Below are positions 1 to 64,000 of a DNA stretch of 64,000 nucleotides, piece after piece. This DNA is from Nymphaea colorata (Eukaryota; Streptophyta; Magnoliopsida; Nymphaeales; Nymphaeaceae). Below the pieces are notes generated by a model, which worked only from the letters and a program-made list of their open reading frames with translations, ran no database searches and was not told the DNA's origin. Both the position numbers and the translations under genes were made by a program. How positions within the stretch are numbered: position 1 is the first letter of the stretch; every line of letters begins with the position of its first letter. The DNA lies in contig NC_045146.1 in assembly GCF_008831285.2 (NCBI RefSeq), positions 15,741,149-15,805,148 of the forward strand. The letters run 5' to 3'.

Positions 1-1057
1 TGCACTGATGAATTATTACTGAGAGTTACCTAACGCTTGACCTAGCACCACACCATTATCCACCCCCAGCACCTGGGGCAGTAAATGCTGTAGTATTCAT
101 GGATTGCATTCTTTTGCACCTTCTTCTCACTGGACTCCAAAAGAATTGAAGTCCTTAAACACAATACTATTCCATGTTAGTATAAGTATGACTATGAAAT
201 TATGTGCTAGCAAAGATCTCTGTCTGCACGAAATTATTTCAAATATTTGTCGCCTGTCAAAAATTTTTGTCGCTAGTCCTAGCTGCATCAAACTAGAACA
301 TTCTGTATTTTCTCACTCATTCCTAAGTACCCTAAACATTGCTCAGATGCAGCGATAGCACACTTGATCCTAAACATTAATGGTAGCCTTAGCTTGACTA
401 CACAAATTCAGTTCTTTCATGTGAGAACTATGTTCGTTTTCTGTTTATGCTATCATGTGCCATGTTCGTTTTCTGTTTACGCTATCACGTGCCACACGGC
501 AAAAAGGTTGACTCGAACATGAGTTTACGCATCTATTCCATCTCGCTTCTTCTTCCTTTTTCAGGTTTAGCATATGAATCATTGTTTTCCAAGGCTATAA
601 ATGAGGAAGGAAATAAAACATTGGTTTGGCAACTCAAGCAATGGAGGGAACGAACAAACCAAAGTATGAAGAAGCTTATAAAGCAAGAAGGTCGAGTTCA
701 GATAGGGATAAAATGGGTGATCCACTGGTTCTTTGAATGTCCCCTACATTTTCCAACATTTTTAAGATGCGAAGGACAGACTGCATATGCATATTTCATA
801 AATGGAAGCACTCAGACAAAGAGATTAAAGAGTAAAAAATCTACAACTTGATGAATCCAGAATAATCGCTGTAAGCGTCCCTTGAGTGCATATAAACCAG
901 AAATTCTTGTTGAAAAAAAAAAATAACAAGCAAAGTTCCTGGTGAAGCCATTGTAAGAAGAGACGTGAAAGCACCAAAACCAGAGAAGGAGAAGATAATA
1001 TCAAATATGTACTATAATCCGTTACACAACAAACGGGAGAAGAAAGATCATACTCAC
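1..1057. other. Probable BRK1 intron / intergenic DNA
   Basis: This stretch lies downstream of the BRK1 splice donor on the minus strand, so it is probably intron of that gene. I searched the minus strand for the expected second BRK1 exon (coiled-coil with the family's LNEKL and LERRLE blocks) and did not find it, so it is presumably left of the window. The only exon-like segment is on the plus strand at 565-690 (separate entry). Confidence 0.5.
565..690 (+). other. Candidate internal exon of an unidentified gene
   Basis: A good acceptor (TTTTTCAG ending at 564) and a donor-like AAG/GT at 690/691 bracket an open frame containing the peptides LAYESLFSKAINEEG and WQLKQWRERTNQSMKKLI. The composition (charged, Trp/Arg/Lys-rich, no low complexity) looks coding, unlike its surroundings. 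I do not recognise the family. It lies opposite the presumed BRK1 intron. It could be a stranded exon of a captured gene or simply a chance frame. Confidence 0.25.
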
Positions 1058-1190
1058 CAAACTGGATAAGAAATTCGAAGAGCCGACGAACATTGAGGGA
1101 CATATTAGAAATGAACTCCCTGTTTTCCCAATCAGCCTGGACTGCTATGCCCACATTAACGGCATTAGTTATCCCCCCAGCTCTAGCCAT
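1058..1190 (-). CDS. BRK1: BRICK1 (SCAR/WAVE complex subunit), first coding exon, partial
   Basis: Read on the minus strand from the ATG at 1190, the 44 codons start MARAGGITNAVNVGIAVQ and continue through DWENREFISN to RRLFEFLIQF. This is the highly conserved N-terminus of BRICK1/HSPC300, the smallest subunit of the SCAR/WAVE complex that activates ARP2/3 and actin nucleation; in plants it shapes epidermal cells and trichomes. The exon ends in phase 1 at a strong donor (GTGAGTA, 1051-1057), so the next codon starts with G, as expected for the family's Glu. The C-terminal coiled coil is not in the window. The protein is normally about 85 residues, so roughly half is present. Identity is very secure; intactness of the whole gene cannot be judged. 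Confidence 0.93.
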
Positions 1191-1740
1191 CTCTCCCTTC
1201 CTATCGACCCAACCAAGTCACGCTCTTCAATCGTCCTTCGGATCCGTAAAAACCAAGTTAGAGAAACACCCATAAACGAAATTTCCATTCTACTAAAAAA
1301 TCCACAAGAAGATCCACACGAAGTACCCCAAAATCGAAATCAGTCGAAGCAGAAGCAAATTAGCAGAAGACCAGCAAGAGAAGCAGAGACAAAATTGATC
1401 ACAAAAGGAGAACATCAACAAAAAGAAAAACCCGAAAAACAATGAAAAATGAAACGCGGAAAAAAGGAACTGCATCTATTAAGGGAAACAATGGGGACTC
1501 ACCTTTGCCAATTCTGAGGCGTTCATTCTTCAAAGAACCTCTCAGTTTCCCTTGAGATGTGCCCCAGCGGGAAAACTAACTTAGAAGGAGAAGAAGATCG
1601 GCTTCCTTCCTTCCCAGTGTTTCCGCTGGAGTGATTTGGGCATGACTCCTGGGTTTCGCAGTTTCTACTCAGTGGTGGGACTCCATCCGCAAGTGATGCC
1701 TTGAAGACTCCTCCCCGGTGAAGACAATAACCCGCACAAA
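1191..1740 (-). promoter_or_regulatory. BRK1: BRK1 5' UTR with a leader intron
   Basis: On the minus strand a consensus donor (GTGAGT at 1497-1502) follows a likely leader exon from about 1740 to 1503, and a pyrimidine-rich tract ends in the acceptor TTTTTTAG (AG at 1293-1294). This implies a 5'-UTR intron of 210 bp (1293-1502) and a second leader segment 1191-1292 joined to the ATG. The transcription start is not determined; about 1740 is a guess from composition. Confidence 0.55.
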
Positions 1741-1910
1741 TCGGTTTGACTGCCTTTTTAAAGACACAATCATTATATTAGTTTGGAAGATGGTCAGCAC
1801 GAAATAGTTGATGCCCTTTTGTGTGGTGCCGCCAACTGGTCTCTGTCTTTTGCACCAGTAGACCGTAGTTCTTGCAAATTTTCAAAGTTAAAAAAAAAAA
1901 ATAGTAGTGC

Positions 1911-2294
1911 CATATTAATATTTTGATCATGGTTCAGTAACTGTAAGAAGTTCGAAGGAAACATCCACTAATCTTAATCGTTGAAGCTTCCTAATTGAAA
2001 CTCATATTTTTGGGTTGTATTTTACAAACTATATGAATGTGGCCTTTATATTCGACACTTAGGAATAGAACATAAGTTCTTTCATATGTATAAGTCATAT
2101 TTCATATTAATATTTTGATCATGGTTCAGTAACTGTAAGAAGTTCGAAGGAAACATCCACTAATCTTAATCGTTGAAGCTTCCTAATTGAAACTCATATT
2201 TTTGGGTTGTATTTTACAAACTATATGAATGTGGCCTTTATATTCGACACTTAGGAATAGAACATAAGTTCTTTCATATGTATAAGTCATATTT
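1911..2294. repeat. Tandem duplication, 192-bp period
   Basis: The segment beginning CATATTAATATTTTGATCAT at 1911 repeats from 2103, almost without change, through GTATAAGTCATATT. It is a two-copy direct repeat in AT-rich intergenic DNA upstream of BRK1. The near-perfect identity indicates a recent event. No coding content is seen. Confidence 0.95.
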
Positions 2295-2977
2295 TTTGAG
2301 GCCTTGAATGGATGGTCTATCTGTTCATCTTTCAAGTTTTCATTTATAATAATGATATTGATTCCTATAGTATCGAACAGGTGATCTAATTCAATGGTTA
2401 ATTTGGAGAATATAACTTAAATGATGAGTTTAAAAATAAAATTTTCAGAACTCACACTTTATGAAATTGGTCTTTTCTAACTACATGACAGTAAAAAAAA
2501 AAAACTCGCAGTAGTATGAAATACATGTTGCAGGTATTAAACTTTGAAGAAAGAGAGCCAAAGCTTACTGCTTTAACAAATAAAATCTGCATTTTGTGCA
2601 AACCTACAGCAGGTGACGAAATTTTAGCAAAAACTACTCCAAGGAATTCGCTTAGCCATGAAAGGCCCTTCAAAGGTTGTTCTGTAAGGTCTTAATGAAA
2701 ATTATCACACGATAGGGCAAGGGAAAGTGTGAATTTGCTGCTGTATAGTGATAAGGCAGCAACCATTCTTCCAAGAAACTTCTACATTATAGCCTTAACA
2801 AGTGGTTAAGCCAGGGTTTACTCTTTTTGCATCTCAATTTATATATAATGAATCTTACCGTCACTACTTAAATAGAAAAGTGACGTAGCAGGCAGACAAA
2901 ATGCTATCTCAGTTGTATATAATTATGTAAGTTCTTTCTTGTTCATGGTCAGCCTTTTTCATAAAACGAAGTCATGG

Positions 2978-3058
<81 letters not shown>
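2978..3058. repeat. (CT)n(AT)n microsatellite
   Basis: A CT dinucleotide run of about 30 bases passes directly into an AT run of about 50 bases. The same compound CT/AT or AT/AG arrangement occurs at 19481-19541 and 20797-20910. Confidence 0.95.
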
Positions 3059-3061
<3 letters not shown>

Positions 3062-3173
3062 GTGAACCTTGACTTACATCGCTGAGGGCAGGGGCGTTGG
3101 GCTGTCCCCCTCCTATGCGCGTTTCAAAAGAAAAAAAAAAAGAAAACAAGGACCACAGGCCATCACACATAAC

Positions 3174-3178
<5 letters not shown>

Positions 3179-3242
<64 letters not shown>

Positions 3243-3448
3243 AATTGAGTGAACAGTGACTTTGATATCTAGAGTCACATAACCATCTAATCAATGTGGA
3301 TAGATGATTGAGAAAAAAAACATGAAAAAAAAATATGAGAAGTAATACTAAGTGACTAAAATATTCACCACATTTTTCTCATTGTTTTTCTTTTAACAGT
3401 CCATCATGATGAATCAAGATAGATCGAACTGAGGTAAACATTCAATTT

Positions 3449-3487
<39 letters not shown>
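3179..3487. repeat. Two AT microsatellite tracts
   Basis: Uninterrupted AT dinucleotides occupy about 3179-3237 and 3458-3487, separated by ordinary AT-rich sequence. They may be length-polymorphic. Confidence 0.9.
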
Positions 3488-3492
<5 letters not shown>

Positions 3493-5980
3493 AGAAAGAG
3501 AAAGTGGATCCCCACTATCCTTCCACTAATAACCCCACGTATTTTACTGAGTAGGTGTTATCACACGCAACCAATGTAATTACATCGAGACAGATGTGTA
3601 GGTGACTGTAGGATTGATAAGCCAAACTTAGCCATAGTAATCTGAATACTCTACATACATAGAGAAATTGAAATATGGTGTCTGCGAGTGGTGACACCGA
3701 TGCCTTTTCTAAACTCTGTTACTCAAAACCTTTGCAATAAGTGTATTTAGAACGGTTTTTGTTGGCTCGTAGTGGCTTTTTGGATTTTCACGGCGGATTT
3801 AAAAAAAAAAAAATCTACCTAGCAACACTCGACAATTGGTCACACACACATATATATATATATATATATAGTTATGAATTCCTCTAACCATCCATCCATT
3901 TGAATCATTCCTATGGACATTGGGCTGTGTGTGTGAAGGATAAGGATGGACGGACCGACGGATGGCTGGATGATTTTGGCTACTCAATAAGTTTTTGGGC
4001 ATTAGTTTTTCATCTGATCTTTTTATTTGATTTTCCTATCCTTGCGTCCAAATTCCAAATTCCTTTTCAGTACTTGGATATTTAACACGGAAAGAAGAAG
4101 TCTACCTGATACTTGCGCTCATTTTCTTTCTTTCACCAAGTCAGAATGAAAGAAAGCAGATCTGGTTATTCTTAGCATTGCTTTCAAAGAGATCTAGACA
4201 TATTCCAACTTCATACCAAGTGGTGAGGCCTATTCAAGAGCACATAATTAATGCTCCTACTCCTATCGATAAGTATCCAGCAGGGTGATGATGATTTCGT
4301 TTGAAATATATAAATCCATGGCTATGTAGTTCTGGGACAGCCTCTGGGCATCAAGTATTCGGCACCAAAATAGAAGGTAAAGATTGTTCGAGGCTTTTGG
4401 AATATGAACCGGGATATCATATGATCTGGGATAACTCCGGATGCTGAGGACTAGCTACATCAGAGTTAGAGATGACATCAAATCGTATTATTCAGTACAG
4501 GAAAGGATTGATGAAATCTTTATATCAGATCGGATACATTTGAAAGCCTAATATGACATGCTCAATCCGATAATTTTATAAGTGGGTAGGTCCCTCATGG
4601 CTCCCTTTCTACTTATCCTAATGCTTGTCTTACATCTAAAAAGGTAATAGTCTGAACTGAGAAAATGGGTCTCAACTTGTGTTGCTTTTACTTAATGAGA
4701 CATTGCGCTGAAGCAAAGGAGACATGAAAAATAATGCTATACAAAAACTTACAGCAAACAGATTTGCCTTTCCAACGACATTAGAAAGAAAGAGAGAGAT
4801 TTGTGACCTTTGAGCTTGGACCAACTTAGTCAAAATGAGTTTTTCAATGGGATCATTTTTCAACAGTCAAAAAATCAGAAATGAGAGAAATTTTTCGAAT
4901 CGAAACAATAGAAGATGTCAGAAACATAAAAATATAAGAGAAAAATAACGACATTCAGAAAGCTCGTTAAAAAAGTAATAAAAATGAAATATGTAATGGT
5001 TTTCAAGGATAGTGAAACATAGGACTATAAAAAAAATGTCGACCTGTAAAATAGATTTTAACGGTGTCTCTTTTTGACGAACGATTAGAAATGGAAAGAG
5101 AAGGTGGAAAGTGGAAACTTCCGCAAGGGCCGCTGATTCATTTATCCGAACGACGGGATTTTATTGAACAGATAAAAAAGCCCATCCGTTTCGCTTTTAC
5201 CAACAGCTGGGAGACATCACCATTGAGTCATCCAACGAACCTTCTTTACCAAAAGAGCAGTTGAGGATGAACATGACTCGTTCCGGAATTCCATTCATGA
5301 AATAGCGAGGAAACAGCGGTGCAGATGCAGAGTTGGCGCGCATCCCCGGATGGGAACGGAAGAATACAAAATTCAGAGTCTTCACGTCGATCGGAGGCTT
5401 TTTTTTTTTATGTCGTTGTCTCATCTTTTATTTATTAAATCTCTCAGCCTCCATCGATTTCTAAATCAACATTTAGACGCTTATATGAGGTTGAATGATT
5501 CCACGCCTCCCCTCTTCCATACCTGAGAAGGAGAGAAGCATCCTTGTGCTCTTAGCCTCTGGAACGAGTGAATAACATGACTTTTGCGGTTCGTTGAATG
5601 GTGGGCGTAGTTGTTTTTGACCCATTAGACATGGGTTTTTTGTTATCCAATTAACGGAGGGAAATTTCGGGATTGGCATCTCGGATTTATATGAGATTTT
5701 TTGATTTCGGAGATGCTAAAAGTTGGTGGCTGAGTGCTGTTTATTTCCTCATCAGAAGATTTGCAGGTTGGTGTCCTGGAATTACAGAAAGTTTTGGCGT
5801 TGGTGGCGCTAGAAGGTCGATTTTAGGTGTGCAAGATTGTCTATTCACCGATTGAATTAGAGTAAACGAGCACCGGATCTTTGTCAAATAATGTGTTGTG
5901 AGTAGATATTTCGCTTAGATCAAAGAGAAAACAACATTTGAGATATTGTCCCTCTCAGGACCTGGAGTTTCTTTCCGGCC

Positions 5981-8900
5981 ATGGAGCTCGTCAGGAATGG
6001 GGATGCGGAGGAGGTGGAGATGGAGGCTTCTCGTGCCTCGTCCCCTGTTAGAGAAGCGCGCATCCATCACACAAGCTTCCCTGGAGCAGTGAGGCAGAAG
6101 GCCTACCATTTCGATGGTTTGGGCAATTGCTTCACCAAGGAATGGGATCTTTCAGAAGGTTATGGCAAGGAGTTTTGTTGGTATCATGTGGAGCTCCCCA
6201 AGGGAAACCAGAAGCTTGCATTGTCCGCACAATATCTGATCGACGTGTTCTGCCCGCCTCTGAAACTCCAAGACATCCTTGCATTGGTTAGTAATGGACC
6301 CTTCTGCGGATACGTCGACGGCGCGCTGGTTTTTCGTGTTAATTCTGCCGGCCCTGCCACCAGCAAGTTCACACACCGGCTAGCAGCAAGGGTGACGGAG
6401 AATTGTGTCATTACTGTTTCTCTTGGCCGTGTCCCTAGATTGGGATTCAAACGGATGGAGAAGTCCCTCCTCTATGAGATTCCTAGGGTGGAGAATCCCA
6501 ATTCCATTTATGATGAGATAAAGGGAAGATCGAACCTTACTGTGGTCCCTGAAAGCAGGCTCGAATCAGAATCCAGTGTAACAGTGATCAAGGAGCATGT
6601 GCTCGAGTTTCTGTTGACAATGAACCACTCCGAGGAGGCAGATAATCCGGTTCCCAGGTCGGTCTCGAACCTTATTGTTCATATTGTTGACACCCACATG
6701 GATCAGTTGCAGGATATAGTGACTACGCTCGAATTGGAGTTGGATGCGGTGGAGCTCGAATTGGATAAAGGTGAATTTCTTCTCGTCATATTAGAATTTC
6801 AAGCAGATCTTGTTGTTGTCTCTTATTGAACATGTTACTTTTGGCTTCCGTAAAGGCGTAGGTTGATCTCTTGTTTTTGGTTGAGTTTAGCTGTCCCTTA
6901 GCGCTGCAGAATCTAAAACAAGTTTCTCTTATTTTAATGCATTGATTGCTTTTTATTACTCAGTAAACGTAATTCCTCCATAGTGTTTAATACTTTTTGT
7001 TGGTTGTTAGTTCGGTCTGGTTGTCTAAGAGCTCAGATGGGTCTGGTGTATTAATTCTGTCCCAAATAAAACTTTCTCAGCTTAGTTATATTGGTTTTTC
7101 TTATTACCTTGTAAATCTGGTTTTCTCATATGTTTAAATTTTTGTTCACGAGATCCTAATGTGAAATTAGTTCCCTAATGTGGCAGCAAATTCATCATCC
7201 TTTTCTTGGTTATCTTTAGGTTGGCCTTCCAAATCCATGTCAGAGATTGGAAAAGAGCTCTTGCTATAATCATGTTTCCATAAGAAAGATGTTTTCTTGC
7301 ATGGGCACCTCTCATGGTTTTTCAAAATCCTTCCCAGCATGTCAGCAGTCAAGAAAACTACTACATCCTACCTTTTCACCACTCACCATCTAGCTCTTGT
7401 TGTGACTTATTCTTTCTATCTTGAGCCACTAAATTCTGAAGGCATTTTTGAACGTCCATTCTTGCATTAGGCTATCCCAGAGGCATTAGCACACCAGATG
7501 CTTTCTTAGCACATGCCTTTCTGGAATGAAGGTCATCAGTTTCAGTTCGGTGTTAGTGTGGCCTGTGGAGGCTAGTAGTTCGTGGAAGGAATTGTTTTGT
7601 CTATTACAAATGCCCCAGATTACTTGCTTATAAGGTTGGGATAAATTAATCAGTTGAATGGTTTCCAATATCGCATCTTCACAATCTGTATAAGGGGCAT
7701 ACTTGCCAATGGTGCTAACCACCTAAGAATGGCTATTTCATGGAGCACGCTGTAGAGTGCATAAGTTGGAGTATCTTATTTTTGTTATGTGCTGCCAAAT
7801 CTTTTTCTTTCTACTAGTGGTCATCTTCCTTGTACAATCCTTATTGCGGATCTAGCTGCTGGATTGCGGAGCAGGGTCCTTGCTTATGTTCTCAGAGAGC
7901 TTAAGGCTAACCATGTAACAATGACATGTCTCTATAATTTTACTTCATGTATCGATCTTAGCTGGGCATTGCTTTTAGTTTGTTCTTGAGCCATGGTGTC
8001 TCTCTAAAACATCAAGAGTGAAGATCAGTTGTCAACAATCGCTCAAACTTTATTTTTTTCTTCCTAAAACATGTTCATCCAGGTTTCTCAGTCTGCCATA
8101 GTTGCGAAACCTATGAATCATACTCAGATCGGCTGTTAATTAAATACAATCAGAATGACTGTAGCATATGAATAAGGCTACATGAATCCCTAGCATAAGA
8201 AGCTATAGAATCATTCTTCAATGGAAAGAAAGTGATGCAGGATAGAAGCTGCTGGAGTCATTTCTCTTGATTGACATCTTTCTAAGTTATGTTAACGGTA
8301 CTCTTTTTAACTCATAAGTTGTCTACATCTATGCAGGCAGCTTTGCGCTGAAGAAACAGATGTTGGATGACAGAAGATTTCCTAAAATGCACTTAAATTT
8401 GCAGCGTCTACTACAGGTATTCATCAGTTTTGTTTGTTCTAGCCTAACTTTTCTTTGAATATTAATGTGTGCTATGATTGGATTAGGTAATTGCTCATGG
8501 AGAACAAGTTTTTCCTCGTGTGAGAGAGAAGTGTGCTACAAAAAGTTGGTTTGCTAGCGAAGATGTTAGTGCCCTTGAAGAACTGATTGGCAGACTCAGG
8601 AGGCTAAAAGAAAACGTGGGTTTTATAACTAATCGTGTTACGGCTCTTCAGGCAGGCCTTGATAGTTGGCAAGCTGAACAAATCAACCGAAAGCTTTATT
8701 ATCTTTCTTTTCTCTCACTTATATTTCTTCCTTTATCAGTGGTTACTGGAGGTATGGTATTATATCCAAGAATATGGTACTAGCATTAACTTAAATCTTT
8801 TAAGTACACTAAAATGAGCCAGCATTTTGGTTTTTCTTTTTGATGCATTTGTAGTCTTTGGGATGAATGTTGGAGGGGTACCATGGACGCCGCAGAAAGA

Positions 8901-9120
8901 CCCCAATATAAAAGATGGGTTTCGCAATGTTTTGTTGCTCTGCCTTGCATTAGTTATGCTGTTACTTTTGTGCTTCACTACTCCATATCTCTATTCACGC
9001 ATCGCTTCTTGGAGTCGGCAGAGAACATTCAGAAGGAGCTTGTCTATGAACTGGAGATCCTTCTCAAGGAGAGGACTTCTTGGTGGCGGGTTTCAAGGAG
9101 GTGGTTATGTTCGTCTATAG
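5981..9120 (+). CDS. CorA-like magnesium transporter family protein, four exons
   Basis: Exons 5981-6770, 8337-8416, 8487-8751 and 8855-9120 join in frame to give a 466-residue protein. The C-terminal third is diagnostic of the 2-TM CorA family: a first membrane segment near residues 360-378, then the GMN signature (VFGMN, about 379-383) in the loop, then a second hydrophobic segment near 404-424. The GMN loop is the ion-selectivity filter of CorA/Mrs2 channels. The long soluble N-terminus matches the plant CorA-like subgroup rather than the classical MRS2/MGT set. All splice sites are GT-AG, and the GMN motif is created across the intron 3 junction. Intron 1 is 1.57 kb and shows no gene of its own. 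The ATG at 5981 opens the longest frame. A basic Ser/Arg/Gly-rich tail follows TM2. Substrate (Mg2+ or another divalent cation) and membrane location are inferred from the family. Confidence 0.9.
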
Positions 9121-11290
9121 AGTATTTCAAAGGTCTCTCTCTCTCTCTCTCTCTCTCTCTTGCAAGATAGAACAATCCTGATATTTGTGTGGTATACCAG
9201 GCATGTAGGTGTTTTGACACGTTGTGTGAGGGAGCATTCCACCGAAATTTGTTAAGATCTGCATTTGAATTCAAGTTGTATAACATAAAGTAGGATTTAT
9301 CCACTGAATATATATGGTCCCATACTAAAGTTACAAATTGATATTTAAAATATTTATGATTCATGTGGGCATATGTTATGGTTCCTGTATAAATATGAAA
9401 TCATTGGAATGTTGATGTTGTATTGAAACCATACTTTTGAGTCCGATAATCTGGAAAACCGGAAATGGATCATGCTTGATACACCAATAAAGATGTACCT
9501 AGGTTCTAGCATGGCTTTCACATTCAGCAAATGCTGATTGCAAGTCTGTGCACACATGGATGTTGTTTACACACAAAATGTTGGTAGTTTCTGTAGTCTA
9601 ATAGTATCATGCAATAGAGAACACGTGAAGGGAAGCACAAGCTTGCACATATCAGATTTCAAGCATGGTTATACTTTGCAAACCACTTTTTTGACTCATG
9701 ATCCATCACTGTTCATGTGACTCACTCATCCAATGCAATTTTCCTGCTATTAAGCAATCCATGTTTCTGCAGCATTCACACTTGCATCATGCCTTTTAAC
9801 TAGTTTGGTTTAATGCGCATATACTACAACTGTAGGCTACGTGCATTGACATTGGTTTATGGCAGGGTTGCAGAACAAGTATTGATTCCAAAGCTGGTTT
9901 TTCTTTGTCAGAATGGATTGACTTGTGCCAATTTCTAAGTAGTTTCGATCATTCTCTATGGGATGACCTTGAAAACTATCTGAAACTGATATTGCTGATG
10001 TTAGACCCTGTTTCCTGCATCATTGGTGGCGATTTCTTAGGAAACCTCCTGGAACATATGTATGGTTGAACTGTTGAAGCAAATGGAAGCACATTAGTTA
10101 CTGAAACTACTACAGAAGCACATTAGTTACTGAAACTACTACAGATTTCTTAGGAAACCTTCTGCTCCTAGACTTATTTTGATGAACTGACTGGGACTAC
10201 ATTTGTTGCATAGCAGAGGCTGCAGAATGCAAAAATGCTGGGGAAAAGTCTGGCTGACACACTGACATTGAATTTGTAAAGCAATTACCATTTATTCATC
10301 TCTTCATAGCTTTAATTGATTTTTTTTTTTTTTTTGTTATTGTTGTTGTTTGAAATGAATCCCTCTTAAAAGTCTGACATTCAGGTCAGTACGAGAATCA
10401 TGCTCCCTTAGAGAGTTTCTAAATTACTTCCTGGATGCTGAAATTCACAAAACGTAAACTTTAGCTTTAGCAAGTACACCACAGCAAAATGTCTTACTGC
10501 TGTAGAATGTTCTGTAGCTCGTGAAAGGAGAATATTGGTGTTGGGGACCTTGGGGTTACCAACGTGTTATTTCTGAGTAGGCCGATTCATTGGCTAACGT
10601 ATGTCCTTTTCAGTGAGCCTTTGAAACAGATGAAACATGGTAACTGGTAAGAAACTCCAAAATTTACTGATAGTGTAAAAATCACCTCCGTAGGACTTAA
10701 AATGTGTGAAGGCGCATTATTCATGATGAACCTTGGAAGATAAAATAAAGAAATAATTTGGATTATTAGCTTTCTAAAGATATCAAGTTTCATACTTAGA
10801 CTAGATAAGTTTCATTTTCTTCATCCGAGTGTCCTATGCAGACGAACCTCAAAAAGCTGACATGTTAAACGTGCATGGCAAATTCCATGTATACAAAAGC
10901 TTGGTGGTTACCATTGCAATCACAGACAAAAGAAGAGCCAAACCGTCACGTCCATAGATTGTAAGTCATGTGAGTGGCCCTGCGACTGAGACAGGGGCAC
11001 GCTACCCACCAACTTGCAACTGAACCGTGAGATGCGATGCCGACGGCAATACCTTTCCCCGCACCCATCCCAATGTTGTCTAGCAGAACGGTCAATACGG
11101 GTGCCGCGTGTCAATTTTTTACTATTTAAAAGTATATTTTGAATATCCATCTTTCCCATAAATAAATATATATTTTTTATTTTTTATTTTTCAATTTCTT
11201 GTCCCTTCCAAAATGTTGACCAATACAGATGGTCAAACAATTGCAGTCCCATGGTGGGAACACCACCTTCTAACCTATCCATTGAGAAAA
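9121..11290. other. CorA-like 3' region and intergenic DNA
   Basis: The first few hundred bases probably contain the 3' UTR of the CorA-like gene and include a CT tract (about 9133-9160). A 29-bp unit beginning GAAGCACATTAG is perfectly duplicated in tandem at 10086-10143. No further gene is supported; open frames are short and unlike known families. Confidence 0.55.
10086..10143. repeat. 29-bp tandem duplication
   Basis: Two adjacent identical 29-base units begin at 10086 and 10115. It is one of several short tandem duplications scattered through the window. Confidence 0.95.
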
Positions 11291-11299
11291 TGATCCTTG

Positions 11300-12530
11300 T
11301 TGAGAGCATTTTTTCATCTTTTGTATATTCTCAGTTGTGGGTGCATCCCTTGCAAGACAATGTCTTTCACTCTCTTGCAATGAACTTTGTGAAGTTGCCC
11401 TGTTCGTTTGAATGAAGTTTTGTGAAGTTTTTTTAGGCTACGAACACCTTCCAATTGTTTGTTGAAATAACAACCACCATTGTACAGCCGATCCTTGTTC
11501 TTGCGGCAACATAAATATTTGATAACGAATATTGTTCCCTGCATTGTTTGGCTTAATAATGACGAGACGTCTTGCAGTGTACAACCACCTAAAAGTGACT
11601 CCTAGGCATCGGCATGTAGCTCTACAGGCATGATTTTATCAGTTCATATGCATCCTTTAGGGCGTTTGAATTCGTTGGAACACCGCAAAACCATCTACAG
11701 CTGGAGTTATACTGTAGTCCTTACTCGCGCTCAAAATAGCGAAACCCTCCAGGAACAACCTAGCATGGCTACACGCTGCAAGCACTACGGTGAAGGCAGT
11801 AGCATCTGGCACGATGCCAACTTTAGCATATGGAAGAACAGTTCAATAGCTTCCTTTCCCTGGCCATGCAAAGATAATCATAGCATTTTCCGCTAAATCT
11901 TATCTAACGACTGCAATGTTCTGTCCTGTCCATGTTCATACATTGGTCATGCATCCACAAGACCAGCCATCACTTGAGCCTCAAATCCATATGCCCTCAA
12001 CAGCATAACAGTCAATCCATCTGACTAAACACCACCTAACCAGTAGAGCACATGCAGATATCAAAAATCACCGTGACAAACTCATCAAGTCTTATGTTTT
12101 TAGACTGCATCAGGAAGAAGATATCAACAATCTTATTGGGCTGTCCAAGTCTTATGTTTTTAGACTGCATCAGGAAGAAGATATCAACAATCTTATTGGG
12201 CTGTCCATTATGCACGTGAACAGCGATTAAAGCAAACCAAGAGACCAGATCCTTCTCACCCAGCTGATCAAACAAAGACGTCGGATACATCATACCACTG
12301 CCTCTTAGCATAGCGGTCTGTCATTGTTGTAAACGATATTACGTTCCTTGAAGGCACTTCACCAAATAATGGACGTGCCACGCCTATTTCGCCTAACCGA
12401 AAGGGCCAATAGTTCACCTCATGCCCGAGACGAGAAGAGAGGGCCTGACCGCTCTTCCATCTGGCATGCTCTGTTGACTGGGAAGGAGGAATGATCGGAA
12501 ACAAGAGCTGCAGAGGAAATTTTGTCATAA
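11300..12530 (-). pseudogene. Decayed PLS-type pentatricopeptide repeat (PPR) gene
   Basis: On the minus strand, scattered frames read as consecutive PPR motifs: FGEVPSRNVISFTTM, then SLFDQLGEKDLVSWFALI, then a GKEAIELF/HML block followed in another frame by GIVPDATAFTVVLAACSH, then YELIKSMPVE and a WESLLGGC block typical of the C-terminal E region, ending near HPQ..IY. PPR proteins of this class bind organellar RNA and act in editing or processing. Several frameshifts and stops separate the pieces (for example around 11700, 11900 and 12040), and no start codon with a targeting peptide is visible, so no full protein can be made. A 60-bp in-frame tandem duplication lies inside it (separate entry). 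Confidence 0.8.
12087..12206 (-). repeat. 60-bp perfect tandem duplication inside the PPR relic
   Basis: The unit 12087-12146 is repeated exactly at 12147-12206. It keeps the frame and duplicates 20 residues that include GQPNKIVDIFFLMQSKN. The perfect identity shows that it arose after, or late in, the decay of the gene. Confidence 0.97.
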
Positions 12531-12689
12531 GAAAAAATAACTACGTTTCTCATCCATCTCTGTTAATGGAGGTCCTAGTTTGTGTGTTCACGTTAAAAGT
12601 TAAGCGCTTCTTTGTTCACCTGTAAAAGTTGGCACAAAACTTTAAGTGTCCATTTGTAATTTTTCGGATCATTTTCTCACTGAATAGGT

Positions 12690-13215
12690 TAGAAGGTGGT
12701 GTTCCCGTCACGGGGCTGCAATTGTCAAATGGTGGTCCTTGCTGCTTCACCCAAATGATGTAAAATGTGAGCTCTACTTGCGCACGAGATTTGTTCTTGA
12801 GAATGCAAAGGATGTGGCGATCTTCGCTAGACAGACGTTCAAGCTAGGACGGATAACAGTAATCCATGACCTTGCCGTCGACGATACATTCAGTCTACAT
12901 TCTTTCTTTGGTTCATTCAATTTCTGCTGAGCTCGGAATTCTTCTACCGAATTCATTTTGAAGAGCAGCTTGGCCAGAAATTTGGCGACGGCGATGTCGA
13001 CTCAATCAAAATGAGAAACATCTGCTTTGTTCCTCCATGGACGAAGGAACTCGTTGAAAATACTGAGCCTCTGGTCATGGATGAGCCCTTGAAACCATTG
13101 CTTGCATTTTCAAAAAGAAACGTAAAAACATTAGGAGGCCCTACATTTCATCGAGAGTACGGATGAACAAAGGGGTGCAGCTCTTGCCTGATGATGATGT
13201 GAGTTTGTTGTTGGC
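12690..13215 (+). pseudogene. Unidentified degraded gene fragment
   Basis: Coding-like sequence runs in shifting plus-strand frames. One reads LYLRTRFVLENAKDVAIFAR and on through HDLAVDDTFSLHSFFGSFNF; after a shift another reads LGQKFGDGDVDSIK and ICFVPPWTKELVENTEPL; a third near 13150 reads RVRMNKGVQLLPDDD. No introns are evident. The fragment ends abruptly where the dispersed repeat at 13201 begins. I do not recognise the family. Frame changes and stops (for example at 12927) make an intact protein unlikely. Confidence 0.5.
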
Positions 13216-13361
13216 TCAAGGCTTAGGCGCTGTTTTGTAATTTTTCAATTTAAAGAAAGGCCTCAGGAACCGATACATACATTTGTCATATGACGCCAAT
13301 ACTACTTTTTACAACATTGCAAAAGGCTAAAAAAGAAGAACAAAAAGAATAGGTAAAGCTT
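13201..13361 (+). repeat. Dispersed repeat, copy 1 (inverted copy at 21008-21170)
   Basis: The segment from GAGTTTGTTGTTGGCTCAA to about AGGTAAAGCTTA is found in reverse complement at 21008-21170 with few differences. Shared landmarks are AAAGAAAGGCCTCAGGAACC and ATATGACGCCAATACTAC. The two copies are 7.8 kb apart in opposite orientation, which suggests a short mobile element or the end of a larger one. Confidence 0.85.
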
Positions 13362-13955
13362 ATATAGAAGGCATTAAAACACAATCAGATATTTTCACTT
13401 GAGTATTTTTTTTTTGACTTGGTAAAAAAAAAAAACACGAAAATCAAAGAACTTTTAAAGAGTTCTTTAAAGAAACACGTAAAATCTTGAAAAGAATAGA
13501 AAAGGCTACAATTTTTACAGTGTTAAAAAAAATGCAAGGATCCACAATATTTGACAAATAGTATTGAGGACCGTAATAGCATAGTTGATGAGCGAGTCGG
13601 TGAAAGTCGGTTCAACAGTTGGATGTATTAGTTTTTGGACTTTGTAACATTTTCATTGATCGGTGTCTTTCTCCACCAAGTTTCAAAGTAGCCAACTTCC
13701 ATAACAAAGAGAAAGAGAAAAGGATTTTTGCATGCAAAGTAGATGCAGCAGACATGTAGAAAACAATTCATAGTCACTTTGGATCTTACCCGTACTTCTT
13801 CAGCACTAATTCAGTATTCAAATTGCTCTCTCTTTATTCATGGACGTTATTGCCATTACTACATTTCACATCCTTATTTTGTTGGCAGAAAAGGAGAACG
13901 CAGTACACGAATCGCCATATATACGTGCATGGACATGTATATCATTGCCCACGTA
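13362..13955. other. Intergenic DNA
   Basis: AT-rich sequence with A and T homopolymers. No gene or structured repeat is recognised between the dispersed repeat and the 3' end of the subtilase relic. Confidence 0.5.
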
Positions 13956-13959
13956 CGCC

Positions 13960-15393
13960 TGGCGAAGAGTATTAAGATCAAAGACTTGTGGGCCTTGGGT
14001 TGGAGAGGATGTATCTAAGATCGCCTCTCCATTTTTGCTGCTGACTGTCACAGTCGGGAGGAAGTGTGCTCGAGCTAGAAGTTGAAAACCATTTTCCTCT
14101 ACGCCGGCCATGATAATCCCAACGCCACCTGCGGCCGTAACAGCAAGACCTTTGTTAAAGCACAGATGCGTATCCATTTTCACAGAGAACGATCTTCCCG
14201 ACAACCTCTGTGGAACTGAGCGACCCGCACAGGCAATATTTGCCGCTCGAATAGTTGCTGGCATTCCCAGCATAACCTAGTGGCAACGTTGGCCTGATGG
14301 GCAAGGACTTGCCACCATAGAGTGATTAACCGACGTAGTTGTTGCGATTGCCTAAGATCGCATATGATGGAAAGTCACGATCAATGGAGCTTTCTCCGAC
14401 GGTCGTGATCCATGGGGCGACATTCTCAACAGAGTAGGGCGAGGGACCGGAATTACCGGCGGAGCAAGAAACCAGAATGCCGAGTTGCACGGCAACAAAG
14501 GCACCGATGGTAATGCTGTTGCGGTAGAAGCTGCTTGGGGGGCCGCCGAGGGAGAGCGACAGGATGTCCATTCCGTCGCGGACGGCCTCGTCCATGGCGG
14601 CAAGTATGTCCGACGAAAAGCGCCATCCCTTTAGCAGTCCCAGGCGCATAGCCGAACATGCTTGCGTACCGGACAGCAGCACCACCGGCCGTGCTGGCCG
14701 TGTGTGTCCCATGGCCTTCGTCGTCCCGCGGCTACCTTGATTCGCTCTGCTCATTGATTGGGCCGTATTCGGCCTCGTAACCAGCAGAAAAGAACTGGGC
14801 ACCGATCAGCTTCCTGTTGCAGTTGCTCACCTTAAAATTTGTCCCGGCCTTGCACGAGCCCTTCCACTTGGATGGGATCGGGCAGAGTCCACCATCATTG
14901 AAGCTCCTGCTCTCCGGCCAAATGCCTGTGTCAAGCAACCCAATAATGATGTTCTCCCCTTCTGTAGATCTTGCCAACAGGCCGCCTCGACCGTTGAGCC
15001 CGAGAAAGGATGGTGTCCTCGTCGTGTCTGGCTTGTATACCATCTCTGGGAGCACCGCCAGGACACTGGACTTCTCCCTCAGGAACTCTGCTTCTGTCGC
15101 AGTCAGTGAAGTGGAGAAGCCATGCAGGATAGTGGGATAGGTGTAGATGATGGTTTTTTTATCTGGTTTATCAGACACCGATTCAAGCAATGTTTGATAC
15201 CACATATCGGGACTAGAAAAGCTGGTTGGCATGAGATCTTGCTGGACGTGCACGATGTAGGTTTGTTTCTTGTCCGGGGCGACGACGCTCGTGACATGGC
15301 AGATTGCCATGAGAGAGATGAAGAAGACGTGACATGGCAGATTGCCATGAGAGAGATGAAAAAGACGCAAACCAGGTGTTGCAACCCCTTCAT
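13960..15393 (-). pseudogene. Decayed subtilisin-like serine protease (SBT family) gene
   Basis: From the ATG at 15393 (minus strand) the order is: signal peptide (GLQHLVCVFFISLMAICHV), inhibitor I9 prodomain (QTYIVHVQQ, IIYTYPTILHGFS), catalytic Asp block (IIIGLLDTGIWPES), catalytic His block ([12 protein letters not shown]), the [20 protein letters not shown] block, and part of the protease-associated region (GGVGIIMAG). Lesions: a 38-bp tandem duplication just after the signal peptide shifts the frame; an in-frame TAG at 14732-14734 lies directly before the [11 protein letters not shown] block; sequence between GTAKGMA and [11 protein letters not shown] is missing, with a frame change; a stop and frame change occur in the last part. 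Homology stops before the oxyanion Asn and the catalytic Ser (GTSMS) region. Plant subtilases are secreted, usually about 750 residues and single-exon; this relic covers roughly the first 60 percent. Confidence 0.9.
15291..15366 (-). repeat. 38-bp tandem duplication that breaks the subtilase frame
   Basis: Units 15291-15328 and 15329-15366 differ by a single base. Because 38 is not a multiple of three, the duplication displaces the signal peptide from the prodomain frame; each unit encodes the end of the signal peptide (FFISLMAICHV). Confidence 0.95.
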
Positions 15394-15614
15394 CTTCCTC
15401 AGCATCGTTGTTAACCAACCCGTAAGTTTCTCTATTCTATGGCTCCTGAAGAGGACGGCTTGGTAGGTGAAACGAGGAGATAATGCTGAGAAGGAAGTGA
15501 TGAGACGGAAGATAGTAGGGAGGATGGCCGGTGGTGTTTGTATACGACGATATGCTTGGTAAGGACGTTGGAAACAAGGAGTTGCAGGAATCGAGCTAGG
15601 AGAATGGAAAGGCA

Positions 15615-15645
15615 AAAACATGCGTCTATATATAGGCAGCCGACT
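15615..15645 (-). promoter_or_regulatory. Putative TATA box of the subtilase relic
   Basis: On the minus strand CCTATATATAGACGC lies about 235 bases upstream of the ATG at 15393, with pyrimidine-rich sequence following. It is a textbook plant TATA element, suggesting that the promoter core outlived the coding region. Activity is inferred only. Confidence 0.5.
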
Positions 15646-16211
15646 GTCTCAATCCTTCTTGTCCGACATGATCAGTCTTCCTTTTCTTGTGATCCTTAAT
15701 CCTCCACAGACTGGACAAATTAATATTTTTGAAAATTTCGTTTACATTCTCTTGTGAACGTCCCATCCCAGTTCTTAATTTCTGATCTTGCTGTTCTGTT
15801 AATGTAATTCTCCATCAGGTGGGCTGAAGGTTCCTCAACAGTTGATTCTCTGCTGCATTCTTAAGCTGAGGTTTTCAGGGCCTCGAACATATATACCAGT
15901 TGTGCTCAGTGCCTCCCTCAAGCTTTTCTTGCTTGGGTCGGCAAGGTTCGAAACGTGAGCAGCTTCATGCCCAGCAGTTGAGCTTACATTTCCCTTTACA
16001 TTTTGGAAGCAAGTTTTATTCATAATTTTTTTCTCTTCTCTTCTCACTCGATGCTTATAGAGAGAAAAACTTGACAATTCATATAAAAAAAGTTAAATAA
16101 CTTATCTCCCTTCTTTTGGTTATTGTTGAGCATCAGAAAGTGGCACTGTGAAATTTAAGTCAGAGGAGCAAAACTAAATTTGTAGTATATATATATATAT
16201 AAAACAAAATT
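15646..16211. other. Intergenic DNA
   Basis: AT-rich sequence with a short AT tract near 16187-16202. Small minus-strand open frames (for example 15835-16077) show no recognisable family. It ends at the TAA flanking the foldback element. Confidence 0.5.
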
Positions 16212-16214
16212 TAA

Positions 16215-16813
16215 GGCAGCCATGTTAATTGATAGTGATTCTATGCGTTTACAAGTTCAAGCAAGGTTAACCTTGCTTGCTGGCTGGCAATAAATGATTC
16301 AACAGATGACTGCAAGAAATCAAAAAGTGGAATATCCGAATAGGAAGAAACCGCCATAAAGCAAGGGTTTGGTGCGCGATGACGTACTTTTCTTCTATGT
16401 TTAATAAGACGGATACGTAAATGTGATTGGGGTTGTTGGTTGAGTGGCAATCCATTTTTAGGGGTTGTTTCTCCCAGCCCAATTCCATCCCTAACATTTA
16501 AATCAAATTCAGATTGTGAAATCAGATTTTGGATTCAGATATAACTTTTCTTCATTTGCATTTTGGATTCGGATATAACCCGGAGAAACAACCCCTAAAA
16601 ATGGATTGCCACTCAACCAATCACATTTACGTATCCGTCTTATTAAACATAGAAGACAAGTAAGTCATCGCGCACCGAACCCTTGCTTTATGGCGGTTTC
16701 TTCCTATTTGGACATTGCTGCAGTCATCTGTTCAATTATTTGTTGCCAGCAACAGCAAGGTTTCTGTTTGAACTTGTAAAAGCATAGAATCACTATCATA
16801 TTACATGGCTGCC
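16215..16813. mobile_element. Foldback (long inverted repeat) element, possibly Tourist-like
   Basis: The left arm 16215-16474 is the reverse complement of the right arm 16582-16813, with a 107-base spacer. Landmarks in both arms include GGCAGCCATGT at the tips, TGATAGTGATTCTATGC, GAAACCGCCATAAAGCAAGG and AATCCATTTTTAGGGGTTGT. The right arm has a small deletion. TAA sits immediately outside both tips (16212-16214 and 16814-16816), a 3-bp duplication like that made by PIF/Harbinger (Tourist) elements. No transposase frame is present. A transcript through it would form a hairpin with a stem of about 230-260 bp. Confidence 0.85.
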
Positions 16814-16826
16814 TAATATTAGCTTG

Positions 16827-17585
16827 CTTGTCGGTAAGAAAAATTTTAAAAAGTATTTACCTTACGTGCATTTGGCCAGCAAGTCTCTATACTTGGTAGC
16901 ATAAAATTCTAATAATTCTAAACACTCGCCATATAATTTTAAAATTTTTAAGAAGCACATGTGTGTAAATTGAAATAACTGCCATGTAAATTGAAACACA
17001 GGAATTTATTAAATGAACGAGATATAAATTCCTAAAACATTTAATTATAATTGTCCATTTTCTATTATTATTTTTCATGTAGTTTTTTACCATGTATATA
17101 TAGCCCGTCGTTTAGAGGGGCGTTTTCTTCGGTAGCTTAGCTCGGCGTTTTTATTACCAAACAGTAGTAATACGATTAGATTCATATACCAAACAGCCAC
17201 GCCATGTCAAAACACTTGTTTGGTTTTGATCCCTTTTACTGTGCTTGCTTAAAGGTGTTGCCTTATTACAAAACATTGCTAAAAGATAACTTCTAGGGTC
17301 CATGGAGGCCGGAGCTAGTTTTTTACTCAGATTAGATTGGGATTTAGCTGCGTCTCCATCTCGAATTTTCATCCTTCAGAATGAAAAAGTAGTCAGATCA
17401 GATTGCTTGGTGATTTCTTGTTTTAAAAAAAGAAGAGAAGAGGTATTCATGAGAACAAGACCAAGGATAAGCAGGGGCATGTTTGGGTGACGTGAATTAT
17501 TTTTTCACTTTCTACTAAAAGCAGTCTACAGAGTGTGAGCCCCAGCATTAGTTGGACATACAACAGCTCCGCAGGAATGGTGAGT
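16827..17585. other. Intergenic, MITE-like debris
   Basis: No gene is recognised. Sequence around 17120-17290 (TTTTTATTACCAAACAG, ATACCAAACAGCCACG, CCTTATTACAAAACA) has the look of degenerate MITE ends, but I could not define matching termini or a target duplication. Confidence 0.35.
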
Positions 17586-17591
17586 AGGTTG

Positions 17592-17734
17592 AAGGTTTTT
17601 AGATTGTTTTTAATTAAAGTTTTTAACTGCATTTACAACCGTTTGACCACTTTAATTAAAAACCTTCAACTTCAGTGGTCGAACGCTTGCAAATGCAGTT
17701 AAAAGCCTTAATTAAAAACAATCTCAAAAACCTT
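17592..17734. repeat. Small imperfect palindrome (MITE-like)
   Basis: AAGGTTTTTAGATTGTTTTT at 17592 is mirrored as reverse complement by AAAAACAATCTCAAAAACCTT ending at 17734, and ACTGCATTT...GACCAC in the left half pairs with GTGGTC...AAATGCAGT in the right. The whole unit is about 143 bp with a short loop. Confidence 0.75.
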
Positions 17735-17799
17735 AATGAAGTGGTTAAAAAAAAAGGAAAAAAGAAAAAAAAAACACATTTTTAAAGAGTTTTTCGTAT

Positions 17800-18034
17800 T
17801 TTTTCCACTTTTTTTAATTCCAAACATTTTTTTTTCATTTTTTATTTTTAGTTGTTGCAAATCTACTTATCTTATGATGTTTGTGTTATTAGTTTCTCAC
17901 TTATTTTATTTTTCTCTTATTTTTAGTTTTTTAAAATTTTTAAAAATTTACTGTATTTTTTTTTTCAAGATCGCCATATTATATGCAAGAAAAATGTCGC
18001 TCTTTAAAACTCCGAGACGTTATTTATGACTATG
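17800..18034 (+). repeat. Dispersed AT-rich repeat, copy 1 (copy 2 at 28005-28200)
   Basis: This segment shares a long ungapped core with 28005-28200: TTGTTGCAAATC, ACTTATCTT, ATGATGTTT, GTTATTAGTTTCTCACTTAT and the tail TTTAAAACTC..GACTATG occur in the same order and orientation. Copy 2 sits inside an SHMT intron. It is probably a non-autonomous element family. Confidence 0.8.
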
Positions 18035-18070
18035 ATGTAGACACTTCTGTGCGCCCAAGAGTCTTACAAC

Positions 18071-18373
18071 CTGTTTGGATGGAGGGAGAGGGAGGAAAAA
18101 GAATGGAAAAAATGATCTTTCCTGTGTTTGGATGGCTAAATAATATAGAGAGAAATGAAGTGAGAACTAATAGTTGTGTTTGGATGCAAGGGAAAGGAAA
18201 AGAAAGGAAGGAGAAGAAAATGAGTTTTTAATGTAATTCCAAACCCTTTCAAAATGAAGAGATTGGAAGGAAAAATAAGGGATGATCATTTCATTTCCTT
18301 TCTTCTCATTTTTCTCTCCATTCTTTTTCTCTTCCATCAATTCCTTTCTCTCTTTTTTTATTATCTAAACATA
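18071..18373. repeat. MITE-like element with TGTTTGGAT/ATCTAAACA ends
   Basis: The segment opens with CTGTTTGGATGGAGGGAGAG and closes with TTATTATCTAAACATAG. Purine-rich (GGAAAGGAAAAG) and pyrimidine-rich (TTTCCTTTCTTCTC) halves are roughly complementary, as in plant MITEs with a TGTTTGGAT start. Target duplications were not found. Confidence 0.5.
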
Positions 18374-18576
18374 GTGTTAGGTTCTGACACCATAAAAAGA
18401 TACCAGAGAGACAAGAAAGAAATTAAGTGGTTCGACGAGAAAGAGAGAGAAGAGAGAGAGAGAGAGAGTCTCTATGTCCACAGGGATAAATTTTCTCTCT
18501 CAAATTCTATGTTATTTTGCGAGAGGTTCTATTATATATTATGTGTGTACAACAATTTGTTCCCTCAGTTTTCTAA

Positions 18577-18749
18577 TCTTTTGGATTCAATGGTTCACAA
18601 CAATTATTTCTTTTCCTAAATTCAGCTTGTTAATATTGGCAATGACACCTGTAGAACCCTTAGTTTCCTTATCTTTTAGATTATAAGGTTTATAGCAATT
18701 ATTTCCTTTCTTAAAATTCAGCTTACTAACATTGGCAATAACACCCATA
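18577..18749. repeat. Diverged tandem duplication, 95-bp period
   Basis: TCTTTTGGATTCAATGG..CAATTATTTC..AATTCAGCTT..ATTGGCAATGACACC is followed 95 bases later by a similar but diverged copy ending ATTGGCAATAACACC. Confidence 0.75.
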
Positions 18750-19480
18750 TAGCTTATGGGATGGAGGCAGGGGCCTTGTTCTCCCTCAAAGTTAAAAAAA
18801 AAAAAAGATATATGCAAATTTCAAATAAATTTAGTTGAATGTAATAAAAGATTTGAAAATTTCTATTTCAGCTGATGACAAAATTTTGAAATTATAGTTT
18901 GGTTCCTGCAACGAAAAAACTTGTGTTGATTGCATGCTTTCCATCTTGAGCTGGATTCTTTTTCTTCACGGGAGGTTTGGTAGCCTTAGATTTATAGATT
19001 GACCTGACATGTTTTCACTGATGTGGCAAAAGATCACTTATTTTCAGCGACGATCGCGGTCACGCTGAATGCGAGGTCGGTCAATATGCATGTGAAAGCA
19101 AAGACTGCACGAAACTCGGATCATGTGAAGCTTGCAATTAACTTGGTCAAAAACCTTGTCCCTTTCCATCATGCCGGTTCCTCCATTTTTCTCAATTTAT
19201 TTTGTTCTTTTCCATGTCGAAGCCTTAGACATTTAATGGTATTTTTTAAACAAAATAAAAAAAAAATTGTCGGATGCAGAAATCTTAAGGTTCCGTTGCA
19301 ATAACACGAGGTTATTCAATACTTTGCCAAAAAATAAAATTAACATTCTTTGCTGGCATGATTCATTTGGGCCATTTAGATGCAATTGCGATAGATTATG
19401 TAGCAACAGTTTTTTTATATCAAAATAGACTATAGAATGAATGTACGCAAGTGGGTACGTTGATATTTTTATATTAGAAT

Positions 19481-19545
<65 letters not shown>

Positions 19546-20446
19546 GATCCCAAACTATTAGGTCAGGGATAAAACTAGACCGTTTATTTTTTTTGCTACA
19601 AAAAGTTTTAAACAAAACAAAACATCCTAACATGTTTATAAAAACTAATTTGGCAAGAAACATGCTTTAGCTTAAGTTGTTTGTTATAAAAGATGGAGAT
19701 TTCACCATCATGAATATTTTGGATGTTATACAAGCCATTTAATTTTACTTATATAAAAATATAATTACATTAAAAAAATGATTGGCTCAACACATGTTTC
19801 CCAAGAATTTATTCGTAACATCACATCTGTAAGGTTAGCTTGCAAAAAGTACACTATAACCATTAGTATCTAGGTCAATGGCAAACTAAAGTAGCGGTCA
19901 GAGTACTTAATTAATCTCCTATGATTTCTCTTGATTGAAAAGTTCTGATTACGGGGTAGGTTAATCAACTATTGTTAAAGTAATTGATTGTCTTGGTTTT
20001 TAGCTTTTTTTTAACTGAAATTAAAACTGTTATGGGGCCAGGTTGAGATATGCCAAACTATGGGCCTAAGCTCAAGAGTGGGTCGAGCCATTACATGCAT
20101 GCTTAATTAAACTCGTGGCCGAAGAATGTGTAGAAAGCATTGTACAAAAGACAAATAGTTGCAATGGATTTCTTTGTGGTTAATAAGAATTTAAATATGG
20201 TCATCTCGGTTCGTGCTAAAAAAGTATTTTTTTTAATAAACGGCTAATTAAGCTTAAGTTAAATCTCAGTTCGAGCATCTTAAGTATGACCTAAGCCGAT
20301 CTTGAGCTAGTGATCAACTCGAACTCGAGCTAAGCTCGAATTGTGGTCATAAACAGCTCATAGATCTGGGTCCTTGTCCAATTTGCATCACTTGTCTAAT
20401 TTGGATCACTTGTCCAATTTGCATCCGCTACAACACTTGTTTTTTT
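18750..20446. other. Intergenic DNA with a CT/AT microsatellite
   Basis: No gene is recognised. A CT tract followed by AT repeats lies at 19481-19541. Around 20250-20350, sequences such as AACTCGAACTCGAGCTAAGCTCGA belong to the CGAGCTCG-rich repeat family seen again at 28914-29579, 37190-37470, 41420-41990 and 60020-60170. Confidence 0.55.
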
Positions 20447-20796
20447 TGTGGGGTATTTCAATGTCTTGTTTCTATTTATTTTTTACTTAATGTCTTCTAT
20501 ATAATTTCCTTATATTCAACAATGCATGCAAGTCTCATTAAGTTTTGATATATAAAGATCTAATGGCCATTAGACCCATTGTGTTTTTTGTGGGGTATTT
20601 CAATCTCTTGTTTTTATGTGTTTTTTTTTTTTACTTATTGTCTTATATATAATTTCCTTATATTCAACAATGCATACAAGTCTCATTAAGTTTTGATATA
20701 TAAAGATCTAATGGCTACTAACCTTTTTCTCTCCTTCCTTGCCTCCATGCCAAGCAGCTGTGACCAGACAGAGCTCAAGATGGTCAAAGGATTTAT

Positions 20797-20815
20797 ATAT
20801 ATATATATATATAAG

Positions 20816-20847
<32 letters not shown>

Positions 20848-20854
20848 ATATATA

Positions 20855-20885
<31 letters not shown>

Positions 20886-20912
20886 GAAAGAGAGAGAGAG
20901 AGAGAGAGAGGG
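20797..20912. repeat. Interrupted (AT)n(AG)n microsatellite
   Basis: AT repeats with small interruptions run into an AG tract of about 25 bases. It explains the Ile-Tyr/Arg-Glu open frames in this interval. Confidence 0.95.
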
Positions 20913-21007
20913 GGAGGGAGGTAGTGTCATGGCCTAAATGAAAAGGAAGTTGATAATGGCCCATAACTTGCCCACTTGTATTGCAATATTCTAAAGCCAA
21001 GACGCTA

Positions 21008-21170
21008 AGCTTTACCTGTTCTTTTTGTTCTTATTTTTTTAGCTTTTTGCAATGTTGTAAAAAGTAGTATTGGCGTCATATGACAAATGTATGTATCGGT
21101 TCCTGAGGCCTTTCTTTAAATTGAAAAATTACAGAACAACGCCTAAGTTTTGAGCCAACAACAAACTCAC
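21008..21170 (-). repeat. Dispersed repeat, copy 2 (inverted relative to 13201-13361)
   Basis: Reverse complement of the 13.2-kb copy, from AAGCTTTACCTGTTC to TTTGAGCCAACAACAAACTC. Here it lies in the core of the 142-bp inverted array, so it may be part of that composite element. Confidence 0.85.
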
Positions 21171-21459
21171 GCACAAAAAAATATTAAAATAACAGAAAAA
21201 TAACAAGTTAGAAAGTAAAAACAAGTTAGAAGACATTAAGTAAAAAAAATAAATAAATAAAAACAAGAGATTGAAATACCCCACAAAAGACACAATGGGT
21301 CTAATGACCATTAGATCTTTATATATCAAAACTTAATGAGACTTGCATGCATTGTTGAATATAAGGAAATTATATAGAAGACATTAAGTAAAAAATAAAT
21401 AAAAACAAGAGATTGAAATACCCCACAAAAAACACAATGGGTCTTAAATAATGAAAGGT

Positions 21460-22860
21460 TTCCCTTAGACACTACCCCATCTCTCTTTTTGGGAGTATTC
21501 ATGTCTCTTCAAAAAATAGTTTGGCTTTTGTATTTTCGACTTGATTTTGAACGTCTTATAATCAAAAGCTGAGATGATTTCCACTAAGCACAAATGACCC
21601 CTTAATTAGCCAAATTACACCATTAAAGAAATCCGACACATATAATCTAATTCCCTTTTTATGATGTTGAATCACCAATACGAAAAGTAACCACGTAGTC
21701 CCCAAGAACTGCACATATTTGTGTTGGAGATGGTGAGATTTGCAATGCATCATCCCTTTGGAAAGTAGATTTGACAGACAACCGGAACGGTGAAAAATGT
21801 CATCACCATGTTTGCATTGCTTAGATGTGAGATACGAAAATTTTATGAGGAATGTAAGTTATGTTTCATCACCCTCTATGAATCCGAGCCTAGATCCCGT
21901 CGTTTGATAATAAAAAAAAAAAAAACAAGAGCAATCTGCTTGAGATGGAGGGTGATCTTAGATCTCAAAGTTTCTATCCCTTGCAGTAAAAATGGCGGAT
22001 CTCAAGTGGGGTACTGGATGTCAAGTGGATCTCCTCATGCCGGCGGAGATCCATGAATTCATAACATATTTAAGTTCATAGATTACAAAGGTACAATTTC
22101 TCAGAACTATAATAAATAAATTAGTGAACCTCAAAAGATGAGAGGCTTCAATTTAAGAATGGAGCAACCAAAGGCCGCCTTACAAATGTAACTAAAAAAG
22201 GGACCATAAATTTGTGAATTTAAGATCTCTAGTTCGATTCTGCCCTTAAATTAGATTGAACTAGAGAAGTTTAGATGTTAGCCTGTAAGAGGGGAAGACG
22301 TGTTAGTCCGCGCCGGTGGCCGACCTTTGTCAAATCTGAAGTAATCAAACGCCTCTTAAAGAATAAGATTTGAGATATGACAAAGTTTGCTCCCATGCAT
22401 GTATTGAGATGAAATCCGTCAACTTATTGACAATCAGATTAATAATTTCTACTAAGTTAGAACAAAAAAAATCTTCAAACAGCTTCATCTTGAATTCCTT
22501 TCTTTGTGGCCTTAAATAGGCGAGTTTTTTTTGTTTTTGAAGTCATGTTAAGTCAGATTTGTTTGCAAGTGTTAACAGGACTTCAACTTAATCTCTCATT
22601 TTCTTTAAAAAACTAAAGTTTTTATTTTTTAATAGTATATTTTTTCAACTTGAAGTGTTCCTACTCATACATATAGTGAAATAAAATAAGGGACTGTCCG
22701 AAAGGTGTCAATATAACATTTCCTTGTGTTAAAAGATCTATAAGAATGTCTGTTCTAATATCATAATAGAATACGGGCTTTGATTGAAATTTTTGTCTGT
22801 TCATTTTCTTTCCCGACCGACACTCGGCGTCAGAGCTGACACGAGTTTGAGACCAGCGAG
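21460..22860. other. Intergenic DNA and SHMT promoter side
   Basis: No gene or clear repeat is recognised. The final stretch, ending in a GA tract (22856-22870) right before the SHMT ATG, is probably the SHMT 5' UTR and promoter. Confidence 0.5.
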
Positions 22861-22871
22861 AGAGAGAGAGA

Positions 22872-25800
22872 ATGGCGATGGTGAGGGCCGCTCTCCGCAG
22901 GCTATCGACGTCCGCTAAGCACTGTCGGCCACCCTTCAATGGAGGCTCCGTTTACTCTCTGGTATCCCATCCTCACTGTTACCACCGCATCTATGAAGAA
23001 TATTTGTCAGTTCACCGATCCTACTCTTCTTATTCACAGACACCTCAGGGATGAAGATTATCTCTTATTTCGTTTTCTGTGTTGTGCACATGACTATAGC
23101 TCTCTTTTCGTTCCCACCATCTTCTTAATGCAATTTCCCCTCAGAAACGAGAACGGTGAAACATACAGATTTGTTCAATTTATTGGTGATTGTGAAGATC
23201 TCCCGTTTTGGTTCTTCACTCTCGTTGTGTTGCTCGATGGGACATGAAAGTTTTTGTTAGATTGGTAACTCGTTTTTTTGTTATGTCAGTCATCTCTTCC
23301 CGATCAGGCTGCGTTTGAGAAGGAAAAATCTCGTATCACGGTTAGTAGGATCCTTCTTTTGTATTTTTTTAATTCAGTTTCAGGTTCCCATTTGATCTGT
23401 TGTTTTATGGTAGAATCTTCGTTTGGTTCATTAAAATGGATAGAGAGGTGATATAATTTTGTTATTTATTTTAAATTTTGGTTTTGTGCGAATTGAATGG
23501 CAGTGGACTAAGCAACTCAATGCTCCGCTTGAGGAGGTAGATCCGGAGATTGCGGACATTATCGAGCTCGAGAAAGCGAGACAATGGAAGGTGGCTGGAC
23601 AGTTCACTTTTTTCCATTCTGCAGCTTATCTAATTCCAATGCTGCAGTTTCTTGTTGTGACCGTCGTGTACTATGAACACTTGAATCTATCGTCTTGATG
23701 ATTGAGATCAGAGTGCACTGCAACAGAAGGACTCCAATAAATTGATTTGAGATATTCGTTGTTTGAGCTCTTGATTTGCAGTGTTTTACTTGTTGAAACT
23801 TATTTTTCTTGCAACTCATTGGGGACTTGAATGCGTTGTCTTCATGTTTGACGTCACAGAGTAATGCAATGGTAGAGCTCCCGCCAACTGCTTTGTGATA
23901 CTTGTTGGTCGAAGTTCTTTGAGTTGCACTCTATCTGGGATTGAATTCTATTAACTATGAGGTTTAGCTATTTTGGTTGACAAACTATCGTCAACATGAA
24001 AGGTTGTCCTTGTTGTGGATCTTTTGGTGCTTGTGATTGGAAACTGCTGATGGCTATCATGCATTAGTAATTTACAGGTCTGAAGATTTTCTTGGGCAGC
24101 TATGACTCATCAAGTTTCATTTCTAATGCATGTTTATGCTTTTCATTCGAAGAATCTCATGACCTGTCCGTTCAATTTTTCACCTCTTGCTCTTCTCTTG
24201 TATTAATTTATTAAATTTCCCTCATTATCTTTTATGTACATCAGACGTTTTGATCTCTTATCCCACTTTTTCTTTTGTAGTTATTGTCATGAACTCCTTT
24301 TTTTTCCAATTTTAATGTATTGGATATGCACGTCATAGTGTTTCTTTAAATAACTTCTTAAACCAACCAAGGGCAAAAGAATCAAATGTTGTGGAATAGA
24401 TATTCTACATACACAACCTGTTTGACTGTTTACGAAAGAAAAATACTTGATTGGTATCCAAGAATTGTTTTTCTAATGCATCATTTGGGCAATATTTGCA
24501 TAGATTGTCTTGTTAGGATGTAATTTTTTGCTGGTTCTGCATAATGCATAGTTGATGAGGAAAATGCTACTCTGGTCGGAGAGAGAATTCTTACCTCTTT
24601 CATTTTATTTATTTACTTCTCTCTCTCTCTCTCACCTCTTCCTATTTCAAAATTCAAACTCTTTTTTTTAATTTAATTAATATTTTAATTGAAATATTAT
24701 GATTGAAGAGATAACATCATGTCAATCTGTTCAGGGGTTTGAACTTATTCCTTCTGAGAATTTCACTTCAGTGTCAGTTATGCAAGCAGTTGGATCTGTT
24801 ATGACAAACAAGTACAGTGAAGGTTATCCTGGTGCAAGATATTATGGTGGGAACGAGTAAGGAGCCTGAAAAACTTCTTTCCTTTTTATGTTGCTTTTGA
24901 GATGGCATATGAATTCAAACTTCTTCTCACACTCTCTCTCTGCCCCTTTCCACTGTTATGCATTGGCAGTGTTTGGTAAAATTTCTGTTAGAGTCGATTT
25001 GACACCTCCGTTTTGGTCTTCACATGTTGTTTATTTATCTAGGTTTATTGACATGGCAATGTTGTTATATTTCTCTAGGTATATTGACATGGCAGTGTTG
25101 TTATATTTCTCTAGGTATATTGACATGGCAGAATCATTGTGTCAAAAACGTGCTTTGGAAGCATTTCAGTTGGATCCAAAACAATGGGGAGGTTAGTGCC
25201 TCTTCTTTTTCTCCTTTGTTGCTGTCAGTGCCTGCATGGCCCTCTACTTGGTCATGATCTAGCTGGACTTAGACGATCATCTGAGTTTTCACTTAGCATA
25301 TCAAGTCATGCAATTACAGTCTTCCAAGAATTGTTGTGGAAGCATACTAGGATCTGCTTGCTTCACATGTCTTCTTGAGCAGGAAAAGGTTAAATAAAGG
25401 ATAATTTACTTTGCTTTCCTTCTTTGACCTTGTATGAGTTCCTTTCTCTGCTTCTCACTGTTAGCAAGTTCAAATCTCACCTACACAAACCCCACCCTGT
25501 CCTCCTACTTTCAGAAAAGGAAAAAAAACTAAACACACTTTTTCCTCTTAGTGAGGCAGAAATCACATCTTTTACCTTCAAAAAAGTATCATTCTTCTGT
25601 TCAACAGCTGCTATAAGGTCATTTTTTGGGATGGATTCTGCATAGTTTTGTTGACAGATCGGGAGTTTTTTTGGAACTAGCAAATTGATTTTACTCTGTT
25701 AGCAATCTCTAATCTCAGATTAGTTATAGTCTCTTTCATCTAACATTTTCCTTTTACAGTAAATGTACAGTCATTGTCTGGATCCCCTGCTAATTTTCAA

Positions 25801-27752
25801 GTGTACACTGCATTGCTTAAACCCCATGAAAGAATCATGGCACTTGATCTTCCTCATGGTGGACATCTTTCACATGGTTATCAGGTGTGTATACTTAACC
25901 TGTTGGGTACTTTTGGCATACATCCTGTTTGGTTGAAATATTTGCATAGTTTCATATTTGTTGCTGTTCTTCAAAAATATAATGGAGATGATATTTTCTT
26001 TTAAACATCTAAGTGATGGATGGTTGGCTTTGAAGAATCATTTTTTGTAGTTTTATGTTCATGTATTACTCTGTTAATTCAGAAATGCCCTTATATTAGT
26101 TTATGTGCACCCAAATCATGAATCAGTTCACTAGATTTGGCAACTGTAGTCCATTTCTGTCAATTCTCTTCACAATTTTTTTTTTAAGCTGCAGCATGAA
26201 AAGGTGAAAAGGTCAATTTTTTTACTGGATTACTTGTGTGCCTTCCTTATATCAGGTGGATAGATCACAAAAGGCGCTACTACCTGTTTTAGATATTTCA
26301 TTTATGTTCTAATATTGGTAAAAAATCATAGTAACAGATGGTTCAAAACTATAATGAACTGAGATGCACATGTATGTCTGTATGTGTGTTTTCTTAATAT
26401 TGCAATACTTGCATTCTTTTCATGATGTTACCACAAACCCTTAGTTAAGGGAATTTCATAGAATGGAGGGTTAATGGTGTCAATTTCAGTGTTTGAGTTC
26501 CTTTTTGCTGTAAAAATGAAGTTTTATTAGGGATGGCTTATGGTAGAGCAAAAGGAGCCACAAGTCTTTCATTTATATAGGACTGATTATATAGGACAGA
26601 AATGAGATTTTTAGAACATATTTCATTAGTAAGGAAGACTGCTCTTCTTGGTTCTTTTCTGCCAAAGAATTCCTAAATGGCTAATGTATCAGCTTCATTA
26701 CTCACGTTACAATTCTTATATTGCACATGATGATTTATGTGTTACATGTCCAGACTGACACAAAGAAGATATCTGCTGTCTCCATATTTTTTGAAACAAT
26801 GCCTTATCGGTTAAATGAGACGACTGGCTACATTGATTATGATCAGGTACCTGATTATCATTGTTTCTTTAGAAGTTTAGTTATTTGTGTTATCAATTCA
26901 TGCCTCAGCGGTTGTTCTTGTCTACTTAGTTCGACAAGGTCACTGATTAAGTATGTTTAGTCTCATGGGTTGTTTTCTAGTTCTCAATGGCTAAGAATTT
27001 TCTTGCAAGTTTGGCTGGAGAAGGTTGCATTTGTTCACTAATATGAATCTTATCTTTTCCTTCTCTCTTTAGCTAGAAAAAAGTGCAGTACTTTTTAGAC
27101 CAAAGCTTATAGTTGCTGGTGCAAGTGCCTATGCACGTCTTTATGATTATGAGCGTATTCGTAAGGTAAAAAAGCAAGTTTCTGTTTCTTAAATTTCATC
27201 AATGTTCAACTCCTGATATCACAACTTTTAAGAACATAAATTAATTGTAAGTTTTTTTTTTTTCAAAATGAAACCATCAGGTCTGTGACAAGCAAAAAGC
27301 TGTTTTATTGGCTGACATGGCACACATCAGTGGGTTGGTCGCAGCAGGTGTTATCCCCTCCCCGTTTGATTATGCAGATGTAGTCACCACAACAACACAC
27401 AAGTCACTTCGTGGGCCACGTGGTGCCATGATCTTTTTCAGGAAGGGGGTTAAGGAGGTTAATAAACAAGGGCAAGAGGTGAATGATGCATCTGTTTTTT
27501 GTTTAATTATTTATTTAGTCTCAACAATTTTATTGTTTCTTGTATACCCTTTTGACAGGTAATCATGACTTTTAATCATCTCTTCTAATCTCATACTTGT
27601 CTCTCTGAATTCTATTCATGAAGGTGTTGTATGATTTTGAAGAGAAAATCAATGCTGCTGTCTTTCCTGGACTTCAAGGTGGTCCACATAATCATACAAT
27701 TGCTGGCTTAGCTGTTGCACTCAAACAGGTTGGCGTACTTGCTCAATGATAA

Positions 27753-27792
<40 letters not shown>

Positions 27793-30700
27793 TGATTGGC
27801 TTGAATCACCATCCTTTGACTCTCTCTACATTATGTTCTTTCGTTGGTTGACTAGGTAGACATGATTAATATATGTTTTCTTTTTCCTCTTTTATCTTCC
27901 TACCAGTGTCACAAAAAACATGTTTAAAAAAACATGATAAATTAAATTGCTGTTTAAAATAAAAAAAACGTTTTTTTTGGAAAAAAAATGTTAAAAACGA
28001 AAAATTCACTTTTTTCATTTTTTTAATGCCAAACAGTTTTTTTTTTTCATTTTCTATTTTTTTATTTGTTGCAAATCAACTTATCTTTTGATGTTTATGT
28101 TATTAGTTTCTCACTTATTTTATTTTCCCCCCATTTTTAGTTTTTTAAAATCTTTGAAAGTCTCGCCGTTTAAAACTCTGAAATGTTATTAGTGACTATG
28201 CTTCACGGAGCATTTGGGAACTATCTAGTCCAATTGAGACATGGATTATGATGCTCAGGTTTGCAATTGCTTGTCATATTCATTTATCAGGACATGTCAA
28301 ATCCTAGTGGGTCTCGTCCCTGTAATGGCTCTCATAAGGATCCTTCAAATTCATCTAATTTCTTCCTGTGATGAAATGCCAACAAGATTGTCAGCATGCG
28401 AGCCTGCAGGAACCATTATTTGTTGCTGTATCCTGCAGCCTATCCTTGGCTGCACTTCTCTTGTTAATGATCATATTTGAGTTTTGGTCTTTCCATGTAG
28501 GAGGTTTGCATCTTTGTTCCTTTCAAGGTGTTGCTAGTGTATCTAACCAGTCCCAAACCTATATCAACTTTTGTCTTGTTTACTCATCTTTTATTTTCTT
28601 AAGTCAATAGTTTAACTTTTAAACTTATGTTGTTTCTAGAAAGGACTCAACTGTACCAATACTCAACTTTTTCAGTAACAATTTTGTTCGATTTCATACT
28701 GCTTATTGCAAAAACTTAACATTGGTTTTAGCAATTTGAAAAATTGTCACATTGTAATCTAAATTTTCTAGCAAAATCATCATTTTCTTCATTTACTTCT
28801 GCAGGCCACTACTTCAGAATACAAGGCATACCAAGAACAAGTTCTTAGAAATTGCTCAAAATTTGCTCAGGTATTGCATGCTGTCTCATTGTCCTTGACA
28901 TTTGAGTACTATGGGGCTGCACATGAGCCGAGTCGAGCTCGAGCTCGGCCGGCTCGAGCTTTGCTCTACTCATGTTTAGTCAGCTCGAGCTCGAGCTCGA
29001 CTCGAGCGGCTCGTTTAAACTCGGTAATGCCTTCCTTTTTCGCTGCAACCGAGGGCTATGCATGGGTGAAAGTGTTGGCGACGTGGGGATGAGGAAAGGC
29101 AGTGTGTTGTCAAAAGTGAAAAAGAGAAGGAAATGACGACGTGGGGAGGAGGAAAGGCAGCATGTTGGGAAAAGAGAAAAAGGGAAGGAAAAATGAACAT
29201 GAGTGGTGAGGAAAGAGAAAAACGGGACGGAAAATGAAAAAGTGATTGATTGATTGAAAAGTATAATAAAGAAAGTGGAGTATAATAATGAGGTTTAAAG
29301 AAACGTGGCTGAGTGGGTGAAGAGAGGGAAAAAAAAGGAGGGAAAATTAGAAAACTGAAAACAAAAAAAATAAGATTAAGCTGCGTGTGGGTGAAAGGAA
29401 AAAAAGAGGGAAAATTAAAAACGCAAAATAAAAAATGAGATTAAAGTCGAGCCGAGTCGAGTTCGACTAACTCGAACTCGACTCATTAACATACTCGAGT
29501 TTATATTTAAGCTCGAGCTTGAGTCGTATAAAAAACGAGTCGAGCTCGAGTCGAGTTTACTCGACTCGTTGTGCAGCCCTATGCAGGAGTGCTCTTGTCA
29601 ACTGTCTTAGCAGTCATTTGTTCATAAAAGACAAGCCTTCATGGTTTTTCAAAAGTTGCTTTGTGTTTTTTAACGTTGAAATTGGATTATTTCCAGAGTT
29701 TGGTGGAGAAAGGCTACGAGCTTGTTTCCGGTGGAACAGATAATCATCTTGTCTTGGTGAATCTTAAAAATAAGGTAATTTATTTTTACCTGTTGTCATT
29801 GCAAGTTAACATTGTTAGTCCTTTTGGTTGGATATAATATCGCGTGCAACTTTTGGGGTAAGTGAAGTTGGTGATCCTGATGATGATGATATAAACATTA
29901 ATTAAGCTTTAACTGCTTGAAAGTCAAATAATAATTGGTGGACTGGGCTTATAGGAAATTATCATGGTCCTTTTGTCTTCCATGACAAAGAAACTGAAGG
30001 AAGGATGAACATGTCTCCCATATGTTTTGGATGCTTATACACAACCCAGAAGTTTCCAAGCCTAATACCATGTCAGATTAGGGAGTCAATGTGATAGAGT
30101 CGCTGAAAAGGTCAGCGATAGTCTAACAAATCCCATAGCAAACTTAATTAGATGGGATATAATTAGCAGGCAATGTTCAAGCAATTATGAAATAATTTAT
30201 TTTATTGTATCCATACAAAATGAATGCTAAATTTCATTGTCTAAGATTCTAACTCGTGAGGTTTTCCTTCAATTGCACAAAATGGAAGCAGCTAAATACC
30301 CATTAGGATTTAGGAGTGCCCAATAACTAATTCAACTAGCCTTTGGAGACTCCGAAGCTAGATACTCATTATGATGATAAAAAAGAAAAAGTAAATGCTG
30401 CACACATTTAGAAATGTACAAATACGCAAATGTACTTAACATATAATGTCTATCGAGTGTGCACATATGCAGTACGTATCAATGTAATTCGCACTTAACT
30501 TTTCAGGTATTTTATAGTTATTCCATCTTTTACAGGGGATTGATGGATCTAGAGTTGAAAAGGTGTTGGAACTGGTTCATATTGCTGCAAATAAAAATAC
30601 AGTGCCCGGTGATGTCTCTGCCATGGTTCCCGGTGGCATTCGAATGGGTAAGCCTTAATCTTTTGTTTTCTTGCATGATGATCCAGCCTCATAATGCCCT

Positions 30701-31447
30701 TTGTTTTGATCAGGAACACCTGCTCTCACATCTAGAGGGTTCATGGAAGAGGATTTTGTCAAAGTAGCAGAATATTTTGATGCTGCTGTTAAATTAGCTC
30801 AAAAGATTAAGGCAGCAGCGAAAGGTCTGTAATCTGTTTAATCTTCTTAGTTCTTGAAAGGTCTGTACACGTGGAAATAACAACTTGGAACTAGAGGCAT
30901 TGGTGCTAGCCTAGGTGAATAAAACCATGTAGGCCCTTCCCCATTCCCACAGGTCCACAGGGTAAGGACCTGGTCTGGCTTATGCACATAGTTGTGAATC
31001 CATTGACCGCAATATACCTGGATGGAGGTGTATCTGCATTAGGGAGAACCTTCCTTAGATGTGTTATGTGCTTCTGGCATTCTTGGTGCTTCTTGTGTTA
31101 AAACATTGGTTGTATACTTGTATGGTATCCTGCTCCATGCGTTTGGATGTTTTTGTCTCTTAATGTTTCCTTTTGTTTTCCATTGTAGGTTTGCATTTTT
31201 TTAATCTCTTAAAAGGACAAGTTTGAATTTCAATGTCACTCTTAGCCAGATTCTTTTGTGCGAAGAAGGTTCATATCTCACTGTTATGTTATGTGCAGGA
31301 ACAAAGTTGAAGGATTTTTTGGCCACAATCCAAACAGATGCACATTTCCAATCTGAGATTCAAAAGCTCCGTCATGATGTGGAGGAGTACGCAAAGCAAT
31401 TTCCAACAATTGGGTTTGAAAAGGAGACAATGAAGTACAAGGATTAA
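22872..31447 (+). CDS. SHM: Serine hydroxymethyltransferase, mitochondrial type, 15 exons
   Basis: Exons: 22872-22961, 23290-23340, 23504-23590, 24735-24856, 25115-25191, 25760-25884, 26754-26846, 27073-27165, 27281-27478, 27624-27728, 28805-28870, 29697-29774, 30536-30647, 30714-30824, 31299-31447. They join in frame to 518 residues, the usual length of plant mitochondrial SHMT. The enzyme uses PLP and tetrahydrofolate to interconvert serine and glycine; in leaf mitochondria it works with glycine decarboxylase in photorespiration. An Arg/Ser-rich N-terminus ([17 protein letters not shown]) fits a mitochondrial presequence. Conserved blocks include [44 protein letters not shown] and [15 protein letters not shown], where Lys287 is the PLP Schiff-base lysine; the C-terminus is [10 protein letters not shown]. 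No lesion is seen. Intron 4 ends in a triplicated acceptor, intron 10 carries a dispersed repeat and intron 11 a MITE-like element. Confidence 0.96.
25039..25134 (+). repeat. Triplicated splice-acceptor/exon-start unit, 36-bp period, in SHMT
   Basis: The block CTAGG(T/T-A)TTATTGACATGGCA spanning the intron 4/exon 5 border is present three times at exact 36-bp spacing, with AG acceptors ending at 25042, 25078 and 25114. Only the third continues into the conserved coding sequence. Because 36 is a multiple of three and no stop intervenes, the two upstream acceptors would add 24 or 12 residues (for example [12 protein letters not shown]) without a frameshift. Confidence 0.95.
27757..27796. repeat. 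(CT)n(GT)n microsatellite in SHMT intron 10
   Basis: A CT run followed by a GT run just downstream of the exon 10 donor. Confidence 0.9.
28005..28200 (+). repeat. Dispersed AT-rich repeat, copy 2, in SHMT intron 10
   Basis: Same orientation and order of landmarks as 17800-18034. Its presence inside an intron of an intact gene fits insertion of a small non-autonomous element. Confidence 0.8.
28914..29579. mobile_element. Non-autonomous TIR element rich in CGAGCTCG, in SHMT intron 11
   Basis: Termini GGGCTGCACA (28914) and TGTGCAGCCC (ending 29579) are perfect inverted repeats. TATG lies just outside each end (28910-28913 and 29580-29583), or CTATG if one terminal base is shared. The subterminal regions are dense in CGAGCTCGAGCTCG and GAGTCGAGTT motifs that pair between the two ends. 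The interior is purine-rich with internal direct repeats (GACGTGGGGA, GAGGAAAGGCAG) and has no transposase. The TIR resembles hAT-type ends, but the short target duplication is not the 8 bp expected, so the superfamily is open. Confidence 0.8.
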
Positions 31448-31824
31448 TTGAGAATCTTCTCATGAATGGTACATGGTTCTTTTTTGAAATCTTATTGTAA
31501 ATTTAAATTGATTCAATAACTTCCTAGCTGTTGAACCTTGTCTATGGAACGTCTTTTTGTGTTTGTGCACATGCATACTTTGGAAAGAAATAGAATTTTG
31601 AGGCATTATTTGTTCAGTCCTGTCCTTGTGAAGTTAAAGTGCTCACATATGAGATATGAGCTCTGATACAGTGTTGAATGATGAAGAAATTTTGAGCCTG
31701 AAAGAGGTACCCGTGATTCAATGAACTGTACTGAACTGGGTGTTAGGTTTAGGAAAAATGAAGAAACCATCCTATTCACGAGTAGCCACATGATACTTGA
31801 GTCATGCTAGTCTCTTCTCTCTAC
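31448..31824. other. SHMT 3' UTR and flank
   Basis: Immediately downstream of the SHMT stop. Polyadenylation is not mapped. No other gene is seen. Confidence 0.5.
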
Positions 31825-32175
31825 CTATGTCACATGGGTGCCGGTACAGTACGGGTCTGGACATGGCAATTTTGAAAATTGTGGGTATGCGGGTATGAAA
31901 AATTTTATATTCTCAAAAATGACGAAATAAAAAAAAAAGCATTAATAGTCCTATAATCCACAAACATTTTCAAAATGAAAAAAAAGGGAGGAAAATATAG
32001 AATCTTAGTGGAAGGGAAATATAAAATAAGGGAAAAATCAAAATTAGAGACAAAATTAAGTTTGAAAATATAATTAAATGTTTTAAAATGCAGCTGTACC
32101 CACGTACCCATGTCGCCATACCCACATATCGACACACGGGTACATGTAGAAATTAGATGTACCCGTGTCACATAG
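31825..32175. mobile_element. hAT-type MITE with 8-bp target duplication
   Basis: The left end CTATGTCACATGGGTGC and the reverse complement of the right end, CTATGTGACACGGGTAC, form imperfect terminal inverted repeats. CTCTCTAC flanks both sides exactly (31817-31824 and 32176-32183), an 8-bp target-site duplication diagnostic of the hAT superfamily. The element is 351 bp, AT-rich inside, with no coding capacity. Confidence 0.9.
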
Positions 32176-32183
32176 CTCTCTAC

Positions 32184-35100
32184 TATATTATGCTAAGAAG
32201 TGAGCTCCAGCAAACTGTTAAGTTTTAGGTCACAAATCAACTTGCTCACCAGGCATATGGTGATATGGCTAGTATCTGATAGAGACTTGGCTGCAATATC
32301 TTTGTAAGCCTCTTAAGCTTCAATATTGGCTCTACACTCTGTCCTTATTTGGGAAGAAAATTCCTACTAAAAGGCTACCAATGCTGAGTTTCTTTGAACT
32401 GATGCATCACTTGCATATTTCAGAACTAAAGAAACATAAGTCACCACTCACCAATCTTTGTACCAACTTTTGTTGATTCATATACTTTTTTCTAGCTTAG
32501 GTTGCTATACATCCATATAGACTGTAAACAAGTGGGCTTAAATTGTATCTATGCATTACCTCGCCTAATCTGGTCTGGAATCACATGAATAGCTAAATCC
32601 AAGTTCACATCTGGCCAGATGAAATCTGATCCTTTAGCACATGTTTTGACTTGGATTTAATTATCCTGAGCTGTTTATACTCTTGGCTGGTTTGGTGAAA
32701 CTTGATACTTGATAATGTGATCATTAACTAATTACCAATTAAACAGATTTGGGTTCCATTAAATCTCTCACTTAAATCCAAGTTCTTTATGTCCGACTTC
32801 CGTTCTATGGTTGCCTTTCTCAAAATTTTGGGTGCACCTGGATTTAATGGGAACTCTCGTGTTCATTTAATCTGCTGCAGCAAGAAGATCGCATGAGTCG
32901 GTGAAATTATTTTTTGTGCTGGTCGTCAGGATGGATTGTTTGATTAGACAACTTGCTCGGCATGAATACGTTTATGAACGGCAAACTGGACTTCGCTCTT
33001 GGAAGAACATGCTGGTAGAGATCTACCAAAATATTATTGTATGTTATTGGGTTTCTCTCCTGTGGTCTTTTCGAGACCCACACCCACGAGGGAGAGAGAG
33101 GTGGAGGATCAAAATTTATCGAAAATCATGAATTTTGTTCGTGAAGTTTACCCGTGAATGCTTAAAGTTCATCTTTAATGAAGTTGGAGAGCGCTTTTTG
33201 AAGCCGAATTGTTATTTAAGAAGTCTCTGTTTCATTTAAAGGCTCTTTTTCTCATGCGATTACAGAAAAGCACAATGGCGCCAATGCTAAATATTGTGAG
33301 ACTGAAATGCACATCCTCACATGAGGAAACAATTTCCTTGAAGGGAACTCTATCATATGAACAGCTTTTCCAGTTGGTAGAGTATAAGAAATGTGGCGTA
33401 AGCGAGCGTGTTTCAGCCTTTTTCATATGAAAGGTGCCTTTTCATAAGAAATTGATTCAGGAGTCCGTTCCATGTTTCAGAACCTGGACATCGCATCAGT
33501 ATCGGTGGAAGCCTGGAACCTTACAGAACCCTTGTTCGAAAAAAGGAAAGAGGAACCATGACAATGGAAACCAACCAAATCCCACCTGATCGCATCGGCC
33601 AACCTCGCCATAATGGTGGTCTGTGTTTGCAAGAAATTTTCAGGATGTCGGCACACATTTGTTATAGAATCTACCACCTTGCAGGAAAGGTTCCTCATGA
33701 ATGGCTGAAGAGTCACCTCCCAAACCCGCATCTAACGCCAACAGCACACTAATCTACATGCTGCTGGAGTGGTATGCTGGATTGTTTAGAAAAACAGTGT
33801 GGCTGTGAAACTGATACTTGCCAACGTTTTTTTTTCTTTTGGAAACTAACCTCCAGCCTTGGTGGAGGTTTCTGCTGCTTATCCTGGACAAAATGTAGGT
33901 CCCTCATGTTCATGCTTCCTTTTTGGTGACAAAGGAAAATTCAGGGCTCCCTCCTTCTTCGTAGGGTCTAGAGCTGCATCGATTTGTGCTGGAGGTTGAC
34001 GCATATGGGCATCAAACCTGACTGCCCTTCTAACAGTCACTATCACTGGTCTGAAACAAGCCCCACCGGCGTAGTCAAAATTGTCGCCGGAGGTGCTGTA
34101 TCAAAGTTGCAAGCAAACATTGACCAACTAAATGCATTAAAAAGAGGAGAGTACACTTCTACCTTATCTGGTCCATTCAGCTTCAGTTTCAGCACCAACA
34201 GAAGTGGGAATTCCTTTTTGCCAACCTACCATCTGAGACAGCTAATATGAAGTAGATATTAGAAAGCGATACTCTTTCATAAGAAAGCTCCTTTTCTTGG
34301 TACGCAGTGAAACAGAAAAAGTTCTCTGTTGTGCAATAGAGGAGGAATCCCTTTCCCATGAGAAAGGGACGTGCCCTGGAAGGACCAGGACATGTCCTTC
34401 TTTTTCTCATTAAAATTGGGATAGCTCCTCAAGGACAAGAAGGAAGCACATAAAGATTCCAAGGGCCGGTTGCTTTACGTTTGCGAAAATCTGTGTTCTA
34501 TGATAAATGAATCGGGTTCAGAAAAACTCGGATCGATTGGAAGTTCAATCCAGATCATACACGACACATCAGATCCGACTCATTTGCATCCTTAGCATAA
34601 TCACTAGCCTTGTGCTGATTCTTTTATAGAAAGTTTAGATGACCACGGCTTTTCCAAAATATTAATGCTATTAGAGAGAGAAAATGACTTCAGGGTTTTC
34701 AAGATTTCATTCTTTAGATTAGTTCACCATTTCCTCTATGACACAAGTGTTGCTTAGTTTCTTTTCTAAAAGATTGGGAACTTGTTAGTTTCTTTTCTAA
34801 AAGAATGGGAACTTGAGATTTTGTTGGTGACGTTTCAGCCGCATTAAATTGAAATGTAGAAAAACATTTAATGCATGGCTTTTCTATTGATTAGGTAATT
34901 GTGGCACTTTTTTCCCCAACTTAATCCTGAAATAATGATCAATTATCTGCATCAATTCGCCAGCAGTAAGATTCTTTTATTTGGTTGTCGGCGCATGAGA
35001 CGTACAAACGTAAGACAAAAAGTCCGAGAGACAATTTTATTAGTGTAAATCAGATACTTGAATCCAGCCATTTTACGAAACACCTGATGCGTCGTGACAC

Positions 35101-35491
35101 ACCGTGCTTTTTTTTTCCCCATGTTTTCCAGATGCTTTCCGAGAAATTTGAAAGAGATAAACACAAAATATGAAATATCGAGGGATTTTGGGTCCCTTGG
35201 ATGATCTTGGGGACGCCGGATTTCCAGGAAACCGGTCGGCGGGAGCGGGAAGAACCGCCGTCTTCTCTCGCCGCGAAACCAACGGGGGCCGCCTTCGCTG
35301 AGTCCAGTCAAAACATCCAGCTGTCAAATAAACGGGCCCCATGGCGAATGGCGCTCGCCTATCCAAATGGAAAAGCGGCTCACGCATGGCCCCTGTTTCT
35401 CTCGCTTTCTCTCTCTATAGATTCTGCGGAGTATCGTCCTCTTTCTTCTCACTCAGAGGCAGCAGCAGTAGCAAGGATCGAGAGGGGCGAG
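32184..35491. other. Intergenic DNA and OPT promoter region
   Basis: No recognised gene. Open frames near 32901-33131, 33209-33430 and 33984-34250 are short and match no family known to me. A 31-bp unit (TTAGTTTCTTTTCTAAAAGA) is duplicated in tandem from 34754 to about 34815. The GC content rises sharply from about 35200, marking the promoter and 5' UTR of the OPT gene. Confidence 0.5.
34754..34815. repeat. 31-bp tandem duplication
   Basis: Two adjacent near-identical units starting at 34754 and 34785. Confidence 0.9.
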
Positions 35492-38400
35492 ATGAAGGAA
35501 ACGGAGATGACGCGGAGGGAATCGGAGCTCCCGGGTTGGGAGAAGCAGGAGGGCGGAGGCGGCAAGGAAGAGGCGGAGGACGAGGACTCGCCGATCGAGC
35601 AGGTCCGCCTGACGGTGACGACGACGGACGACCCCACGATCCCCGTCTGGACGTTCAGGATGTGGTTTATCGGTCTCCTCTCCTGCCTCGCCATGTCCTT
35701 CATGAACCAGTTCTTCGCCTACCGCACCGAGCCCCTCGTCATAACCCAGATCTCCGTCCAGGTCGCCTCCCTCCCCGCCGGCCGGTTCCTCGCCGCCGTC
35801 CTCCCCTCCCGGAAGTTCCGCCTCCCCTGGTTCGGCGAGTTCTCCCTCAACCCCGGGCCCTTCAGCATGAAGGAGCACGTCCTCATCACCATCTTCGCCA
35901 ACGCCGGCTACGCCTTCGGCAACGGTTCGGCCTACGCCGTCGGGATCATCAACATCATCAAGGCGTTCTACAAGAGGAACATCTCCTTCCTCGCCGGTTG
36001 GCTCATTATCATCACCACACAGGTACGCGCTCTTCGTCCATCAGTATCATTCAATGGACACTGCGTTTAAAGAGAAATCTTTACCAAATAGCGTCTGATA
36101 TTTTCACAAGAAAATGTCAGATGCTTAACTGAAAATCGGAAAGCATCTTTTGAAATTAGATGTAGTGCGACCTTATGCATGCTTGTGCCCCAGATAAATT
36201 AGATCTCTTTAAACGTAATTTCTGTTATAAGCATCGCCCTCTTCCGCAATTCGTAAAGAGCATTGAAAAAGTGGGTACTGCTAAAATTTCAAGTTCAAAG
36301 AATTGCTACTACTTTGTTGCCGACACTTTGAGTTCAAAAAGTTATTCTACGTTATAAAGAAGATGCAGGAGGTACTTTTCTCCCGCTGAAAAACAATATG
36401 CATTATTTGGTACACAGCACTTGGTAGAGACCCTTTAGATCCTTTCAATTAGTATACTTGTGAATGTTCCGGTCAATTTCTTTATACATTTCACAATTAG
36501 TTCTGCACTTTTTTAAGAGTTTAGATATATTTTTTGTAAAGATTATTTTAAACCCTTTCTTGGTAACATATCCATGAATATTAAGCTTGTGTTTGCAGGA
36601 CATAATTACAAGACTTAGTTGCTTGAAAACCTGCCTTTTTTAACCCGTTCTTAAAACCAAAACGAAAGAAGAAAAGGTGAGGGGGTGGTGACAAAAACTG
36701 TGTTTCTCAGACCCAGTTTCCACGCCTCAAAAACGGCCGAAGGGTGTTGCCAAACAGGCCTTAAGTTGAGATTTGGCCGTATATGAATTTGAAATTATAT
36801 TAATGCACTGAAGCCTGAAGGTGATTAAGTTTGTTTGCATGGTAAAGGGGTCATTATCATAAAAGGTGTTCAAGCAGTGAATTGAGCGTTTGATGCCAAG
36901 ATTAAAACAATGCACTATCTGTTATTCATCTATGCTTTTGCTGAATGTGGTTTATGCCAAGCTTTAAGTGGTAACTGGGGGAAGCGCCGCTGTTCCCAAA
37001 CCCGACCGTTCAATACTTGACGCAAAAATATCCAAAATTCTACGAGCGTTCAGTCCCTTGTACGGACAAAAATGAAATCATCTTTTCCAAAAAAATTAAA
37101 AAGTCCTGGTCTTGTTTGGACTTTGGAGGGACCACACACTGCCGCGCAGGGCGGGGGGTTTATACGATTTGAGTGGTCCATGAACTGCGATTAGGGGTGA
37201 ACACATGCTCGCTATTAATGAAACCTAGACTTGGCTCGAGCTCGAGAATAGTTGACGGAAGCAGCTTAAGTTTGACTCGGCAGTTAAGTGTTGAGCTTGA
37301 GCTCGACTCGATTATGGCATGACAAACTCAATTAAGGATCGAATTCAGCTTGGTAGTTACGTGTTGAGCTCGAACTCAACTCGATTATTTAAACGAGTCA
37401 ATTAACCAAATAGCTCGGGTTCAAACTCATTCACTAATGGGCTTAAAGGTCGAGGAGCTCTAGTTAGATCGTTGTTCAACCGTAACTGCGTAAGGGTGAG
37501 CTAAGCCGCGGGTTGTTTCAAGAAAGATGCCTATTTCCTTTCCGTTTGTCGGTAGACCTTCCACAACCCTTTGGACTTCGTGCGTGGTTGAAGATGGAGG
37601 GCCTTCCAGTAGGAAGAAGAGGGGTTACTGCACGTAACTCTGAAACGGAAAAAGTTGAGACATTTCAGATGATAGTTGCAGAAAGACTCCTTCCTTAGAT
37701 CTGGGAAGTAGAAACTCTATGAGGACCCCGCTGCTTGCCATGCCCTTTTAAGAGGCAAACTCTATCGGGCCCCCTTGGTCCCGCCCTATCTATGGGCGAT
37801 GGACTTTGGTGAGCGGTCACTTGGTCAACAGATGAATCCTAAGTTACATGTTGAAGTAGCTTTTCTAAGTTTATCTTTATTTACCTTTCACCAATTTGAT
37901 CGGGTTGTTTAACTTTTTAAAGAATTCTATGTTATGCAGTGTTATGTTGCTCAACAAACTTGGTGCAATTATTGATGAATGAATATAATTTTTTCTTATT
38001 ACTGCAGGTGCTGGGATACGGATGGGCAGGACTTCTAAGGAAATATGTAGTGGAACCCGCACACATGTGGTGGCCCAGCACCCTTGTTCAGGTTTCTGTC
38101 TTCAGGTAAGAAAGAGAGAGATACTTGAACGGAAACGAAAAATGAGACGCCCGCTCTGCGGATTCGTGAGTCAATATCTAAATATTTTGTAGTCGTTCTA
38201 TACCTTTTTATTATTTACTAGTTGCTAATTACACACCTCAAATTGATTAACCTTTTCTTATCAAATCTCTCAAATTTTCTTCATCTTTGTATCCCTTTGA
38301 TTCACCCGATTCTGTCGATATTGTTTGAAGATGGTTCGGTCGAAAGACCAATTTTAGCAACAATATCGAGGAAAACTGAAGTTGATATGCTTTTTGTTCA

Positions 38401-40857
38401 TTCAGGGCGTTGCATGAGAAAGATGACAATCGTATGTCAAGAGGAAAATTCTTTATAATAGCGCTGGTTTGCAGCTTTACGTACTACACGTTTCCGGGCT
38501 ACCTCTTCTCTACACTCACGTCCGTGTCTTGGGTGTGCTGGGCCTTCCCCAAATCAGTGATTGCCCAGCAGCTCGGCTCGGGGATGAATGGCCTTGGACT
38601 CGGGGCTTTCACCCTCGACTGGTCCGCCGTTGCCGCCTTCATGTTCAGTCCCCTTGTCTCACCATTTTTCGCCATCGTCAACATCTTCATCGGCTTCGTC
38701 ATTGTTGTATATATTTCCATTCCTTTGAGCTACTGGGGATTCAATCTGTATGAAGCCAAGAACTTCCCCTTGTTCTCATCGGATCTCTTCACCAAGTATG
38801 GACAGAACTATAACTATACAGCAATCATCAATGACAAGTTTGAGCTCGATGAGGCCGCGTATAATGTTCAGGGCCGTGTTCACATGAGCATGTTCTTTGC
38901 TCTCACTTACGGCTTCGGATTCGCCACCATCGCTTCCACCATAACTCATGTTGCACTGTTTTATGGCAGGTAACCACAAGAGCTCCTTTGATTTTCAAGG
39001 AATAGCAGAAACAAACAGTTGAAAATTTATGTCCACACAAAATTGCATATTTGAATGAATATTTTTGAAATTTGAACATTTTTGTTCCACTGGAATACAA
39101 TCGTCACCTTCGTTTTCCTTTTTTCCATTTTCCGGTACTCTGTCAAAGTTCAGATTGCAAGGGAACCAAGCTTTGGTCTTACGAAATCGGTTTATGTTTT
39201 CAGAGAGATATGGCAAAGAAGCCGTGCTTCGATGCAAGGGAAGGCTGATATCCACACAAGGTTGATGAGGAAATATCCAGACATACCAAACTGGTGGTTT
39301 TTCTTTCTAATGGCGGCTACAGTTGCCGTCTCCCTAGTCCTCTGCACTACCATGAAAGATCAGGTCCAGCTGCCATGGTGGGGTTTACTCTTCGCCTGCG
39401 CCATGGCCTTTGTATTCACCCTGCCAATAAGCATTATCACTGCAACGACCAACCAGGTCTGACTTACTTGATTTTTCTTGTTCGCTATCCTCTTTTACGG
39501 AAAAACTTCGGCTGCTATGAATCGTGAAACCATGATTACATGCACACACAAACGCGTAAGTTTTTGAAAATATCACAGTTTTATTGGTTGATCGCAAAGA
39601 CCTAGAGCAAGATAATATGTGATACTATTAGCTCGCCTATGTTCATATTTTACTAGAATATTAGTGGCATTTAAAAAATGAACGTTCTCTTTAATATTCG
39701 TATGTGTATTCATGTTCTTTAGTATTTTATTATTTTAAGAATTTCTTCAGTCTTCCTCGAGAAATACAAAAAGTTCAAGTATTAAGATATATGTGATGGT
39801 ATATATGTTGACCCAACAGACACCAGGGCTGAACATCATAACAGAATATGCAATGGGGTACATATTGCCGGGGAGACCCATCGCCAACGTGTGCTTCAAA
39901 GTATACGGCTACATGAGCATGAGCCAGGCCGTTGCGTTTCTTAGTGACTTCAAATTGGGGCACTATATGAAAATTCCACCTCGCTCCATGTTCTTAGTTC
40001 AGGTAATCTCTGGATCTCAACGATATATATATATATATATATATAGCAACCCTGTCTGGATGACACTAAAATCACATTGCAGAAGTCCGATTATGGCACA
40101 AAAGCTTAAGTCTAGATGAACTAGCTTTAAACATGGTTCTATTGTCATCCAAAGAGGCCATTGCTACCATCCAATCATTTTCAACAATTTATGTTTTCTC
40201 TCCTAACTTATTAAATTTTACTGGTTCAATCTTATGCAACAGTTCATAGGAACAATTGTAGCTGGGACTGTGAACATTGCGGTGGCATGGTGGTTGCTCG
40301 ATACCATTGATCACATATGTGACAAGTCGCAATTGCCAGAAGGCAGCCCATGGACATGCCCTAACGACCGTGTCTTCTTCGACGCGTCCGTGATCTGGGG
40401 ACTCGTTGGGCCGAAGAGGATGTTTGGGCCACTTGGTGTCTACCCCGCACTTAACTGGTTCTTCCTCGGTGGAGCAGTTGGGCCGGTGATCGTATGGCTT
40501 CTGCACAAGGCCTTTCCCAAGCAAACATGGATCCCTCTGATAAACTTGCCGGTTCTGTTGGGTGCGACTGCGATGATGCCGCCGGCGACACCACTGAACT
40601 ACAATGCGTGGATCGCAGTCGGAACGATCTTCAACTTTTTCATTTTCAGGTACCGGAAGGCGTGGTGGCAGAAGTACAATTACGTGCTGTCTGCAGCGCT
40701 TGATGCAGGGGTCGCTTTCATGGGAGTGCTACTGTACTTCACCGTCACCATGGAGGGAAAAAGTGTAGATTGGTGGGGAACTGGAGGAGAGCACTGTGAG
40801 TTAGCAACCTGCCCTACTGCGAAGGGGATCGCGGTAGATGGATGCCCTGCATTTTGA
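35492..40857 (+). CDS. OPT: Oligopeptide transporter (OPT family), six exons
   Basis: Exons 35492-36022, 38008-38105, 38406-38969, 39204-39456, 39820-40002 and 40243-40857 give 747 residues, typical of plant OPTs. The family's two signature motifs are present: NPG (in [13 protein letters not shown], exon 1) and KIPPR (in [11 protein letters not shown], exon 5). Many hydrophobic segments follow an acidic N-terminal tail. Plant OPTs are proton-coupled transporters at the plasma membrane that move tetra/pentapeptides, glutathione or metal chelates; the exact substrate is not readable here. I chose the ATG at 35492 ([15 protein letters not shown]); the frame is open to 35201, but the upstream part is unlike the family. 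Exon 1 is markedly GC-rich (many GCC/CTC codons) compared with later exons. Intron 1 (about 2 kb) carries a CGAGCTCG-type repeat. No lesion is seen. Confidence 0.95.
37190..37470. repeat. CGAGCTCG-family repeat in OPT intron 1
   Basis: Clustered motifs GGCTCGAGCTCGAG, GAGCTTGAGCTCGACTCGATTA and GAGCTCGAACTCAACTCGATTA are related to the interior of the 28914-29579 element. Ends are degenerate and no target duplication was identified. Confidence 0.65.
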
Positions 40858-41584
40858 CAAAATTGTAGGGACATTTCCAGATCCGAAGTCCAAAAAGGAA
40901 ATTAGTCGTCCAGTGAAAATTCGTATGCCTTGAACTGCAACAATGCTTCATAGTTTCATTCAAATTATGTAAAGATTTGCGAAACGAAAAAGTTATAGCT
41001 AGCAAGAAATCTGGCTTCGGCTTTCTGAAGTTTGCTTCCCTTCATCCAATTCTTGCTTTTGCAACTCGAAACCCCATGACCACTTGCATTCTCCACTTCA
41101 TTTACTTGTTAACTACTGGAAAAAGCATAATTCTGTATTGGTTCGCCAGAAATTGAAAACGTGGTCATGAACTGGCGCCGCCATTGTATCCCGGAAACTG
41201 AGCGAACACGCGTTGAAGTTGCTCTTGACCATTCGTCACGGAAAACCTAGAGACGTCTACTCTGTCTTTCTAGAAGAATCTCAGTTCACCCTTGTGATTC
41301 ATCTAGCTTCCATTTCGACAGGTTCGATTCCGATTGACAATGGTGAGGAAGAAGCTAGTCGGGTCGGAAACGAAAGGAATCGAGCTAGTTATTTACTTCA
41401 TAATGCACAAATAAAACTGATGTAAGGATGTTGAGCCAACTTAGGCTCGATTCGAACGTGCTCAGTTAAACTCGACTCGTTAGTTAAACATGTCGAGTTT
41501 GAATTTAACTGTCGAATTTGAGTTGGATAAAGTCGACTCCATTAAGCACGTGTAGACTTGTTTAACACTAGCATTTATTTTTGC
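40858..41584. other. OPT 3' flank and repeat-derived DNA
   Basis: The first few hundred bases are probably the OPT 3' UTR. From about 41430 there are CGAGCTCG-family motifs (CTCGACTCGTTAGTTAAAC, GTCGAGTTTGAATTTAACTG). No gene is recognised. Confidence 0.5.
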
Positions 41585-41910
41585 AATGTCAAAAAACTTA
41601 AAATATCCTAAATAAAATTGTAGAAATTTTTGAGAATCCAGAAAGTTTTCCTATGGTTTCTGTTTATTATTTTTGTATCGAGCTGGAGTAGTAAGCTTTA
41701 TATAAATACCCACTTTTTGGTAACAAATAGGAAGATATTCTCCCATATCCTTTTCATTGAAGGATAACAGAGTTCTTCATCATATATTAGTCACTTGAAA
41801 TCATAAAATATATATTAAGGGAGTATATGAGCTTAAACGAGTGAGTTTGAGCTTGGACTCAGTTAAACGAGTTGAGAACAAGCTCACCTTATAAAGTTCG
41901 AGTCAAGCTC

Positions 41911-42983
41911 ATAAAGCTTGAGTCAAGCTCACGCCGACTTAGATGTGACTCTAGACAAGTTCGAGCTGGCCGAGCTCGAGCTCGGCTCGCTAGCCCCAGG
42001 CACATGAAGGCATTTGAAATATAAGGCTCTGTTTTTTAGATTATGGCCGAAAAGATGGAATTTTAAATGGCATTTTTATCTTAAAAAATGATAAATTATG
42101 TATTAATTTTTATAATTTTTCATAGGTTAAAGACTAATGGTTTACGGTCAAAGTAATGGGGAGGGCCATCTTGGTGCAAGATGGCTCATTCTATGAACCA
42201 CTCAAATTCTTGCTTCAAGCTTCACCCAAGCCAGAAAAGTTTTTCCTTTCATGCGGTTGAAGCAAACAATGGATCAGATGGTTTTTAAATCTTAATTTTT
42301 GGAATAAATTCTCAAAAAGCCTCTTACCGATATCCAAAATAACAAATCACTCCTTTTGCTTAACGCCCTGTTTGATAGGAGTAAAAGGGAGGGATTGAGC
42401 AATCCCTCCCTTGTTTGGTTAGCGAATTAGAAAGGAGGGAAAGGGAGGGAAAGTGGCAAAACTTGTTTGGCAAGGAGGGGAGGGAAAGGAAAGGAAAGGG
42501 AGGAGAGGGATTGTGTAGTGTGATTCATTTTCCTCCCAAATCGAACGGATTGAGAAAGAAAGACAGATTGAAAAGGAAAGAAAAAGAATGAAAATGAAAA
42601 ATTATAATTTATCGATAATACCCTTCGTGAGGACCCACAATTTGTTGAAGAAGAAACGCCCTTTTCCTCCCCCAAAACCATTGAGTGAGAAGAAACCGAA
42701 ATAGAATGAGCTGTTGCACCAAGATGGCCCTCCCCATTACTTTGACCGTAAACCATTAGTCTTTAACCTATCAAAAATTATAAAAATTAATACATAATTT
42801 ATCATTTTTTAAGATAAAAATGCCATTTAAAATTCAATCTTTTCGGCCATAATCTAAAAAACAGAGCCTTATATTTCAAATGTCTTCATGTGCCTGGGGC
42901 TAGCGAGCCGAGCTCGAGCTCGGCCAGCTCGAACTTGTCTAGAGTCACATCTAAGTCGGCGTGAGCTTGACTCGAGCTTTATA
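41911..42983. repeat. Long inverted repeat upstream of ABCE copy A
   Basis: The left arm 41911-42179 is the reverse complement of the right arm about 42714-42983, nearly identical throughout (CTCTAGACAAGTTCGAGCTG, GGCTCTGTTTTTTAGATTATG and TAATGGGGAGGGCCATCTTG pair with their complements). The spacer of about 534 bases contains a TGTTTG...GGGAGGGATTGAGCAATCCCTCCC MITE-like segment. In copy B only the left arm (about 60065-60352) exists. The outer parts contain CGAGCTCG motifs. Confidence 0.9.
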
Positions 42984-43059
42984 AGTTACCGATAATACCT
43001 TTCGTGAGGACCCACGCCTTGTTGGAGAAGAAACGCCCTTTCCCTTCCCCAAAACCGTT

Positions 43060-43196
43060 GAGAAGAAACCGAAAGAGGCAAGCAACGAACAGGGCGTAAA
43101 CTTGCCAGGAGAGGGCGGTAGGGTTAATTTTGAGGAGAGAAGAAACCGAAAGAGGCAAGCAACGATGAGGGCGTAAACTTGCGAGGAGAGGGCGCC
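43060..43196 (+). repeat. Tandem duplication in the ABCE copy A 5' UTR
   Basis: AGAAGAAACCGAAAGAGGCAAGCAACGA followed by GGGCGTAAACTTG..AGGAGAGGGCG occurs twice (about 43060-43118 and 43138-43196). Copy B of the segmental duplication has the block once (about 61032-61090). Confidence 0.85.
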
Positions 43197-43276
43197 ACAC
43201 ACACAGAGTTCCTTCTCCTGCGAGGAGAGGCCACTCGGGTTTCGGACTGGTACAAGGGGGAAGAGGAGGGGAAGAG

Positions 43277-46200
43277 ATGACTGATCGGCTTACTCGAATT
43301 GCGATCGTGAGCTCGGATCGGTGCAAGCCGAAGAAGTGCTCGCAACAGTGTAAAAAGAGTTGCCCTGTCGTGAAAACAGGTTCGATCTTCTTCTTGGATG
43401 AATTGACCAAGGCTTTTCTTTCCTCTCCGAGGACTGGTTTTTTTTTTTTCCAAAGAGATTTTTTCACGTTTGAAATGGAAGATGCTGCGATGGACTTGTT
43501 TAGGGATGGATCGAATGAAACGTTCTAATGATATCTTATGGGAGTTCCTATGCGAGACAGTGTTGACGTTGACAAATAGTAACTTCGGTGGATCCTCTAC
43601 GTAACATGTTTCTGGTCATGTTGTAAGTTGTAACGTGTCCATGCATCCTAGTTAGATGATATTTGGACCTTATATTGGAGCAACGTAGTTTTACATGTTC
43701 CCAATGATTCTGTCTTTTGTCATTTGTTGCACTATATGTTGTTTAGAATCTGAATATGTTGTTTTGTTTTTCAAAACGATGTTCTCTTACCGAATGAAAT
43801 ATTATTGGCGAAGTTGGGTGATTATTTGTTGTTTTTTTTTTAACATTTCCAATACGCCTTGATCACCTCCAGGTAAGATTGAAATGTTACTTGTGGTGAT
43901 AAATTAACAAAGTTATCGACATGATTTGTCTACTTCGTTCCCATTTTGCATTCTAATCAGAAATCATCATGTCATACTTAGACAAAGAGGCAGTCTGAAT
44001 CTTGACTGCACAGACAGGGGCCCATGGGTATGGGCTGCCAATCAGCAAGCCTGTGTCCACATAGTTTTGTCATGCTTTGACAACTTGAGAGATAAATAGC
44101 TGTCTGCGCATTAAGAAACATTATGCTTAACTCTGGAAATTGTTACCTTGTTTGCCTGTATGGATTTTTTTTCTATTGTGTTGATGAATAAATGTAAGAC
44201 ATTTCTGCCGTGTGTGTGTGTTTGTGTTTTAATAATCGTCAATCTGCATTGGTTCATTTAGAGGTTATAGGTCCACCATATTTGTGACTAGGATAAAATT
44301 TTGTCGTTTGCGAAAAAAAAAGAAGATAAAGGCATCGAAGTGCTTGGTTCAGTTTTTTGTCCTGGTATGAAATTCATGCTGCAGACTGAGCTTTTGGGGA
44401 TTGGGCTGAACGAGATGGAGGGGAACATTAAGAGTTCTCGCTAATCATGAAGCTTGGAAATAAAGCCTTAGGGCAGTGCATAAGCGTGGTTGCAAGGCTC
44501 CTGCTACTTTTATCAATATTAAAAGTATAGGTGAACAGAGTTCAGATTGCAGCAGTTTCTGCCGAAATAGCAATTGACTTTCAATATGGTTTGCAGACCT
44601 GAAATGGAGTGGATAAGCTATCTGGTGGACTAATTGTACCAACTGTGGTCTCTCTACTTTATATGCCCCAAAAGGGGGAATTTGTTGTTGCATTTTTTTG
44701 CATACAATCCACTTTATCAAACAAAAGGGTGGGGACTCTAATCTGAGCAACTGTTTAGGCGAACATACATCTCCCAACAAGATGCTTAGAGGGTGTTTCC
44801 CAAGAGAATATGCATAATGGAGGAAAAAATGAGAAATACATCATCAGCGTGAGATCTAAAAACAACACCAAGGGAGCAAATTTCATCAACTTTTGTAAAA
44901 ACAGAATGACTTGCAGCAGAACAAAAATAATCAACCCCCAAATCAGACCTGGATAGAAGTAAATTATATAGTGAGGGGATCACCATTTCTACCAGACATC
45001 AACCTAACAGAGTATAAAACCCACCTCAGTAATGCCAACATTTAGACGCAAGTCTCCAGCAATGTGATAAAAGTTTAAAACGGTTTAGTAAACAAAAACC
45101 AACAAAATAAACATATAAAAGCCTTTAAAGATGAAAACATGTTTCAAAAATACCACCTTTTAGGATCCACCTCTAAAAAGACAATAGTTTAAATATTATG
45201 ATATTTTAAGAATACCACATAATCCAGGAATTTTCCAAGTTATAAATACACATGCAACTGCGAACATGCAGAGACAAAAGAAATAGATACCTAAAAGGAT
45301 AAAAAATTAAAAGAGAAAAAAGATAAAAAATGGCATTACTTCATCCTAAAGGTGCCACAGCTGTTGACAGGGACACGCAGAGGCTCCATGCTTACTGTCC
45401 TTACTTTCACTTTCTGTGGAAGCACTATGCACAGCAGAACTATAAGCATCTTAAAATCTAGTGAATCAAGAATTATACTTAAGGAGAACCAACATACATA
45501 ACCTAACCAAATGAGAAATGATATCCATGCACTGCCATATGATGTCTCCAGGAAAGTTCCAACTATGGACAGCATATAATGAAAGTTCAACATAAGATGG
45601 ACTTTTTTCAAGTACCACAGCAGTCATTGGTCAATCTCACTATATATTCCAACACAGGATCGAATTTCTTATGCAGCACTCAATCCCTTATAAAAGTTTC
45701 ATCAGTATTAATAGTCCCACTACAATGAAGTCAAACTATTATAATTTTATGGTAGGAACCTTAGCAATGTACCATCAACCTACACCACCAGAAGACATAA
45801 ACCAAGATTCTTCACACCACAAACAAAATCTCCCCAACTTATTAACAAACAGATAAAGAATCCAAAGGCAGTCAGAATCAGCAAAATCAACTTACAAGGA
45901 TGTGGAAAGCAATAGAGCATCATTTTTTTTTTTTGGGGATCTGTTAGTCCTACTTGGTTTTAAAATTTTAATGTTTATTGTACTCTTCTGTCATCAGAAT
46001 GTTTGGAAATTTGGCTTCTATATTGTTGGGGTTAGTGCTTCAGTTATTGAATATTGTTGACCATCTCTTTTAGGGAAGCAATGCATCCAAGTAGACAAAG
46101 CCTCAAAGATTGCTTTCATATCTGAGGAGTTGTGCATCGGATGTGGTATTTGTGTCAAGGTATGTGATCTTGCTTTTTTGATCCTGTTGAATGATCTTCT

Positions 46201-49200
46201 ATCTTATATGGCTTGATTTGGTAACTCTTGGAATGATTATTTTTCGTTTTCATGAATGAAGCAATGTCCATTTAAGGCCATTCAAATTATCAATCTTCCA
46301 AAAGATTTGGATAAAGATACAACACATCGTTATGGGGCGAACACCTTTAAACTGCATAGGTTTGTATGTTACTGCCACAAAAGTCTGTATGTTACTGTTA
46401 ATGTGTGGCATATAGCTCTGTTATCTTGCTCTTGATAACATGAAGTATAACTGTCAAAAATTTGCAGGTTGCCAGTTCCTAGACCTGGACAGGTTCTGGG
46501 TTTGGTTGGGACAAATGGAATTGGAAAGTCAACTGCTCTTAAAGTATTAGCTGGAAAGTTGAAGCCAAACTTGGGTCGTTTTAATGTAATTTTTTGTATT
46601 ACGCAGTGACTTTTTCTTGGACATTTTGCACATTGAAAATGTTGATGACATTATAACATGAGCTTTTTTTTTCTTCTGCAGAATCCACCTGATTGGCAGG
46701 AAATTTTGACTTATTTTAGAGGCTCGGAGCTTCAGAATTATTTTACCCGTATTCTGGAAGATAATCTTAAGGTACTGTGTATGATCATAATTGCCTAACA
46801 TTATGACCATCCTCTCCTCTGGGTATGATTTAACCAACATCAATTGAAGATTATGTTTAAGAGCAGTTTGTAGAAATGCTTATGAAAAGTGAAAAGGTCC
46901 ACATATTTTTTTTGCTGTCAGTGGTTTTTCCATATTTTCTTGATGAAGGTCCGATAAACTTGCAGCTAATGTGCAGTAGTAGACCGCTTAATGCTTGCAG
47001 GTACTGTGATCTGCATGTTCAAATTTTTATTTGGAAACCAGTGAATGTTTAGGCAATAACTATTGAATGATTTGCGTAAGTGATATTATTGTGTTTTAAA
47101 AAATAGAACATGATAAAGATCCCAAATTTTTGTAATCAAGGAAAGGACAAAGCTGTTGCATAAGGCAGCATGATTGAAGGTCAGTTCTTATCTGATCGGA
47201 CAACAAATCTCATCTACATGGGCAAATGTGGCAAGACAGCCAAAAAATGTTCTGATTCTATCTCATCATGTCTAAGTAGTAGCATATAGTAGCATCTATA
47301 TTCCAAAAATTTTTGTATTTTGAACAGGCAATTATCAAGCCTCAATATGTTGACCACATACCGAAAGCAGTGCAAGGAAATGTGGCTCAGGTGCTTGATC
47401 AAAAGGATGAAAAGCATATGAAAGCAGAGCTTTGCGACGAACTTGAGTTAAATCAGGTTATAGATAGGAATGTTGGTGATTTATCAGGTGGAGAGCTTCA
47501 GCGGTTTGCTATTGCAGTGGTGGCAATTCAGAGTGCAGAAATATATATGTTTGATGAGCCATCAAGTTATCTTGATGTGAAACAGAGGCTAAAAGCTGCA
47601 CAAGTTATTCGGTCATTGCTTCGGCCTAATAGGTATGTCTTCCACATGATTTCTCTGTTGTGCTTCAAGCATTCTGTTATGGATTTTAAGGATCAGCCTG
47701 AACGTGACATCGTCTTATCTTTCTTTTCTTCCAGCTATGTGATTGTCGTTGAACATGATCTTAGCGTCCTAGATTACCTTTCGGACTTCATTTGTTGTCT
47801 CTATGGGAAGCCAGGGGCTTACGGGGTTGTAACACTTCCTTTCTCTGTTAGAGAAGGTATTAACATATTCTTAGCAGGATTTGTTCCAACTGAAAATCTT
47901 CGGTTTCGTGACGACTCTCTTACTTTTAAGGTAACTAATTAAATGTTTGACTACCAGTTGTTTAGCTGTTTGATTGTTGGTTACTATTGAATGTATATTT
48001 ATTGTGCAGGTTGCAGAGACAGCACAGGAAAGTGCTGAAGAGATACAAACTTATGCAAGGTATAAATATCCAACCATGACAAAAACACAGGGAAGTTTTA
48101 AACTTCATGTTGTTGAGGGTGAATTTACTGACTCCCAGATTATTGTAATGCTGGGGGAGAATGGGACTGGGAAGACGACATTTATCCGAATGCTGGTACA
48201 AGATTTGTGACGTGATATAATAGTTTTGATTAAATGTTCCTTTTGTACATGTTCTGTGGTGGATTCAATCTACCGAAATTATGTCTACTTGTTTTGTTTT
48301 GGATTAGCATGTGTATATGGATTGTCCACTAAGTGTAACTTTCTGCAGGCAGGTCTTTTGCAACCTGACTCAGTGGAGGGCTCAGAGTTGGAAATACCTG
48401 AGTTTAATGTTTCTTACAAACCACAAAAAATAAGTCCAAAGTTCCAGTCAACTGTTCGCGACTTGCTGCATAAAAAAATCCCAGATTCTTATATGCATCC
48501 CCAATTTGTGTCAGATGTCATGAAGCCGCTCCAATTACAACAGTTAATGAACCAAGAGGTCATTAATCTTTCTGGTGGAGAATTGCAGAGAGTAGCATTA
48601 TGTGTATGTCTTGGCAAGGTAAAATGTCACATTGTCAAGTCCTTTTTATATACTTCATTTGTCTCTTGCTTTGTGTGTGTTTGTGTATGTGTGGAGAGAG
48701 AGAGGAGGAAGCTTGTTCATGAAAGCTTTTTTCTTTTCAAGAATTCAAGGATGTTTCTAGTAGAAAAATTTATTAATGAGAAGGGCTGAAGTATTAATGT
48801 TGAAGGAAGGCTTTATTAAGATATTTTCAAACTGAATCTTGTGGCTAACAGTTATCCGGAAGAGAAACAAGTTCCAGCTAAAATTGTTACTGGAAAGCTA
48901 CCTGTGGGATCTGGATATTTTTGCAACGGCAATTGTAGTTCTCCATACCATTCTTGAAACTGTCATCTCAGAATTACATTGAATCCACACAAACTGGATG
49001 GTTTTTCCCAATGTCCCATAGGATCAAAAGCAGCTATCATAGAAATTGATGGTACAGATGAATTGGAACAGCTTTTGTTGTGGATCACGCTTTGGATTTT
49101 CAAAATATCCTCGTTGTCTATGCCATAAAGTTTGACTATTGTAGGTCATGGACTTTGAATGTCTTTGTTACCAATTTAATTCACCTGTAAATGTTTTATT

Positions 49201-49890
49201 TTTCTGACATCTGAATATTTCTTCAGCTGTTTTTTGTCATGCACCTCACATCATCCACTTTTACTGAAATTCAAGTGTACTGTAGCCAAATAAATGATTC
49301 ACACATTAAAAACCATAGGTTGGACAAGCCACTGGCTAGTCAAAATCTAGCCAACTGAAAGAGTTGCACCGAGCAGCCCAACGATTTCAAAGGGTGGGTT
49401 GCTGGTTTGTCATCTCAAGGAATAACTCATGCTTTGATGCAGCCTGCGGATATTTATCTGATTGATGAGCCAAGTGCGTACCTGGACTCAGAGCAGCGTA
49501 TAGTGGCTTCTAAAGTCATAAAGCGATTCATCCTTCATGCTAAGAAGACTGCGTTTGTGGTGGAGCATGACTTTATAATGGCAACATACCTTGCTGATCG
49601 AGTTATTGTTTACGAGGGGATACCATCCTTGGATTGTGTTGCTAATGCTCCCCAGTCCCTCTTGACAGGGATGAATCTTTTCTTGTCGGTAAGCTAATTG
49701 ATTCCTAGTTTCTTTGTATCATGGATTCTCTCCAGGAAGTGGTTTGTCATTCCATGGTGATTTTGTGCAGCATTTGGACATTACTTTTAGAAGAGATCCG
49801 ACCAACTATAGGCCCCGCATAAACAAGCTTGATTCTACTAAAGACAGGGAACAGAAGGCTGCTGGTTCCTATTACTACCTGGATGATTGA
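43277..49890 (+). CDS. ABCE: ABC transporter E family / RNase L inhibitor-like ribosome-recycling ATPase
   Basis: Exons 43277-43379, 46074-46159, 46262-46359, 46468-46585, 46682-46771, 47328-47632, 47735-47930, 48010-48195, 48349-48618, 49443-49688 and 49771-49890 give 605 residues, the canonical ABCE length. ABCE1/Rli1 is a cytosolic Fe-S ATPase that splits ribosomes after termination and acts in initiation; it has no membrane domain despite the family name. Visible motifs: two Fe-S clusters ([15 protein letters not shown] and [12 protein letters not shown]), Walker A1 GTNGIGKST (Lys116), signature LSGGELQ (217-223), Walker [13 protein letters not shown], Walker A2 GENGTGKTT (Lys387), signature 2 LSGGELQ (468-474) and Walker B2 [12 protein letters not shown]. 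All junctions are GT-AG and in frame. Intron 1 (2.7 kb) splits the codon for Gly35 inside the Fe-S domain. No lesion is seen. A partial copy follows at 54.4 kb and a second gene copy starts at 61.19 kb. Confidence 0.96.
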
Positions 49891-49945
49891 AGCAGCTCCC
49901 TCTGCTGGTTCCTATTACTACCTGGATGATTGAAGCAGCTCCCTT
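49861..49945 (+). repeat. 42-bp duplication spanning the ABCE stop codon
   Basis: GCTGGTTCCTATTACTACCT...GATTGAAGCAGCTCCC begins at 49861 and again at 49903. The first copy provides the true C-terminus (AGSYYYLDD, stop) and the second lies in the 3' UTR with a redundant stop. The protein is unaffected. Confidence 0.95.
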
Positions 49946-50869
49946 TGCAGGTTTCCCACAGTTGCACCATGTGATTATTAGATACACTCATTTTGTTCAC
50001 TTCTACAGTTTCACTATTCTTTTTGACCAGGTTTCAGGGTGCCCATCTGGGATTCTGGTGGCAGATTTAACTCTGCTGGCTATATACCTTGTTGAAGCGT
50101 CATTTGGTGATGGTGATGATGCAGTCTGCTCGACAAAGGGGCCTAATTGAAGTATTCTTGATGTTCAGTTTTTCCAGAGTTCCATAGCAACAAATGTAGA
50201 TCTTCCGTTAGTGCTATGCAGACGGGTTATGTCTTGAAGGATGCTGCATTTTGAGTTTTTTACCTGCATGTCTACTGTTGAAGGCTTTTGTGTAGTTTGC
50301 TACATTATGTCCCATGCTTCAGTGCAGGGGCAGTTAATGAGTTTTGGTCGGTGAATAAGTTGAAATTAGAATGGTCCATTTGACAATCATATGTGCTGCT
50401 TGAAAATTCTTGTTGTGAATTTGTAGCCTTCCTTTGTTCTTTCCCATTGCATGAACGTATTTGACAGAGAGAGAGAGCATCTAGCGGCTGAAGTCTATGG
50501 TGTTAAGCGTTTCATGCTACTGATAATCAGAGAGCGATTGGAGCCTGCTAAATCAATCACTAACGATGACATCTCTTCCTACAAAAATGTGAATACAGAT
50601 CATAATAAGAACCACTCCATCTTCAAGAAATAGCCTGCGCATATCTTCAAAGCTGGTGGTTTCATCAGCTGTGCGTCCGTTGAGGGTGAAAAAGCAATAT
50701 CCCTATCAAAGGCTAAACCTACGAAAACTATCATTCAAGGTATCAGTCACGAAGTTCTCCCTTGCACACTCTCTCTTCATGTTTAAAGAGAGAGAGAAAG
50801 AGATGATAGCCGATAGGAAAACAAAAAGCTGCAGGATCACGGATTCAACGGTTATGGTTAATATGTTTA
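49946..50869. other. ABCE 3' flank
   Basis: Probable 3' UTR followed by sequence with no recognised gene. Short GA tracts lie near 50465 and 50790. Confidence 0.5.
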
Positions 50870-51316
50870 TACCCAGATCAGGGTAAGCATACTGTACCAC
50901 TGTGCTGAAGAGAACAACAACGACGGTGCTTGTGATCATAAGAGCATTACCGGGAACCGAAGTCGATCCTGATGTTGTAAACTGACAAAAAGCAGCTAGT
51001 TAAGGAACTTCAGATGATCCTGCTAGATCGAGAAGAACATAACCAAGCGCGATTCTGATCTCCACGTACGTGGTCGTATGACAAAGCCATGGTGACGGCA
51101 CCTCTGATAAGGCCAGCCCACCAGATAATGAACTAGTGTAAGCAGAAACGAAATCAGCACCGTACAAACTGCACATCCCGTAGGCATCAAAAACTGACTT
51201 GACGGTTTTCTTTTCTTCTCATTTTGTTTCTAATGAAAGAAAGAGGGTACACAAATGCAGCCCGGGCTACCAAAACCAGCATCAGTAACGTGGCACTAAT
51301 CGAAGCCCAAACGCCT
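50870..51316 (-). pseudogene. Fragment of a Na+/H+ antiporter (NHX) gene
   Basis: On the minus strand an acceptor (CAG at 51315-51317) precedes VWASISATLLMLVLVARAAF and VYPLSFIRNKM. After a gap come WWAGLIRGAVTMALSY (about 51080-51130) and, frame-shifted, SVPGNALMITSTVVVVLFST (about 50895-50960). These match successive transmembrane blocks of plant NHX-type exchangers, which exchange Na+ or K+ for H+ at vacuole or endosome. The N-terminal and C-terminal thirds are absent, and stops separate the blocks, so it is a relic. Reading direction is opposite to the neighbouring ABCE and F-box genes. Confidence 0.75.
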
Positions 51317-51319
51317 GCG

Positions 51320-52260
51320 TGAATGATCAAAGAGAGGAGCTAAGTTAGTTTTTATTTCTCGAAAAGAAATCACGACGATGCGATGTGGTCGATACGGCTC
51401 GCTTATCTGATAAGCGACTCTGTTTTTTAGGCATTTACTCACGGTTCGGACATTGTTGGTTTTCGACTTTGCGTCGTTTTTCATATTCGGAAAAAAAAAA
51501 AAAAGTAATGTAACAAAAAGTTTACCTTTTATCAGTGCAGGGCAGGAGGAACTTGGACACTAGCGTCTTCAGATTGCTCAACTGAATACCTTCCATTAAA
51601 CCACCAGCCAGAATGGCTAGATCTTCTGCTCTGAGCCATCCATTTTGCTTAGAATGCAATTAATATATAACAAGCCGCCGATGAAGTTACATTTTGATGT
51701 TGGAAGATTGCTTGGCGGAAGTGGCCACAGTTGGAAGATTGCTTGCAGGAATGTCCGAACAACGATCAATTGATTGAAGCCTACGCTGGACCTTGCCAGC
51801 AAGATTGTCTGGAACTTTGGAAAAGAGCAATTTAATTGCTAGGTTTCCTCTTGGGAGCATCCGCAGCTTGGTGGAAGAACTCTTTTGATGCGTCTGCAGA
51901 TTTGATAAACAATTTTAAGACCAAGTCATGATTAATATTTAAAAGGATATAAGTTTGACAAAGTGAACTAAATTCACTAAGCACAACTACGAGCATTTAA
52001 GCAATACCATGCTCCATCGTCAGTGATGAATCTCTTCATTCCACACATCCAATCACCTTCGCGGGGATTCCTTCAACTATACTGCAGACCAAGAAAAGCA
52101 AAAAAAATAATATTAGACTTTTCTAATCAAATTATTTAGAAAAATACAAACGAGCATTTTGAAATTAACAAAACTTTGGACAGGTTATATACAAATATTT
52201 AAAGCTCCTCCCGTAGCTCGACTTCTTGGCGCCCTCTCCCAAATTTAATTCGTAACGAAC
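51320..52260. other. Intergenic DNA
   Basis: No gene is recognised. A CTTGGCGGAAGTGGCCACAGTTGGAAGATTGCTTG-type local repetition of GGAAGATTGCTTG occurs at about 51702-51745. The remainder is AT-rich. Confidence 0.45.
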
Positions 52261-52269
52261 GGTGTTAGC

Positions 52270-52560
52270 TTCTCTCGACGTGCATGGTACCACAGTAGCA
52301 TCGCCCGACCCACATCCGATCACCGGCGGCTCTTCCCTCGACCTAGCATCGCCCGATCACCGACGGCTCGACGTGCATGGTACCACAGTAGCATCGCCGG
52401 ATCACCGACGGCTCGACGTGCATGGTACCACAGTAGCATCGCCGGATCACCGACGGCTCGACGTGCATGGTACCACAGTAGCATCGCCCGACCCACATCC
52501 GATCACCGGCGGCTCTTCTCTCCACCTAGCATCGCCCGATCACCGACGGCTGAGAAGGAA
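52270..52560 (+). repeat. 45-bp tandem repeat array upstream of the F-box gene
   Basis: The motif CGACGTGCATGGTACCACAG starts at 52276, 52369, 52414 and 52459: two exact 45-bp spacings and one 93-bp spacing carrying an extra segment with CACATCCGATCACCGGCGGC. That segment recurs at the end of the array (52490-52550), giving a symmetrical higher-order pattern. The array is GC-rich, has GGTACC palindromes and stays open in one frame (LDVHGTTVASPDHRR units), but that frame has no ATG. Confidence 0.9.
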
Positions 52561-52720
52561 CACACACCGGCTAGAGTTTCTCTCGACGTAATTTTCACCC
52601 AAATCCGATCACCGACAAGGAACGCACGCCGGCAGTAGCTGTCGCTGCTACTTTTCTGGCAACCTTCACGATTGGGAAAAAGAAGTGTTGGCCAAGGAGG
52701 GATTAGACGCCCGAATTAGC

Positions 52721-53965
52721 ATGGAGGACGAGGGCAACAATCTTTGCCAGGACGAGGGCAAGAATCTTGCTTCTGAAGGAGGGATTTGCATGAAGGACGA
52801 GGATGCATCGGTGTGCCATCTGTTCATCAGCGATGACGTGCTGGTGGAAATCCTCCTGCGCCTTCCAGTGAAGGCCTTGCTCAGGTTCAGATGCGTCTGC
52901 AAGGAGTGGCGTCTACTGATTGACTCACAGGATTTTGTAGCAGCCCACCTTCATTTCGCCAGGCTCCAACAGCGACCCTCCTTCATCATTGATCAGGACC
53001 AGGAACTATGTGTCTTCGATGCGCAGCATATCCGTTTTAGAGTTTTGAAGGATATCTGGCGCCAGACCTTGGCAGCCAAGTTTAGTGACGATATTAACGT
53101 CGAGTTGCATGATTACCTTACCCTCTATTGCTGGAGCGATGATGGTCTCTGTTGTATGGGCATAAACGTTTCTTTCTTGCTTTGTAGAAGACATGTCTTT
53201 CAGATCATCAACCCTGCTACGCGGAGCAGCTTCATTCTTCCATTGTGCGGCATCTGCTATCCAAATATGTGTGAAATCATTAGTGATCCCACTTCGAAGG
53301 TCTACAAATTGCTTGTCGTGGAGGATTTTCATGGGATTAAGGCCAAGCTATTCTCCATGGGCGTTGACATTTCATGGAGGAACCTTGATGGAGCGATTCC
53401 TAGTGTCAACCGACCATGGGTCCCTAAGCCCCTCGTAAATGGGGCCATCCATTGGATATTCTCTCACGATACAGTTTCGGGTGTAGCAGCTTTCGACATA
53501 GACTGTGAGAGGTTTCGAAATGTTGGATTGCCAGAAAGTCTATTGCTTAATGTGAATCTTGATTTCCTTGCCAATTTTCAAGGGTCTCTATTTGTGGTTC
53601 GTGTTGACGTTGCAGGCCTAAAGATAGAATTATGGCTGTTGGAGGATTATCGTAATCTTCTCTGGGTGAAAAAACGTGTCATTGATTTTCCTTTTCTTCA
53701 CATTGCAGTGGGTGCGGATGATGCATCCACAACCTATATGGGCACGATACATGACGACGAGATTCTTTTTCTGTTGCGTGTAGAAAATGTGTCAGAGAAC
53801 AACATCTCAATCAAAAACTACACCATCTCCTACAGTCCCGATCGCGAAAGGGTGGAAACCATGGAGTTTAGAGTTGGGAAACCGTATGGTGATATCAGTC
53901 TGTACATTGAGAGCCTTGTCCACGTGAATGCTACTGAACTTGGAAATAATCCTCCAGGTAAATAA
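52721..53965 (+). CDS. F-box protein with F-box-associated (FBA) domain
   Basis: From the ATG at 52721 the frame runs 414 residues to the stop at 53963-53965. After an acidic N-terminus, residues about 36-75 form an F-box (ISDDVLVEILLRLPVKALLR, then FRCVCKEWRLLI), which binds the SKP1 adaptor of SCF ubiquitin ligases. The rest resembles the FBA/kelch-like substrate region of plant F-box proteins (INPATRSSFILPL, WVPKPLVNGAIHWI, AAFDIDCERFRNVGLPES, LWLLEDY). The frame is uninterrupted. Near its end a donor (CCTCCAG/GTAAAT at 53957/53958) could splice in frame to a second exon at 54216 (separate entry), which would give a 497-residue form. The substrate is unknown. The 45-bp repeat array lies in the upstream region. 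Confidence 0.85.
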   Translation: MEDEGNNLCQDEGKNLASEGGICMKDEDASVCHLFISDDVLVEILLRLPVKALLRFRCVCKEWRLLIDSQDFVAAHLHFARLQQRPSFIIDQDQELCVFDAQHIRFRVLKDIWRQTLAAKFSDDINVELHDYLTLYCWSDDGLCCMGINVSFLLCRRHVFQIINPATRSSFILPLCGICYPNMCEIISDPTSKVYKLLVVEDFHGIKAKLFSMGVDISWRNLDGAIPSVNRPWVPKPLVNGAIHWIFSHDTVSGVAAFDIDCERFRNVGLPESLLLNVNLDFLANFQGSLFVVRVDVAGLKIELWLLEDYRNLLWVKKRVIDFPFLHIAVGADDASTTYMGTIHDDEILFLLRVENVSENNISIKNYTISYSPDRERVETMEFRVGKPYGDISLYIESLVHVNATELGNNPPGK

Positions 53966-54215
53966 TTTCAGGTTATAGCTTATCCCTAGAAGTATTTTGT
54001 TGATTCCAATCAGAGAAGAATCCAGTTAACCATTTGGGCATTTGTTCTGAATCTTCTGATTATCATCATCTTGAGGCTTAGTTTAGTTCCATGCAAGTAA
54101 ACTAGCATGGTGAAGTTTAACAAGCTGGAACTAGGGAAGGGTACATATATGCATGTCTTTTGCTCTTGGAGTTCTCTCTTTTCTTACCCTACTATCTCTT
54201 GTATGTTCTGTGCAG

Positions 54216-54472
54216 ATAAGTGGTTCAGCAGTGATGATGGTGGCAATGATGATCTTGGTGATTTTTATGGTGATGATGGTGGTGATGATGATGGTGGTAG
54301 TGATGTTGGTAATGGTGGTGATGATGATGGTGGTGATGATGATGGTAGTGATGTTGGTAATGGTGGGAATGATGGTGGTGGTGATGATGACGGTAGTGAT
54401 GTTGATGATAATGGTGGTAATGATGATGGTGGTTTTCGTGATGACTCTCTTATTTTTAAGGTAACTAATTAA
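54216..54472 (+). CDS. Possible second exon of the F-box gene: Asp/Gly repeat fused to ABCE residues
   Basis: The acceptor TTCTGTGCAG ends at 54215. Splicing from 53957 keeps the frame (phase 1) and reads DKWFSSDDGGNDDLGDF, then about 60 residues of Asp, Gly, Asn, Ser and Val from GAT/GGT codons, and then GFRDDSLIFK, which is the end of ABCE exon 7, before VTN and a stop at 54472. The ABCE-derived splice donor (AAG/GTAACT at 54460/54461) is retained. Whether this exon is used is unknown; the signals and frame permit it. Confidence 0.5.
54228..54432 (+). repeat. GAT/GGT trinucleotide-based tandem repeat
   Basis: Imperfect runs of GATGATGGTGGT with interspersed AGTGATGTTGGTAATGGTGG blocks, spaced about 45 bases at 54299, 54347 and 54392. 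It encodes Asp/Gly in the plus frame and Ile/Thr on the other strand. It ends exactly where homology to ABCE begins. Confidence 0.9.
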
Positions 54473-55815
54473 ATGTTTGACTGTCAGTTGTTTAGCTGTT
54501 TGATTATTGGTTACTATTGAATGTATATTTGTTGTTACAAACTTATGCAAGATATAAATATCCAACCATGACAAAAACACAGAGAAATTTTAAACTTCGT
54601 GTTGTTGAGGGTGAATTTACATACTCCCAGATTATTATAATGCTGGGGGAGAATGGGACTGAGAAGACCACATTTATCCGAATGCTGGTACAAGATTTGT
54701 GGCGTGATATAATAGTTCTGATTAAATATTCTTTTGTACATGTTCTGTGGTGGATTCAATCTACTGAAATTCTATCTACTTGTTTTGTTTTGGATTAGCA
54801 TGTGTATATGGTATGTCCACTAAATGTAACTTTCTGCAGGCTCATCTTTTGAAACGTGACTCAGTGGAGGGCTCGGAGTTGGAAATACCTGAGTTCAATG
54901 TTTCTTACAAACCACAAAATATATGTCCAAAGTTCCAGTCAACTGTTCGCGACTTGCTGCATGAAAAAATCCCAGATTCTTATATGCATCCCCAATTTGT
55001 GTTGGATGTCATGAAGCCGCTCCAAATACCACAGTTAATGGACCAAAAGGTCATTAATCTTTTTGGTGGAGAAATGCAGAGAGTAGCGTTATGTCTATGT
55101 CTTGGCAAGGTAAAATTTCACATTGTTGAGTCCTTTTTATGTACTTCATTTGTCTCTTTGCTTTGTGTGTGTTTGTGTATGTGTGGAGAGAGAGAGAGAG
55201 GAGGAAGCTTGTTCATGAAAGTTTTTTTCTTTTCAATAATTCAAGCATGTTTCTGGTAGAAAAATTTATTAATACCAAGCGTTGAAGTGTTAATGTTGAA
55301 GGAAGGCTTTATTAAGATATTTGCAAACTGAATCTTGTGGCTAACAGTTATCAGGAAGAGAAACAAATTCTAGCTAAAATTATTACTGGAAAGCTACCAG
55401 TGGGTTCTGGATATATTTGCAACAGATAAATTATAGTTCTCCATACCATTCTTGATACTCTCATCTGAGAACGACTTTGAATCCACACAAACTGGATGGT
55501 GTTTCTCAACGTCCCATAGGATCAAAAGCAGCTATCATAGAATTTGATGGTACAGAGGAATTGGAACAGCTTTTGTTGTGGATCACGCGTAGGATTTTCA
55601 AAATATCCTGGTTGTCAATGCCATAAAGTTTGACTACTGTAGGCCATTGACTTTGAATGCCTTTGTTACCAAATTAATTCACCTGTAAATTTTTTATTTT
55701 TCTGACGTCTGAATATTTCCTTGGTTGTTTTTTGTCATGCACCTCACATCATCCACTTTTACTGAAATTCAAGTGTACTGTAGGCAGATAAATGATTCAC
55801 ACATTAAAAACCCAT
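54431..55815 (+). pseudogene. ABCE: Partial ABCE copy (end of exon 7 to intron 9)
   Basis: It matches 47912-49317 of the intact gene: last 10 codons of exon 7, intron 7, exon 8 remnant (about 54537-54687), intron 8, exon 9 (54840-55109) and most of intron 9. Differences: about 46 bases including the exon 8 acceptor and first 13 codons are lost; Walker A2 GENGTGKT is changed to GENGTEKT; signature 2 LSGGELQ is changed to LFGGEMQ. Exon 9 keeps its full 270-base length and open frame. Exon 10 is absent; homology stops in the intron before it. Introns are retained, so it was copied as DNA, not from mRNA. It cannot make a working ATPase. Confidence 0.92.
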
Positions 55816-56643
55816 ATTAGAAACAAGTGAATGCGAAAGCTTTAGGGTTAGCTAAATGAAAGCCATCCCTCGATCTCTTATATCTGAAATCCTCATCCCT
55901 TAAGGACGTTCACTTTCTGGTGTTGGAGCGGCAATACCAGGCATGAAAACTGTATATATTAGTACATAAGTGATTCTGATGCAACAGAAACTATTTCTGC
56001 ACTAAATCCTTCGGGCGTGCAAATTTTAAGTTATGTTTACATACTTAGTTTCCATCTTGATGCACCTTATTCTGCTAGCTAACATTTTCTTAAAGTTTGA
56101 CCTGTTGTTCCCCTGATGCATCATCATCAAAAATACTTCTGGAACACTGCTAACTTCTTTATTTTGGATACATCAGGTCTAGTCCTCAAGTTCTCTAGTA
56201 GTGTCATTTTCTTGCTCATACTCTGTGCGAGGATATTTGCAAAAGTCTTCACGGGCTATTTTATCTCTTTACAAAGGACTGGCATGCTTACATAGAGGCT
56301 ATGTTTGTTGAGGTTTACGTAACTGTTGGCCTTGATGAAAGAAACTGGATATCTAAAAGAATTAGAATGAAATCTCAGTTCAAATATAACATCCATATGG
56401 CTGTGAATGTTGTTGTTTATATATGTCATCATCGACATTTGAATTCAGTCCGCATAATGTTCTAACGGTTCCTTCATCCGGGAACTTATCTCAGGTAGCA
56501 TATCAATGTGCCAGTGTCTTTTTTTCTTTTCAGAATGGGAAAAAAATTGTTTCTATAGTAGGAAACAAGATGAAGGATAAAAGATGACAATGGTATGTAA
56601 CGTAATTTAAACATATGCACTAGCAAATTATTTGTCCTTTAAA

Positions 56644-56676
<33 letters not shown>

Positions 56677-57234
56677 AGTACAGTGATGCACCTAATTGCA
56701 GAAGCTTAGAGATAGGCTGGTCTTAGCAGGTGCGTTTCTTCTTTAAACGAAGATCACATCCTACAGAAGTTAAAAAGGTTCTCTGTCAGACTGGTGTCTG
56801 CCTGCCTACCCTTTTTCTACATTTTCATTTTTCAGTAAATCTGATGTCCATGAGAGTATAGTTTTTAGTATGGTCTATAAATGCTGATACCTATTTTTCA
56901 TGTGGTTTATTAATAAAATTTGATGCTTGTTTCCTGAATTTTATGAAACATTCCTTGTGAATCTTCTCTATGTCTGCTACTGGTATTCTTCCTAACTGTT
57001 TGTGGCCTTGGGCACCTATCTTGACTATGCAAATGTTAAAATCATTTTACAACGAGTGAGTATCTTAGTACCTAAACAGCACGCAACTACTTTTCAAATG
57101 AGCCAGGAAATTTGCACTTGAAACAGATCGTAGTAGGATTTTTCTTAGAATAATGCCTAGTGGACCCAGTGGTCATCAACTCTCATGTATGGATTAACTT
57201 GATTGCTTGCTGTTCTTCTGTGTTATTTTTTTAG
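55816..57234. other. Intergenic DNA between ABCE and HSP70 fragments
   Basis: No gene is recognised. An AT microsatellite lies at about 56643-56671. I looked for the first HSP70 exon (mitochondrial presequence) here and did not find it. Confidence 0.5.
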
Positions 57235-58801
57235 GTTAACAGCTCAAGCAGTTCTTATGGAAGTTCCATTTCATACCACAGATGGATGAGAGCCTTCAGG
57301 TATTGAATCAGCTACCAGACATTGTGGCCCCTTAAACATTTGAAACTTTTCCTTTATTCCTGCTAACATAAACCGTGCTTTTTGCAGCTCAAAACCTGCT
57401 GGAAATGATGTCATTGGAATTGATCTGGGTACCACTAATTCTTGTGAAGCAGTTATGGAGGGCAAGGTTGTTATGGTTATTATTTTTTTCTGATTAGTAA
57501 TTGAATTGTGAAAATGCTAATTTTCTTGCATTTGATATAGAATGCAAAAGTGAAAGAAAACTCTGAAGGTGCCCGGACTACCCCTTCGGTTGTTGCTTTC
57601 AACCAGAAAGGAGAATTGCTTGTGGGAACTCCAGCTAAGCGTCAAGCAGTAACTAATCCAACAAATACACTCTTTGGAACCAAGCGGCTTATAGGAAGAC
57701 GTTTTGATGATCCACAAACTCAGAAAGAGATGAAGATGGTTCCTTACAAGATTGTAAAGGCACCCAATGGAGATGCATGGGTTGAAGCAAATGGACAGCA
57801 GTACTCACCAAGTCAAATTGGTGCCTTTGTTCTCACAAAGATGAAGGAAACTGCAGAGTCATACCTTGGCAAATCTGTTAGCAGGGCTGTGATCACCGTT
57901 CCTGCTTATTTCAATGATGCTCAAAGGCAGGCCACAAAAGATGCAGGAAGGATTGCAGGACTTGATGTGCAGAGAATTATTAATGAGCCAACAGCTGCTG
58001 TACTTTCTTATGGATTAAACAATAAGGAGGGCCTAATTGCTGTCTTTGATCTAGGTGGTGGGACGTTTGATGTTTCAATACTGGAGATCTCCAATGGTGT
58101 ATTTGAGGTATTTCTTTTTTATGATTAACCATCGTCTGTTACTGGAACTTGGAGCTGCTAATCATTAATTTCCTGTGTTAATTGTTGTCCGTTTTTTCCA
58201 GGTCAAAGCAACAAACGGTGACACCTTTTTGGGTGGGGAAGATTTTGACAATTCATTGCTGGAGTTCCTAGTGAGTGAGTTCAAGAGAACTGAGGCAATA
58301 GACCTTTCAAAAGACAGATTGGCTTTGCAAAGGCTTCGAGAAGCAGCAGAGAAAGCAAAAATAGAGCTGTCATCAACGGCCCAAACGGAGATCAATCTGC
58401 CATTCATTACAGCAGATGCATCTGGTGCAAAACATTTGAATGTCACACTGACAAGGTCTAAGTTTGAGACCTTGGTCAATCACCTAATTGAGCGAACAAG
58501 AAATCCTTGCAAGAATTGCTTGAAGGACGCGGGCATATCCACTAAGGATGTTGATGAAGTTCTTCTGGTTGGTGGAATGACACGAGTTCCAAAAGTTCAA
58601 GAAACTGTCACAGAGATCTTTGGCAAGAATCCAAGCAAAGGAGTTAATCCTGATGAGGCAGTGGCAATGGGTGCTGCAATTCACGGAGGCATACTTCGTG
58701 GTGATGTGAAGGAGTTGCTTCTCTTGGATGTTACTCCGCTGTCACTTGGTATTGAGACCCTTGGTGGTATTTTCACAAGGTTGATCAACAGAAACACCAC
58801 G
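57235..58801 (+). pseudogene. HSC70: Truncated mitochondrial-type HSP70 gene copy with introns
   Basis: Exon-like segments 57235-57299, 57388-57466, 57541-58107 and 58202 to about 58801 join in frame from SYHRWMRAFSSKPAGNDVIG through the ATPase domain. The SSKPAGNDVIG block marks the presequence border of plant mitochondrial HSP70. Nucleotide-binding motifs are intact: phosphate-1 IDLGTTNSC, phosphate-2 [14 protein letters not shown], adenosine [11 protein letters not shown], and the linker region [18 protein letters not shown]. The first exon is missing upstream, and after LINRNTT the sequence departs from the family at about 58801, removing most of the substrate-binding domain. Full-length proteins are about 680 residues; about 390 are encoded here. 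The clean frame suggests recent duplication. A true mitochondrial chaperone cannot be made from this copy alone. Confidence 0.88.
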
Positions 58802-59492
58802 AAGAAAACATGCTATATTTTTGCAGAGACAAGCTTTTGTGAGTAAAATCTCTTTATACATGTATAAACAAACACTCAATGAAGTGGAGTAACTAGGTTT
58901 ATTAGTTGCTTTTATGTTTGCAGACTGGTGAAATGGCTTTGACTCAGTTTTACATTTTTGGCTTCACACTGTGCAAATTCAGCTACTTCAAATGAATAGT
59001 GTTGTGGTGCAATTTCATATATTGTGCTAGTTCACTTTTCTCTGTATAGGAATTGAAGACCAACAATATACCACTTGAAAATGTTCGCATATGCTATTCT
59101 CCATTTGCAAGAACACGTGAAACAGCCGAAGTTGTGGCTAGTGTACTAAACATTCCTTTTGGAAGTCAACTATGTAAGGTCAATACTTCTAACTTCCATA
59201 TGTATAAATTCTGCTGGTCCATCATGCTATGCTATTTGAAGCCACATGTTGCAATGTAGTGAAGACTAAATCCTCCAAGTAGATATGTGACTAATTTTAG
59301 GAGTTTCTTGTTGTAACTGGATAGTCATTGATCATGATATCCTTTTGAAACTGGCCTAGCTTGCTGGGAATTCAAGGAATTTAATTTAAGCTTCCCACTG
59401 TTAATGATGGTGGCATTATTGTTGAATAGGAAATGGAAGATCTTCGAGAGCGTTTCTTTGGTCCGACGTTCGAGCTTCTGTCCCATGAAAAA
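58802..59492 (+). pseudogene. Fragment of a histidine-phosphatase (phosphoglycerate mutase-like) gene
   Basis: Two GT-AG bounded exons, 59050-59178 and 59430-59492, encode ELKTNNIPLENVRICYSPFA, RTRETAEVVASVLNI and EMEDLRERFFGPTFELLSHE. The RTRETAEV block is the hallmark after the second conserved region of the phosphoglycerate mutase-like histidine phosphatases. The N-terminal RHG catalytic motif and the C-terminal half are absent. A third possible exon end lies at 58823-58838 (donor GTGAGT at 58839), directly abutting the HSP70 break. Homology ends before 59731. It is a stranded gene piece in the same orientation as the HSP70 and ABCE fragments. Confidence 0.75.
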
Positions 59493-61185
59493 GTATGTAT
59501 TTCATGATAATTTTTCCTGGAAGCTTTATTACTTATAAATAAAAAATACTGGAAAAAGGAAGCCTGAAGTGAATTCTGTCATTGTTTCTGCTTTTTATGC
59601 TGATTTAAGTTGAAATCTTTTCACGAGCACTCTCTGTGAAAAAATGTTGGCATGGAAATGGTTATCTGATAGTCAATACTTTGTATCCAAGATACGGTAC
59701 CAAGTGCCAATTTGCTTCGAGAGTTTTCGTAATGTCAAAAACTTAAAATATCCTAAATAAAATTGTAGAAATTTTAAACAGGCTAAGCTATATAGAGAAT
59801 CCAGAAATTTGGGGCATAAATGTGCTCCTTATTGGTTTTCTTATGGTTTCTGTTTATTATTTTTGTATAGAGCTAGAGTATTAAGCTTTATATAAATACC
59901 TACTTTTTGGTAACAAATAGGAAGATATTCTCCCATGTGTATCCTATTATTGAAAGATAACAAAGTTCATCATCATATATCGGTCGCTTGAGAGCATAAA
60001 ATATATATTAAGGGAGTATACGAGCTTAAACGAGTCGAGCTTGACCTTGGACTCAGTTAAACGAGTTGAGAACAAGCTCACCTTATAAAGCTCGAGTCAA
60101 GCTCAAGCCGAGTTGAATGTGACTCTAGACAAGTTCGAGCTGGCCGAGCTCGAGCTCAGCTCGCTAGCCCAAGGCACATGAAGACATTTGAAATATAAGG
60201 CTCTGTTTTTTAGATTATGGCCGAAGAGATGGAATTTTAAATGACATTTTTATCTTAAAAAATGATAAATTATGTATTAATTATTATAATTTTTCATAGG
60301 TTAAAGACTAATGGTTTAGGATCAAAGTAATGGGGAGGGCCATCTTGGTGCAAGATGACTCATTCTATGAACCACTCAAATTCTTGCTTCAAGCTTCACC
60401 CAAGCCAGAAAAGTTTTCCCTTTCGTGCGGTTGAAACAATTGATCAGATGCTCAGTTTTTAAATCTTAATTTTTGGAATAAATTCTCAAAAAGCCTTTTA
60501 CCGATATGCAAAATAACAAATCACACCTTTTGCCTAACGTTCTGTTTGGTAGGAAGGAAAGGGAGGGATTGAGCAATCCCTTCTTTGTTTGGTTAGCGAA
60601 TTAAAAAGGAGGGAAATAGAAAAAAAGTGGCAAAACCTGTTTGGCAAGGAGGAGCAATCCCTCCCTTGTTTGGTTAGCGAATTAAAAAGGAGGGAAATGG
60701 AAGGAAAGTGGCAAAACCTGTTGGGAAAGGAGGAGAGGGAAAGGAAAGGAAAGGGAGGGGAGAGATTGTGTAGTGTAATTCTTTGAAAAGGAAAGAAAAA
60801 AAATGAAGATGAAAAATTATAACTTACCGATAATACCAACGAAGGACCCACGCCTTAAACGCCCTTTCCGTCCCCCAAAACCGTTGAGAAGAAACCGAAA
60901 AAGGCATGGAAAGGAAAAAAATGAAATGAAAAATTATAGTTTACCGATAATACCCACGAAGAACCCACGCTTTGTCGATAAGAAACGCTCTTTCCCTCCC
61001 CCCAAAACCGTTTCCCTCCCCCAAAACCGTTAGAAGAAACCGAAAGAGGCAAGCAACGAACAGGGCGTAAACTTGCGAGGAGAGGGCGGTAGGGTTAATT
61101 GCGAGGAGCACACAGAGTTCCTTCTCCTGCGAGGAGAGGCCACTCGGGTTTCGGACTGGTACAAGGGGGAAGAGGAGGGGAAGAG

Positions 61186-61288
61186 ATGACTGATCGGCTT
61201 ACTCGAATTGCGATCGTGAGCTCGGATCGGTGCAAGCCGAAGAAGTGCTCGCAACAGTGTAAAAAGAGTTGCCCTGTCGTGAAAACAG
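61186..61288 (+). CDS. ABCE: ABCE second copy, exon 1 (gene continues off the window)
   Basis: The exon is identical to 43277-43379 and encodes [20 protein letters not shown] and the first Fe-S ligand block [14 protein letters not shown]. The donor is identical. Intron 1 (61289-63981) is almost identical to that of copy A, and exon 2 begins at 63982 with the last 19 bases of the window. Whether the rest of the gene is intact cannot be seen. If it is, the plant carries tandem ABCE genes with nearly the same proximal promoter and 5' UTR. Confidence 0.9.
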
Positions 61289-63981
61289 GTTCGATCTTCT
61301 TCTTGGATGAATTGACCAAGGCTTTTCTTTCCTCTCCGAGGACTGGTTTTTTTTTTTTCCAAAGAGATTTTTTCACGTTTGAAATGGAAGATGCTGCGAT
61401 GGACTTGTTTAGGGATGGATCGAATGAAACGTTCTAATGATATCTTATGGGAGTTCCTATGCGAGACAGTGTTGACGTTGACAAATAGTAACTTCGGTGG
61501 ATCCTCTACGTAACATGTTTCTGGTCATGTTGTAAGTTGTAACGTGTCCATGCATCCTAGTTAGATGATATTTGGACCTTATATTGGAGCAACGTAGTTT
61601 TACATGTTCCCAATGATTCTGTCTTTTGTCATTTGTTGCACTATATGTTGTTTAGAATCTGAATATGTTGTTTTGTTTTTCAAAATGATGTTCTCTTACC
61701 GAATGAAATATTATTGGTGAAGTTGGGTGATTATTTGTTGTTTTTTTAACATTTCCAATACGCCTTGATCACCTCCAGGTAAGATTGAAATGTTACTTGT
61801 GGTGATAAATTAACAAAGTTATCGACATGATTTGTCTACTTCGTTCCCATTTTGCATTCTAATCAGAAATCATCATGTCATACTTAGACAAAGAGGCAGT
61901 CTGAATCTTGACTGCACAGACAGGGGTTCCCATGGGTATGGGCTGCCAATCAGCAAGCCTGTGTCCACATAGTTTTGTCATGCTTTGACAACTTGAGAGA
62001 TAAATAGCTGTCTGTGCATTAAGAAACATTATGCTTAACTCTGGAAATTGTTACCTTGTTTGCCTGTATGGATTTTTTTTCTATTGTGTTGATGAATAAA
62101 TGTAAGACATTTCTGCCGTGTGTGTGTGTTTGTGTTTTAATAATCGTCAATCTGCATTGGTTCATTTAGAAGTTATAGGTCCACCATATTTGTGACTAGG
62201 ATAAAATTTTGTCGTTTGGGAAAAAAAAAAAAAGATAAAGGCATCGAAGTGCTTGGTTCAGTTTTTTGTCCTGGTATGAAATTCATGCTGCAGACTGAGC
62301 TTTTGGGGATTGGGCTGAACGAGATGGAGGGGAACATTAAGAGTTCTCGCTAATCATGAAGCTTGGAAATAAAGCCTTAGGGCAGTGCATAAGCGTAGTT
62401 GCAAGGCTCCTGCTACTTTTATCAATATTAAAAGTATAGGTGAACAGAGTTTAGATTGCAGCAGTTTCTGCCGAAATAGCAATTGACTTTCAATATGGTT
62501 TGCAGACCTGAAATGGAGTGGATAAGCTATCTGGTGGACTAATTGTACCAACTGTGGTCTCTCTACTTTATATGCCCCAAAAGGGGGAATTTGTTGTTGC
62601 ATTTTTTTGCATACAATCCACTTTATCAAACAAAAGGGTGGGGACTCTAATCTGAGCAACTGTTTAGGCGAACATACATCTCCCAACAAGATGCTTAGAG
62701 GGTGTTTCCCAAGAGAATATGCATAATGGAGGAAAAAATGAGAAATACATCATCAGCGTGAGATCTAAAAACAACACCAAGGGAGCAAATTTCATCAACT
62801 TTTGTAAAAACAGAATGACTTGCAGCAGAACAAAAATAATCAACCCCCAAATCAGACCTGGATAGAAGTAAATTATATAGTGAGGGGATCACCATTTCTA
62901 CCAGACATCAACCTAACAGAGTATAAAACCCACCTCAGTAATGCCAACATTTAGACGCAAGTCTCCAGCAATGTGATAAAAGTTTAAAACAGTTTAGTAA
63001 ACAAAAACCAACAAAATAAACATATAAAAGCCTTTAAAGATGAAAACATGTTTCAAAAATACCACCTTTTAGGATCCACCTCTAAAAAGACAATAGTTTA
63101 AATATTATGATATTTTAAGAATACCACATAATCCAGGAATTTTCCAAGTTATAAATACACATGCAACTGCGACATGCAGAGACAAAAGAAATAGATACCT
63201 AAAAGGATAAAAAATTAAAAGAGAAAAAAGATAAAAAATGGCATTACTTCATCCTAAAGGTGCCACAGCTGTTGACAGGGACACGCAGAGGCTCCATGCT
63301 TACTGTCCTTACTTTCACTTTCTGTGGAAGCACCATGCACAGCAGAACTATAAGCATCTTAAAATCTAGTGAATCAAGAATTATACTTAAGGAGAACCAA
63401 CATACATAACCTAACCAAATGAGAAATGATATCCATGCACTGCCATATGATGTCTCCAGGAAAGTTCCAACTATGGACAGCATATAATGAAAGTTCAACA
63501 TAAGATGGACTTTTTTCAAGTACCACAGCAGTCATTGGTCAATCTCACTATATATTCCAACACAGGATCGAATTTCTTATGCAGCACTCAATCCCTTATA
63601 AAAGTTTCATCAGTATTAATAGTCCCACTACAATGAAGTCAAACTATTATAATTTTATGGTAGGAACCTTAGCAATGTACCATCAACCTACACCACCAGA
63701 AGACATAAACCAAGATTCTTCACACCACAAACAAAATCTCCCCAACTTATTAACAAACAGATAAAGAATCCAAAGGCAGTCAGAATCAGCAAAATCAACT
63801 TACAAGGATGTGGAAAGCAATAGAGCATCATTTTTTTTTTTTGGGGATCTGTTAGTCCTACTTGGTTTTAAAATTTTAATGTTTATTGTACTCTTCTGTC
63901 ATCAGAATGTTTGGAAATTTGGCTTCTATATTGTTGGGGTTAGTGCTTCAGTTATTGAATATTGTTGACCATCTCTTTTAG
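61289..63981 (+). other. Intron 1 of ABCE copy B (and its twin at 43380-46073)
   Basis: The 2.7-kb first introns of the two ABCE copies are nearly identical. Minus-strand open frames of 111, 66 and 91 codons are conserved between them, but this follows from the recent duplication and none resembles a known family. A GT tract lies at about 62117-62131. Confidence 0.7.
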
Positions 63982-64000
63982 GGAAGCAATGCATCCAAGT

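Follow-up and report, generated by a model that had tools for sequence, protein, structure and literature searches.

The nearest precedent that we found, by analogy, for the locus described here is fog-2 of C. elegans, an F-box gene in which an altered terminal exon gives binding to GLD-1 (PMC539060; PMC3449122). In the available portions of these two reports, the new end of fog-2 is described as recruited noncoding sequence of the neighbourhood (PMC3449122) and as an end that has diverged by substitutions and indels (PMC539060). As an example, fog-2 shows that an altered end can create a new partner. In plants, gene fragments can be captured by elements such as Pack-MULEs and Helitrons. Literature searches yielded nothing relevant on an F-box-ABCE fusion, on acidic tails of plant F-box proteins, or on gene conversion among F-box genes. 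The F-box family to which the gene described here belongs is the FBA_3 family, which we take to be plant substrate receptors of SCF complexes.

We analyzed a window of 64,000 nucleotides of Nymphaea colorata DNA, located on contig C9, in which the coding parts of two genes, one encoding an F-box protein and the other ABCE, are joined in one open frame. Probably this is an F-box receptor gene of two exons, the second of which is without its native 3′ end and is closed instead by borrowed ABCE sequence. The features on which the argument depends are as follows, in window coordinates unless a contig is named.

46073 to 49889, plus strand: ABCE copy c1, with an open frame of 571 codons over exons 2-11, closely related to the donor of the ABCE fragment
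51419 to 52151, plus strand: upstream patchwork, with pieces like C13:2168982-2169194 (98% and 91%) and C9:12727981-12728437 (88%)
52721 to 53957, plus strand: F-box gene exon 1 with the F-box and FBA_3 domains, 412 codons and one base, ending in a phase-1 donor
53958 to 54215, plus strand: phase-1 intron of 258 bases, common to the paralogues L029 and L028
54216 to 54433, plus strand: acidic Asp/Gly repeat section of the terminal exon, assigned to the F-box subfamily itself on the basis of position, intron, and composition
54434 to 54460, plus strand: duplicated end of ABCE exon 7, which continues the tail in frame as FRDDSLIFK
54461 to 54472, plus strand: retained ABCE splice donor; if it is unused, the frame closes with VTN and the stop at 54470-54472
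54434 to 55816, plus strand: ABCE genomic fragment, comprising the exon 7 end, an intron, exon 8 without its 5′ end and acceptor, exon 9, and part of the next intron
54840 to 55109, plus strand: ABCE exon 9 copy, open for 90 codons in phase 0, with the signature LFGGEMQ for LSGGELQ
55819 to 58800, plus strand: HSP70 gene fragment, 93% identical to C9:15734055-15737031
58801 to 59726, plus strand: piece 99% identical to C9:12752406-12753331 (minus strand), with sub-threshold His_Phos_1 similarity

The ATG at 52721 opens the F-box ORF, and exon 1 is 1237 nt long, with G53957 as its last base, in phase 1. The donor reads CAG/GTAAAT, with the intron starting at 53958 and running to 54215, where the acceptor (...GTGCAG/) ends. 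The frame is kept in exon 2 (54216-54460), which encodes ...NNPPDKWFSSDDGG...DDGGFRDDSLIFK, an Asp/Gly repeat followed by FRDDSLIFK, and the read-through product of exons 1 and 2 has 497 aa. A previous sequence-only reading of this DNA had described the phase-1 donor, the acceptor at 54215, and a stretch at 54840-55109 open in phase 0, and rereading the sequence found all of these, coordinates and frames included, to be correct. Its statement that the F-box frame runs through the Asp/Gly repeat into codons of ABCE exon 7 is likewise confirmed, the ABCE part amounting to nine residues, FRDDSLIFK. Between 54216 and 54433, only one of the three reading frames contains a stop, and the in-frame meeting of the Asp/Gly repeat and the ABCE frame is a 1-in-3 chance event. 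Directly upstream of the F-box gene, a 45-base unit is repeated 3.2 times at 99% (52344-52488).

Splice sites were scored with a small matrix derived from 10 donors and 11 acceptors of the window, assigned by hand from homology without cDNA. Within 52200-55999, the F-box donor ranked first of 247 GT dinucleotides and the F-box acceptor third of 209 AG dinucleotides, the latter with a score of 7.7 at the low end of the training range (7.6-15.1). In the same interval, the ABCE-derived donor at 54461 ranked fourth of 247 and the acceptor at 54839 first of 209, a rank obtained with the parental twin of that acceptor in the training set.

DNA and protein searches of the window's own genome located two close F-box relatives, L029 and L028, about 280 kb upstream on the opposite strand. 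Exon 1 of L029 ends as it does in the window gene, and the predicted L029 protein of 563 residues is read across a phase-1 donor (CAG/GTAAAA), an intron of 1063 bases, and an acceptor CGCAG/. L028 is a 91% copy of L029 with broken frames, and its intron, in the same place, has 1057 bases. The 258-base intron of the window gene aligns to the 3′ part of the L029 intron (about 76-81% identity by alignment). Since the intron has the same position and phase in L029 and L028, the splice from 53957 to 54216 is very probably genuine, and we take the recurrence of donor, phase, and acceptor in two paralogues as stronger evidence than the matrix ranks. The L029 tail (L029rc from 5034) comprises 154 residues, 58 of them Asp or Glu, compared with 30 of 85 in the window tail, and its residues are varied (VEYEREVEFGFDWDD) beyond what a bare GAT repeat would give. 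The intron and acidic tail are most likely native to the F-box gene, not newly acquired, because L029 and L028 carry the same phase-1 intron followed by an acidic terminal exon. The two tails are likened by position, intron, and composition alone, being repeat-like and not alignable as proteins; at the DNA level, only short low-complexity matches connect them, and the L029 tail used as a protein query returned L029 and two L028 pieces but not the window tail. The sequence-only reading had proposed a new chimeric gene with a very acidic tail, and the entry of the tail into ABCE codons in frame stands, but the acidic tail itself is most likely the F-box gene's own.

The phase-1 intron with an acidic terminal exon occurs in three of the 10 F-box loci examined (28 F-box matches overall) and the ABCE-derived end in one. 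The F-box paralogues L063 and L062 end at ordinary stops, and we detected no acidic stretch in either or in five further F-box loci scanned. The intron and acidic exon thus either date back to the common ancestor of this small group or were passed between its members. Neither the native tail end of L029 nor its 3′ flank had a match in the window between 50 and 60 kb. Two other origins for the Asp/Gly repeat were considered and discarded. One is a new insertion between the F-box and ABCE sequences, since in the paralogues, too, this intron is followed by an acidic terminal exon. The other is a piece of a wider repeat family: 13 of the 21 matches to the F-box DNA query cover the GAT/GGT repeat only, none of these 13 places overlaps a listed F-box match, and among the nine of them that were scanned two (L026 and L027) contain their own open acidic stretch and seven do not.

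Exon 1 matches the Pfam F-box (PF00646, 39.3 bits, cut-off 20.5) and FBA_3 (PF08268, 37.4 bits, cut-off 20.7) domains. An AlphaFold2 model of exon 1 built from four sequences is of low confidence (mean pLDDT 56.6, pTM 0.56) and consists of F-box helices and then strands up to residue 382, with pLDDT below 50 from residue 383 on. The top PDB matches of the model are Kelch propellers, with query TM-scores of 0.23-0.41 among the 50 listed, and the substrate domain is probably propeller-like. The model fits, at low confidence, a receptor that is complete inside exon 1, with the tail as an extension. Compared with L029, exon 1 has a dN of 0.42 and a dS of 1.17 over 390 codons, a pairwise dN/dS of about 0.36. 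Across 382 columns, 44 replacements are found in the window gene only and nine in L029 only, and the branch dN is 0.28-0.30 for the window exon 1 vs. 0.13-0.15 for L029. Exon 1 of the window gene may be under relaxed constraint because it changes faster than its sister L029. In a neutral simulation of the time since the fusion, with substitutions only, exon 1 was stop-free with a probability of 0.135 at 5% divergence and 0.049 at 8%, and its intactness is therefore only moderate evidence for a live gene. The excess of replacements in the window gene, the patchwork of gene fragments around it, and the broken frames of the sister copy L028 would all suit a dying gene, that is, a patchwork-truncated F-box locus that is now an unexpressed or nonfunctional relic, a state compatible with the other readings considered here. 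We regard it as somewhat unlikely, with exon 1 and the tail fully open, both Pfam domains above their cut-offs, and the dN/dS ratio on the other side.

Relative to L029, the intron of the window gene has diverged less than the synonymous sites of exon 1. The intron differs from that of L029 at 58 of 242 sites and the fourfold sites of exon 1 at 45 of 85 (Fisher p 1.5e-6). In the control pair L028-L029, the same part of the intron differs at 0.069 and exon 1 at 0.064; the intron is not unusually constrained in that pair because the two differ about equally. The comparison points to an exchange of the 3′ end with an L029-like gene, later than the divergence of exon 1. The signal is carried by one pair only, however, and third-position differences tend to drop along exon 1 until the last block has 13 of 38, which counts against over-reading the exchange. 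A bolder and doubtful extension would make the gene a live F-box receptor whose C terminus has been replaced at least two times, by exchange of an L029-type intron and tail and then by the ABCE end. On this view, local patchwork duplication that replaces the terminal exon would let F-box receptors change partners, a process caught here at an early stage, and an alternative isoform would add ABCE exon 9 and could reach an HSP70 exon in phase 0.

When the window is compared with itself and aligned with three ABCE copies, ABCE homology starts at 54434, inside exon 7, and ends at about 55816. The 1.38-kb fragment is a DNA copy because introns are included, and a retrocopy origin was rejected on that ground; the chimeric gene would accordingly be a product of DNA-level duplication. 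The fragment is 91-92% identical in DNA to the neighboring c1 and c3, and over about 1440 sites its distances are 0.091 to c1, 0.076 to c3, and 0.092 to c4 (c1-c3, 0.042), values that are slightly too high because about 20-45 flanking bases not homologous in the fragment are included. Exons 7 and 9 of c1 lie at 47735-47930 and 48349-48618, c3 lies mostly past the window end (C9:15805000-15809303), and c4 is at C9:17.577 Mb. In exon 9 (48349-48618 and L030), c1 and c3 have replacements at positions where c4 retains the aligned ABCE1 residue, e.g., KIPDSYM for KIRDSYM, and the tandem ABCE copies may be drifting. A 43-base tandem duplication covers the last codons and stop of c1 (49859-49953).

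No selection on the copied ABCE exon is visible. At codons where the other three ABCE copies agree, the fragment-specific changes in exon 9 are seven nonsynonymous to one synonymous; eight changes make a weak test and are compatible with neutrality. Pairwise, the exon 9 fragment has a dN of 0.069-0.075 and a dS of 0.035-0.128. The other copies' own exon 9 changes (nonsynonymous to synonymous) are 3:2 in c1, 3:0 in c3, and 2:4 in c4, and exon 9 of c1 and c3 does not appear strongly constrained either. Under neutral simulation, 270-base exons remained open in 53% of runs at 5% divergence and in 40% at 8%, and the openness of exon 9 therefore says little. The 90-aa exon 9 piece had no Pfam match at E 0.01. 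Complete nucleotide-binding domains with a P-loop and LSGGELQ, by which an ABCE1/RLI ATPase is recognized, are not found in the fragment: its P-loop reads GTEKTT, its signature is changed, and 38 bases including the exon 8 acceptor are missing. The sequence-only reading had spoken here of part of a ribosome-recycling ATPase; a working role for such a part is not supported, in view of the same changes, the weak 7:1 count, and the lack of exon 10, and an exon 9 kept for ATPase function was rejected on the changes and the count. A true F-box-ABCE chimera, in which the 54461 donor is spliced to the 54839 acceptor and 90 further ABCE residues are made and used, is unlikely. Both sites are strong and inherited from the ABCE gene, the phases fit at the 54460/54840 junction, and exon 9 is open, but exon 9 is without a sign of selection, its signature is altered, and the ABCE copy stops short of exon 10, the frame running about 49 codons into the intron to a stop. 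The exon 9 donor (55110) is also in phase 0, in which HSP70 exon 2 (57235-57299) opens into exon 3, both lying within 57235-57466; an in-frame F-box-ABCE-HSP70 chain is formally open as far as HSP70 exon 3, with a low score (5.65) for the acceptor at 57234.

The ABCE fragment is one tile of a patchwork island at 51.4-59.7 kb. Upstream of the F-box gene, 51569-51702 resembles C13:2168982-2169115 (98%) and 51715-52151 resembles C9:12727981-12728437 (88%). Downstream, the HSP70 gene at C9:15734055-15737031 continues past the point where the window copy breaks off. An open stretch at 59050-59256 matches the histidine phosphatase family at 13.2 bits, below the cut-off of 21.7, and is perhaps another captured gene piece. 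A genome search found no recent donor for the F-box segment at 52.2-54.4 kb. The island sits between two tandem ABCE units, with 41.6-46.1 kb repeated at 59.8-64.0 kb and then into c3; the tandem duplication carrying ABCE spans 41645-46092 and 59835-64000, with 98.8% identity over 43138-46092. An exact 192-base tandem duplication is present elsewhere in the window (1911-2294). The tile shared with the island upstream of the F-box gene is at C13:2.169 Mb, and the same contig holds ABCE exons in several broken, repeated pieces with stops (L033, C13:2181379-2185806). A search for exact matches between two stretches only, 51.1-52.7 kb and 58.7-60.0 kb, found no 12-base inverted or direct repeats. 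Because such repeats are absent between these outer stretches, end-joining or template-switching repair would be the simplest guess for how the island was built. The island may instead be the work of a gene-capturing transposon, a Pack-MULE or Helitron, an origin that we set aside for the lack of exact 12-mer terminal repeats in the two stretches, although the ends of such an element may have diverged or lie elsewhere.

It is quite improbable that no splicing occurs and that the F-box gene ends at 53963-53965, the rest being 3′ UTR or unrelated: the unspliced ORF is intact up to this stop, two codons past the splice point, and L063 and L062 do end at ordinary stops, but donor, acceptor, phase, and acidic open exon recur in L029, with varied tail residues, and the F-box donor holds the top matrix rank. 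The reading we prefer remains the two-exon F-box receptor with a borrowed ending. In such a protein, the F-box would bind SKP1 and the propeller of exon 1 would bind the substrate, and the phase-1 intron would lead into an acidic Asp/Gly tail that is probably disordered. DNA-level duplication would have set the 1.38-kb piece of the neighboring ABCE gene, and then HSP70 and other pieces, at the end of the tail. Most likely the gene would encode the 497-aa F-box protein, its acidic tail closed by FRDDSLIFKVTN, with the ABCE codons supplying an ending and no ATPase function; the predicted ABCE contribution to the tail is nine residues only. We infer transcription, splicing, SCF function, and a role for the tail from the sequence. 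If it is transcribed, the locus would be a young natural experiment in a new C terminus for a substrate receptor of the ubiquitin system, with donor family, junction, and approximate age all legible within one genome. If it is not, it would be no more than what patchwork duplication ordinarily leaves behind around a tandem ABCE array.

Comparison with known systems places the locus as follows. It resembles Pack-MULE and Helitron capture in that several gene fragments of different origin are adjacent, introns included, and differs in that no exact 12-base repeats, which might mark an element boundary, were found between its compared outer stretches. Its ABCE part is like ABCE1/RLI in being a close DNA copy of c1 and c3 with introns, and unlike it in being confined to parts of exons 7-9, in which the P-loop and signature are changed and the exon 8 acceptor is missing. 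Like the FBA_3 F-box family, the gene scores above the cut-off for both Pfam domains and has relatives clustered on the same chromosome; it differs in having the intron and acidic terminal exon seen in a minority of the loci examined and an ABCE-derived end found, among those loci, in it alone. Compared with fog-2 as described in these two papers, the end of the window gene is a recognizable copy of another gene, of nine to twelve residues unless exon 9 is used, and it is known from sequence alone. On the same accounts, both are F-box genes belonging to a local group of paralogues, with a terminal-exon C terminus that was changed or newly made after duplication and with purifying selection dominating the whole gene. 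Like the chimeric gene duplicates described in the available part of PMC3449122, the locus brings together gene fragments of separate origin along with their introns. The re-ending of a terminal exon by neighboring DNA is, at the level of the DNA, real, instructive, and of a known kind, and its use is predicted.
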